From Candidatus Staskawiczbacteria bacterium (lineage in GTDB: Bacteria > Patescibacteriota > Minisyncoccia > Minisyncoccales > Staskawiczbacteraceae): a stretch of 49,164 bases of DNA. The translations under genes and the position numbers were made by a program. The notes beneath the pieces are model-generated. The model was not told the origin of the DNA, ran no database searches, and was given only the letters and a program-made list of their open reading frames with translations. Of this stretch, positions 1 through 49,164 are shown piece by piece (position 1 is the stretch's first letter; every line of letters starts with the position of its first letter). Location of the stretch: assembly GCA_023245145.1 (NCBI GenBank), contig JAHFKW010000003.1:49659-98822 (forward strand), in the 5' to 3' direction.

Positions 1-38
1 TGGTATAAGTATAAGTAACATAATTAAAATAAAAAACC

Positions 39-821
39 ATGGAAACAGAAACTAGGCACATTATAGACTTGTCTAATAAAATGTATAAATTGCCGATTGC
101 GATGATGAGCGTGGTGGCAATTTTGGGATTAGGATTTTTGGTGTATGCGTTTAGCGCGTTGCCACAAAATGCTCCTCATGAAATTCAAGTTAGTGGCAAT
201 GGAAAAGCGTATGTAAAGCCCGACATTGCCATGATTAGTTTTGGCATGCACACACAAGCACCCAAAAGTCAAGACGCGGTTAATCAAAATAATACGGTGA
301 TGAATGCGGTAATTTCGGCTATTAAAGGCCTTGGCGTGACTGATAAAGATATTCAGACCACCTTGTATCAGGTTCAGCCGGTGTATAGCTATCAGGCCGT
401 GCCGATGATGTATCCGGCTCCGGTTAGGAATCAAGTGGTGACGGGCTATTCTTTAGACCAGCAAATTCAGGTGAAAATCAGGAATTTTGACAATATTAAT
501 GCTATTTTGGACGCGGCTACAAAAAATGGCGCTAATACCATCGGCAGTTTACAATTTACAGTGGACGACATGGAAAAAGTTCGTTCTGAAGCTCGTGCCA
601 ACGCCATTATGGAGGCCAAGGAAAAAGCAATGAGTATGTTTAATTCCGCTGGTTTACACGGCGCCAAAATTGTAAATATTTCCGAGGGATATAATTATGC
701 AGAGCCGATGTATGCTACGGGCGTGGCCATGAAAGATTCAGCAGTAAATGTAGCGCCTTCTATTCAAACCGGCCAAGAAGAGGTGAGTGTAACAGTGACT
801 TTAACGTATAGAGTCAAATAA
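39..821 (+). CDS. SIMPL (DUF541) domain-containing membrane-anchored protein
   Basis: 260 aa ORF; N-terminal TM helix, then 'IQVSGNGKAYVKPDIAMISFGM...' and C-terminal 'VSVTVTLTYRVK', typical of SIMPL proteins. Confidence 0.85.
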   Translation: METETRHIIDLSNKMYKLPIAMMSVVAILGLGFLVYAFSALPQNAPHEIQVSGNGKAYVKPDIAMISFGMHTQAPKSQDAVNQNNTVMNAVISAIKGLGVTDKDIQTTLYQVQPVYSYQAVPMMYPAPVRNQVVTGYSLDQQIQVKIRNFDNINAILDAATKNGANTIGSLQFTVDDMEKVRSEARANAIMEAKEKAMSMFNSAGLHGAKIVNISEGYNYAEPMYATGVAMKDSAVNVAPSIQTGQEEVSVTVTLTYRVK

Positions 822-1237
822 TGGAAGATTGTATTTTTTGCAAAATCCTAGCGGGAGAAATTCCATGCGCCAAGATATATGAAGATGAAGATGTTTTGGC
901 GTTTTTGGATTTATTCCCGCTCACGAAAGGTCACGCACTGGTGATTTCGAAGCAACATTTTGTGGATGTATTTGATGTTTCTGAAGATGCGTTGCAAAAA
1001 ATTGCGATTGCTGCGAAAAATATTTCCACAAAATTAAAAATGGTACTATCTGCCGATGGAATTCGCCTTTCTCAATCTAATGGCAAGCATGCTGGCCAAG
1101 CTGTTTTTCATTTTCATTTGCATATCATTCCACGATACGAAAACGATGGCGTAGGCATGACCGAAACAACTACTGCACATCCGCCAAAGGCCGATTTTGA
1201 AGAACTCAAAAAACTGGCGGAAAGACTGAAGATGTGA
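821..1237 (+). CDS. HIT family hydrolase
   Basis: 'CIFCKILAGEIPCAKIYEDEDVLAFLD' and HIT motif 'HFHLHIIPR'. Confidence 0.95.
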   Translation: MEDCIFCKILAGEIPCAKIYEDEDVLAFLDLFPLTKGHALVISKQHFVDVFDVSEDALQKIAIAAKNISTKLKMVLSADGIRLSQSNGKHAGQAVFHFHLHIIPRYENDGVGMTETTTAHPPKADFEELKKLAERLKM

Positions 1238-1251
1238 TAAGATAGTGGCAC

Positions 1252-2853
1252 ATGGACTCCCAAATTGAAGAAATCAAAAATAAGCTGAATGTATTGGATG
1301 TGGTGGGAAGCTATATGAAGCTTACGAAAACAGGAATCAACTATCGGGGAGTTTGTCCATTTCATCAAGAAAAATCACCTTCTTTTTTTGTTTCGCCTGG
1401 ACGGCAAATGTGGCATTGTTTTGGGTGCGGTAAAGGAGGCTCCATTTATGACTTTGTGATGGGTATTGAGGGCGTGGAATTTGGCGATGCCCTACGGATT
1501 TTGGCGGCCAAGGCGGGCGTGCAATTAAAACGAGAAAATGCAGAGCTAAGAACCGAAAGACAGAGGTTGTATGAAATTTGTAATTGGGCTTGTTCGTTTT
1601 TTGAAAAGCAATTGGAGGCCAGCGAAGTTGGAAAAGAAGTTAAGGAATATTTATTAAAACGGGGCATTACTGACGAAAGTATTAAAAAATGGCGAGTTGG
1701 ATATTCACCGGATTTATGGAACAGCCTGACAGATTTTTTAATCGGCAAAGGATATCAGAGGGAAGAGGTGGTGAAAGTGGGCTTGGCGATTCATAAGGAA
1801 AATTCACAAGATTCGTACGATAGATTTCGCGGCCGGATTATGTTTCCGGTGTTTGATTTAAATGGGCAAGTGGTGGGGTTTGGTGGCCGGGTTTTTAAGC
1901 AACAAAACGAAACGGCTAAATACATTAATACGCCCCAAACGCTTTTGTATGATAAATCCGGAATTTTGTATGGATTAAATAATGCTAAATTAGCGGTTCG
2001 AAAAAAAGCGGAATGTGTGGTGGTGGAGGGTTACACCGATGTAATTATGGCGCACCAGGCTGGCTATGAAAATACGGTGGCGGCCAGCGGAACGGCTTTG
2101 ACCAGCCAGCATTTGGTGATGTTAAAAAGGTATTCGGAAAATTTGGTTCTGGCCTTTGATATGGATGTAGCCGGTGACAGCGCCACCAAACGGGGTATCA
2201 ACAACGCACAAGAACTGGGTTTTAACATAAAAATTATCGGCAGTTATGGCCCCGCCGCCGCACAAGGCTCTGGCGGGCAAGGGATGGTCTACGAAAAGTC
2301 CGACCCAGCGGAGATTATTTTAAAAGATGCCAAGATTTGGGAAAACGCAGTGACCGGGGCCAAAAGTATTATGGATTATTATATGGACTTTTCCTTTGGC
2401 CACTTTGATGCCAAAACTCCGGAAGGGAAGAAAGAAATTAGTAAAATCGTATTGCCGGCCATAAAAAGATTAGTTAATGGAATTGAACAATCTCACTGGA
2501 TTCAAGTGTTAGCCGAGAAACTGGGAGTTAGCCAAGAAGTGATAAAAGAAGAATTAGGAAAAGTAAAGGAAGAAAAGTCGCGTCAAGAAGAGCCGGTGGC
2601 AGTGCCATCGCTTAATGGGCAAGAGCAACGCAAGCTTTTGTTGGAACAAAGAATTATGTCGCTGGAAGGAAGTGAAAATGAAGAAGATAAAAAAGAATTA
2701 CAGCTTTGCATTGATGAGCTGGAAAAGTTAGAATCAAAAAACCGTCAGCAGGCTTTAATGCAACAAATTTCAGGCGAGCCCGACGAGTCAAAAAAGCAAG
2801 ATTTAATTCGTCAATTGGACACGGAAACCAAAAAATTTCATTCAATTACCTAA
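1252..2853 (+). CDS. dnaG: DNA primase
   Basis: CHC2 zinc finger '[29 protein letters not shown]'; TOPRIM '[16 protein letters not shown]'. Confidence 0.96.
2249..2278. repeat. In-frame GC-rich palindromic element within dnaG
   Basis: GCCCCGCCGCCGCACAAGGCTCTGGCGGGC encoding '[10 protein letters not shown]'; shares GCACAAGGCTCTGGCG with 10553-10568. Confidence 0.85.
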
Positions 2854-2855
2854 GT

Positions 2856-4046
2856 ATGTCAAAAAATAAAATCAAGGTAAAAAAGGCGCGCAAGGTTTTG
2901 GGGGTTAAGAGACCTGCCAAAAAAACCAAGGGCGCAAAAAAGCATACCAAGCCCGTGAGATTGCGTGGTAAGGCGGCGAAAATTTCACAAGAGCAGATTG
3001 ATATGCTTTTAAGAAAGGGCAGTGAACGGGGATTTATTACGTCCTCGGAGATTTTGCATGCTATTCCAAATTTGGAATACGACATTGAAGGTTTGGAAAA
3101 TATCTACGATTTGTTAAAAGAGCGGGGGGTTGAATTGAAAGAAGCTCGAGAATTCTTGGAAGTAAAAAGTGGCAAAAAAGAAAAAAAGGCCAAAAAGTTG
3201 TTGGTGGGGAAAATTGACCCGATTCAAATGTATTTAAAAGAAATTGGGCGGAGCAGTTTTTTATCGGCCAAGGAAGAAAAAGAATTGGCCAAACGCATTG
3301 AGCATGGCGACGAAGATGCTAAAAATAAATTGGCGTTGGCCAATTTAAGGCTGGTGGTTTCCATCGCCAAAAAGTATGTGGGACGCTCGCCTAATTTGAC
3401 GATGCTGGATTTAATTCAGGAAGGAAATTTGGGTCTATTTAAAGCGGTCAAAAAGTTTGATTGGCGAAAAGGATATAAGTTTTCAACTTATGCGACTTGG
3501 TGGATTCGTCAGAGTATTACCCGCGCGTTGGCTGACCAAGCTCGAACCATTCGAATTCCGGTGCACATGATTGAAACTATTTCCAAATACACTAAAGTAC
3601 GCCGAAGTTTGTTGCAAGAATTGGGTCGCGAACCGTTGGCTGAAGAAATTGCCGCGGAGATGGGGCTGGAAGTGGACAAAGTGCATCACATTCGAAAAAT
3701 TGCCCAAAAAGCGGTGTCTTTGGAGACTCCGATTGGGGAAGACAAAGACAAACAAGACAGTGTGTTGGCCGAATTTATAAAAGACGATAAAAGTATTGCG
3801 CCCAACACCGAAGCATCGCGTAATTTGTTAAAAGAACGGTTGAGTCAAATTTCCAGCGAATTAACTGTCCGTGAATTAAAAATTTTGGGGATGCGATTTG
3901 GACTTGAAGACGGCGTCATGCACACGTTGGAAGAAACGGGGGAGGAGTTTGGTGTTACGCGCGAAAGAATTAGGCAAATTCAGGCCAAAGCGCTGGAAAA
4001 ATTACGCCGGCACGCGGATTTAAAGAAAGTGAAAGATTATTACTAG
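2856..4046 (+). CDS. rpoD: RNA polymerase primary sigma factor
   Basis: Region 2 '[61 protein letters not shown]'; region 4 HTH '[17 protein letters not shown]'. Confidence 0.96.
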
Positions 4047-4047
4047 A

Positions 4048-4518
4048 ATGAAACTTTCTATTGGCGATAAGGCGCCGGAATTTAATTTATTAGACCAACA
4101 TGGAAAAAGCCATTCGCTGGCGGAATATGAAGGCGGGTGGTTTTTGCTGTATTTTTATCCAAAAGATAATACGGAGGGATGCATAAAGGAAGCCTGTGCG
4201 CTAAGGGATGACTTTCTAGGTTTTAAAAAGTTAAAAGTAAAAATTGTGGGAGTGAGCGCGGATTCGGCTTTAAGCCATAAAAAGTTTGCCGATGAATATA
4301 AACTGCCGTTTACTTTACTATCAGATGAAAAAAAAGAAGTTTTGAATTTGTATGGCGTGTGGGGTGAAAAAAGTATGTATGGCAAAAAGTATATGGGCAC
4401 ATTGCGCACGTCATTTTTGATTAATCCGGAAGGAAAAGTTGAAAAAATATACGAGAAAGTAAAACCGGCGGAACATAGCCAAGAGGTATTGGAGGATATA
4501 AAAGCATTAAAAATATGA
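4048..4518 (+). CDS. bcp: Peroxiredoxin (thioredoxin-dependent thiol peroxidase, Bcp-like)
   Basis: 'LYFYPKDNTEGCIKEACALRDDF' Prx active-site context. Confidence 0.9.
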   Translation: MKLSIGDKAPEFNLLDQHGKSHSLAEYEGGWFLLYFYPKDNTEGCIKEACALRDDFLGFKKLKVKIVGVSADSALSHKKFADEYKLPFTLLSDEKKEVLNLYGVWGEKSMYGKKYMGTLRTSFLINPEGKVEKIYEKVKPAEHSQEVLEDIKALKI

Positions 4519-5150
4519 TACGTGCGGTAATTTTTGATATGGACGGGCTAATGATTGACAGCGAAAGGCTACATTATCAAGCCTACCAAGAAGTACTGAA
4601 AACATGCGGCATTGATTTTACGTTAGAGCAATATCTTGATTTTTGGGGATCGGACAAAGATATTTGCAGGCGGATTGTTGAAAAGTTAAAGCCGAATTTA
4701 TCGGAACAGACTCTGTTGGAAGAAAAAAATAAACTATTCAGGGACGTGTATATTCATGAGGTGACGCCCCAACCAGGGCTATTTAAACTTTTGGAGTTTT
4801 TAAAAAGTAAAAACTATCCAATGGCCGTGGCGTCCAGTTCTCAAATGCATGAAATAAAAATCGTGCTTGAAACCATTGGAGTTATTAATTACTTTAAAGA
4901 AATTGTGTCGGCTGAATCGGTGGAACACGGCAAACCGGCGCCGGATTGTTATTTACTGGCCGCAAAAAAAATCGGCGTTGAGCCGGAGCATTGCTTAGTG
5001 CTGGAGGATGCCCCCAAAGGAGTGAAAGCGGCCAAAGCGGCGGGGATGATGTGTTTTGCAGTACCCGGGATGGGGTTTGCCCTTGAACAATTTTCAATCG
5101 CAGACAAAGTTTTGGGAAGAGGCTTGGATGAAGTGAAGAAATATCTTTAA
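4515..5150 (+). CDS. HAD family hydrolase (beta-phosphoglucomutase-like)
   Basis: 'AVIFDMDGLMIDSE', 'VASSS', 'GKPAPDCYLLAAKKIGVEPEHCLVLEDAPKGVKAAKAAGM'. Confidence 0.92.
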   Translation: MIRAVIFDMDGLMIDSERLHYQAYQEVLKTCGIDFTLEQYLDFWGSDKDICRRIVEKLKPNLSEQTLLEEKNKLFRDVYIHEVTPQPGLFKLLEFLKSKNYPMAVASSSQMHEIKIVLETIGVINYFKEIVSAESVEHGKPAPDCYLLAAKKIGVEPEHCLVLEDAPKGVKAAKAAGMMCFAVPGMGFALEQFSIADKVLGRGLDEVKKYL

Positions 5151-5446
5151 TCAATGTGCCAAAATTTCACCGAACCCTTTTCCTTACCGTCAGCTCCATA
5201 AAACTTTAAATTCGCAAAATCTTTTAAGTCGCTGATAAAGTGACCCAAGCCAAAAGAAAACAGACAAAAACCAATGTAGCTTTGCCACATCCAGGCGCCA
5301 ATAATCATTAAGATTAGGCCGTAAATCCAGTGGTCGGGTAGCCAAGCTGGATCCCCAATCCAAAAATTGACATAGTTGTCACCAATTCTTCCCACTACAA
5401 AACCGACAAATCCTACAGCAAAGAAAATAATAAGACCAGTAAGCAT
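5147..5446 (-). CDS. Small integral membrane protein, unknown function
   Basis: 99 aa ORF with about three hydrophobic segments. Confidence 0.6.
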   Translation of the reverse strand: MLTGLIIFFAVGFVGFVVGRIGDNYVNFWIGDPAWLPDHWIYGLILMIIGAWMWQSYIGFCLFSFGLGHFISDLKDFANLKFYGADGKEKGSVKFWHID

Positions 5447-5462
5447 AATAAGTGTATTATAC

Positions 5463-5509
5463 TAAATATCAAAAGCCTCGGTCAAGACCGCAGGTTAAAA
5501 AACATTGCT
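5463..5509. repeat. 47-nt direct repeat, copy A (pair at 6770-6816)
   Basis: Exact TAAATATCAAAAGCCTCGGTCAAGACCGCAGGTTAAAAAACATTGCT. Confidence 0.97.
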
Positions 5510-5586
5510 ACCCCTTGGGTAAAAAGTCCGAATGTGCTTTGTAGGAGTTTAATTACGTCTTTCTAGGATTATTGAGTTGAATAGAC

Positions 5587-6027
5587 TTAGAAAGTTATTT
5601 CAAACGTTTCATCGGGTTGCTTGGTCATATCTAGAATCCGAATCCAAACCGGCTTAACTAAAAAGTATCTTTGGTCTTGTTTGTGTACGAATTTTTTAGA
5701 GCGTGGATTTTTAGCGACCAAAATAGATGAATATTGCAAAGACTCTTGTTGAGACAATTCTTGTGCAATGCCTTCATACTGAACTGTACCTTTTTCACTA
5801 TCCCAGCCAATTACAAAAGAAACGTGCTGATTATTTTGTAGGTTCTTATATTTTCTTGTAGTATTTTTTGTTCCAAAGATAATTTCAAAACTCTCATTTT
5901 CAGCAAAAGCAATTACAGCACTTTCTGGCTTCTTTCCATCAATGTCAACAGTTGAAATAACAGTCAACATATTCTCCTTCATAAAATCCATTATTCTCTT
6001 TTTAGCTTCCTCAATATTCATATTCAC
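5587..6027 (-). CDS. Pyridoxamine 5'-phosphate oxidase family (FMN-binding split barrel) protein
   Basis: 'MLTVISTVDIDGKKPESAVIAFAENESFEIIFGTKNTTRKYKNLQNNQHVSFVIG'. Confidence 0.8.
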   Translation of the reverse strand: MNMNIEEAKKRIMDFMKENMLTVISTVDIDGKKPESAVIAFAENESFEIIFGTKNTTRKYKNLQNNQHVSFVIGWDSEKGTVQYEGIAQELSQQESLQYSSILVAKNPRSKKFVHKQDQRYFLVKPVWIRILDMTKQPDETFEITF

Positions 6028-6035
6028 TAAAAAGA

Positions 6036-6689
6036 TTAATTAAATCGCTTCCACTTTCCTTCTGAAACAACTTCTGTATCTCCATCTACTACTTTTACTG
6101 CTGTCTGGTCATCTATAGCGTACAATGGAATTTCAATATCTTTAGCCACTTCATCAATCAGTTCCGAGGCTCTAGGAAAATACGGTGAATTCATATGTGG
6201 CACCACAAGAAAATCCACAAAACCCAACCCCTCGTTAGTATCATCATCAATAATAGGCTCTTCATATAATCGTTGCATTTCTTTTTCTTTCAGTTTTGGA
6301 GCTACCACCATACTTCCAGCGCTAATCCCTACATACACCCGAGACTTTAATAAATCAGACAAAACTTTCACCAAACCAGATTTTTTAATTTGTCCCATCA
6401 AGTAAGATGTATTTCCTCCGCCAACCATAAGCACATCTGCATTTCTCAGTCGTGGTTCCCATATATCTTGTGAAACAGCTGCGATGTCTACAATATCTAC
6501 TTCTTTGAAACCAAGTTCTTTACATTTAGCTAAATCACCAATAAGCCACCATTTATCTCCTTTTTCAACATTTGCGGCAGTAGGTATAAAAACAAGATTG
6601 GCATCCTTAAAATCTTTGCCTACTAAATCTCGTAAAGCATCAATCATTGTTTTGTTTTCGAGACCTCCTGATGTGAGTAATAGTTTCAT
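6036..6689 (-). CDS. Peptidase E-like (S51 family) protein
   Basis: 'MKLLLTSGGLENKTMIDAL', 'MVGGGNTSYLM', 'YVGISAGSMVVAP' nucleophile elbow; start taken at internal Met (6689) rather than the longest ORF. Confidence 0.85.
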   Translation of the reverse strand: MKLLLTSGGLENKTMIDALRDLVGKDFKDANLVFIPTAANVEKGDKWWLIGDLAKCKELGFKEVDIVDIAAVSQDIWEPRLRNADVLMVGGGNTSYLMGQIKKSGLVKVLSDLLKSRVYVGISAGSMVVAPKLKEKEMQRLYEEPIIDDDTNEGLGFVDFLVVPHMNSPYFPRASELIDEVAKDIEIPLYAIDDQTAVKVVDGDTEVVSEGKWKRFN

Positions 6690-6769
6690 GGTTTTAAAGA
6701 AAGATAAAGAATAAAGGATAATGATAAAGGGGTCGTGATAAAGGATAAAGGGGTCGGGTACCTTTATTT

Positions 6770-6816
6770 TAAATATCAAAAGCCTCGGTCAAGACCGCAG
6801 GTTAAAAAACATTGCT
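6770..6816. repeat. 47-nt direct repeat, copy B, abutting the 3' end of tRNA-Asn
   Basis: Identical to 5463-5509; on the minus strand it contains a hairpin (CCTgCGGTC/GACCGAGG) followed by CTTTTG, so it could act as the tRNA terminator. Confidence 0.95.
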
Positions 6817-6886
6817 CCCCCGGTAGGATTCGAACCTACGACCCTCTCGTTAACAGCGAGACGCTCTACCGCTGAGCTACAGGGGA
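6815..6886 (-). tRNA. tRNA-Asn (anticodon GTT)
   Basis: Minus strand: acceptor TCCCCTG/CGGGGGA, D-arm TAGCTCAGCGGTAGAGC, anticodon loop CTGTTAA, T-arm GTAGGTTCGAATCCTAC, discriminator G; CCA not fully encoded. Confidence 0.95.
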
Positions 6887-6973
6887 ATGTGACTCAGATT
6901 TATCATACTAGATTTTAGATTTTTTTCAACCCTTCGGCTCCACTCAGGTCAGGGATTTTTATAAAATAGTAAT

Positions 6974-7002
6974 AAAAAAGGCGGTCCGTTGGATAGACCG
7001 CC
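6974..7002 (-). terminator. Intrinsic terminator of the 7011-7604 gene
   Basis: GGCGGTC...GACCGCC stem with A-tract on plus (T-tract on minus). Confidence 0.8.
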
Positions 7003-7010
7003 CGAGTGGT

Positions 7011-7604
7011 TTATGCAGCCATGTATTTATTGCAGAAGGCCAGAACCTTGTCCTTGAATTCTTTTGGCGTTCCATTGTTTTCGATAATCTCGTCGGCCCC
7101 TAATCCGATTTTTAGAGTCATCGCAACCGTTGGAAGCTTTTCGTTTTTGTTGAATCTTCTGCGCGACATGCCGTGCTCTCCATGTCGTTGTCTGGCTTGC
7201 AGTCTTTCGAATCTTTTATCTGGCGAGGCAGTAATATAAAGACTCACTACTCGTAACTTTTTGTTACGGCGAAGTCTCACCACCATTTTTTCGTCATCAA
7301 GCGTGCGCATGCAGTCGAAGACGACGAATTTGGTGGATGCTTCCAGAATCTTGGCCTCAATCGCCCTTGCCAAGAATCCCTTGCCAAATGTCTTTGCCAG
7401 CGTCATTACCAGTTTGTCGCAATAATGGCGCTCTAGTGGCAGGTTGAGAATGCCGAGAATCTCTCGGATGATGTCTCCAGTGCAAAGGTGGGTGATGTTT
7501 TTCTTACCCACCCGAGCCGCCAGTCTGCTGTAAGTATATCCCTTACCAGCAAGTGGTTCTCCGACAAGGACGATGAGAGTTTTTATTCCTTTTTTCAATC
7601 GCAT
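7011..7604 (-). CDS. P-loop nucleoside/nucleotide kinase-like protein
   Basis: Walker A 'VLVGEPLAGKGYTYSRLA'; 'FDCMRTLDD', 'RFERLQARQRHGE' as in adenylate/dephospho-CoA kinase-like families. Confidence 0.7.
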   Translation of the reverse strand: MRLKKGIKTLIVLVGEPLAGKGYTYSRLAARVGKKNITHLCTGDIIREILGILNLPLERHYCDKLVMTLAKTFGKGFLARAIEAKILEASTKFVVFDCMRTLDDEKMVVRLRRNKKLRVVSLYITASPDKRFERLQARQRHGEHGMSRRRFNKNEKLPTVAMTLKIGLGADEIIENNGTPKEFKDKVLAFCNKYMAA

Positions 7605-7669
7605 CTTCGCATCTCCTCAAATAGGGGAATGGGGTAAATGGTTGATTGAACGAACAACTAACAAAAATA

Positions 7670-7698
7670 ATACTACCAGTTAGCGGGCCCGATGTCAA
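7670..7698 (-). promoter_or_regulatory. Sigma70-type promoter for 7011-7604
   Basis: Minus strand TTGACA-17 nt-TAGTAT with TG before the -10. Confidence 0.7.
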
Positions 7699-7762
7699 TA
7701 TATGGCCACAAATGGTTTTTATGGTAAAATATGATAAATAAGAATTATTAAATATAAAAAAT

Positions 7763-8446
7763 ATGTCAGAACAAAATTCGGCAATTATTAAATGGTTTTC
7801 CGTTGCGGTTATTGTGGTGGCTGTGGTCGCCAGTGGCGTTGTTATTTATCTTAACAAAGACAATACCCAAAACAACCCCTCCGGGCAAAATCAAGTTGAT
7901 ATTGCTAAGGTAAATACAGAAGGAGCAGCTTTTCTTGGCAATAACAATGCGCCGTTGGTGATGGCCTATTGGTCGGATTATCAATGTCCATATTGCAAAA
8001 GAAATGAAGCCGAGGTTATGAGTCAAGTAGTTCGTGACTACGTTGACACGGGAAAAATAAAAATGATGTATAAAGATTTTGTTTTCTTGGGAGCGGATTC
8101 TGTGACAGCCGGATTGGTGGCTAAAGCAGTTTGGGAAATTGCACCTGAAAAGTTCTCGACTTGGCATGACGCGATGTATCAAAAACAAGATGACGAAAAT
8201 AAGGGTTGGGGCAATAAGGCGGACGTTTTGACCTTAACTCAATCCTTGGGAATTGATTCTGTTAAAGTTGGTCAGTTAATGGATAGTAAAACCACTCAAT
8301 ATCAAGCTGATTTGGATGCGGACAAAGCGGAGGCGGGCAGGTTTGGTATTACCGGAACACCAACGTTTATTATCGGAAAACAGTTAATTATAGGAGCAGT
8401 TTCCTATGATCAGATTAAAGCGGCCATTGAAAAGGCCATCCACTAA
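7763..8446 (+). CDS. DsbA-family thiol-disulfide oxidoreductase, membrane-anchored
   Basis: N-terminal TM; 'MAYWSDYQCPYCKRNEAEVM' CPYC motif; cis-Pro 'GITGTPTFIIG'. Confidence 0.92.
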   Translation: MSEQNSAIIKWFSVAVIVVAVVASGVVIYLNKDNTQNNPSGQNQVDIAKVNTEGAAFLGNNNAPLVMAYWSDYQCPYCKRNEAEVMSQVVRDYVDTGKIKMMYKDFVFLGADSVTAGLVAKAVWEIAPEKFSTWHDAMYQKQDDENKGWGNKADVLTLTQSLGIDSVKVGQLMDSKTTQYQADLDADKAEAGRFGITGTPTFIIGKQLIIGAVSYDQIKAAIEKAIH

Positions 8447-9462
8447 TTCCAATAATTCATTTTATTGAAATAGGCATCAGCTCGGTCAATGATTTTTTTC
8501 ATAGTGGCTACACATTCCACTGGATATTTACCTACCGCAGTTTCATCGGAAAGCATTAAAGTGTCGGCTCCATCAAAAACGGCATTGGCGACGTCAGTTA
8601 CCTCGGCGTAGGTTGGGTGACTCTTTTCCACCATACTCATCATCATTTGAGTGGCTACCATAGCGTGTTTTTTGTGCCAATGAGCATGCCTGATTAATTC
8701 TTTTTGTAAAATGGGCAACTCTTCCAAAGGCATTTCAATACCCAAATCTCCGCGGGCAATCATAATGCCATCAGACTCGCGAATGATTTTATCAATGGCC
8801 GGCATGGCGGTTCCCCGTTCAATTTTGGCAATAATTGGAATATTCGGCCCGATAATTTTTCGTAATTTGATAATATCTTCTTCGCTTTGCACAAATGATA
8901 GTCCCATATAGTCCACGCCAACTGAAGCACCAAAAGCCGCATCAATTTCGTCTTTGGCAGTCAATCCACCGCCGGATAAATTAGTTTTCGGTAAATTAAT
9001 TCCCTTTTTACTGCTTACAACTCCGCCTCTTTCCACGGTGCAGTAGATTTTTCCGCCTTCAATTTTGGTGATAATCAATTCAATGGCGCCGTTAACCAAA
9101 TAAAACGGATGGCCAACTTCCAAATCGTTAATTAAATCCTTGCTGTCAATGGGGATGCAGGTTTTGTCATTTGGATCGCACTTGTCAAAAGAAAAAGAAT
9201 ATTCCTCTCCCTCTTTCATATGAATCTCTTCGGGTAAAATACCAACACGGATTCTGGGTCCGCATAAATCTTGGAATACTTTTACGTGAATACCAGTTTC
9301 TTCTTTAACTTTTGCTAAATTGGCCTTTAACTCTATTAATTGGTCATTGGAAGCGTGCGCAAAATTAAGCCGGCAGGTGTCCATACCAGCCAACGCCATT
9401 TTTTTCAAAATTTCATAGTCACCCGACCTTCGCCCTACATTTGCTACAATTTTTGGATTCAT
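8443..9462 (-). CDS. pyk: Pyruvate kinase, short form lacking the C-terminal domain
   Basis: 'TCRLNFAHA', 'IIAKIERGTAMPAIDKIIRESDGIMIARGDLGIEMPLEELPILQKELI', 'ATQMMMSMVEKSHPTYAEVTDVANAVFDGADTLMLSDETAVGKYPVE'; ends at 339 aa. Confidence 0.92.
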   Translation of the reverse strand: MNPKIVANVGRRSGDYEILKKMALAGMDTCRLNFAHASNDQLIELKANLAKVKEETGIHVKVFQDLCGPRIRVGILPEEIHMKEGEEYSFSFDKCDPNDKTCIPIDSKDLINDLEVGHPFYLVNGAIELIITKIEGGKIYCTVERGGVVSSKKGINLPKTNLSGGGLTAKDEIDAAFGASVGVDYMGLSFVQSEEDIIKLRKIIGPNIPIIAKIERGTAMPAIDKIIRESDGIMIARGDLGIEMPLEELPILQKELIRHAHWHKKHAMVATQMMMSMVEKSHPTYAEVTDVANAVFDGADTLMLSDETAVGKYPVECVATMKKIIDRADAYFNKMNYWN

Positions 9463-9571
9463 ATATTTAGTTTTTAATTTTTAAAAATACAATATTAACC
9501 ATATCACAAATTCTATGAATATACAATACTGTTGATTTGCAATTTAAAGTTAAAACGGGCAGAATGAAGAT

Positions 9572-11329
9572 ATGTTAAATGTTATTATTCCGCATATTAA
9601 AAAACATAAGAAAATTATTTTACTGGCATTTGTGACGGTGTTTTTTCAGCAGATTTTTTCACTACTTGACCCCCAAGTTTTTCGGTTAATGGTGGACAAT
9701 TACATTACTAAATTTAAGGTGTTGCCAGCGTATGATTTTTGGTGGGGCGCGATGTTGCTATTGCTACTTTCCATGGCTATCGCGCTGGCGGCCAGAATTT
9801 CCAAGCATTTACAAAATTATTATGTTAGTGCCGTAAGTCAGCGTTTGGGTGCCGGAGTGTATGCCGATTCTATAAAAAGTGTGTTGAGTTTACCCTATGA
9901 AATATTTGAAGACGAACGTAGTGGAGATTTACTGGAAAAACTGCAAAAAGCTCGGACAGACTTACAATCTTTTACCGGAATTTTAATTAACATGGCCTTT
10001 TCATTGTTGATTGGCGTTATTTTTGTGGTGGCCTATGGTTTTTATGTACACTTTGCCATTGGAATTTCATATTTATTATTGATTCCGGTTTTGACAGTAG
10101 TTAGTTTTTACATGAGCCGGAGAATTAAAAAAGCCCAAAAACAAATTGTGGCTCAAACGGGAAATTTAGCCGGACAAACCACTGAAACCTTGCGCAACAT
10201 TGAATTGGTAAAAAGTTTGGGGCTGGAACAACGTGAAATTGAAAGGCTGAATGTGACGAATGAAACCATCTTGGAACTGGAATTAAAAAAAGTAAAAACC
10301 ATTCGCTATTTGGGATTCATTCAAGATACGATTTTAAACACGCTACGCAGTGCCATTTTGGTGATTTTATTTTGGCTTGTGTGGCGGGGGACGGTTTCGG
10401 TGGGAAACTTTTTTACCTTGTATATTTATTCGTTTTTCATTTTTAATCCGCTCAGCGAAATTGGCACGGTGGCAGCCAGTTTTCAAGAAGCCAAGGCGGG
10501 GTTGGAGATTGTCCAGAAGACGGTGGATAAAAAGCCAGTTGACGCCACCTTTGCACAAGGCTCTGGCGAACCAAAGAAAAAAGTTGAAAGCGTGGATTCC
10601 ATTGAATTTAAGAACGTGGATTTTGCTTATCGGGAATCAAGCACCAATGTGTTAAGTCAGGTAAGTTTTATGGCTCGCAAAGGCCAGACATTGGCATTTG
10701 TGGGGGCAACGGGCAGTGGTAAAACGACTATTTTAAAATTACTGCTGGGACTGTATAAAACTAAAAAGGGTCACATAACCATTAATGGCTTTGATGCCGA
10801 AGCGATTGATTATGATTTTTTGCGAAGGCGTATTGGCTATGTTTCACAAGACACACAACTTTTTACGGGTACAGTGCGGGAAAATTTACAGTTTGTAAAA
10901 GCGGATGCTTCCGACCAAGAATGTATGGAGGCGCTGGGACTGGCTTCTGTCTTAGGAATTGTTCAAAAGAGTAATAAAGGCTTGGATACGCGTATCGGGG
11001 AAGGGGGATTAAAACTTTCGGGTGGGGAAAAACAGCGATTGGCCATTGCTCGGGCGTTACTACGAAAACCGAATATTTTGATTTTTGACGAAGCCACCAG
11101 TAATTTGGATTTAATTACGGAAAAAGCGCTAAACGACACCATTAAAAATATTGTGTCTAAAAAATCGGATTTAATTACCATTATTGTGGCGCATCGGTTG
11201 AGCACCGTGGTGGCGGCTGACACCATTTTTGTATTAGAAAAAAGCCGGATTATTGAAGAGGGCAGTCATGCCAAGCTGCTGGAAAATAAGGGATTATATT
11301 ATGCCCTGTGGAGAGAGCAAGGTTTGTAG
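9572..11329 (+). CDS. ABC transporter, fused permease and ATP-binding protein
   Basis: TM domain then Walker A 'GATGSGKTT', signature 'LSGGEKQRLAIARAL', Walker B 'ILIFDEATS'. Confidence 0.95.
   Translation: MLNVIIPHIKKHKKIILLAFVTVFFQQIFSLLDPQVFRLMVDNYITKFKVLPAYDFWWGAMLLLLLSMAIALAARISKHLQNYYVSAVSQRLGAGVYADSIKSVLSLPYEIFEDERSGDLLEKLQKARTDLQSFTGILINMAFSLLIGVIFVVAYGFYVHFAIGISYLLLIPVLTVVSFYMSRRIKKAQKQIVAQTGNLAGQTTETLRNIELVKSLGLEQREIERLNVTNETILELELKKVKTIRYLGFIQDTILNTLRSAILVILFWLVWRGTVSVGNFFTLYIYSFFIFNPLSEIGTVAASFQEAKAGLEIVQKTVDKKPVDATFAQGSGEPKKKVESVDSIEFKNVDFAYRESSTNVLSQVSFMARKGQTLAFVGATGSGKTTILKLLLGLYKTKKGHITINGFDAEAIDYDFLRRRIGYVSQDTQLFTGTVRENLQFVKADASDQECMEALGLASVLGIVQKSNKGLDTRIGEGGLKLSGGEKQRLAIARALLRKPNILIFDEATSNLDLITEKALNDTIKNIVSKKSDLITIIVAHRLSTVVAADTIFVLEKSRIIEEGSHAKLLENKGLYYALWREQGL
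10543..10568. repeat. In-frame palindromic element within ABC transporter linker
   Basis: CGCCACCTTTGCACAAGGCTCTGGCG encoding part of 'DATFAQGSGE'. Confidence 0.8.
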
Positions 11330-11357
11330 TATTTTTATTTTTTGTTATAATCAAAGC

Positions 11358-11615
11358 ATGACAATATTAGAAACTTCGCAAATCGTGTTTAACGTGGTGG
11401 CGTCGTTGACCATTTTGGTGGTGGGTTTGTTGTTGGGTGTAATCGCTTGGGAAGTGATTATGGTCATTAAGCGGACCAAAAGAATTGCCAATGATATTAA
11501 GGCCGAATCGGTAGAGCTGTATAAAAAATTAGACAGTTTTTTGTTGGCGGTCGGCTCGCTGTCGTTTGTTTCAAAATTATTTAATAAAAAGTCTAAAAAG
11601 AACCATGAAAAGTAA
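11358..11615 (+). CDS. Small membrane protein, unknown function
   Basis: 'MTILETSQIVFNVVASLTILVVGLLLGVIAWEVIMVIKRTKRI'; internal start chosen from ORF 11253-11615. Confidence 0.65.
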   Translation: MTILETSQIVFNVVASLTILVVGLLLGVIAWEVIMVIKRTKRIANDIKAESVELYKKLDSFLLAVGSLSFVSKLFNKKSKKNHEK

Positions 11616-11910
11616 ATTAAAGTTTATTGAAGGGGCGCTGGCGGGGTTGGCTTTGGGAGTGGCGGCGGCAATATTTTTAAATTCCAAAAAGGGCAAGGAA
11701 TTGCAAAAAGATGCTAAGCATGCGGTGGGGGATTTTTATAAATCCGTGGCTCCCAAAATCAAGAAAATGAAAAAAATGGGGCAGGATGAGTATAAAGCTT
11801 TCATGAAAGACGCCGCCGAAAAATTTGGTAAAGCCAAAAAAATGTCAGCCGAAAAGGTAAAGGATTTGGTGGCCGACGCGCAAAAATCGTGGAATCATTT
11901 GACCAAATAA
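11605..11910 (+). CDS. YtxH-like membrane/coiled-coil protein
   Basis: 'FIEGALAGLALGVAAAIFLNSKKGKELQKDAKH'; internal start from ORF 11566-11910. Confidence 0.7.
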   Translation: MKSKLKFIEGALAGLALGVAAAIFLNSKKGKELQKDAKHAVGDFYKSVAPKIKKMKKMGQDEYKAFMKDAAEKFGKAKKMSAEKVKDLVADAQKSWNHLTK

Positions 11911-11939
11911 TCAAAAATTATTATTAAAAGTTTACAATC

Positions 11940-12383
11940 ATGATCAAGCAAATTGTCGGGGTTTCAATGGTGGCTTCTTTATTATTAGTGGGAGCAGCTG
12001 CTTTTGCCGAGACAGATAGCATGACCAGTGGTGCGGTGAGAGTTCCATCAACTGCTTTGCCTTGTGTGGCAGCGGCGGTGGCAACAAGGGAAGCGGCTTT
12101 GGCAACTGCGGTAACAACCCACGCCAGTGCTATTAGTGCAGCATATTCGGCTCGCGCAACGGCTTTGGCTGGCGCTTACGCCAAGGGCACTAATGCAGAG
12201 GTGCGGGCATCGGTAAAAGTTTCTTGGTCTGATTTTAGAAAAGCAGTTGAGGCGGCTAATAAAACTTTCAAAACTTCTAAAAATGCAGCTTGGGCCACAT
12301 TTAAAACGGCAGCCAAGGCTTGCAAGGCGCCATCCAGCGTTACGGATTCACTAAATGCTTCTTTGGAAGTTTCAGTGCAGTAG
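11940..12383 (+). CDS. Secreted Ala-rich protein, unknown function
   Basis: Signal peptide-like 'MIKQIVGVSMVASLLLVGAAAFAETDS'; Ala-rich helical remainder. Confidence 0.65.
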   Translation: MIKQIVGVSMVASLLLVGAAAFAETDSMTSGAVRVPSTALPCVAAAVATREAALATAVTTHASAISAAYSARATALAGAYAKGTNAEVRASVKVSWSDFRKAVEAANKTFKTSKNAAWATFKTAAKACKAPSSVTDSLNASLEVSVQ

Positions 12384-12398
12384 TTTTAGAAAATAGAA

Positions 12399-12434
12399 CA
12401 CAAAAAATCGCCCAAATTTGGGCGATTTTTTGTG
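12399..12434 (+). terminator. Intrinsic terminator
   Basis: CACAAAAAATCGCCCAAATTTGGGCGATTTTTTGTG palindrome. Confidence 0.9.
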
Positions 12435-12435
12435 T

Positions 12436-12464
12436 AAAAAAAGGCGAACGGGGCGAGCGTTCGC
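12436..12464 (-). terminator. Intrinsic terminator of the 12481-12972 gene
   Basis: GCGAACG-GGGCGAG-CGTTCGC stem, T-tract on minus strand. Confidence 0.8.
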
Positions 12465-12480
12465 TTGAATTGGGCCGGTG

Positions 12481-12972
12481 CTACCAGCCGAATTTTTTGA
12501 AGTATTTGTCGAACCACTTGTTGTGGCTGATTTCCGCGACTTTGTATGCCCGAGCTTCGTCCATGAGTCTGGCATTGACGCCTGCTATCGCGTTAATCAG
12601 TTCATCGCATTCCCAGGGTGCTCCCGAGCACGATAAGATGAGTCCCGATAGCGTCGTGATTGCGCCCGGGTACATCTTTTGGTCGAGGTCAGGGTCGTCG
12701 TTAAAGTCTGCGCTTTGGTAGCCGCTCACATCGAATTTGTGCTGGGCCTGGCGAGTTACTTTTTCTTTCATAAAGCCTGTGAATCGTGTTGCCCTTTCCG
12801 CCGGTAAATCCCCGACCAGAAGATGAACGAGGCGAATGTCGGGAGATAGCGTATGAGCAATCCCGAACATCACACCTTTTCTGTCTTTGGGAAAGTCGTC
12901 GAACGTCAGCAAGTTTTTGATGGTTCGTTCGATATTCGCCGCGAAGTTGAAATTGAGACCTTGCAGATTCAT
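12481..12972 (-). CDS. Unknown protein, possibly GlcG/HbpS (DUF336)-like
   Basis: 163 aa; weak similarity of 'MYPGAITTLSGLILSCSGAPWECDELINAIAG' to the PGG...GvSGa..e.De pattern. Confidence 0.45.
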   Translation of the reverse strand: MNLQGLNFNFAANIERTIKNLLTFDDFPKDRKGVMFGIAHTLSPDIRLVHLLVGDLPAERATRFTGFMKEKVTRQAQHKFDVSGYQSADFNDDPDLDQKMYPGAITTLSGLILSCSGAPWECDELINAIAGVNARLMDEARAYKVAEISHNKWFDKYFKKFGW

Positions 12973-13015
12973 GGCTTGTCCTTTTTGTAAGAGCTCTTAT
13001 TGCGAAACCAAATAA

Positions 13016-13043
13016 ATACTACCACAGTATTCTACTTTTGCAA
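13016..13043 (-). promoter_or_regulatory. Promoter for 12481-12972
   Basis: Minus strand TTGCAA-16 nt-TAGTAT with TG before the -10. Confidence 0.6.
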
Positions 13044-13081
13044 TAGTGGTAAATTTTTCTGACGAGCGTACAATAAAATAT

Positions 13082-13771
13082 ATGCAAAAAAACAAAGTGG
13101 CGATATTTGACATTGACGGCACCATATTTCGATCCAGCCTTTTGATTGAAGTGGTGGAGGCGTTGGTGGAAGCAAAATTATTTCCTCAAAAAACGGCGTA
13201 TGGGTATAAAAAATCGCATGAGGATTGGCTTAACCGACGCGGTTTGTACGAAGATTATATTATGGATGTGGTACGGGTGTTTGAAGAAAATATAAAAAAT
13301 GTTCGGCACGCGGATTTTATGCGGATTTCCAAACAGGTAATTGCTTTGCATAAATATCACACGTATGTGTACACGCGTGATTTAATCAAAAGTTTAAAAA
13401 AACAAGGCTATTTTATTTTGGCCATTTCGCATTCTCCCAAAGAGATATTGGATGAGTTTTGTGCGGAATACGGATTTGATAAAGTCTATGGCCGAGTATA
13501 TGAAGTGGGGTCGGATGGAAAGTTTACGGGCAAGACTTTATATTTGGAGGAAATTTCGGATAAGGCCAAGATTTTAAGACGGTTTATTGCCAAGGAGGGA
13601 TTAAGCTTGGCAGATTCGGTGGGGGTGGGGGATTCGGAAAGTGACATTAAGTTTTTAACATTCGTTGAACAGCCGATTTGCTTTAATCCCAATAAAAATT
13701 TATATGAACATGCCAAAAAACATGGTTGGAAAGTGGTGGTTGAGCGCAAAGATGTGATATATAATTTCTAA
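13082..13771 (+). CDS. HAD-IB family (SerB-like) phosphatase
   Basis: 'VAIFDIDGTIFRSSLL', 'ISHSPKEIL', 'VGVGDSESDIKFL'; start at internal Met. Confidence 0.88.
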   Translation: MQKNKVAIFDIDGTIFRSSLLIEVVEALVEAKLFPQKTAYGYKKSHEDWLNRRGLYEDYIMDVVRVFEENIKNVRHADFMRISKQVIALHKYHTYVYTRDLIKSLKKQGYFILAISHSPKEILDEFCAEYGFDKVYGRVYEVGSDGKFTGKTLYLEEISDKAKILRRFIAKEGLSLADSVGVGDSESDIKFLTFVEQPICFNPNKNLYEHAKKHGWKVVVERKDVIYNF

Positions 13772-13802
13772 TTAACCTAATTATTCTAATTGACCTAATT
13801 TT

Positions 13803-14507
13803 ATGGAATTAAAAAATAAAACAATTATTATTACGGGGGCAGCGCGGATTGGGCAAAAAGTAGCGGAAGAATTGAAAAACCGGGGAGCCAATTTGGTCAT
13901 TACGTACTTTAAAGATGCATTGGAAGCAGGTTCTTTTGCGGATTTGGCGGTGCAGGCGGATGTATCAAAAAAAGAAGATGTGGAGCGTGTTATAGCTACT
14001 GCCAAAGAAAAGTTTGGCAGTATAGATATCTTAATTCACATGGCGGCGACTTATGAAAAATCACCATGGGAAGCTTTGAGTGAAAAAGATTGGGATAAGA
14101 ATATGAACGTGATTGCCAAAAGCGCGTTTTTGTTTGGCAAAATGGCGGGAGATGAGATGCTTAAAAGTGGCGGTGGCAAAATGATATTTTTTTCAGATTG
14201 GTCGGTGTTAACAAGGCCATATACGGAATATTTGGCATATAACGCAGCTAAATCAGCGGTGGTTGGTTTAACCAAATCATTGGCCAAAGAATTAGCGCCG
14301 AGTATTTTGGTTAATGCCATTGCGCCGGGCCCTATGTTACGGCCAGCCGATTTAACTGATGAAGAAAATGAAGAAGTTTTAAGCCACACGCCCTTAAAAC
14401 GTTGGGGCGGGGCCGATGAAATCGCCAAAGGGGTTTTGTACTTGCTGGACGCCGATTTTGTCACTGGACAGGTGCTAACTATTGACGGGGGAAGAGAGAT
14501 ATGCTAA
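13803..14507 (+). CDS. SDR family oxidoreductase
   Basis: 'IIITGAARIGQKVAEEL', 'YLAYNAAKSAVVGLTKSLAKELAP', 'VNAIAPGPM'. Confidence 0.92.
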   Translation: MELKNKTIIITGAARIGQKVAEELKNRGANLVITYFKDALEAGSFADLAVQADVSKKEDVERVIATAKEKFGSIDILIHMAATYEKSPWEALSEKDWDKNMNVIAKSAFLFGKMAGDEMLKSGGGKMIFFSDWSVLTRPYTEYLAYNAAKSAVVGLTKSLAKELAPSILVNAIAPGPMLRPADLTDEENEEVLSHTPLKRWGGADEIAKGVLYLLDADFVTGQVLTIDGGREIC

Positions 14508-14510
14508 GAT
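14482..14510 (+). promoter_or_regulatory. Predicted promoter of the cold-shock gene
   Basis: TTGACG-17 nt-TAAGAT inside the 3' end of the SDR gene. Confidence 0.6.
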
Positions 14511-14591
14511 GACCGTACTTGATATTGGCCCGTTAGGGCTAGTGGAAACGGGTCGGGTTTCTAAAATAGCAAGATAAATAATAAAAATCAA

Positions 14592-14792
14592 ATGACAGGT
14601 ACAATCAAAACTTTGGTTGCTGGAAAAAACTTTGGTTTCATCTCACGAGAAGGTGAAGCAAAAGATCTTTTCTTTCATGCCAACGATTTGCAAGGAGCAA
14701 CTTTCGAAGAAATGAAAGTTGGAGATGTTGTTAACTTTGATGTAGAAGAAGGCCAAAAAGGCCCTGCTGCAAAGAATGTAACAAGAGCTTAA
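14592..14792 (+). CDS. Cold-shock domain protein
   Basis: 'GTIKTLVAGKNFGFISREGEAKDLFFHANDLQG...VGDVVNFDVEEGQKGPAAKNV' CSD. Confidence 0.95.
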   Translation: MTGTIKTLVAGKNFGFISREGEAKDLFFHANDLQGATFEEMKVGDVVNFDVEEGQKGPAAKNVTRA

Positions 14793-14805
14793 TTCTTGCG
14801 TAATC

Positions 14806-14837
14806 CAAAAAACCGTTACTTCTGTAGCGGTTTTTTG
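14806..14837 (+). terminator. Intrinsic terminator
   Basis: AAAAAACCGTTAC-TTCT-GTAGCGGTTTTTT. Confidence 0.9.
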
Positions 14838-14888
14838 TTGTAGCTAACTATGTTATAATAATTAAATCAAAGGCCGAGATATTTAAAT

Positions 14889-14963
14889 AGTTATCAAGTT
14901 GCAAGTTATAAAGTTATCAAGTTTGACTTTATAACTTTATGAACTTTATAACTTTAAACTTCG
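14889..14963. repeat. AT-rich iterated-word array upstream of 14964 CDS
   Basis: Repeated AAGTTAT/ATAACTTT words; 11-bp inverted repeat AGTTATAAAGT...ACTTTATAACT. Confidence 0.85.
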
Positions 14964-15188
14964 ATGGACAACATGCAAAACATGGGAATGGGCTTAAGCA
15001 AAAATGTGTGCAAATGTCACCACCATAAAGCAATGCCTATTTTGGTAATTGTATTTGGCTTGCTTTTTGTAGCTGGTAATATGACTTGGGTGAGCTGGGA
15101 GTTTGTAAACATGGTTTGGCCGATTTTAGTGGTTATTGCTGGAATTAAAAAGTTAGTCATGGGTATGGGAATGTGCAAGTGTTGCTAA
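14964..15188 (+). CDS. Small two-TM membrane protein with Cys/His-rich termini
   Basis: 'NVCKCHHHKAMPILVIVFGLLFVAGNMTWVSWEFVNMVWPILVVIAGIKKLVMGMGMCKCC'. Confidence 0.7.
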   Translation: MDNMQNMGMGLSKNVCKCHHHKAMPILVIVFGLLFVAGNMTWVSWEFVNMVWPILVVIAGIKKLVMGMGMCKCC

Positions 15189-15198
15189 TTACGTAGCA

Positions 15199-15230
15199 AC
15201 GAAAAATCCCGCCAGCGGGATTTTTCGTTG
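15199..15230 (+). terminator. Intrinsic terminator
   Basis: AACGAAAAATCCCGCCAGCGGGATTTTTCGTT. Confidence 0.88.
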
Positions 15231-15262
15231 CAATAAAAAAGTATTTCATTTATAATGACCCT

Positions 15263-15868
15263 ATGATTTTATCCGACAAAGATATTAAAAAAGCACTCAA
15301 AGAAGGCAAAATTGGCGTAACTCCTTTATTTCCTAATTCGATTCAGCCGGCCAGTGTGGATGTGCACTTGGGAGCCGATTTTTTGGTATTTAAGAATACC
15401 GATAATGTGTGCATTGACCCTAAGGAACCGATTGATGACATGATGGAAGCAACTTTTATTGATGAACATAAGCATTTCATTTTACATCCGGGGGAATTTG
15501 CTTTAGGCATGACTTATGAAACCATTGCGGTTCCCAACGATATGGTAGTGCAATTAAATGGTAAATCTTCTTTGGGCAGAATCGGACTGATTGTCCATGC
15601 TACGGCCGGATATGTTGATCCGGGAAACACCCTAAAAATTACTCTGGAATTGCATAACTTGGCTAATTTGCCCATTAAACTTTATTACAAAATGCCGATT
15701 GCCCAAGTGGCATTTGTAACATTGTCCAGCGAAGTGGAAGTGCCATATGGTAAGAACAGCTTGAACAGTAAATATTTTGGCAGTGTTAAGCCTATCGCCA
15801 GTCAATACCATAAAAATTTCACCAAAAATAACGAATGGCTTACGTTCGATGCAAAAAAGAAGAAGTAA
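15263..15868 (+). CDS. dcd: dCTP deaminase
   Basis: 'IQPASVDVHLGADFLVF', 'VVQLNGKSSLGRIGLIVHATAGYVDPGNTLKITLELHN'. Confidence 0.94.
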   Translation: MILSDKDIKKALKEGKIGVTPLFPNSIQPASVDVHLGADFLVFKNTDNVCIDPKEPIDDMMEATFIDEHKHFILHPGEFALGMTYETIAVPNDMVVQLNGKSSLGRIGLIVHATAGYVDPGNTLKITLELHNLANLPIKLYYKMPIAQVAFVTLSSEVEVPYGKNSLNSKYFGSVKPIASQYHKNFTKNNEWLTFDAKKKK

Positions 15869-16619
15869 CTTGTATAATTTAACTTCCGGCGTTCCTTTTA
15901 ATGTCAGCAGATCAAAAATTGCACTTTTTTTAGAATGTCCCCAATGTTTTTACTTGGATAGAAAATTGGGAATTGCCAGGCCCGATATGCCCGGTTGGTC
16001 GTTAAATAGCGCGGTGGACAGTTTATTGAAAAATGAATTTGATCTTTTGCGTGAACAAAAAAAGCCACATCGACTCATGCAGTCTTATCATTTAGATGCT
16101 GTGCCGTTTAGCCATCCCAGTTTTCATATCTGGCGCGATGATCAGGATATGAAAGTGGGTGCATCGGTGTTACATAAGGCAACGAATTTGAATATTTGCG
16201 GAATTATTGACGATATTTGGATTAACAATACAACGCAAGAACTGCATATTGTTGATTATAAATCCACCAGCACCGATTATCCTATTTCTTTAAACAGTAG
16301 ATGGAAAGAGGGCTATAAAAGGCAAATAGAGGTGTATCAGTGGATTTTTAAGAGACTTGGGTTTGATGTGTCACAAACAGGATACTTTTTATTTGCCAAT
16401 GCCACTCGTCATCGTCCCGGGTTTGATGGTAAATTGGAATTTGAAAATACGATTATTTCCTATGAAGGTCAAACGGACTGGATTGAGCCGTTGATATATG
16501 ACATTAAAAAATGCTTGGATGCAGGCCAAGCACCGGCTTCGGGTAAAGAGTGCCAGTACTGTGCATACCGTAATCTTATTAATAATGAGACGTTAAAAAA
16601 TCAATTGAGTTTAATATAA
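15849..16619 (+). CDS. PD-(D/E)XK (RecB/Cas4-like) nuclease with Cys pairs
   Basis: 'ECPQCFYLDRKLGI', 'HIVDYKSTS', 'RQIEVYQWIFK' (QxxxY-like), 'ECQYCAYRN'; internal start. Confidence 0.85.
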   Translation: MQKRRSNLYNLTSGVPFNVSRSKIALFLECPQCFYLDRKLGIARPDMPGWSLNSAVDSLLKNEFDLLREQKKPHRLMQSYHLDAVPFSHPSFHIWRDDQDMKVGASVLHKATNLNICGIIDDIWINNTTQELHIVDYKSTSTDYPISLNSRWKEGYKRQIEVYQWIFKRLGFDVSQTGYFLFANATRHRPGFDGKLEFENTIISYEGQTDWIEPLIYDIKKCLDAGQAPASGKECQYCAYRNLINNETLKNQLSLI

Positions 16620-16630
16620 TCAATAAACCT

Positions 16631-17197
16631 ATGAACCTTATAGATTTTGTCAACAAAAAACTTGCCATAGAAACTGTCATTGCTCAGTTTTTAGTTCTAG
16701 CTTCATTGGGATACCTTTTGTTTTTTAAGAAAAAGTACCCCGCTGTCGGTTTATGGCTTTCCAAGCAAGCCGTTTTGTTGGCTTTTCTGGTAGCTTTGGG
16801 CGCAACGGTTAGTAGCCTTTTTTATTCAAACATAGCCGGGTTTGAGCCTTGTGAACTATGTTGGTTTCAGAGAATATTTATGTATCCGCTAGTGGTTTTA
16901 TTGGGTTTGGCTTTGATAAAGAAAGAACGAATTATTATTGACTACGCTTTGTCTATTTCAGTTATTGGATTCTTTATTTCTTTGTATCATAACTACGTGT
17001 ACTACCAAAATGGTGGACTTAGTGCTATTTGTCAGGTGGGAGGTGTGGGCGTTTCATGCGTCAAGCGCTATGTTTTTGAATTGGGATATATTACTATTCC
17101 AATCATGGCCTTGACCGCGTTTGTATTGATTATTACTTTTTTGGTTTTTGCCAGTTTTAATGTTAAAAATCATGTTAGTAAATTAACGGATGTATGA
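16631..17197 (+). CDS. Disulfide bond formation protein B-like
   Basis: Multi-TM with 'FEPCELCWFQRIFMYPLVVLLG' and a second Cys pair 'AICQVGGVGVSCVKRY'. Confidence 0.9.
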   Translation: MNLIDFVNKKLAIETVIAQFLVLASLGYLLFFKKKYPAVGLWLSKQAVLLAFLVALGATVSSLFYSNIAGFEPCELCWFQRIFMYPLVVLLGLALIKKERIIIDYALSISVIGFFISLYHNYVYYQNGGLSAICQVGGVGVSCVKRYVFELGYITIPIMALTAFVLIITFLVFASFNVKNHVSKLTDV

Positions 17198-17961
17198 TGA
17201 AGGGAGCAGAGCCTATTTTTATAAATAACCACGGAGATGTTGGTATACTCATGCTACACGGTTTTACCAGTACCCCGGATGAGTTTCGCGAGTTAAGTGT
17301 ATATTTATCGGAACAGGGATTTAACCTTTACGCTCCCTTAATTGCCGGTCATGGAACTTCCCCCGAAGATTTAATGAAAACCAGACCAGAAGATTGGATG
17401 TTGTCGGCAAAACAGGCCTATGTCAGAATAAAAGCAACATCTCAAAAGGTGTTTATTATTGGTAATTCTTTTGGGTCAAACTTGGGCTTTTGGCTTATCA
17501 AAGAGTTTAAAAATGAACCAGCTGGTATCATAACTTTGGACGCACCTATAATTTTAAGAAATCATTTTTTTGCCATACTTAGACTTTATACGTACGGTCT
17601 TTTTAAGAAATATTACGTTAAGTCAAAAAAAGTATACGAAACTGATTACATTGATGGCGCAGATGATATTACGTATCGATTAATTCCGCTCAAAAGTTTA
17701 CGGGAGTTTTTAAAGTTTATAAAATATGAAAGCATCCCTCATTTGTCAGAAGTGAAAATCCCAATTTTAATTGCTCACTCCAAAGATGATCCTATTATTC
17801 ACCCCAAATCCGCGCCGTATATTCATAGTCACATAGGTTCTTCTTCAAAAAAAATATATTGGGTGGAAAGCCGTTACCATGGATTTACCATTGAGGGTCG
17901 GCGTAAAGAGGTATTTCATATGATTTCAAAGTTTATCCAAGAAATCTTGAGTTATGAATAA
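17194..17961 (+). CDS. Alpha/beta hydrolase (carboxylesterase/monoacylglycerol lipase-like)
   Basis: 'VGILMLHGFTSTPDEFRELSVYL', nucleophile 'IIGNSFGSNLG', 'ILIAHSKDDPIIHPKSA', catalytic 'SRYHGFTIEGRR'. Confidence 0.9.
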   Translation: MMKGAEPIFINNHGDVGILMLHGFTSTPDEFRELSVYLSEQGFNLYAPLIAGHGTSPEDLMKTRPEDWMLSAKQAYVRIKATSQKVFIIGNSFGSNLGFWLIKEFKNEPAGIITLDAPIILRNHFFAILRLYTYGLFKKYYVKSKKVYETDYIDGADDITYRLIPLKSLREFLKFIKYESIPHLSEVKIPILIAHSKDDPIIHPKSAPYIHSHIGSSSKKIYWVESRYHGFTIEGRRKEVFHMISKFIQEILSYE

Positions 17962-19600
17962 AACTATTCCGGAATTATTCTTCGAAGTAGCCAAAAATTT
18001 CTCACAAGATAGTGCTCTGTCCTATAAGCATAATGGGATCTATACTCCGATTTCATACTATCAACTTTCCTTGAGAGTGCAAAAAATGGCCAGTATATTG
18101 AAAGCTTACGGACTTAATAAGGGTGATGCTGTCGCACTCTTATCCGAAAATCGGCCCGAGTGGTTGATAGCTGATTTAGCAATTATGTCGCTGGGAGCTA
18201 TCACAGTTCCACTGCACACAACTTTAGTGCCTAGAGCCATGTCTGAAATTTTGCGTCACTGTGAAGCTAAAATATGTATTGTCTCAAATCATACCTTCTC
18301 AACCAAGTTATTAGATTTTAAAGGGCAAGTTTTAGATTGGAATGCATTGGCGCAAGAAAGTAATACTGAATTTTTTGATAATACGATAATAATGGCGGAT
18401 CCCGATGATATTTGTACGATTATGTATACTTCTGGAACCACGGGGGAGCCAAAAGGCGTTGCCTTAACCCATAAAAATATATTGAGCAATGTGGTGGCGG
18501 TCAATGCCGTGGTTCCCGTAAAACCCGGTGATGTGTTTTTATCTTTTTTGCCATTGAGTCATATTTTGGAAAGAACGGTCGGACATTATATCCCCCTATT
18601 CTTTGGAGCGACTATTGCCTATGCAGAAAGCGCAAAACAATTAGCTCATAATTTACAGGAAGTAAAACCTACGGTATTGATAGCGGTTCCCAGAGTCTTT
18701 GAAAAGTTCCATGATTCTATATGGGATGGCGTCAAAACTTCTTGGTTTAAAAAGAAATTATTTATTTGGGCGCTACGACAGGTAAAAAATACTGTCTGGT
18801 ATTCCTTGGCCAACGTATTAGTTTTTCAAAAAATCAGAAATGTGTTTGGCGGAAAATTACGCTTGGCGATTTGTGGTGGAGCTGCTTTACACGAAAATTT
18901 ACCTAAGTTCTTTTCTAACATCGGTATTACTATCCTTGAGGGTTATGGATTAACTGAAACCTCGCCCGTGATTAGTACTAATACACAAAGTTTTTTAAAA
19001 TTTAGAACGGTCGGTCAGCCTTTACAGAGTGTTATGGTTAAAGTTAATGCAGATAAAGAAATTTTGGTTAAAGGTGACAGCGTCTTTAAGGGTTATTATA
19101 GAGATGCGATCGCAACCCAAAAAGCTTTTGATGCAGATGGATGGTTTTTGACTGGAGATTTAGGGTTTATTGATGTGCAGGGTTTTTTAACTATTATTGG
19201 GAGAAAAAAAGATATGTTTGTTTTGTCCGGAGGTAAAAATATCTGGCCGGAAAATATAGAAAACGTGTTAAATAACGATAAATTTATTACACAGTCTATT
19301 GTGGTTGGTCGAAATCAAAAGTTTGTTTCGGCATTAATTTTTCCCGATTGGCCGGAGGTGGAGCGCGCGGGCTTGGCCCGCGCGCCAAAAAGTAAAGAAC
19401 TTCTGGCGCTTTTTCAAAAAAGATTTGAAGAAAAAATTAATCCCACACTTTCCAAAGTGGAACAGATTAAGAAGTTTACTCTATTGGGTACATCGTTTTC
19501 ACAGGAAAAAGAAGAATTAACTCCCACCTTAAAACTGCGTCGACACGTTATTGAAAGGCGATATGAAGAGGAGATAAATAACATGTATTATAATTACTAA
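17954..19600 (+). CDS. AMP-dependent acyl-CoA/long-chain fatty acid synthetase
   Basis: 'TIMYTSGTTGEPKGVALTHKNI', 'EGYGLTETSPVISTN', 'GWFLTGDLGFID', 'GRKKDMFVLSGGKNIWPENIE'. Confidence 0.94.
   Translation: MNKTIPELFFEVAKNFSQDSALSYKHNGIYTPISYYQLSLRVQKMASILKAYGLNKGDAVALLSENRPEWLIADLAIMSLGAITVPLHTTLVPRAMSEILRHCEAKICIVSNHTFSTKLLDFKGQVLDWNALAQESNTEFFDNTIIMADPDDICTIMYTSGTTGEPKGVALTHKNILSNVVAVNAVVPVKPGDVFLSFLPLSHILERTVGHYIPLFFGATIAYAESAKQLAHNLQEVKPTVLIAVPRVFEKFHDSIWDGVKTSWFKKKLFIWALRQVKNTVWYSLANVLVFQKIRNVFGGKLRLAICGGAALHENLPKFFSNIGITILEGYGLTETSPVISTNTQSFLKFRTVGQPLQSVMVKVNADKEILVKGDSVFKGYYRDAIATQKAFDADGWFLTGDLGFIDVQGFLTIIGRKKDMFVLSGGKNIWPENIENVLNNDKFITQSIVVGRNQKFVSALIFPDWPEVERAGLARAPKSKELLALFQKRFEEKINPTLSKVEQIKKFTLLGTSFSQEKEELTPTLKLRRHVIERRYEEEINNMYYNY
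19363..19385. repeat. In-frame GC palindrome within the acyl-CoA synthetase
   Basis: GCGCGCGGGC-TTG-GCCCGCGCGC, perfect 10-bp stem, encodes part of 'ERAGLARAP'. Confidence 0.9.
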
Positions 19601-19618
19601 AAATGGTATAATAATTAA

Positions 19619-20326
19619 ATGTTAAATGAAACATTTTGGAGGAACTATTTTAGGGTATATGACAGTTTAAACCAAATATTGCCTTATCGGCAGTTGCTAT
19701 TGGATATCAAAAAAGCACTGGAATTAAAATATACTGATGTAGTGCTTGACCTTGGAAGTGGAACAGGTAATTTAATGATGGAATTAAAGGGTGAATGTAA
19801 AGAAATTATTGGCATTGATTTTTCGCGTGAAGGAATCAATATTCATAGAAAAAAAGATCCCTTGGCTAAGCTTATCATAGCAGATATTACTAAGCCCCTG
19901 CCCTTTGGAAATAATTATTTTTCCAAGGTGGTTTCCAATAATGTAATTTACACGCTTAATAAGCAGCAGCAAGTGGCACTTTTATTGGAGGCATGGCGTA
20001 TATTAATCCCCGGCGGAAAATTAGTGATTTCAAATGTTAAAAAAGATTTTTCTCCAGGTATTATTTATAAAAATCATCTTTTAAAAAGCGTAAAGAGTAA
20101 GGGATTTTTTAATACACTTACTACCGACTTTACTTTGGCGTTAGCAAATATAAAAATTTTATATTTTAATAAAAAAATAAAGGAAAACGGCGGGCAAGAT
20201 AATTATCACTTTCTTTCAGAGTTAGATCAAGCAGATTTACTGAAATTGACAGGATTCATTGATATTTCTCTGGGTAAAGATGTGTATGCGGGGCAAGCTA
20301 TAATGCATAGTGCTTATAAAATATGA
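19619..20326 (+). CDS. Class I SAM-dependent methyltransferase
   Basis: 'DVVLDLGSGTGNLMMEL', 'IIGIDFSREGI', 'IIADITKPLPFGNNYFSKVVSNNVIYTL'. Confidence 0.9.
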   Translation: MLNETFWRNYFRVYDSLNQILPYRQLLLDIKKALELKYTDVVLDLGSGTGNLMMELKGECKEIIGIDFSREGINIHRKKDPLAKLIIADITKPLPFGNNYFSKVVSNNVIYTLNKQQQVALLLEAWRILIPGGKLVISNVKKDFSPGIIYKNHLLKSVKSKGFFNTLTTDFTLALANIKILYFNKKIKENGGQDNYHFLSELDQADLLKLTGFIDISLGKDVYAGQAIMHSAYKI

Positions 20327-21069
20327 ATGTAATAAGCGAGCTTTCACTACCAATCCTGGGTATGTCAAAAACCATCTATTTTGGAATACCCAACACGCCC
20401 GTCGAATTAGAAGAAATGTTTAAGTTAAGATACAACATTTACAATACATTGCATTATTTTAATCAAGATGTGGTTAGACCCCCACTAGATAAAGATCAGT
20501 ATGATTTGAACGGTAAATGTCAGTATTTTATTGCTAAAATTGATGAAAAAATAATTGGTACGATGAGATTAATTCAAGATGAATTTTTACCAACCGAAAA
20601 AGATTGTTTTGCCTTTGAAGAACCGCTTAGTATGAAAGAAATTGCTCGCCAAAATCGGGGCGAACTAGGAAGGTTAATTGTTGTTTCCCATGATAAGAAT
20701 ACTTATTTGCCAAGAAATATTGTGATGCTATTTTTGATGTATTCGGTAATGGTGTTTTCGGAGAACAAACATATATTGGGCGGTTATTCATTTATTACTC
20801 AAAAGCTATATGGCAAATTGCAAAAATTAAAATTTCCTTTTCATTTGATTGAACATTATAAAAATATTTATCCTCGCGATGGCCTACTTGGCCCCTATTT
20901 TTACGAGCATGGCGAAGTGTTGCCTATTTATTTTTTTGTCAAAGAGGCAAAAATATATTTAGAAACACTGTTAGATAATAAAAATATGTTTAGAAAAGAG
21001 AGCGGAAGAAAATACATCTTAAGACCCACTATTTATAATACATTTTTAAAGATACTCAAGATATTATGA
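20323..21069 (+). CDS. LuxI/FeeM-superfamily N-acyltransferase (N-acyl amino acid or AHL synthase-like)
   Basis: 'MFKLRYNIYNTLHYF', DxxD-like 'DKDQYDLNGKCQYFIAKIDEKIIGTMRLI', 'GELGRLIVV' (E-x-x-R) matching the order of conserved LuxI-fold residues. Confidence 0.82.
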   Translation: MNVISELSLPILGMSKTIYFGIPNTPVELEEMFKLRYNIYNTLHYFNQDVVRPPLDKDQYDLNGKCQYFIAKIDEKIIGTMRLIQDEFLPTEKDCFAFEEPLSMKEIARQNRGELGRLIVVSHDKNTYLPRNIVMLFLMYSVMVFSENKHILGGYSFITQKLYGKLQKLKFPFHLIEHYKNIYPRDGLLGPYFYEHGEVLPIYFFVKEAKIYLETLLDNKNMFRKESGRKYILRPTIYNTFLKILKIL

Positions 21070-22673
21070 TATCTATCATTAGCCCTATTTTAGCCATAGT
21101 TATTTTACTTAATTTCATATTGGGTATTATTATTCTGTCTCGCGGTTTACGTAATAAAATTAATGTATTATTCGGACTAATGTCATTGTCAGTAGCACTT
21201 TGGAGTGTGGGAATTTTGGGTTTCTATCAAATTGCTTTTCCTACATTACCTTCGGGTTGGATTATTGTTACCCATACGTCAGCATTATTTATTTCTCTAA
21301 TTTTTCTTTATTTTACATTGTATTTCCCGGAGTCGATTATTGAAAATAAGATAATTGTAATGCTACTCTCTTTACCCTTTATCATTATTATGTATTACTT
21401 GCTATTTACGAAAGAAATAATTGGTATGGTAGTAGCTCCTATGTATCAAATTAATTTTGGCTACGTTTTTTACACTCTTTGTATATTAGTGTATTTTTTC
21501 TTAAGTTATGTAGCTCTTTTCATACAATATAAAAAAACTATCGACACCATTCAAAAAGCCCAGATTAAATACATTGCGATCGGCTCAATTGTTTCATATA
21601 TGTTGGCAAATATTATGGATTTAATACTGCCATTTTTCGGAGTGTTTAATTTTACTTGGCTGGGGCCGGTGTGTACGTTGCTTTTGGTGGGTTCTATTGC
21701 TTATGCCATTTTAAGGCACCATTTGTTTAATATTAAGGTTATTACCACTGAGTTACTTATTTTTTCTGTGTGGGTGTTTTTACTGTTAAAGCTGATTGTA
21801 TCGCAAGGGTTACAAGACTGGATTATTAACGGGGGATTATTGTTGGCGGTGGTAGTAGTAGGTATTTTGCTCATTCGTAGTGTGCTAAAAGAAGTAAAAC
21901 AGAGAGAGCAAATTGAAAAATTAGCCAAAGATGTACAGCGATCTTTAGAGGTTGAGAAAAAGGCTAATGAGGAATTAGAGAGGTTGGATAAGTTTAAGGA
22001 TCAGTTCTTAATGACCACTCAGCATAATTTGCGGACGCCGTTGACGAGTTTAATGGGATATTCGGATTTGTTACTGAATGGTACTTTTGGCAAACAGAAT
22101 AAAAAAACCAAAGAAGTAATAATAAAGTTTCAGGGGTTGACCAATGGCATGATAAAAATGGTCAACGACTTTTTAGACATGGCACAGTTTCAGTTGGGTA
22201 AGGATATTGTGGCTTTAAAACCCGGGGTGGAGCTTGGGCCGATCTTGGACGAAATTATTAACGAACTGAAATTTAAATCTGATTCAAAAGGTATTTTACT
22301 TGAATTAAAAAAGCCGGATAATTTACCAAACTTAAATGCCGATCGCGAAAAATTAAAGGCTGCGTTGTTTAATGTGATTGATAATTCTATAAAATATACT
22401 CCCAAAGGAAGCGTGACGATTAATGTTGGTCACAATGGGATGCTTAATATTGTGGTGACAGACACGGGTATTGGCATCACCAAAGACAGAATAGAAAACT
22501 TATTTAACAGTATGTTTGAGAGGGGAGAGGCGGCTAAGAAAGCGTCTACCGTGGGCAGTGGCATTGGATTATATTTGGCGTATCAAATTATTAAATCTCA
22601 CAAGGGTACGATTCGCGTTCAGTCGGAAGGCGAGGGTAAGGGCTCTACTTTTTACATTGAATTGCCACTGTAA
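21066..22673 (+). CDS. Sensor histidine kinase with N-terminal multi-TM (7TM-like) sensor
   Basis: About 7-8 TM segments; H-box 'FLMTTQHNLRTPLTSLMGYSDLL'; N/G boxes 'NVIDNSIKYTPKG', 'VTDTGIGI', 'GSGIGLYLAYQIIKSHKG'. Confidence 0.92.
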   Translation: MISIISPILAIVILLNFILGIIILSRGLRNKINVLFGLMSLSVALWSVGILGFYQIAFPTLPSGWIIVTHTSALFISLIFLYFTLYFPESIIENKIIVMLLSLPFIIIMYYLLFTKEIIGMVVAPMYQINFGYVFYTLCILVYFFLSYVALFIQYKKTIDTIQKAQIKYIAIGSIVSYMLANIMDLILPFFGVFNFTWLGPVCTLLLVGSIAYAILRHHLFNIKVITTELLIFSVWVFLLLKLIVSQGLQDWIINGGLLLAVVVVGILLIRSVLKEVKQREQIEKLAKDVQRSLEVEKKANEELERLDKFKDQFLMTTQHNLRTPLTSLMGYSDLLLNGTFGKQNKKTKEVIIKFQGLTNGMIKMVNDFLDMAQFQLGKDIVALKPGVELGPILDEIINELKFKSDSKGILLELKKPDNLPNLNADREKLKAALFNVIDNSIKYTPKGSVTINVGHNGMLNIVVTDTGIGITKDRIENLFNSMFERGEAAKKASTVGSGIGLYLAYQIIKSHKGTIRVQSEGEGKGSTFYIELPL

Positions 22674-22728
22674 CTTAAACTAAATTATACACAGCCACCT
22701 TGACTTGTTTTTGTAGTATAATTAAGCT

Positions 22729-24483
22729 ATGAATGTCGAGCCTCAACGCCTTAAAAAATTCCTCGTAGATGCGGAATTAATTAGCGAAAAAGACTTTGAT
22801 AAGGCTTTGAAAATAAGCCAAGAAAAAAGCCAAAAAATTGGCGATGTTTTGGTTAAATTAAAATATATCGATCAAGCTAAATTAGCCAAGTTTGAAGCTT
22901 ACCTGTTGGGAATCCCCTTTGTTAATATTGAAAAAGAACAAATTAATCCGGATGTGCTAACCATTATTCCCGAGCAAATTGCCCGTGCCCACAACATTAT
23001 TGCTTTTCGCCGGAATGAAAATAATTTAGAAGTGGCCATGTTGGACCCGGAAGACTTGATTACCATTGAATTTATCAAGAAAACCAATCCGTTGCTTAAA
23101 ATCCTGCCCCGCTTTACCACGCCCGATGGTATTAAAAACGCATTGCGCCAATATCAAAAAACCTTGGATCTTGAATTTGGTGATATTTTAAAATCAGACA
23201 CCGCCAATATCAGCCATGTTAGCGATGAACAAAATGATAACCAAAAGTCTGAAGAACTGATAAAAGTGGCTCAAGAGTTACCTATCATTAAGGTGGTAGA
23301 CACGTTGCTTAAGCATTCCATTTTGCAACGGGCTTCGGATGTGCACATTGAACCGCTGGAAAATCAGGTGGTGGTGCGTTTTAGAATTGACGGCATTTTA
23401 CATGATGTAATGTCTCTGCCGTTGGCGACGGCGCAAGGTATTGTGGCCAGAATTAAAGTGTTGAGTAATTTAAAATTGGATGAACATCGTTTACCGCAAG
23501 ATGGCCGATTCAAAATTGAAACTGATGATTACAAATATTCGGTGCGTGTTTCGGTTCTGCCCGTGTTTACCGGCGAAAAAATTGTGATGAGGCTGTTGGC
23601 TGAAAATGTGAGAGTGTTAAGTCTTGAAGACTTGGGGTTTTCAGGCAAAGCTTTGGAACGCATTAAAGTTAACATGAAAAAACCGACGGGTATGATTTTA
23701 ATTACGGGGCCGACGGGGTCGGGAAAAACTACGACGCTCTACGCCATGATGCAAATTTTAAATACACCCAGCGTCAACATTTCCACCGTGGAGGACCCCA
23801 TTGAATACCGCATGCCCCGCATTAATCAAACTCAAGTTAATTCCAACATTGGGCTGACATTTGCGGCCGGCCTGCGCTCGTTAGTTCGCCAAGACCCCAA
23901 CATTATTATGGTTGGGGAAATTCGTGATAACGAAACCGCTTCACTAGCCATCAATGCGGCACTGACCGGTCACTTGGTGTTAAGTACGCTTCACACCACG
24001 GACGCGGCGGGCGCCATTCCAAGGTTAATTGACATGCAATGCGAGCCGTTTTTGATTGCCTCCACCACCAATGTGGTGATTGCCCAAAGACTGGTCAGAA
24101 AATTTCAGGGCGAAAAAGAAAAATATTCCGTTAAACCCGAGGATTTAGAGAATCTGGAAAAGTATTGCAATTTGGAAAAAATCTTAGAAATTTTAAAAGC
24201 GGAAAAACTGATAAAGCCCAAAGGGACATTAAAAGACATTGAATTGTTTAGACCCAAGCCTTCCAAAGATTCCATAGATGGTTACAAAGGGCGAATGGGG
24301 CTTTACGAAGTTTTACCGGTGACCGACACAATTAAAGAATTAATCATCAAAAAAGCCTCTACGCGCGAAATTAAAGAGCAGGCGATTTTGGAAGGTATGC
24401 GCACCATGTTTGAAGATGGATTTGTAAAGGCGGTGATGGGGCTGACTTCCATTGAAGAAGTTTTGAGAGTTATTATAGATTAA
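22729..24483 (+). CDS. pilB: Type IV pilus assembly ATPase
   Basis: 'RASDVHIEPLENQVVVRFRIDG', Walker A 'GPTGSGKTTT', 'VEDPIEYRMPRINQTQVN', 'SLVRQDPNIIMVGEIRD'. Confidence 0.95.
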   Translation: MNVEPQRLKKFLVDAELISEKDFDKALKISQEKSQKIGDVLVKLKYIDQAKLAKFEAYLLGIPFVNIEKEQINPDVLTIIPEQIARAHNIIAFRRNENNLEVAMLDPEDLITIEFIKKTNPLLKILPRFTTPDGIKNALRQYQKTLDLEFGDILKSDTANISHVSDEQNDNQKSEELIKVAQELPIIKVVDTLLKHSILQRASDVHIEPLENQVVVRFRIDGILHDVMSLPLATAQGIVARIKVLSNLKLDEHRLPQDGRFKIETDDYKYSVRVSVLPVFTGEKIVMRLLAENVRVLSLEDLGFSGKALERIKVNMKKPTGMILITGPTGSGKTTTLYAMMQILNTPSVNISTVEDPIEYRMPRINQTQVNSNIGLTFAAGLRSLVRQDPNIIMVGEIRDNETASLAINAALTGHLVLSTLHTTDAAGAIPRLIDMQCEPFLIASTTNVVIAQRLVRKFQGEKEKYSVKPEDLENLEKYCNLEKILEILKAEKLIKPKGTLKDIELFRPKPSKDSIDGYKGRMGLYEVLPVTDTIKELIIKKASTREIKEQAILEGMRTMFEDGFVKAVMGLTSIEEVLRVIID

Positions 24484-24488
24484 ATAGT

Positions 24489-25709
24489 ATGCCTAATTAT
24501 TTTTACACTGCTAAATCGTTTGACGGAACGGCTGAAACCGGTGTTTTGCCTGCGCAAGATGAGCGTGAGTTGGCACAGATTTTGAAAGGCAAGGGGATGA
24601 TGTTGATTCGCGGAGTTTTAAGCGACCAGCAAAAAAAGTCTTTTTCGAAAATGAGCATTTCTTTGTTTGGGGTTTCGGCCACGGAAAAAATTATGATGAC
24701 GCGAAACTTGGGGGTAATGTTTTCCACCGGTTTGTCGCTGACAAAAATGTTTGATATTTTGTCGGTGCAAACTAAAAATAAAACCCTCAAAGACGCCCTG
24801 CTAGATGTTAAAGAAAAAATCAATAAGGGCGAAAACCTTTCAGAAGCCCTTAGTCGCTACCCTAAGATTTTTTCTGAGCTGTTTGTGAACATGATTAAAG
24901 TGGGGGAGGAGTCGGGAACTCTAGAAGACATTTTTGCCATTTTAGCACTACAACTTGGCAAAGAACACGAATTAAAGTCCAAAATTGTCAATGCCATGAT
25001 TTATCCATCTATTATTTTGGTGGTGATGGTGTTGATTGGCGGAGTCATTATCACTATTGTGTTGCCGGCTCTGGATACTTTTTTTACGTCGCTCAATGTG
25101 GATATTCCGTTTTACACTCGTGCCTTGCTTTGGATGGGACGGTTTATGTCTGAACGTTGGTATGTGGTGCTAGCGGGTTTAATTGCCTTGGCCGGCGCTT
25201 TATTTGGAGCCTTAAAAACTAAACCGGGAAAATGGCTACTGGACACAATACTGCTTAAACTGCCTTTTGTTTCGCCCATTGTCAAAAAAAGTAATTCCGC
25301 GGCGTTGGTCAGATCATTGAGTTCTTTAATTACCGCGGGGGTCTCTTTAAATCGGGCCTTGGAAATTTCTTCTAAAACATTGGGGAATCACTATTTTAAA
25401 AATGCTGTCATGGAAACTGAAAAACAAATTAAAAAAGGAGAAAAATTGTCCAATGCCTTAAAACCCTATCAAAACTTATTTCCTTTTGGTGTTATTGAAA
25501 TGGTGGAAGTAGGTGAGGAAACAGGAAAAACCGCACCGATTTTAAAAAAGTTAGCTGATTTTTATGAACAAGAAGCCATTAATGCTGTGGAAAAATTGAC
25601 CATTATTATTGAGCCGTTGTTGATTGTGTTTCTGGGACTTTCCGTCGGATTTTTTGCCTTTTCCATTATTCAGCCAATGTATTCTTCGCTTAAAAGTATT
25701 GGAGCATAA
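24489..25709 (+). CDS. pilC: Type IV pilus inner membrane platform protein
   Basis: 'YTAKSFDGTAETG', two GspF domains with 'FVNMIKVGEESGTLEDIF' and 'VIEMVEVGEETGKTAPIL'. Confidence 0.94.
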   Translation: MPNYFYTAKSFDGTAETGVLPAQDERELAQILKGKGMMLIRGVLSDQQKKSFSKMSISLFGVSATEKIMMTRNLGVMFSTGLSLTKMFDILSVQTKNKTLKDALLDVKEKINKGENLSEALSRYPKIFSELFVNMIKVGEESGTLEDIFAILALQLGKEHELKSKIVNAMIYPSIILVVMVLIGGVIITIVLPALDTFFTSLNVDIPFYTRALLWMGRFMSERWYVVLAGLIALAGALFGALKTKPGKWLLDTILLKLPFVSPIVKKSNSAALVRSLSSLITAGVSLNRALEISSKTLGNHYFKNAVMETEKQIKKGEKLSNALKPYQNLFPFGVIEMVEVGEETGKTAPILKKLADFYEQEAINAVEKLTIIIEPLLIVFLGLSVGFFAFSIIQPMYSSLKSIGA

Positions 25710-25712
25710 GGC

Positions 25713-27470
25713 ATGAATCATAAAACACATAGCATACATCAAAAAGGCTTTACGGTGATTGAGGTGGCAGTCAGTGCCGGAATTTTTGTGGTTTTGGCAG
25801 TAATTGTGGCCCAGGTTTATTTTCTTATTATTAATCAGGTGGTGGCGTATCGGGAACAAATCGCCGTTTCTTCTCTGGCTGATCAATATTTGGAAATTGT
25901 CAGAAACTTGCCATATTCAGCCATTGGCACGGTGAGTGGAAATCCGCATGGCAATTTGGCGGACTCGGTTAACCCGATTAATGCCACAGTTAACGGCGGA
26001 TCCTATCAATTGTATTACGAAGTAACTTATCTTGATGATCCGGCGGATGGAACTATTTTGGCCGGTACCGATTTTGCTTCCGATGACTATAAGCAAATCA
26101 AACTGAACGTAAAAAATATGCAGACTCAAGCCAGCAATAACTTTTTTTCTACCATTGCGCCCAAGGGGCTCGAGGGTTTAGCCAGTGGCGGAGCTTTGAG
26201 TATTCAGGTCTTTGACGCGGTGGGTCAGCCGGTTTTTGGTGCCAGTGTTCATATTCAAAACAGTGCGCTTAATCCCAGTATTGATTTAACTCGAACTTCT
26301 GACGCTGGCGGTAATTGGGTGGAAGTGGGTTTGCCTAATAGTGTTAATTCATATCGCATTACGGTGACAAAAAATGGTTATTCGACGGATCAGACCTATC
26401 CAAATTCGGTGGGAAATCCCAATCCTGTTAAGCCTGATGCCACGGTTTCTAATGGCCAGGTGACGCAAATCAGTTTTTCCATTGATAAAACCAGTACACT
26501 CACTTTTAATGTCCAAGACCAAATTTGCAGTCCTACGGCTTCGATTGATTTGGCAGTGCAAGGTGCTAAATTAATCGGTACGCCCAGTGTTTTAAAGTTT
26601 AATAATAATTACACCTCTAATGGAAGTGGACAAGTTGTTTTAAATAATATTGAGTGGGATACGTACACCCCCGCATTAAGTTCTTTAAATTACATGGTTT
26701 ATGGAACCTCGCCCATTTTGCAAGTCAGCGTTTTGCCAAACACTACCCAGACATTCACGTTGATTGTTGGACCTAAAACTAGCCATGCTTTTTTGGTGAT
26801 TGTAAAAGATTCGGCTAATGGCAATGCGATTGAAGGTGCCACGGTACGTCTGCAGTCCAATAATCCATCGGTGGACAGCAGTAAATATACGGCAGGTTCT
26901 ATTTGGAATCAGCAGGATTGGGCCAGTGGAACTCATGATGGAAATTTAGATATTGATAATATTCCTTCGGGTTTGAGATTACTTTATTTTAATAATCAGT
27001 ATGTTTCTTCCGGTGTTTTTACGTCTTCCATATTTGATACGGGTACAGAGGCTACGGCTTATACGACTTTGGAATGGCAACCGCCAAGCCAAAACCCGGC
27101 CACGGCGCTCAAATTTCAATTGGCCACCAATAATGACAATCTGACCTGGAATTATTTTGGCCCCGATGGAACAGCTAATTCTTATTACACGGTTTCCGGT
27201 ACTACCATTAACGCTATTCATAATAACACTCGCTATATTCGCTACAAAGCTTTTCTTTCAACCACGAATTCAACCCAAACTCCTGTATTAACCAGCATTA
27301 ATATTAATTACGTTTCGGGGTGTTTTACGCCGGGACAAGCTATGTTTGACAGTCTGACTTCCGGAAATAATTATAGCGTCGCCGTCAATGCTACGGGCTA
27401 TCAGACACAAACGATTGATAATATTAATATTTCAGGATACAACGTATTAACTGTTTTAATGACACCTTAG
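25713..27470 (+). CDS. Prepilin-like protein with large multidomain extracellular region
   Basis: Class III leader 'QKGFTVIEVAVSAGIFVVLAVIVAQVYF'; carboxypeptidase-regulatory-like repeats. Confidence 0.85.
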   Translation: MNHKTHSIHQKGFTVIEVAVSAGIFVVLAVIVAQVYFLIINQVVAYREQIAVSSLADQYLEIVRNLPYSAIGTVSGNPHGNLADSVNPINATVNGGSYQLYYEVTYLDDPADGTILAGTDFASDDYKQIKLNVKNMQTQASNNFFSTIAPKGLEGLASGGALSIQVFDAVGQPVFGASVHIQNSALNPSIDLTRTSDAGGNWVEVGLPNSVNSYRITVTKNGYSTDQTYPNSVGNPNPVKPDATVSNGQVTQISFSIDKTSTLTFNVQDQICSPTASIDLAVQGAKLIGTPSVLKFNNNYTSNGSGQVVLNNIEWDTYTPALSSLNYMVYGTSPILQVSVLPNTTQTFTLIVGPKTSHAFLVIVKDSANGNAIEGATVRLQSNNPSVDSSKYTAGSIWNQQDWASGTHDGNLDIDNIPSGLRLLYFNNQYVSSGVFTSSIFDTGTEATAYTTLEWQPPSQNPATALKFQLATNNDNLTWNYFGPDGTANSYYTVSGTTINAIHNNTRYIRYKAFLSTTNSTQTPVLTSININYVSGCFTPGQAMFDSLTSGNNYSVAVNATGYQTQTIDNINISGYNVLTVLMTP

Positions 27471-27518
27471 CCCCGCTAAGCGGGGAATTTCAAATTTTTA
27501 ATTTTAAATTTTAAATAA

Positions 27519-27559
27519 TTGACTTCAAATTTTAAATTTCAAACTTCAAATTCACAGAA
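27519..27559 (+). repeat. Dispersed AT repeat, copy in prepilin leader (pair near 33572)
   Basis: TTGACTTCAAATTTTAAATTTCAAACTTCAAATTCACAG, nearly identical to 33572-33610. Confidence 0.85.
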
Positions 27560-28157
27560 AGGCTTCACTATTTTAGAATTACTAGTGGCCGTATCTATTT
27601 TTGGTGGTTTGGCTATTTTAGTGGCACTGCTATTTTCTGATGTGTTTTCCGGTTCAAAACAGCAATTGTTGGCGGTTGACAATGTTGAGCAGTCTCGTTT
27701 GGTTGCCTCTCAATTTTTAAATGAAATGCGCAATGCCACCACGGGTGTGAGCGGTGAATATTCTTTGGGGCAAGCAGGTGACCAGCAGATTATTTTTTAT
27801 TCCAAAACTACGGGTACGTCCACTGTTAACCGAATTCGTTATTATGTTTCCGGAACAAAATTATACAAAGGAGTGGTGATTCCTACGGGCAATCCGCTGA
27901 CGTATAATTTGGGATCTGAAGTTGTAAAAGTGGCACAAAATGATTTGACCAATGGCACGGGGCAAGTATTTACATATTATGGCGATACTTACAGTGGCTC
28001 AGAAAATTCTTTGACTCAGCCCATTAACTTAACTGCAGTAAAATTTGTTAAAATTAATTTGACGGTGCTCACCCAAGCTAAAAATAATAGTAATACCACT
28101 TACTCCATCAGCGAAGGAGTCACGATACGGAATTTAAAAACCAATTTAGGAAATTAA
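27519..28157 (+). CDS. Type IV prepilin-like protein
   Basis: 'SQKGFTILELLVAVSIFGGLAILVALLF'; TTG start assumed. Confidence 0.88.
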   Translation: MTSNFKFQTSNSQKGFTILELLVAVSIFGGLAILVALLFSDVFSGSKQQLLAVDNVEQSRLVASQFLNEMRNATTGVSGEYSLGQAGDQQIIFYSKTTGTSTVNRIRYYVSGTKLYKGVVIPTGNPLTYNLGSEVVKVAQNDLTNGTGQVFTYYGDTYSGSENSLTQPINLTAVKFVKINLTVLTQAKNNSNTTYSISEGVTIRNLKTNLGN

Positions 28158-29545
28158 TGATGCATACCAATAATCATCAAAAGGGCGTAATGCTGATATA
28201 TTTGATTATCACTATTTCTTTGTTTTCCATTATTATGTTGCCGGTGCTGGATATTGTTTCAAAAAAAATGATTATTCTGCGTTCTGCGGTTGGCAAAGAG
28301 CAGGCTCTTCAAATCGCTGAAGCAGGTATTAATTATTATCAATGGCATTTGGCACATTATCCAACTGATTATAAGGACGGCACTGGCCAAAATGGACCGT
28401 ATGTTCACGATTATAAAGATTTTGACACCCAGCAGACGGTGGGTAAATTTAGTTTAGTTGTTACTGCTCCGCCCACAGGTTCCACGATTGTGACTATTCA
28501 ATCAACTGGCTGGATGAATAATGCACCTTCGGTCACACGCACTATTACCACGCGCTTTGGTATCCCATCCATGGCTAAATACGCTTTTTTAAGTAACGAT
28601 ATTATTTGGATCGGTGATACGGAATCCATCAGTGGACAGTTGCTGAGTAATAATGGTATTCGCTTTGATGGCGTCGGAAATGCTCCCATTCAATCCGCTA
28701 AACAAACCTACACTTGTCCGTCTAGTCAAGGTTCTCCTTGTCCTGCTACAAAGAACGGAGTATGGGGGAGTGCTTCTCAAGCTGTGCAAAATTTCTGGCA
28801 ATTTCCAGTTCCGGCGGTGGATTTTTCATCGCTGACCTCCAATTTAGCCAGTATGAAAACATCCGCCCAAAGCGGAGGAATTTATTTACCACCTTCCAAT
28901 GCGCAGGGGTATTCTTTGGTTTTTAATATCGATGGCACTGTTACGGTATACAAAGTGACGAGTCTGTTATCTAACCCAACAGGTTGGGATACTAGCTGGG
29001 TGGCTCATAATGAATATACCGATTATAATGCCAGAACTCTCCAATTCACTCAAAATATTCCGGCCAACGGTATTATTTATGTGGAAGATAAAACTTGGGT
29101 GGAAGGAACGGTTAAGGGTCGAGCTACGGTAGCGGCGGCAAAATTACCATATAATGCTTCAACTGCACCTACACTTTATATTCCTAAGAATATTGTATAT
29201 CAAGCAAAGGACGGGTCTAATGTTTTGGGATTAATTGCTCAAAAAGATGTGGTGGTGACTAATCACGCATCCAACACATTGGAAATTGACGGTGCTTTAA
29301 TTTCTCAAAACGGGGCGGCTCAGTTTTTTTACTACCCCAATAATGTAAAAACTAGCATCACCATTTACGGAGCAATTATGACATATAAACAGTGGACTTG
29401 GAGCTGGGTCAATGGTTCCAATCAAACTACTTCCGGTTATCCCAATACTTTTTCCAATTACGACAGTAATTTGCTTTACGGACCTCCGCCCAGTTTCCCA
29501 TTTTCTTCGTCTGACTATCAAATGCTAAGTTGGACAAGTAATTAA
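28157..29545 (+). CDS. PilX-like pilus-associated protein with prepilin-like N-terminus
   Basis: 'HQKGVMLIYLIITISLFSIIMLPVLD...EQALQIAEAGINYYQWHL'. Confidence 0.8.
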   Translation: MMHTNNHQKGVMLIYLIITISLFSIIMLPVLDIVSKKMIILRSAVGKEQALQIAEAGINYYQWHLAHYPTDYKDGTGQNGPYVHDYKDFDTQQTVGKFSLVVTAPPTGSTIVTIQSTGWMNNAPSVTRTITTRFGIPSMAKYAFLSNDIIWIGDTESISGQLLSNNGIRFDGVGNAPIQSAKQTYTCPSSQGSPCPATKNGVWGSASQAVQNFWQFPVPAVDFSSLTSNLASMKTSAQSGGIYLPPSNAQGYSLVFNIDGTVTVYKVTSLLSNPTGWDTSWVAHNEYTDYNARTLQFTQNIPANGIIYVEDKTWVEGTVKGRATVAAAKLPYNASTAPTLYIPKNIVYQAKDGSNVLGLIAQKDVVVTNHASNTLEIDGALISQNGAAQFFYYPNNVKTSITIYGAIMTYKQWTWSWVNGSNQTTSGYPNTFSNYDSNLLYGPPPSFPFSSSDYQMLSWTSN

Positions 29546-29559
29546 ATAATCTTATTATC

Positions 29560-29850
29560 ATGAAAAGAGCTGATTTCCCCAACGCTTCGCCATTGCAACC
29601 CCTTCCGCCGGGCGTAGTTTCAAATATTTCTCATAATATCAACTCTCAAAGTCAGGCAAATTACGTTGGGCCGTCTTCGGCTGGCACGGTTGAAATACTC
29701 AATCCTTCTGTGTTAAATATGCCCCAAACTCCCACTCAACCCAAAAATAATTATTATCTCTGGGCGGGTGGCGTAATGCTGGTGATATTTTTACTATTGG
29801 TGCTTGGCTGGGTTTGGTTTAATCGGATAAAGAAAAATGATATACTATAA
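29560..29850 (+). CDS. Single-TM protein, unknown function, in pilus cluster
   Basis: 96 aa, C-terminal TM 'YLWAGGVMLVIFLLLVLGWVWF'. Confidence 0.6.
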   Translation: MKRADFPNASPLQPLPPGVVSNISHNINSQSQANYVGPSSAGTVEILNPSVLNMPQTPTQPKNNYYLWAGGVMLVIFLLLVLGWVWFNRIKKNDIL

Positions 29851-29852
29851 GT

Positions 29853-30980
29853 ATGTTTAAGTTTTTAAACTTACAACCGGAAATATTCGGGGTAGATGTT
29901 AATGATTTATCGCTACGGATAGTGAAGCTTAAAAAAAAGCGTAAGGGTTTTGTGGTGGTTTCTTGTAGTGAAGTATTAGTTCCGCCCGATGTTATTAAAG
30001 AAGGGGTTGTTCAAAATCAAGACGCATTAGTGGAGATTATTAAAAAAGCTCTGGCAGGCTCGAAGGGGAAAAAGTTGGGTACACGCTATGCTATTATTTC
30101 ATTGCCCGAAGAAAAGTCTTTTTCACAGGTTATCCAAATGCCTCGTATGACGCATCAAGAATTAGTTTCTGCCGTTCCCCTTGAAGCAGAAAACTATATT
30201 CCTTTGCCTATTGATAAAGTCTATTTGGATTTTCAAATTATTGATAGTCATCAGGGTAATGATAAAAATACGTTAAACCACGTTGATTTGCTGATTAATG
30301 TGATTCCCAAAACTATTGCCGACACCTATGTAGCCTGTTTTAAAAAAGCCGGTCTTATCCCATGTATCTTAGAAGTGGAGTCTCAGGCTATTGCCAGAGC
30401 TTTGATGAAGGAGGGCACCAGTACTTCACCAATTATTTTTATAGACTTGGGCAATGCGAATACTAGTTTTATTATTTTCTCGGGTAACTCTATTCGTTTT
30501 ACGTCTTCCATTCCGATTTCTTCCAATCAACTAACTTTGGCAATTGCTCAAAAAACAAAGGTTAGTTTTGATAAAGCTGAAGAACTTAAATTAAAATTTG
30601 GGTTAACAACGAAAAAAGGAGAAAAAAATTACGACATTGTCAGTGCCATGGATCCATTACTGTCTGATTTGGCCCAACAAATTAAAAAATATATTGAATT
30701 CTATCGTGATCATGTATCTCATGAGTATTTTCCCTTGGAGGGAAACATAGAAAAAATTGTTCTGTGTGGCGGTGGCGCAAATTTAAAAGAACTAACAGAT
30801 TTTTTATTCAAAAAGTTAGCAATTCCGGTTGTCATTGGTGATCCTTGTATTAATTTACTGCCATTAAAGAAAGGGAAAAACTTTTTAATTCCAACTGCTA
30901 AAGCTCAATCCTTTGCTACGGCACTTGGACTGGCACTGCGAGGTGCTAGCCAGGGTTTACTAAACGAATATCATGATTAA
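29853..30980 (+). CDS. pilM: Type IV pilus assembly protein PilM
   Basis: 'FGVDVNDLSLRIVKLKKKRKGFVV', 'VPLEAENYIPLPIDKVYLDFQII', 'IVLCGGGANLKELTDFL'. Confidence 0.92.
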   Translation: MFKFLNLQPEIFGVDVNDLSLRIVKLKKKRKGFVVVSCSEVLVPPDVIKEGVVQNQDALVEIIKKALAGSKGKKLGTRYAIISLPEEKSFSQVIQMPRMTHQELVSAVPLEAENYIPLPIDKVYLDFQIIDSHQGNDKNTLNHVDLLINVIPKTIADTYVACFKKAGLIPCILEVESQAIARALMKEGTSTSPIIFIDLGNANTSFIIFSGNSIRFTSSIPISSNQLTLAIAQKTKVSFDKAEELKLKFGLTTKKGEKNYDIVSAMDPLLSDLAQQIKKYIEFYRDHVSHEYFPLEGNIEKIVLCGGGANLKELTDFLFKKLAIPVVIGDPCINLLPLKKGKNFLIPTAKAQSFATALGLALRGASQGLLNEYHD

Positions 30981-31518
30981 TCTTCTTCCTCCACAAGAAA
31001 AAGGAGCATTACGATTTGAACAGCAAAAAAAGCTGGTTATAGTTTTAGGTAATATGGTGATTATCTGTTTATTGTTTTTGATTCTCATGTTACTTTCAGT
31101 TAAATTTTATATCTTGGAAGATGTTAGATACCGCCAAGGCATTTTAGACGAGATTGCCAAAACCAATCAAGGTTCTGACTTAAATGGGTTTAAAAATATC
31201 ATTCAAGATTATAATGCTCGCATGAACACCGCGAATGATTTTTATAAAAATACAAATTCTGTTTCGGTGGCTATTAATAAAATACTTTCCTTACCACGGC
31301 CAGCGGGACTAAAGATAACTCGTATTTTTGTTGAAAATAACATTGGGCCGGTCAAAATATCTTTGGCAGGTTTGGCTGATACCAGGGATAGTCTGCAGGT
31401 GTTTAAAAAAAGTATAGAAACCGACAAAGGAATACAAAATGTTTATTTCCCACCCGAAAGTTGGGTAAAACCGGTCAATATTAATTTTTATATCACCTTG
31501 GAAGTTGATTATGAATAA
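30973..31518 (+). CDS. pilN: PilN-like type IV pilus protein
   Basis: 'MINLLPPQEKGALRFEQQKK' start, one TM, position after pilM. Confidence 0.8.
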   Translation: MINLLPPQEKGALRFEQQKKLVIVLGNMVIICLLFLILMLLSVKFYILEDVRYRQGILDEIAKTNQGSDLNGFKNIIQDYNARMNTANDFYKNTNSVSVAINKILSLPRPAGLKITRIFVENNIGPVKISLAGLADTRDSLQVFKKSIETDKGIQNVYFPPESWVKPVNINFYITLEVDYE

Positions 31519-32053
31519 TAAGCAAACCATTTACCTTATCTTGGCAATTTTTATAACCACAGCCTTATTATTGGTATTGTTTTTAATATATCCTATTTTT
31601 TCAGACATTAGACTTAGTTCAAAGCGCATTTTGCATCAGCGAGCTCAAATGCAAAATATGGAACTTGAAGACCGCCAACTAACTATTTTTAAAGAAAAAT
31701 ATAAAGAATACCAAAGCAACCTCTTAAAAATCGATAAGTTACTGGTGGATGCCAATAACCCGATTGACTTTATTACTTTTTTAGAATCTGTTGCGCGAGA
31801 TATAAATATCTTAACCGAAATCAAGTTACTGGCTACTCAAGCAAAAAATGTTCCGAAGTGGCCAACGCTCACTTTTCAAATTTTGGCTAATGGGAGTTTT
31901 TCAAATATCATGGCTTTTTCTCAAAAGTTAGAAACGGGTCCATATTTAATAAAGGTCCAGCGTTTGTCAATTACCAAAGAAGAGATATTAGCTGGTAAAG
32001 AAAAAACAGTAGGCATGCAAGCTGATATGATAATACAAGTAGTCATCAAATGA
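31505..32053 (+). CDS. PilO-like type IV pilus protein
   Basis: N-terminal TM, coiled coil, position after pilN. Confidence 0.65.
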   Translation: MIMNNKQTIYLILAIFITTALLLVLFLIYPIFSDIRLSSKRILHQRAQMQNMELEDRQLTIFKEKYKEYQSNLLKIDKLLVDANNPIDFITFLESVARDINILTEIKLLATQAKNVPKWPTLTFQILANGSFSNIMAFSQKLETGPYLIKVQRLSITKEEILAGKEKTVGMQADMIIQVVIK

Positions 32054-32358
32054 AAAAAATACCCCTACATATTAATATGGGATTTGTAAAAAAGTATGCC
32101 CATGCCATTAAGCTACTTCCATGGGTATTGGGTATTCATGCTTTTTTGTGTATTATTATTTTTATGGTCATAGTCGCAGGAGTTGGCGAGTTGTTATTCT
32201 ATCAATATGTTACTTTGGTACGCACTAGCACTTTGCAGGGTCAAGTTTCTCCTACGGAGTTTCAGGAAAATACCTATCGAGCTATTATACAACAATGGCA
32301 GGACCGTGAAGAAACTTTTAAGAATACCTCTGTGAAGGATTTTAAAAACCCTTTTTAA
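32050..32358 (+). CDS. Single-TM protein, unknown function
   Basis: 102 aa, TM 'VLGIHAFLCIIIFMVIVAGVGELLFYQY'. Confidence 0.55.
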   Translation: MKKIPLHINMGFVKKYAHAIKLLPWVLGIHAFLCIIIFMVIVAGVGELLFYQYVTLVRTSTLQGQVSPTEFQENTYRAIIQQWQDREETFKNTSVKDFKNPF

Positions 32359-32373
32359 ATAATTAATAAAAAT

Positions 32374-32757
32374 ATGAGTAAAAAAATATATTTAATTGAA
32401 GATGACCCCGCTATTATTGATATTTATGCCACCATGATAAAGCGAGCTCATTTTGAAGTGGAAGTCTTAAGTTTGGGTCAGCAGGTGTTGGCGAAAGTCA
32501 AAGCCATTGTGGCAGGGGAAGAATCAAAACCGGATTTAGTCCTGCTAGATTTAATCTTACCTGATATGAATGGGATGGAAATTTTAGCAGAAATGAAAAA
32601 AAATGAGGCTACAAAAAGTATTACAGTGTTTATTTTGTCCAACCAGGCGGATGCAGAGAGTTCGCAGGCAAGTTCGGTCAAACCTGATAAGTTCATTGTC
32701 AAAGCCAATATTACGCCAACACAACTTTTGGAAATTATCCAAAAACAGTTGAAATAA
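32374..32757 (+). CDS. Single-domain response regulator
   Basis: 'KIYLIEDDPAIIDIY', 'PDLVLLDLILPDMNGMEIL', 'VFILSNQ', 'DKFIVKANITP'. Confidence 0.9.
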   Translation: MSKKIYLIEDDPAIIDIYATMIKRAHFEVEVLSLGQQVLAKVKAIVAGEESKPDLVLLDLILPDMNGMEILAEMKKNEATKSITVFILSNQADAESSQASSVKPDKFIVKANITPTQLLEIIQKQLK

Positions 32758-32760
32758 AAC

Positions 32761-33492
32761 ATGGAAGAAATTTCTTTAAAAGCTCAGGAACTGTTTAATA
32801 TCGGGAGTTTTGGCGTAACGAATAGCCTTTTGCATGCATTGATAGTTTCATTGACATTAATGATATTGGCCATTCTTTTCTCTGGAAAAATAAGAATAGT
32901 TCCGGGCAATGTGCAAAGTGCCATAGAAATGGGGGCAGAATGGTTGTTAGAATTAATGGAATCAATGCTCGGTTCAATGAAAAAAGCCGAACAATACTTT
33001 CCATTAGTTGCTACGATTTTTGTGTTCATCGCCTTTTCAAATCTCTCCGGTATTTTGCCCGGCGTGGGGTCGCTGTTTATAAAACATGGTCACCAAGAAA
33101 TTTCCTTGTTCCGTTCTCCCGCCGCAGATTTGAATTTTACATTGGCCTTTGCGGTAATCTCTGTTATGGTAACTAATATTATAGGAATGATGGCGGTGGG
33201 AGTATTCCCTCACATTGGTAAGTTTCTGAACTTTAAAAGCCCCATTATGTTTTTTATCGGTTTACTGGAATTCGTTTCGGAATTGGCAAAAATTATTTCT
33301 CTGTCATTCAGGTTGTTTGGAAATGTGTTCGCTGGCGAAGTGTTGTTGACCATTATTTTCTTTTTGACCCCCTATATTATCCCGTTACCGTTTTTATTCC
33401 TAGAAATCTTCGTTGGGTTGATTCAGGCGTTCGTTTTTGCTATGCTTACCCTGGTTTCTATATCACTGCATACCGCAGTGCATGAACATTAG
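32761..33492 (+). CDS. atpB: F1Fo ATP synthase subunit a
   Basis: 'LAKIISLSFRLFGNVFAGEVLL' and C-terminal 'FVFAMLTLVSISLHTAVHEH'. Confidence 0.95.
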   Translation: MEEISLKAQELFNIGSFGVTNSLLHALIVSLTLMILAILFSGKIRIVPGNVQSAIEMGAEWLLELMESMLGSMKKAEQYFPLVATIFVFIAFSNLSGILPGVGSLFIKHGHQEISLFRSPAADLNFTLAFAVISVMVTNIIGMMAVGVFPHIGKFLNFKSPIMFFIGLLEFVSELAKIISLSFRLFGNVFAGEVLLTIIFFLTPYIIPLPFLFLEIFVGLIQAFVFAMLTLVSISLHTAVHEH

Positions 33493-33568
33493 TCAATTAT
33501 ATAAATATAATTAATTTTCAATTTGTAATTTGAATTCAATTTGAAATATTCTAATATTTAATTTTTAA

Positions 33569-33844
<276 letters not shown>

Positions 33845-33852
33845 ATATATCT

Positions 33853-34365
33853 ATGGAGGCAGGAGGAAGTTTATTTGAACAATTAGGTATCAATTGGAAG
33901 CTTTTTTTAAGTCAAGCTGTCAATTTTTTTATCCTGTTCATTATTCTTAGGGCTTTTGTATATAAGCCCCTTTTGGCTGTTATAAAAAAAAGGAAAGAAA
34001 AGATTCAGGAGGGTTTAACTAAAGCCAGAGAGGCTGACATTAGGTTAAAAGAAATTGATGTTATTGCAAAAGACCATTTAAAAAAGGCTGATCAGGAATC
34101 CATTGCTGTTATTAAAAATGCTGAAGACCGGGCTAAAAAACTTGAGGAATCCTTAGTCAAAAAAGCTGAAGAAAAACAAAAGCAGTTATTGGCTCAAGCG
34201 CAAATTCAGTATGAAAAACAACAAGAGGAATCGCGTAAAGAAGTTTTGGCTCAAGCCGCCAGTTTAGTAAAAAGACTCATTGTTAAAACAGTGGAGTTGA
34301 AACCGGAAGCAGTAGATGAAGCACTCATAGAAAAAGCAGTTAATTTTGTAAAACATGAAACGTAG
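33853..34365 (+). CDS. atpF: F1Fo ATP synthase subunit b
   Basis: 'INWKLFLSQAVNFFILFIILRAFVYKPLLAVIKKRKEKI' plus coiled coil. Confidence 0.94.
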   Translation: MEAGGSLFEQLGINWKLFLSQAVNFFILFIILRAFVYKPLLAVIKKRKEKIQEGLTKAREADIRLKEIDVIAKDHLKKADQESIAVIKNAEDRAKKLEESLVKKAEEKQKQLLAQAQIQYEKQQEESRKEVLAQAASLVKRLIVKTVELKPEAVDEALIEKAVNFVKHET

Positions 34366-34681
34366 CACCAAAGAGTATGTAAAGGCTATTGAAAAAGCCC
34401 AAAAGTTTAACTTGCAGAATTTTTTACGATTGTTAGAAAAAAATAATGACACCAAAAAACTGAAAGGAATTGTAGCTTTGGTTGAAAAAGCAGGGTATCG
34501 AAACATAGTTATTGAAACGGCCAGAAAGTTAAAAAAAGTTTGGCGGTTCAAAAAAAACGATAAGATTAAAGAAGAAGTAAATCCAAAATTAATAGCAGGC
34601 GTCAGGATTACTATTGATAGCAAAAGACAGTTAGATTTATCATTCAAAAATTTACTAGAAAAAGTATTCCATGAACAATAA
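34355..34681 (+). CDS. atpH: F1Fo ATP synthase subunit delta, short form
   Basis: C-terminal '[29 protein letters not shown]'; only 108 aa. Confidence 0.85.
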
Positions 34682-36194
34682 CGTCATAGAAAAATTAAAA
34701 CAAGCCATTGAAGGTTACGAGAATAACCCGCAATGGGAAGAAATCGGCACCATTATTGAAGTAGGTGATGGGATTATTAAAATTTCCGGCCTTTCAAATG
34801 TGGAAAGCCAAGAAGTATTGGTGGTAGAAACCGGTAAAGAAAAAATTAAGGCGGTGGCGTTAAACCTTGAAGAAGATGCGGTTGGAGCTTTATTGTTGGG
34901 TGATGCAACAGCAGTCAAAGCAGGACAAACCGTCAAAAGAACTAACACGTTACTTTCCATTAATGTTGGAGAACAGCTTTTGGGCAGAGTGGTGGATCCT
35001 TTAGGCAGAGCCATGGATGGCAAGGGGCCGATTTTTTCAGAAAAAGACAAGCCACAGACAAACCCTTTGGAAAATAATGCTCCGGATGTTTTGGCCCGCC
35101 AATCAGTTAAACAGCCATTACACACCGGAATTAAGGCCATTGATGCCATGATTCCCATTGGCAAAGGTCAGCGAGAATTGATTATCGGAGATAGGGGAAC
35201 CGGAAAAACCGCTATTGCTCTGGATATGATAATTAATCAGGGCCGTGAGGGGGGAAAGCCGGCCATTTGCATTTATGTGGCCGTTGGGCAAAAAGAATCA
35301 AAAATTGCCAAAATTGTTGAAACCCTAAAAAATAACAATGCCCTAGAGTACACGATTGTGGTGGTGGCTGGCGCCTCAAGTCCGGCTGCTTGGTGGTATC
35401 TGGCTCCTTTTGCCGGATGCGCTATTGGTGAATACTTCCGCGATAAAGGCCAAGATGCGTTGATTATCTATGATGACTTATCAAAACACGCTTGGGCGTA
35501 TAGGCAGATTTCTTTATTATTGCGAAGACCGCCGGGCAGAGAAGCTTACCCGGGAGACGTGTTTTATTTGCATTCAAGACTCTTGGAAAGGGCCGCCAAG
35601 CTTTCAAAAGAAAATGGGGGAGGCTCACTTACTGCCATTCCTATTATTGAAACTCAACTTGGTGATGGTACTGCCTATATTCCTACCAACGTAATTTCTA
35701 TTACCGATGGGCAAATTTATTTGGAATCTGATTTATTTTATCAGGGTACTCGCCCGGCGGTAAACGTTGGGTTATCAGTTTCGCGCGTGGGAGGTGCTGC
35801 TCAAACCAAGGCCATGAAAAAGGTAGCTGGAAGATTGAGGCTGGAGTTAGCGCAATTTAGAGAACTGCAAACCTTCGTTCAGTTTGCCTCGGATGTGGAC
35901 GAGGCGACCAAGCAGAAAATCAAAAAAGGAAGAATTATGACCGAAGTCTTAAAACAGCCAGATTTGAGGCCATTGCCATTTGAACAGCAGGTATTAGTTT
36001 TGTATACGGCGTTGAATGGATACTTTGATAAGTTTGAACCCGAGCAAATTCAGGCCATAGAAACCAAGTTTTTAGAATATGTAAGTAGCTTACATAATAA
36101 TTTGCTTGAATCACTAAGGGAGGAGAAGCAAATTACTGATGAAATTGAAGCGGATATGAAAAAAGTTATTACCAAATTCATAAGTGAACAATAG
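34671..36194 (+). CDS. atpA: F1Fo ATP synthase subunit alpha
   Basis: '[15 protein letters not shown]', '[79 protein letters not shown]'. Confidence 0.97.
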
Positions 36195-36195
36195 T

Positions 36196-36225
36196 ATATG
36201 GAATCGGTTCAAAACTTAAAAAAAC
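36196..36225 (+). pseudogene. Duplicate of the atpG 5' end
   Basis: ATATGGAATCGGTTCAAAACTTAAAAAAAC matches 36888-36917 with two synonymous differences; both encode MESVQNLKK. Confidence 0.88.
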
Positions 36226-36243
36226 ACCAAAACATACAAGCTA

Positions 36244-36271
36244 TTGACATGGGGGCCGGTTTTGCTATAAT
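36244..36271 (+). promoter_or_regulatory. Consensus sigma70 promoter upstream of NYN gene
   Basis: TTGACA-16 nt-TATAAT. Confidence 0.85.
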
Positions 36272-36286
36272 CAAATTGATTAAACA

Positions 36287-36327
36287 CACTGCCTTCCTTT
36301 GCGCAAGCAAACGACGGCAGTTTTTTT
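36287..36327 (+). terminator. Terminator-like hairpin and T-tract abutting the NYN gene ATG
   Basis: ACTGCC...TTTGC-GCAA-GCAAA...GGCAGT followed by TTTTTT. Confidence 0.75.
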
Positions 36328-36888
36328 ATGGAAAGTAAAAGAATAATGATTTTTATTGATGGCGGGAATTTCTATTTTAAATTGAAAGAAATGTCCCAAA
36401 AGCTTAATAAAAGATACAGTCTTCTTAGTTTTAGGTTTAGAGATTTTTGTGAGTGGTTGGTCGGAGAAAATAAGTTATTGGAAATAAAATATTATCTTGG
36501 TGCAATAACCAGGGAATTAAATAACGAAAAAAGCGAAAAAATGTACACCAACCAGCAAAGGTTGTTTAGGAAGCTGCAAGCTCAAAATATCACCATTGTC
36601 TTGGGACAGCTCATCCGTCATCCCGATAAAACATATCACGAAAAAGGAGTTGATGTAAGAATGGCCGTGGAAATGATTAGATTTGCCAGAGAAGATAAGT
36701 ATGATGTAGCATACTTGTTAAGTTCGGATACCGATTTGGTGCCGGCGGTGGAAGAGGTTCGGGCTTTTGGTAAAAAAGTTACCTACGTTGGTTTTCCAAA
36801 GGGTCAGTCGTTTGGATTATCTAAAACTGCCAACGATGTTATTTTATTGAGGACGGAAGAGGTAGAAAAATTCTTAAAACTAGCTTAA
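36328..36888 (+). CDS. NYN domain (LabA/DUF88-like) protein, putative RNase
   Basis: 'IMIFIDGGNFYFKLKE', 'EKGVDVRMAVEMIRFAREDKYDVAYLLSSDTDLVPAVEEVRAFGKKVTYVGF'. Confidence 0.9.
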   Translation: MESKRIMIFIDGGNFYFKLKEMSQKLNKRYSLLSFRFRDFCEWLVGENKLLEIKYYLGAITRELNNEKSEKMYTNQQRLFRKLQAQNITIVLGQLIRHPDKTYHEKGVDVRMAVEMIRFAREDKYDVAYLLSSDTDLVPAVEEVRAFGKKVTYVGFPKGQSFGLSKTANDVILLRTEEVEKFLKLA

Positions 36889-36889
36889 T

Positions 36890-37843
36890 ATGGAATCGGT
36901 TCAGAATTTAAAAAAACGACTCAAATCAGTCGCCAATATCAAAAAAATCACCAAGGCCATGGAGTTGGTGGCGGCTACGAAAATGAGGAGGTCTCAGGAG
37001 ATTGCTTTAAGTTCCAGACCGTATGCCCTTGTTGCATTGGATTTATTGGCAAATTTGACATTGATAGAAAAAAGAAGGGGATTAAAAATGCCGGAGTTAC
37101 TTGAGCAAAGAAAAATCAAGAAAGTACTATTTGTGCTGGTGGCGTCAGATAAGGGGTTGGCAGGAGCATTTAATAGTTCGTTATTCAAAAAATTCGAAAA
37201 GTATATTGCAGAGAATAAGCAACACTACGAAAAAGAAGAAAAGATTTTTGCCGCGGTGGGTGAAAAATCTTTCCAATATTTATCAAAAAAGCATTGGAAT
37301 ATAGTCAAAAAGTTTGTTAATGTAGGGGATTACACCGCCATGGGGCAAGTACAACCCATCACCGATTTTATTATTACGGGGTATTTGGAAAAACAATGGG
37401 ATAGGGTAGTGGTATTTTCAACCCACTTTAAATCAGCTTTAAAACAGGAAGCAATGGTGAGGAGAGTCTTACCGGTTGATTTTGACCATGTGAAAGAAAC
37501 GGTTGGCGACATTATTCCGCAAACAGGAAAGTTTGCTGAACTCATGAAAAAACAAAATCTGGTATTTACGGGAAGCGAAAAAAGTGAAAAAGAGTACGTA
37601 ATAGAACCGACACCAGAGTTGGTATTGGAGCAATTGGCAAAACACTTACTTTTTATGCAGATTTACCACGTAATTTTAGAGGCCAATGCTTCCGAACATT
37701 CGGCTCGAAGAATGGCCATGAAAACCGCTTCTGATAATGCTAGTGATTTAGGTCAAACATTGAATTTACAGTATAATAAAGTCCGACAAGCAAGCATCAC
37801 TAATCAAATCATTGAAATTAGCGCGGGAGCGGAGGCGCAGACA

Positions 37844-37846
<3 letters not shown>
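36890..37846 (+). CDS. atpG: F1Fo ATP synthase subunit gamma
   Basis: 'LKKRLKSVANIKKITKAMELVAATKMRR', C-terminal 'MAMKTASDNASDLGQTLNLQYNKVRQASITNQIIEISAGAEA'. Confidence 0.95.
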
Positions 37847-39268
<1,422 letters not shown>

Positions 39269-39284
39269 TTTCTAATTTATAATA

Positions 39285-39524
39285 ATGAAGCTTTCGATAT
39301 TTTCTTTAAAGAAAATTTTATTTCAGGGCGAGGCTCTGTCTTTAAACTGCAAAACGCTTATGGGCGAGATTACCGTTTTAGATAATCACGAAACATTGAT
39401 TGGGGTATTAGCTTCGGGCATTGCCAAAGTTATTGATAATGGTAACCAAGAGCATTTTTTCGAAGTGGCATCAGGGTTTTTAGAAGTCAAAGAGAGTAAT
39501 GAGGTTAGGTGTCTTGTGGATTAA
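39285..39524 (+). CDS. atpC: F1Fo ATP synthase subunit epsilon, short form
   Basis: 79 aa, N-terminal beta-sandwich only: 'LNCKTLMGEITVLDNHETLIGVLASGIAKV'. Confidence 0.88.
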   Translation: MKLSIFSLKKILFQGEALSLNCKTLMGEITVLDNHETLIGVLASGIAKVIDNGNQEHFFEVASGFLEVKESNEVRCLVD

Positions 39525-39615
39525 ATACTTGACATTGTTTTTCTCTTTCGTGGTATAATTAGAGAAACGTAAAGGTCGCATTAATTAAAAAATTATTTAT
39601 AGTTTATTTAAAAAA

Positions 39616-39825
39616 ATGCAAAATATGAAATGGTTAGATATGGTTGCCCTTCTTTTATTAGTAGTTGGTGGCTTAAACTGGGGCATTATGGGACTAACAG
39701 GAGACACTAATGTTGTGTGGATGATTTTTGGCACTTGGCCAATGCTTGTTAGTCTAATTTATGTTTTAGTGGGATTGTCAGCAGTATACGTGGGCTGGAT
39801 GGCTATGATGAAAAAGGGAGCCTAG
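39616..39825 (+). CDS. DUF378 family membrane protein
   Basis: 'LDMVALLLLVVGGLNWGIMGLTGDTNVVWMIFG...SLIYVLVGLSAVYVGW'. Confidence 0.88.
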   Translation: MQNMKWLDMVALLLLVVGGLNWGIMGLTGDTNVVWMIFGTWPMLVSLIYVLVGLSAVYVGWMAMMKKGA

Positions 39826-39840
39826 TTCTTAAAATACAAA

Positions 39841-39879
39841 CAAAAAATCGTCCTTCAACAAGCTTAGGACGATTTTTTG
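39841..39879. terminator. Intrinsic terminator, likely bidirectional
   Basis: CAAAAAATCGTCCT...AGGACGATTTTTTG. Confidence 0.88.
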
Positions 39880-39892
39880 TTTGAGATACTAT

Positions 39893-40072
39893 TTAGTATC
39901 TTTTGGGTGGCCTGTTTTTTTTCCAGCAATCTAGGCAGTAAATCGGCCTGTCTGGGGCTGGTTCAAAAGGAAGCTCGGTGATTTCTTTTGCGCAGTCGGA
40001 GCACTTCCAATTTCCCTGTACTTTTGGGCGTGGGGCGAAACTTCCACCTCCGCCATTATTGTTATTGAACAT
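39893..40072 (-). CDS. Small two-CxxC zinc-ribbon protein, 59 aa, missing from the ORF track
   Basis: MFNNNNGGGGSFAPRPKVQGNWKCSDCAKEITELPFEPAPDRPIYCLDCWKKNRPPKRY. Confidence 0.85.
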   Translation of the reverse strand: MFNNNNGGGGSFAPRPKVQGNWKCSDCAKEITELPFEPAPDRPIYCLDCWKKNRPPKRY

Positions 40073-40094
40073 TCTTTTTTAATTTATGATGATT

Positions 40095-40124
40095 AAAACG
40101 ACCTTGGTGACTCAAGGTCGTTTT
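40095..40124 (-). promoter_or_regulatory. Hairpin in the predicted 5' leader of the zinc-ribbon gene
   Basis: AAAACGACCTTGGTGACTCAAGGTCGTTTT. Confidence 0.6.
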
Positions 40125-40144
40125 GCAACCCTTTGTCTAAGTTA

Positions 40145-40173
40145 ATGATACGCTTTGCAGAGTAGCGTGTCAA
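40145..40173 (-). promoter_or_regulatory. Promoter of the zinc-ribbon gene
   Basis: Minus strand TTGACA-17 nt-TATCAT. Confidence 0.75.
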
Positions 40174-40213
40174 CATTTACAGCTAAGATTAATTTGTTTA
40201 TTATGGAAATGAC

Positions 40214-41371
40214 ATGAAATTTCATATCTCTAAAAAATCAAAAATCAGCAATGCTCGGCTTGGCTTTATTGAAACAGAACATGGGGTGGTTGAAACTCCG
40301 TGTTTGGTGACTGTGGCAACCCAGGCCACGGTAAAGACCCTAACCAGTGAAGAAGTGCAAAAAGCTGGTTCACAAATTTTAATTGCCAACACATTTCATT
40401 TACACATTAAGCCCGGCGAACAGTTTTTAAAAAAGGCCGGTGGGATTCATCAATTTATGAATTGGAAGCGGCCGCTTATGACCGATTCCGGAGGGTTTCA
40501 AGTTTTTTCTTTGGGATTTGGGCGGGATCATGGTGTGGGTAAAATTTTAAAGGGGCAGAAGGATTTACAAATTGAATATGGGCATCAGCCAAAAAATATT
40601 AAAATCACGCAAGATGGAGTGTATTTTAATTCTCCAGTGGACGGTAGGCGACTTTTTATCGGACCAAAAGAGTCTATAAAAATTCAAGAATCCATCGGGG
40701 CCGATATTATTTTTGCTTTTGATGAATGTACCTCACCGGTAGCGAACCATGAATACACTAAAAAGTCTTTAGAAAAAACACACAAATGGGCTCAAGTTTG
40801 TTTAAAGGTGCATGCCGCCTCCGCCAAAGGCTCCGGCGGGCCGAGGCAAGCATTATTTGGCATCGTGCAAGGCGGAAAATTTAAAGACTTACGTATTGAG
40901 TCAGCTAAATTTATTGGTAGTTTGCCATTTGATGGGTTTGGCATTGGAGGGGAATTTGGCGATGACAAAACAAAAATGCCGAAAATGTTGGATTGGGTTA
41001 TTCAAGAATTGCCCGAAAAAAAACCCAGGCACTTATTGGGGATTGGCCATTTAGACGACATGGAAAAAATTATTAAGGCGGGCGTGGATACTTTTGACTG
41101 CACAGCTCCTACACATTATGCCAGACGCGGAGTAGCATTTACATCAGAGGGCAGGCTGAATATGCGCCAGCAAAAGTTTTTAAAAAAACGCGAGCCGTTG
41201 GATAAAAATTGTGTCTGCGAAGTTTGTTTAAATTATAAAAAAGATTACATTTGCCATTTACTGCGGGCAGGGGAGATTACGGCACTGCGATTAATTACCT
41301 TTCATAATCTACACTATTTTAACCAATACGTTGCCAATATAAGGGGAAAGATTAGAAAAGGGGAGATATAA
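40214..41371 (+). CDS. tgt: tRNA-guanine transglycosylase
   Basis: '[14 protein letters not shown]', '[15 protein letters not shown]', '[13 protein letters not shown]', zinc site '[18 protein letters not shown]'. Confidence 0.95.
40815..40839. repeat. In-frame GC-rich palindromic element within tgt
   Basis: CCGCCTCCGCCAAAGGCTCCGGCGG encoding part of 'AASAKGSGG'. Confidence 0.85.
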
Positions 41372-41387
41372 GTGGTATAATTATTTT

Positions 41388-42005
41388 ATGGATAAAAAAA
41401 TACACACCTTGCCCGAGTTGCCCTATGCCTACGATGCGCTCGCGCCTTTTATTTCCAAAGAAATTATGGAATTGCATCATAGCAAGCATCATGCGGCTTA
41501 TATTAAAAATTTAAATGATGCGTTAGGTAAACATCCCGAACTATTTGAGAAAACAGTTGAAGATTTATTGAAGGATTTAGATGTTGTGCCAGAAGATATT
41601 CGCATGGCAGTTAAAAATAATGGTGGCGGGCATGTCAATCACAGTATGTTTTGGGAAACAATGTCACCAAAAGGTGGTGGAGAACTGACAGGAGTATTGG
41701 CAGAAGAAATTACAAAGACATTCGGTAGCTTTGAAGATTTTAAAGCCAAATTTAATGATGCCGGCGCTAAACGTTTTGGCAGTGGTTGGGTTTGGCTAGT
41801 TAGGACAAAAGAGGGAAAGCTGAATGTCCTATCAACGGCTAATCAAGATAATCCCATGTCGGAAGGACATTTTCCAATTATGGGTAACGACGTCTGGGAG
41901 CATGCCTATTATCTGCAGTACAAAAATGTCCGAGCCGATTATTTGAAAGCTTGGTGGAACGTAGTCAATTGGCAGGCAGTAGAAAAAAGATTTAATAATA
42001 TTTAA
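41388..42005 (+). CDS. sodA: Fe/Mn superoxide dismutase
   Basis: '[36 protein letters not shown]', '[28 protein letters not shown]'. Confidence 0.95.
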
Positions 42006-42009
42006 ACTT

Positions 42010-42672
42010 ATGATAACTTTAGAAGACGTCAAAAAAAATGCGCAAATTTTGGAGTTCATTAATCAAACCGAAGAGGCTATGGAGGCTTTGCGTTATACTA
42101 ACCACGGCCGGCGTCATTCGGATGTGGTGGCCGAGCGTTGTATGCATATTGCTAAAGAGATGGGATTAAGTGATCGTGAAGCTGAATTGGCAGCGATTGC
42201 CGGCTTTTGCCACGACATGGGTAATTTTTTGACCCGAACTTATCATCATTTTTTTGGAGCCCAGCTTTTTTCACAAGTTTTTATTGGTAAATCTGATCCA
42301 AAAGAGTTGGCTATGATTATGCAAGCGATTAGCAACCACGACAAAGATGAAATGAATTTTGTGCATACCGTTTCCGCACTTTTGGTGCTGGCGGATAAAT
42401 CCGATGTCCACCGCAATCGGGTTTCAAAACAAAGCATGGAAGAAACCAAAGCCGATATTCATGACCGAGTGAATTGGGCTACCACGGAAAGCGGTCTGAA
42501 TGTGGATAACAAAACTAAAAAAATTGTGTTGAGCCTGAAAATTGACACTACTTTTTGTCCGATTATGGAATACTTTGAGATTTTTACGGAAAGAATGGAG
42601 TTTTGCAGGAAAGCCGCGCAGTTTTTAGGGTATAATTTCGGACTGCAAATCAATGACGTGGAATTACTGTAA
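42010..42672 (+). CDS. HD domain phosphohydrolase
   Basis: 'NHGRRHSDVVAERCMHIAKEMGL', 'AAIAGFCHDMGNF'. Confidence 0.88.
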   Translation: MITLEDVKKNAQILEFINQTEEAMEALRYTNHGRRHSDVVAERCMHIAKEMGLSDREAELAAIAGFCHDMGNFLTRTYHHFFGAQLFSQVFIGKSDPKELAMIMQAISNHDKDEMNFVHTVSALLVLADKSDVHRNRVSKQSMEETKADIHDRVNWATTESGLNVDNKTKKIVLSLKIDTTFCPIMEYFEIFTERMEFCRKAAQFLGYNFGLQINDVELL

Positions 42673-43127
42673 TGAAAGCTAAAGATTTTTTTGTGGTTTG
42701 TGATAATATTCGCAGTTTGGAAAATATCGGTTCTATTTTTAGGACGGCCGATGCACTGGGGGTAACTAAAATATATTTATGTGGAATTTCAGGCAAGCCA
42801 CCACATCAAAAAATCAGCAAAACAGCTTTGGGAGCAGAAAAAACCATTCCATGGGAATACTGCAAACAAACCTGGCGCTTAATCGAAAAATTACAACAGC
42901 AAAAAATACAAATCATTTCACTTGAACAAAGTAAAAACAGCGTTTTATATACAAAACTTAAACCGAAGTTTCCGCTGGCGTTGGTGATTGGCAACGAAGT
43001 GAAGGGAGTTTCCCAAAAAGCGCTTCAGCTTTCCAATAAAATAATACATTTGCCCATGCAAGGTAAGAAAGAATCGTTAAATGTTTCGGTGGCTTTTGGC
43101 GTGGCAGGATATCAAATAATGAAATAA
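42672..43127 (+). CDS. TrmH/SpoU family RNA methyltransferase
   Basis: 'NIRSLENIGSIFRTADALGVTKIYLCGISG', 'LALVIGNEVKGVS', 'LPMQGKKESLNVSVAFGVAGYQ'. Confidence 0.94.
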   Translation: MKAKDFFVVCDNIRSLENIGSIFRTADALGVTKIYLCGISGKPPHQKISKTALGAEKTIPWEYCKQTWRLIEKLQQQKIQIISLEQSKNSVLYTKLKPKFPLALVIGNEVKGVSQKALQLSNKIIHLPMQGKKESLNVSVAFGVAGYQIMK

Positions 43128-43128
43128 A

Positions 43129-43158
43129 AAAAAGCCACCCAGCGCATGCGCAAGGTGG
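43129..43158 (-). terminator. Intrinsic terminator of the 43171-43677 gene
   Basis: CCACC...GGTGG with inner AGCGCATGCGC; T-tract on minus. Confidence 0.75.
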
Positions 43159-43170
43159 TTTGTTGACGGG

Positions 43171-43677
43171 TTAGGTTGAACAGCGTCGAATGCATTCTTC
43201 CGCCGAAACCCTTTGTCCGACCTCTACAGATTTTATATCTTGCATGACTAGCAAAGATTTTTTTCTGATAAAGGCGGTGGCTTTAAATCGCAAAACTCTG
43301 TTTTTTCTAAAGAAATCCTGTACGGGGGTGTTTTCCGCTTTAACCACTATCGTAACGGCACCACCTGGACTCTTCCTGGAATCTGTGACTTGTTTTAGCA
43401 GTAATTCATATGGTTTATATGAAACCGAGATACGACTTGATTCTGCAATGAATTCTGCTATCGACGGGTAGTGGCAAACAAGGCCACCGATAATTTCGTC
43501 GTCATGAAGAAGTACGAACGCCTCCCATGCTTCATGGTAATAACGGGTTTTATACAGACATTGCTTTAGGCGATCTGGTTCTAACCCGAGATTACTATCT
43601 CTCGCTATCCTCTTGATTGTCGGTAAATCCCGTAAAATCATTTCTCTAATTCTCCAATTAGGTTCCTTTGATATCAC
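43171..43677 (-). CDS. GNAT-like N-acetyltransferase
   Basis: 'WRIREMILRDLPTIKRIARDSN...WEAFVLLHDDEIIGGLVCH...VKAENTPVQDFFRKNRVLRFKATAFIRKK'; GTG start. Confidence 0.6.
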   Translation of the reverse strand: MISKEPNWRIREMILRDLPTIKRIARDSNLGLEPDRLKQCLYKTRYYHEAWEAFVLLHDDEIIGGLVCHYPSIAEFIAESSRISVSYKPYELLLKQVTDSRKSPGGAVTIVVKAENTPVQDFFRKNRVLRFKATAFIRKKSLLVMQDIKSVEVGQRVSAEECIRRCST

Positions 43678-43731
43678 GAAGCACCTCCGTCCGTTGGGTT
43701 ATAACAAAGAGCGACAATCGACACTCAACTA

Positions 43732-43760
43732 ATGCTAAGCCCTGCCAATATGGAAGTCAA
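43732..43760 (-). promoter_or_regulatory. Promoter for 43171-43677
   Basis: Minus strand TTGACT-17 nt-TAGCAT. Confidence 0.6.
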
Positions 43761-43786
43761 GACCTTGTCCATGCTATAATAACCAC

Positions 43787-44212
43787 ATGATAAAGTTTCC
43801 CAAAAAAGTAATCTATGTTACGGCGGGGGCGGGTGTGGCATTGGCGGTACTAATTATTTTGTTTTTCGGAAATATTGGGATTATTAGTGTATTGTCTTTT
43901 TTTGAAAAGCCAGATCCCTATATTGGTAAGATAGTGCTTTTTTACGGCAATGGCTGTGAGCAGTGTCAAAAGGTGGATGATTTTATTAAGACTAATAAAG
44001 TAAAGACTAAAGTTTCATTTGAAGAGGTTGAAGTGTTTGATAATAGGGATAATGCCAAGATACTGATTCATAAGGCTAAATTTTGCGGTTTGAGCGAGAA
44101 AGATTTGGGGGTACCTTTTTTGTGGGATGATCAATTTGGAAAATGCGTATATGGCTATGCTGATGTCATTAAATTTTTTCAGGAAAAGCTCAAAAAAGTC
44201 TTGAAACCTTGA
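43787..44212 (+). CDS. Membrane-anchored thioredoxin/glutaredoxin-fold protein (CEQC)
   Basis: N-terminal TM; 'IVLFYGNGCEQCQKVDDFIKTNKV'. Confidence 0.75.
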   Translation: MIKFPKKVIYVTAGAGVALAVLIILFFGNIGIISVLSFFEKPDPYIGKIVLFYGNGCEQCQKVDDFIKTNKVKTKVSFEEVEVFDNRDNAKILIHKAKFCGLSEKDLGVPFLWDDQFGKCVYGYADVIKFFQEKLKKVLKP

Positions 44213-44296
44213 CATGACAGTTGACATTCGGGGTATATAGGCTAAAATGACCTAAAGTGTAGATAAATTCAAAATGAGTACAAGGTCGAAACAAAT

Positions 44297-44383
44297 TAGA
44301 AGCTAGTATCTAGAAGCTAGAATCTAGAGTACGGCAAATAAATAATTCTAGATTCTAAATACTAGATTCTAGATTCTCAAAAA
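44297..44383. repeat. TCTAGATTCTAG palindromic word array upstream of DUF5679-like gene
   Basis: Perfect 11-bp inverted repeat TAGAATCTAGA (44318-44328)/TCTAGATTCTA (44347-44357) plus further copies. Confidence 0.88.
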
Positions 44384-44548
44384 ATGGCAACAGAAGCATA
44401 TTGTGTAAAGTGCAAGGCAAAACGAATGATGAAAGACGCCAAAGAGGTTTCCATGAAGGGGAAGGGTGGAAAAACCAGAGCGGCTATGACGGGGACCTGT
44501 GAAAAATGCGGCACAAAAATGTTTAGGATTATGGGAGTCAAGAAATAA
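44384..44548 (+). CDS. DUF5679-like small zinc-ribbon protein, 54 aa, missing from the ORF track
   Basis: MATEAYCVKCKAKRMMKDAKEVSMKGKGGKTRAAMTGTCEKCGTKMFRIMGVKK. Confidence 0.9.
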   Translation: MATEAYCVKCKAKRMMKDAKEVSMKGKGGKTRAAMTGTCEKCGTKMFRIMGVKK

Positions 44549-44571
44549 TATTATTAAAATAAATTAAAAAC

Positions 44572-44829
44572 ATGCCAAGAAAAGCAAATCCAGCGTTGCT
44601 CAAGCCCTACAATCTTTCTGCTGATTTGGAAGCAGTAGTGGGCAAAGGGCCAATGAGCCGAGGACAGGTAGTAAAAAAGATTTGGGAATACATTAAAAAG
44701 GGTAATATGCAAAATCCGGCCAATAAAAGAAATATTATTGCCGATGCAAAATTAAAAGTTATTTTTGGGGGCAAGGGTGAAGTAACCATGTTTGAAATGA
44801 CAAAATTGGTTTCCAAGCACCTTACTTAA
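44572..44829 (+). CDS. SWIB/MDM2 domain protein
   Basis: 'LKPYNLSADLEAVVGKGPMSRGQVVKKIWEYIKKGNMQNPANKRNIIADAKLKVIFGGKGEVTMFEMTKLVSKHL'. Confidence 0.94.
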   Translation: MPRKANPALLKPYNLSADLEAVVGKGPMSRGQVVKKIWEYIKKGNMQNPANKRNIIADAKLKVIFGGKGEVTMFEMTKLVSKHLT

Positions 44830-44837
44830 TAGTCATC

Positions 44838-44871
44838 AAAAAACACTGGCCAAGGTCGGTGTTTTTTGATA
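44838..44871 (+). terminator. Intrinsic terminator
   Basis: AAAAAACACTGGCCAAGGTCGGTGTTTTTT. Confidence 0.75.
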
Positions 44872-44880
44872 CAATAATCA

Positions 44881-45489
44881 ATGATGAAAAATAATAAAAC
44901 AAAAGAATTACTGGGTGAGCGAACCGTTATGCTCATCAAGCCCGACGGAGTTAAGCGCGGATTGATTGGCGAATGTATCCGGAGAGTTGAACAGCGTGGC
45001 TTAAAAATCATTGCCATCAAAATGATGGTGGTGGATAAAGAACACGCTCGCAAACATTATCCCGGCACAGAAGATTGGCTTCGTGGCATGGGAGTAAAAA
45101 CTTTGGATACCTATGCCAAATACAATAAAGATCCAATCAAAGAATTAGGAACGGCTGATTCTCTTAAAATTGGTAATATGATATATGATTGGAATGTAGA
45201 TTTATTTACATCGGGTCCGGTAGTTGCGATGTTAATTTCCGGCATTCATGCCATTGATATGGTTCGTAAAATTGTTGGAAAAACAGTACCGGCTTTAGCC
45301 GACATGGGGACAATTCGCGGAGATTATTCGGTAGATTCTCCGGTTTTGGCCAATCAGGCCAAGCGTGCCATGCGTAATGTTGTTCATGCTTCGGGGGATT
45401 TTGTTGAGGCAGACCACGAAGTTACGCATTGGTTTTTGCCTTCAGAAATTCATGACTACATCCGATCCGAAGAAGAGGTCATGTTTTAG
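44881..45489 (+). CDS. ndk: Nucleoside-diphosphate kinase with internal insertion
   Basis: 'ERTVMLIKPDGVKRGLIGECIRRVEQRGLKIIAIKMM', 'ADMGTIRGDYSVDS', 'RNVVHASGDFVEADHEV'. Confidence 0.94.
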   Translation: MMKNNKTKELLGERTVMLIKPDGVKRGLIGECIRRVEQRGLKIIAIKMMVVDKEHARKHYPGTEDWLRGMGVKTLDTYAKYNKDPIKELGTADSLKIGNMIYDWNVDLFTSGPVVAMLISGIHAIDMVRKIVGKTVPALADMGTIRGDYSVDSPVLANQAKRAMRNVVHASGDFVEADHEVTHWFLPSEIHDYIRSEEEVMF

Positions 45490-45505
45490 TGAATAAGTTT
45501 TCCAC

Positions 45506-45534
45506 TGGACAGACTTTTTTTAAAGGATTACAAT
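45506..45534 (+). promoter_or_regulatory. Promoter of the putative ncRNA
   Basis: TGGACA-17 nt-TACAAT, predicted start about 45541. Confidence 0.7.
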
Positions 45535-45540
45535 AATAGT

Positions 45541-45700
45541 AGCTCTGAAGTTTCACAAGAATTCTATATTACCTTATTTTAAGGGAGTTCAATATTTGTT
45601 CTGGCCTTGGCCTGAACGTGAGAACACCCACTTAGATTTTCATAGAATCTAAAAGGGCTCCAGAGCAACAAAAAACCACCGTAAGGCGGTTTTTTGTTGC
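45541..45700 (+). ncRNA. Putative structured non-coding RNA, family unknown
   Basis: Closing stem GCTCTG (45542-45547)/CAGAGC (45661-45666), internal hairpins, own promoter and terminator. Confidence 0.55.
45667..45698 (+). terminator. Intrinsic terminator
   Basis: AACAAAAAACCACC-GTAA-GGCGGTTTTTTGTT. Confidence 0.9.
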
Positions 45701-45774
45701 TTTTTTTATCCACACTATCGCACGTTGTTGATATTTTATTCGCGTGTTAAAATGTATCAATAAGCAATTAAAAA

Positions 45775-47526
45775 GTGCCTTACAAATTTTTATTATTGTT
45801 TTTATTTTTAATTCTATTACCCGTGGAAACGGTTTTAGCATCCACTACTGACGGAACTGTCACCGGGTATGCTTGGTCTCCACAAATCGGTTGGATAAAT
45901 TTTGGAAATACGGCGGGCAATATCCACATTACTGATTCACTATTAACTGGATACGCCTGGAATGAAAATACCGGCTGGGTAAATTTAGGGGCAACCGGCA
46001 GTGGAGTAACCAACAATGCCGAAGGTACTTTGAGTGGAAAAGCTTGGTCACAAGGCACCGGCTGGATAGATTTTTCCGGAGTCACTATAAGTTCTTCGGG
46101 GGTTTTTTCTGGTACTGCCAGTGGCGACAATAGCATTACTTTAGTTTTTGGTTGTACTCAATGTAATATTGTTACTGATTGGAGGCCAGCCAGCGCGCGA
46201 TCTAGTCAAAGTGGCGGTGGTCAAGGAGGTAGCGGTGGTGGCGTGGGCGGTGGATCAACTGGAGGTGGCCCATCTCCGACTCCCACGCCAACTCCTACGC
46301 CACCACCGTTATCCAATCCTGATCCTACCCCCAATCCAACGCCTTCACCTAATCCAAATCCTCTGCCCAATCCCAATCCGCCACCACCTTCATCGCCCAA
46401 TGCCAACCCTCAAGAGTCTAGTGGCAACAATACTCTTAATTCCGAGGTCGTAATTAATGCTGTTAATCAAGCTACCGAGGTCGTAAAAGACAAAGCAACA
46501 GAAGCTGTTGGTGTGACTTTGGAGAAAGTAAAAGAGTATTCTCGCGAAGTAAAAAAAATTATTCAAACACCGGAGGGTTCAGTTATTACCAAGATTATTT
46601 CAACCACCGGAGTAGGAATTGGCGTAGCTACCGCTACTTCAGTTTTTGTTTTTTCCTCATCATCCGTATTTGAATTATTATTGATTCCTTTTAGATTATT
46701 GGCGCTACTCTTAGCCTTTGTGGGACTTAAAAAACGGAAATTGCCATGGGGCGTGGTTTATGATTCAATCACAAAACAGCCATTAGACCCGGCCTATATT
46801 AGTTTAAAAAATATTTTTGGTAAAGAGGTTTCTTCGGCCATTAGTGATCTTGATGGACGATACGGATTTTTTACAGAACCGGGTATTTATCGTATTGTTG
46901 CCAACAAAACTAATTACGTTTTTCCTTCTGTAAAAATGGCGGGTAAAACTAACGATGAGCTGTACACTAATCTGTATTTTGGTGAAGATATAGGAATTAA
47001 GAATCTGGGCGATGTAATTATAAAAAATATCCCTATGGATCCTATAACATTTGATTGGAACGAATTTGCTAAGAAAAATAAAAAAATTATGAAGTTTTAT
47101 TCTCAATGGGACAGGTTATTCTACGGTTTTTCAAATGCATTTTTCATTATTGGAATGGGCGTGGCCATAGTAGCTTTTTTTGCCGCTCCGTATCCCTACA
47201 ACACTATTATTGCCGTGGTGTATGCGATATTATTGCTTCTAAGAGTTTTGGGTTTCAAGCCAAGGGCATACGGTTTCGTGATTGAAAAATCCACCGGCGC
47301 ACCGTTATCATTTGCAATTTTAAGAATTATGGATCCGGCATCAGGTCGAGAAGTTACCCACAAAGTGACAGATGCTTATGGAAGATATTATTGTCTGATA
47401 CCATCGGGAATATATTATGTGAAAATAGAGAAAAAAAATATGGATGAGTCTTATTCTGTTATATATACTTCCAATACTATCAATGTATCCAAGAAAGGTA
47501 TCATCAAAGAAAAGTTTAGCGTATAA
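45775..47526 (+). CDS. Surface protein: GYAW/GWI repeats, Gly/Pro-rich linker, TM segments and carboxypeptidase-regulatory-like domains
   Basis: Repeats 'GYAWSPQIGWINFG', 'GYAWNENTGWVNLG', 'GKAWSQGTGWIDFS'; 'PSPTPTPTPTPPP...' linker; GTG start. Confidence 0.8.
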   Translation: MPYKFLLLFLFLILLPVETVLASTTDGTVTGYAWSPQIGWINFGNTAGNIHITDSLLTGYAWNENTGWVNLGATGSGVTNNAEGTLSGKAWSQGTGWIDFSGVTISSSGVFSGTASGDNSITLVFGCTQCNIVTDWRPASARSSQSGGGQGGSGGGVGGGSTGGGPSPTPTPTPTPPPLSNPDPTPNPTPSPNPNPLPNPNPPPPSSPNANPQESSGNNTLNSEVVINAVNQATEVVKDKATEAVGVTLEKVKEYSREVKKIIQTPEGSVITKIISTTGVGIGVATATSVFVFSSSSVFELLLIPFRLLALLLAFVGLKKRKLPWGVVYDSITKQPLDPAYISLKNIFGKEVSSAISDLDGRYGFFTEPGIYRIVANKTNYVFPSVKMAGKTNDELYTNLYFGEDIGIKNLGDVIIKNIPMDPITFDWNEFAKKNKKIMKFYSQWDRLFYGFSNAFFIIGMGVAIVAFFAAPYPYNTIIAVVYAILLLLRVLGFKPRAYGFVIEKSTGAPLSFAILRIMDPASGREVTHKVTDAYGRYYCLIPSGIYYVKIEKKNMDESYSVIYTSNTINVSKKGIIKEKFSV

Positions 47527-47605
47527 AAAATAACATTAAAAATTATAAATTTCAAATCACATATTATTTGTAATTTGTTGTTTGTAATTTGGAATTAAAA
47601 ATCTT

Positions 47606-47980
47606 ATGTCTCAAAATATTTTAGTGGTGGAAGACGACGAATTTTTACGAGGATTGATTGGCCACAAATTGTTATCTGAAGGATTTAGTTTTTTCGTTGC
47701 TAAGGACGGCAGGGAGGGGTTGGATAAAATCAAAGAGACTAAGCCAGATTTAATATTACTTGATATGCTTTTGCCCGTCATGGATGGTTTTGAGGTTTTA
47801 GAAGAAATAAAAAAAGATCCAGAAATCGCTTCCATTCCGGTGATAGCGCTTTCAAATTTAAGTTCCAAAGAAGATATTGATCGCGCATTGCAGGCAGGAG
47901 CTATTCAGTACCTCATAAAATCACAGTCCAACCCCGGCGTTATTATTGATACGATTAGAGAAGTTTTAAAGAAAAAATAA
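47606..47980 (+). CDS. Single-domain response regulator
   Basis: 'NILVVEDDEFLRGLIGHKL', 'PDLILLDMLLPVMDGFEVL', 'VIALSNLSS', 'YLIKSQ'. Confidence 0.93.
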   Translation: MSQNILVVEDDEFLRGLIGHKLLSEGFSFFVAKDGREGLDKIKETKPDLILLDMLLPVMDGFEVLEEIKKDPEIASIPVIALSNLSSKEDIDRALQAGAIQYLIKSQSNPGVIIDTIREVLKKK

Positions 47981-48049
47981 GAAAGTTATACACATACTCG
48001 ACACTTAGTGAATGTGTTAAAATAAATCTGGATTTTTATGTTCTAATTC

Positions 48050-49164
48050 ATGCTTGAATTCATACGGCAATGTATTAAATTAGTAAAAGGATTTATCGCT
48101 GACAGTACAATCAAACTGTTTAGTTTTTTTCGTGTCAGTTTTTTTTCATCTTTACTTTTAGGTGTAGTGGCGGCTGGATTATTCTCGGCCACATTGTATG
48201 TTTTTGCCACACCCCCCACTAGTCCGTATGCGCCCGGCGAAACCACTAATCCAAGCTGTGGTCCGAGTGATACTAATTGTACTGTGGTCGCTTCAGTTCC
48301 ATATACGGGGGCCACTGCAGCTTTGAATTTGGGTAGTCAGAATTTTACCACTTCTGGTACAGTGACTTTTTCGGGTTTGACGAGCAATGGATTTTTAAAA
48401 ACATCAGGAAGTAATGGCACGTTATCGGTTGACACCAACACATACACCTCAACCACTGACAAACTTAGTGTCTTTTCTGCCACCACTTCTGCCGAATTAG
48501 CTGGTGTTATCAGTAATGAAACAGGTTCGGGCCTCTTAGTCTTTTCCACCTCGCCCACCCTTGTCACCCCGGTCTTGGGAGCCGCCACCGCCACCAGCAT
48601 TAATGGACTGACTATTACCTCCACCGCCGGTACTCTTACCATCCCCAACAACTCTTCGGCGGCTTTAATTTTGAGTGGTAACTTTTCCACCACCCTAACT
48701 TCCACCGCCACCACCAACGTCACCTTACCAACCAGTGGAACTCTTTACGGCACCGCCACCGGTTCTATCACTTCCTCCGCCCTAGCTACCTCCTTATCTG
48801 ATGAAACGGGGAGTGGAGCCTCTGTCTTTGCCACCAGCCCCACCTTTGTCACTCCTATTTTAGGCACTCCTACCTCGGGTACACTGACCAACGCCACCGG
48901 ATTACCGATTTCCACCGGAGTCAGTGGATTAGGAACGGGAGTTGCCACTTTTTTAGCCACTCCATCCAGTGCTAACCTAGCTTCGGCAGTGACGGACGAA
49001 ACTGGCTCGGGTCTTTTGGTCTTTGCCACTAGCCCCACTTTCACCACCCCCGTTCTTGGAGCCGCCACCGCCACCAGCATTAATGGACTGACTGTTACTT
49101 CAAGTACTGGTACTTTAACGATTGCCAATAGTAAAACCTTAACTGCTTCCAATACTCTCACTTT
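48050..49164 (+). CDS. Partial large fibre-like surface protein with tandem repeats, continuing past the window end
   Basis: Open from ATG 48050 to end (371 codons, no stop): 'MLEFIRQCIKLVKGFIADSTIKLFSFFRVSFFSSLLLGVVAAGLFSATLYVFA...' then repeats 'DETGSGLLVFATSPTFTTPVLGAATATSINGLTVTSSTGTLTI'. Confidence 0.88.
   Translation, partial: MLEFIRQCIKLVKGFIADSTIKLFSFFRVSFFSSLLLGVVAAGLFSATLYVFATPPTSPYAPGETTNPSCGPSDTNCTVVASVPYTGATAALNLGSQNFTTSGTVTFSGLTSNGFLKTSGSNGTLSVDTNTYTSTTDKLSVFSATTSAELAGVISNETGSGLLVFSTSPTLVTPVLGAATATSINGLTITSTAGTLTIPNNSSAALILSGNFSTTLTSTATTNVTLPTSGTLYGTATGSITSSALATSLSDETGSGASVFATSPTFVTPILGTPTSGTLTNATGLPISTGVSGLGTGVATFLATPSSANLASAVTDETGSGLLVFATSPTFTTPVLGAATATSINGLTVTSSTGTLTIANSKTLTASNTLT

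Follow-up and report, generated by a model that had tools for sequence, protein, structure and literature searches.

A putative acyl-amide signalling operon with a chimeric 7TM histidine kinase in a Candidatus Staskawiczbacteria bacterium

Introduction

In Vibrio, the LuxM/LuxN and CqsA/CqsS systems use a multi-TM histidine kinase to sense a lipid-derived small signal. Patescibacteria are mostly uncultured and host-dependent, and the means by which they find and hold their hosts are poorly known.

The closest described precedent comes from CPR, where 18 of 36 LuxI-type HMM matches adjoin a sensory kinase; these were proposed to be complete quorum-sensing systems, with acyl-homoserine lactones (AHLs) assumed as signals, and CqsA-kinase pairs were noted as well (Bernard et al., 2020; PMC7567580). 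The adjacency of LuxI homologs and kinases in CPR is thus already published, and a literature search for FeeM/kinase pairs found no other description. FeeM-type and N-acyl amino acid synthases are also known from acyl-oxazolone pathways, namely tyzABC and trzAS of Mycobacterium and OxzAB of Pseudoalteromonas (PMC10404671, PMC12856293). In ComQXPA of Bacillus subtilis, pherotype exchange gives rise to different communication groups (PMC6334282, PMC4008528).

The locus described here lies in a 49,164-nt stretch (the window) of contig JAHFKW010000003.1 (positions 49,659 to 98,822, assembly GCA_023245145.1) from a Candidatus Staskawiczbacteria bacterium, and all coordinates refer to the window.

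Operon organization

The run of plus-strand genes is headed by a DsbB-like disulfide oxidoreductase (16631..17197; PF02600, 4e-12), whose function is probably unrelated to that of the rest. It is followed by an alpha/beta hydrolase of the monoacylglycerol-lipase/carboxylesterase type (17194..17961; Hydrolase_4, 4e-16), an AMP-dependent acyl synthetase (17954..19600; AMP-binding PF00501, 1e-80), a SAM-dependent class I methyltransferase (19619..20326; Methyltransf_11, 2e-15), a LuxI/FeeM-fold N-acyltransferase that is a putative acyl-amide signal synthase (20323..21069), and a 7TM sensor histidine kinase (21066..22673; HisKA_7TM PF16927, 5e-9, with HisKA PF00512 and HATPase_c PF02518). Neighbouring genes overlap at 17197/17194, 17961/17954, 20326/20323 and 21069/21066, and the synthetase and methyltransferase are separated by an 18-nt gap (19600/19619). 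Promoter-like sites are not enriched, with 27 found against 27.9 in shuffled sequence.

The initial annotation had outlined the same five same-strand genes and overlaps behind the DsbB-like gene; every open reading frame is present and Pfam fits each label. The agreement of reading frames, Pfam labels, motifs and fold with that description is far beyond chance. Conservation of the five genes as a unit, which it had proposed as a check, did not hold. Hydrolase and synthetase form a pair typical of the family, where they occur without FeeM; none of the 35 other family genomes has FeeM. Distant Patescibacteria carry methyltransferase-FeeM-kinase without the synthetase. The window operon is a junction of these two modules.

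The FeeM-like synthase

The product of 20323..21069 scores above the Pfam cut-offs for FeeM (PF21926; 30.4 bits against 27, 4e-7), Autoind_synth (PF00765; 28.0 bits against 24, 2e-6) and Acetyltransf_5 (PF13444; 4e-5). A match to the exosortase-associated acyltransferase model TIGR03694 raised the possibility of an exosortase association, which was rejected at 40.8 bits against a model cut-off of 111.95. Since a phmmer search of PDB sequences returned matches at chance level only, the fold had to be compared instead. The AlphaFold2 model (pLDDT 82, pTM 0.83) finds LasI, BjaI, MesI, RpaI, FeeM, TofI and EsaI as its best Foldseek matches in the PDB, with LasI on top (5.7e-9) and FeeM (2g0b) at 1.5e-6. 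In an alignment of ten relatives, R36, Y37, Y40, D58, D61, R82, E114 and R117 are invariant, and these include the full set of LuxI/FeeM catalytic residues: Arg (R36), D-x-x-D (D58/D61), Arg (R82) and E-x-x-R (E114/R117). The motifs read earlier from the sequence are therefore the invariant ones, and profile and structure comparisons alike bear out the assignment to the LuxI/FeeM clade. Judged from sequence and model, the protein is a putative acyl-amide signal synthase, predicted to transfer an acyl group from CoA to an amine.

Predicted acyl supply and tailoring

In the PDB the hydrolase matches a bacterial monoacylglycerol lipase (5xks, 3e-30), its nucleophile elbow reads GNSFG, and its gene adjoins the synthetase in nearly all fetched synthetase-bearing loci of the family. 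It may therefore release free fatty acids. The synthetase was the single match in a genome search for AMP-binding enzymes, and its orthologs (53-60% identity) occur in 13 other genomes of the family; it would supply acyl-CoA. Because the window genome, scored 99% complete, has no match to an ACP and none to PlsC (PF01553), acyl-CoA made by this synthetase is the likely acyl donor for the FeeM-like enzyme, which strengthens the coupling of the two enzymes proposed in the initial annotation. Against this, no linkage between synthetase and FeeM is seen beyond the window.

The methyltransferase adjoins FeeM in L056, L165, L169, L171 and L019, and the two enzymes are fused as FeeM-methyltransferase in L054 and as methyltransferase-FeeM in L174. 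A profile search of the PDB places it among generic class I enzymes, with phosphoethanolamine methyltransferases on top. These associations point to a predicted tailoring enzyme for the FeeM product.

Linkage of FeeM to 7TM kinases

Public genomes were scanned for FeeM-like loci with a three-sequence alignment as query. Among the 26 readable loci found by FeeM searches, 23 have a histidine kinase beside FeeM on the same strand, with a methyltransferase or ThiF as the further partner, and nearly all of these kinases score as PF16927 7TM kinases. Such kinases are few: of 381 genomes, 164 have any, with about one in each. The direct adjacency of synthase and HisKA_7TM kinase thus recurs in unrelated lineages, including methyltransferase-FeeM-kinase in distant Patescibacteria. 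L046, L047 and L177 have a FeeM-like gene but no such kinase, and probably represent a different use of the LuxI/FeeM fold.

The enzymes associated with these kinases vary. ThiF-FeeM arrangements are found in L017, L018, L048, L051, L053 and L176, and ThiF with a nitroreductase in L126 and L137; in the window, neither the ThiF cyclase nor the nitroreductase desaturase of an acyl-oxazolone pathway is among the genes adjoining FeeM. An alpha-oxoamine synthase of the CqsA fold occupies the same kinase position in L024, a PlsC-methyltransferase fusion adjoins FeeM in L165, and PlsC and HAD genes precede the kinase in L025 and L026.

A chimeric kinase and apparent sensor exchange

By full-length BLAST the window kinase appears to be a plain family kinase, an assignment that was rejected once the protein was split, since the resemblance is due to the kinase half only. 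Residues 236-535 (linker and HisKA/HATPase) are of the family's own type, and the kinase half shares 64-70% identity with orthologs found upstream of pilB in the same genus. The sensor half (residues 1-235, about 21066-21770) instead matches FeeM-linked kinases of other families: it shares 39-41% identity with L165, a methyltransferase-FeeM-kinase locus of another family, as opposed to at most 27% over its length with the two 7TM-type same-genus orthologs and no alignment with the L128 kinase. By sequence comparison the kinase is chimeric, a feature newly found here.

The relationship of each half to the class of the upstream enzyme was examined in 57 kinases by best match, with shuffles as the expectation. 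For the sensor, the best match agrees in upstream-enzyme class 35 times out of 39 (4.8 in shuffles), and 29 times out of 33 after matches with related kinase halves are excluded, whereas the kinase half gives a non-significant 7 of 37 (4.6 in shuffles). FeeM distance tracks sensor distance, with a Mantel value of 0.54 and a partial value of 0.49 once kinase distance is accounted for (0/5000). It tracks kinase distance as well, though less strongly (0.41; partial 0.32), which is a point against the overall reading. As in a pherotype locus, variation in the sensor half goes together with variation in the signal genes, on a conserved kinase half. Because the sensor follows the upstream enzyme and the kinase half does not, synthase and sensor appear to travel together as cassettes. 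The tie between FeeM and kinase suspected at the outset accordingly recurs across the phylum and extends to co-exchange of the sensor domain.

Pilus genes and candidate response regulators

The kinase gene is followed by genes for a PilB-type ATPase (22729..24483, plus strand; T2SSE and MshEN, PF00437, 5e-119), the inferred output machinery, and a PilC-type platform protein (24489..25709, plus strand; PF00482, 3e-58). The kinase also stands upstream of pilB in the same-genus loci L126, L127, L128 and L131, as well as in L024, and this position is kept while the neighbouring enzymes change.

A single-domain response regulator that closes the pilus run (32374..32757, plus strand; PF00072, 1e-16) is a candidate kinase partner; it is 46% identical to the receiver directly after the kinase ortholog in same-genus L140, and after each of the two the next gene encodes ATP synthase subunit A. 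An alternative partner is a second such regulator (47606..47980, plus strand; PF00072, 3e-24), with 34-41% identity to receivers adjoining FeeM-linked kinases in L017, L018, L049 and L052. In most loci, the window included, the regulators close by consist of a receiver domain alone and have no DNA-binding domain. Some FeeM loci, such as L169, have OmpR-type regulators, and therefore a pilus output is not general.

Discussion

The reading that we consider fairly probable is that the operon forms a self-contained acyl-amide signalling unit, in which fatty acids are scavenged, a signal is made and sensed by the adjacent kinase to act on the pilus, and synthase and sensor are exchanged together. 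The hydrolase would liberate fatty acids from scavenged glycerides, and the synthetase, the genome's only acyl-activating enzyme of its kind, would convert them to acyl-CoA. The FeeM/LuxI-like enzyme, whose fold and residues are in place, would then move the acyl chain onto an amine, probably an amino acid, and the FeeM-associated methyltransferase would modify the product. Co-inheritance suggests that this product is the ligand of the 7TM kinase, which may signal through a stand-alone receiver protein to the type IV pilus system next door. A resident kinase-plus-pilus locus would have received the synthase genes jointly with the 7TM-encoding half of the kinase gene; in sister genomes this locus holds other enzymes, each with its own matching sensor. 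Of the make-and-sense operon first proposed, the LuxI/FeeM identity, the synthetase coupling and the kinase tie thus stand, and conservation as a five-gene unit does not.

A membrane amino-lipid pathway, originally given equal weight, is kept as a rival and now seems unlikely. An OlsB-like FeeM would make an N-acyl amino lipid, the methyltransferase would methylate it, and the 7TM kinase would respond to the state of the membrane or a demand for lipid instead of a signal passed between cells. Acetyltransf_5, a family associated with OlsB-type lipid acyltransferases, scores above its cut-off, lipid-enzyme partners (the PlsC fusion and the PlsC and HAD genes) occur elsewhere, and Patescibacteria must obtain lipids from outside. 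However, the window genome has no PlsC match for adding a second chain, the partners that take the same place beside the kinase elsewhere include oxazolone-type enzymes (ThiF, nitroreductase) and an alpha-oxoamine synthase, none of which acts on membrane lipids, and class-specific sensor exchange is more readily explained by a ligand particular to each product than by some general property of the membrane.

More doubtful still is an ordinary metabolic two-component locus, whose kinase would sense a substrate or nutrient and control the adjacent enzyme genes, the specialised metabolite serving a use other than communication. Co-inheritance of a sensor with its target genes would likewise yield a sensor-enzyme match, and OmpR-type regulators do occur, but the prevalence of single-domain regulators near the window kinase and in most loci, and the constant place of the kinase before pilB although the enzymes differ, argue against it. 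A classical AHL synthase of LuxI type, using S-adenosylmethionine and acyl-CoA as Bernard et al. (2020) assumed for CPR LuxI homologs, is very improbable: the Foldseek ranking of LasI and the CoA-dependent AHL synthases BjaI, MesI and RpaI and the Autoind_synth score favour it, but the FeeM profile scores slightly higher, ThiF and methyltransferase would be expected beside an enzyme making N-acyl amino acids (PMC10404671, PMC12856293) and not beside one making AHLs, and profiles over the scanned window genes found no LuxR-type receptor among the five genes or annotated neighbours.

Beyond the acyl-amide unit itself, a broader and more tentative possibility, which we would not yet favour, is phylum-wide combinatorial communication in Patescibacteria: unrelated synthases would each have a dedicated 7TM sensor, synthase and sensor would be exchanged as one cassette on a kinase and pilus backbone that is itself conserved, and sister species of a single genus would thereby "speak" different chemical languages. 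If signalling of this kind is real, very small genomes spend part of their capacity on making and sensing dedicated lipid-derived signals acting on pili, and the sensor-enzyme matching rule would make the ligand of each orphan 7TM sensor predictable from the adjacent enzyme.

The synthase types included in the combinatorial reading are FeeM with methyltransferase, FeeM with ThiF, ThiF with nitroreductase, methyltransferases, alpha-oxoamine synthase, amidohydrolase and DUF362.

Comparison with known systems

Bernard et al. (2020; PMC7567580) present the same phenomenon at the level of gene pairs, a LuxI homolog beside a sensory kinase in CPR. AHLs are assumed there, and the portion considered describes no methyltransferase or ThiF partners, FeeM fusions, 7TM sensor family, sensor exchange, pilus linkage or acyl-CoA supply module. 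The acyl-oxazolone pathways resemble the Patescibacteria loci in combining a FeeM-type acyltransferase with ThiF, and in part a nitroreductase; here, in contrast, the synthase comes with a 7TM kinase, and in the window a methyltransferase takes the place of ThiF and nitroreductase. The CqsA-fold enzyme of L024 recalls CqsA/CqsS in its position beside a kinase, yet the sensor domain family (HisKA_7TM) and the synthase differ from those of LuxM/LuxN and CqsA/CqsS. With OlsB and the ornithine-lipid N-acyltransferases the FeeM-like protein shares a GNAT-like superfamily, as the Acetyltransf_5 score indicates, although the window genome has no PlsC-like OlsA partner. ComQXPA likewise joins a signal-processing gene to a kinase whose N-terminal receptor half is variable and whose remainder is more conserved (PMC6334282, PMC4008528). 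Its signal is a peptide, whereas the Patescibacteria loci appear to exchange, across genera and families, synthases of small molecules that belong to unrelated enzyme families; if this holds, these loci would be a small-molecule counterpart to the peptide pherotype loci of Bacillus.

The synthase and its operon

The five open reading frames at 17194-22673 lie on one strand as first annotated, with overlaps of 4-8 nt and one 18-nt gap, in a Patescibacteria/CPR genome of 625,768 bases (14 contigs; completeness score 99%). A DsbB gene precedes them and a run of type IV pilus genes follows (PilB 22729, PilC 24489, PilM 29853). Further upstream of dsbB, a PDDEXK/Cas4-like nuclease gene (15777-16619) is kept near the locus in L028 and L127; the TTG called as its start falls within dcd, so translation probably begins further downstream.

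The LuxI/FeeM fold proposed for the product of 20323-21069 is borne out at the superfamily level. The protein scores above the curated cut-offs for FeeM (PF21926), Autoind_synth (PF00765), and Acetyltransf_5 (PF13444). In an alignment of ten relatives, R36, Y37, Y40, D58, D61, R82, E114, and R117 are invariant, which we take to be the catalytic residues of EsaI and LasI. Structure comparison of its AlphaFold2 model (pLDDT 82, pTM 0.83) returned LasI first, followed by the CoA-dependent AHL synthases BjaI, MesI, and RpaI, and also FeeM, TofI, and EsaI. By sequence, the product could be either an AHL or an N-acyl amino acid.

Linkage to a kinase and to partner enzymes

A Pfam FeeM search was positive in 13 of 381 phylum genomes, and a profile built from relatives of the protein in 16 of 387 class genomes. 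Among the distinct loci from FeeM searches with readable neighbors, a same-strand histidine kinase lies beside FeeM in 23 of 26 (the window, L017, L018, L048 to L056, L165, and L167 to L176); L019, L154, and L166 are interrupted by contig ends. A ThiF gene separates the two in L049, and the kinase comes first in L055. The exceptions, with no adjacent kinase, are L046, L047, and L177. The FeeM-linked kinases scanned with Pfam bear HisKA_7TM, four slightly under the cut-off and L053 without a match; those of L056 and L174 were assigned via BLAST. Of the 381 genomes, 164 have HisKA_7TM-type kinases, mostly a single one each, so chance adjacency should be rare. The proteins at L046:9007-9702 and L047:9164-9847, with no kinase nearby, have higher Pfam FeeM scores; within this class, they probably put the fold to another purpose.

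FeeM has a methyltransferase partner in the window, L056, L165, L169, L171, and L019; in L054 and L174 the two enzymes are fused. Its partner is a ThiF-type gene in L017, L018, L048, L049, L051, L053, L176, and L089. In Mycobacterium and Pseudoalteromonas, ThiF enzymes cyclize N-acyl amino acids to oxazolones, which nitroreductase-family enzymes desaturate (PMC10404671, PMC12856293); by analogy, the core product is therefore likely an N-acyl amino acid. Methyltransferase and ThiF may be alternative ways to modify its carboxyl end. At L165:4936-6318 (-), adjoining FeeM and the 7TM kinase, a PlsC-type acyltransferase is fused to a methyltransferase.

Acyl-donor supply

The hydrolase (17194-17961) resembles bacterial monoacylglycerol lipases, and the synthetase (17954-19600) is the sole AMP-binding enzyme found in the genome. 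Because neither an acyl carrier protein nor a PlsC-type acyltransferase was found in the window genome, FeeM is the only candidate acyl-CoA consumer among the enzymes searched. The synthetase is present in 14 of the 36 family genomes and the hydrolase adjoins it in nearly all fetched loci; the two are a conserved pair in the family. In five loci (the window, L024, L025, L026, and L032) the pair lies a few genes ahead of the same kinase, and in four of these an acyl-using type of enzyme lies between: FeeM in the window, an alpha-oxoamine synthase in L024, and PlsC with HAD in L025 and L026. These enzymes would use the acyl-CoA of the synthetase.

A chimeric kinase

By full-length BLAST, the nearest relatives of the window kinase (21066-22673) are family kinases without FeeM. 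Residues 301-535 are 70% identical to L128, 67% to L127, and 64% to L126, all of the same genus. The sensor (residues 1-235) is instead 39-41% identical to L165, where another family has a methyltransferase-FeeM-kinase locus; identity to the remaining FeeM-linked kinases is 30-35%. It reaches 27% with L126, while the sensor matches L127 over just 77 residues and gives no meaningful alignment with L128. The kinase and sensor halves have separate histories, with the change-over between about residues 210 and 300.

Sensors match the upstream enzyme

At the same kinase position, family genomes carry FeeM and methyltransferase (window), ThiF and nitroreductase (L126, L137), alpha-oxoamine synthase (L024), DUF362 (L129), amidohydrolase (L130, L144), PlsC and HAD (L025, L026), methyltransferase (L145), or a protein of unknown family (L127, L136). 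The L126 and L137 sensors are closest to nitroreductase-linked kinases from other families (36-44%), that of L129 to DUF362-linked L068 (45%), and that of L145 to methyltransferase-linked L081 (54%); those of L130 and L144 are closest to each other (75%) although their kinase halves differ.

In a set of 57 kinases, 39 could be tested by their sensors, and 35 of these have a best sensor match from their own upstream-enzyme class (shuffled mean 4.8, 0/5000); by the kinase half, 7 of 37 do (shuffled mean 4.6, 952/5000). The exact numbers are provisional, as class labels from Pfam and BLAST were assigned non-blind and some pairs are close relatives. Kinase halves find their best match within the family for all 18 family members, and sensor agreement is 29 of 33 once matches with related kinase halves are removed. 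Within the FeeM class, synthase distance tracks the sensor (Mantel 0.54, partial 0.49) more closely than the kinase (0.41, partial 0.32). Judged from these comparisons, sensor-enzyme matching appears to be a rule across loci.

In the L066-L095 set, a methyltransferase gene of Methyltransf_20 or Methyltransf_11/25 type lies directly upstream of many of the strongest 7TM kinases from Patescibacteria, whose sensors group by methyltransferase type. The alpha-oxoamine synthase at L024:8881-10089 (-), of the KBL/SPT/CqsA fold (PDB CqsA E 4e-36, KBL 1e-80), immediately precedes the kinase ortholog and pilB and is a candidate alpha-hydroxyketone-type signal synthase. The ThiF and nitroreductase pairs of the window's family (L126:1084-3181, L137:5968-8147), upstream of kinase orthologs and in L126 also of pilB, have no FeeM found nearby and are predicted to perform acyl-oxazolone-type chemistry. 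L127:6085-6888 and L136:5764-6540 share a family without Pfam match (27% identical, E 1e-20), the sensors downstream are mutually best matches, and the family is a candidate new synthase type. Finally, the same-genus orthologs L128, L131, L134, and L138 are proteins of 458-475 aa with a shorter N-terminus, conserved at 59-74%, and no constant upstream enzyme, and are perhaps "deaf" or differently tuned forms.

Output and interpretation

The kinase is ahead of pilB in the window, L126, L127, L128, L131, and L024. The window receiver encoded at 32374 shares 46% identity with the one located after the L140 kinase ortholog, and ATP synthase subunit A follows both; the regulator beside the FeeM locus of L169 is OmpR-type. 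A pilus response is a plausible, unproven output.

Three elements meet at the locus: a gene pair for fatty-acid supply, a cassette of synthase plus sensor, and a resident kinase/pilus backbone. The initial annotation, which proposed that the operon could make and sense an acyl-amide signal or serve membrane lipids, was mostly right in direction but wrong to expect a conserved five-gene unit, as FeeM occurs in 1 of 36 family genomes (the window genome) and the hydrolase and synthetase form a separate pair. The best-supported reading is that the operon is probably a signaling unit; the main rival, an amino-lipid role, we consider unlikely.

Bernard et al. (2020; PMC7567580) reported LuxI homologs in CPR, of which 18 adjoin a sensory kinase, together with 51 CqsA-kinase pairs, so synthase-kinase pairing as such is already published. 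As far as the literature searched shows, the new elements here are enzyme-specific sensor exchange, the pairing of FeeM with a methyltransferase or ThiF, the gene fusions, the supply of acyl-CoA, and the pilus backbone. The arrangement of synthase, sensor, and kinase resembles that of ComQXPA pherotype loci, in which comQ, comX, and the 5' end of comP are variable (PMC6334282).
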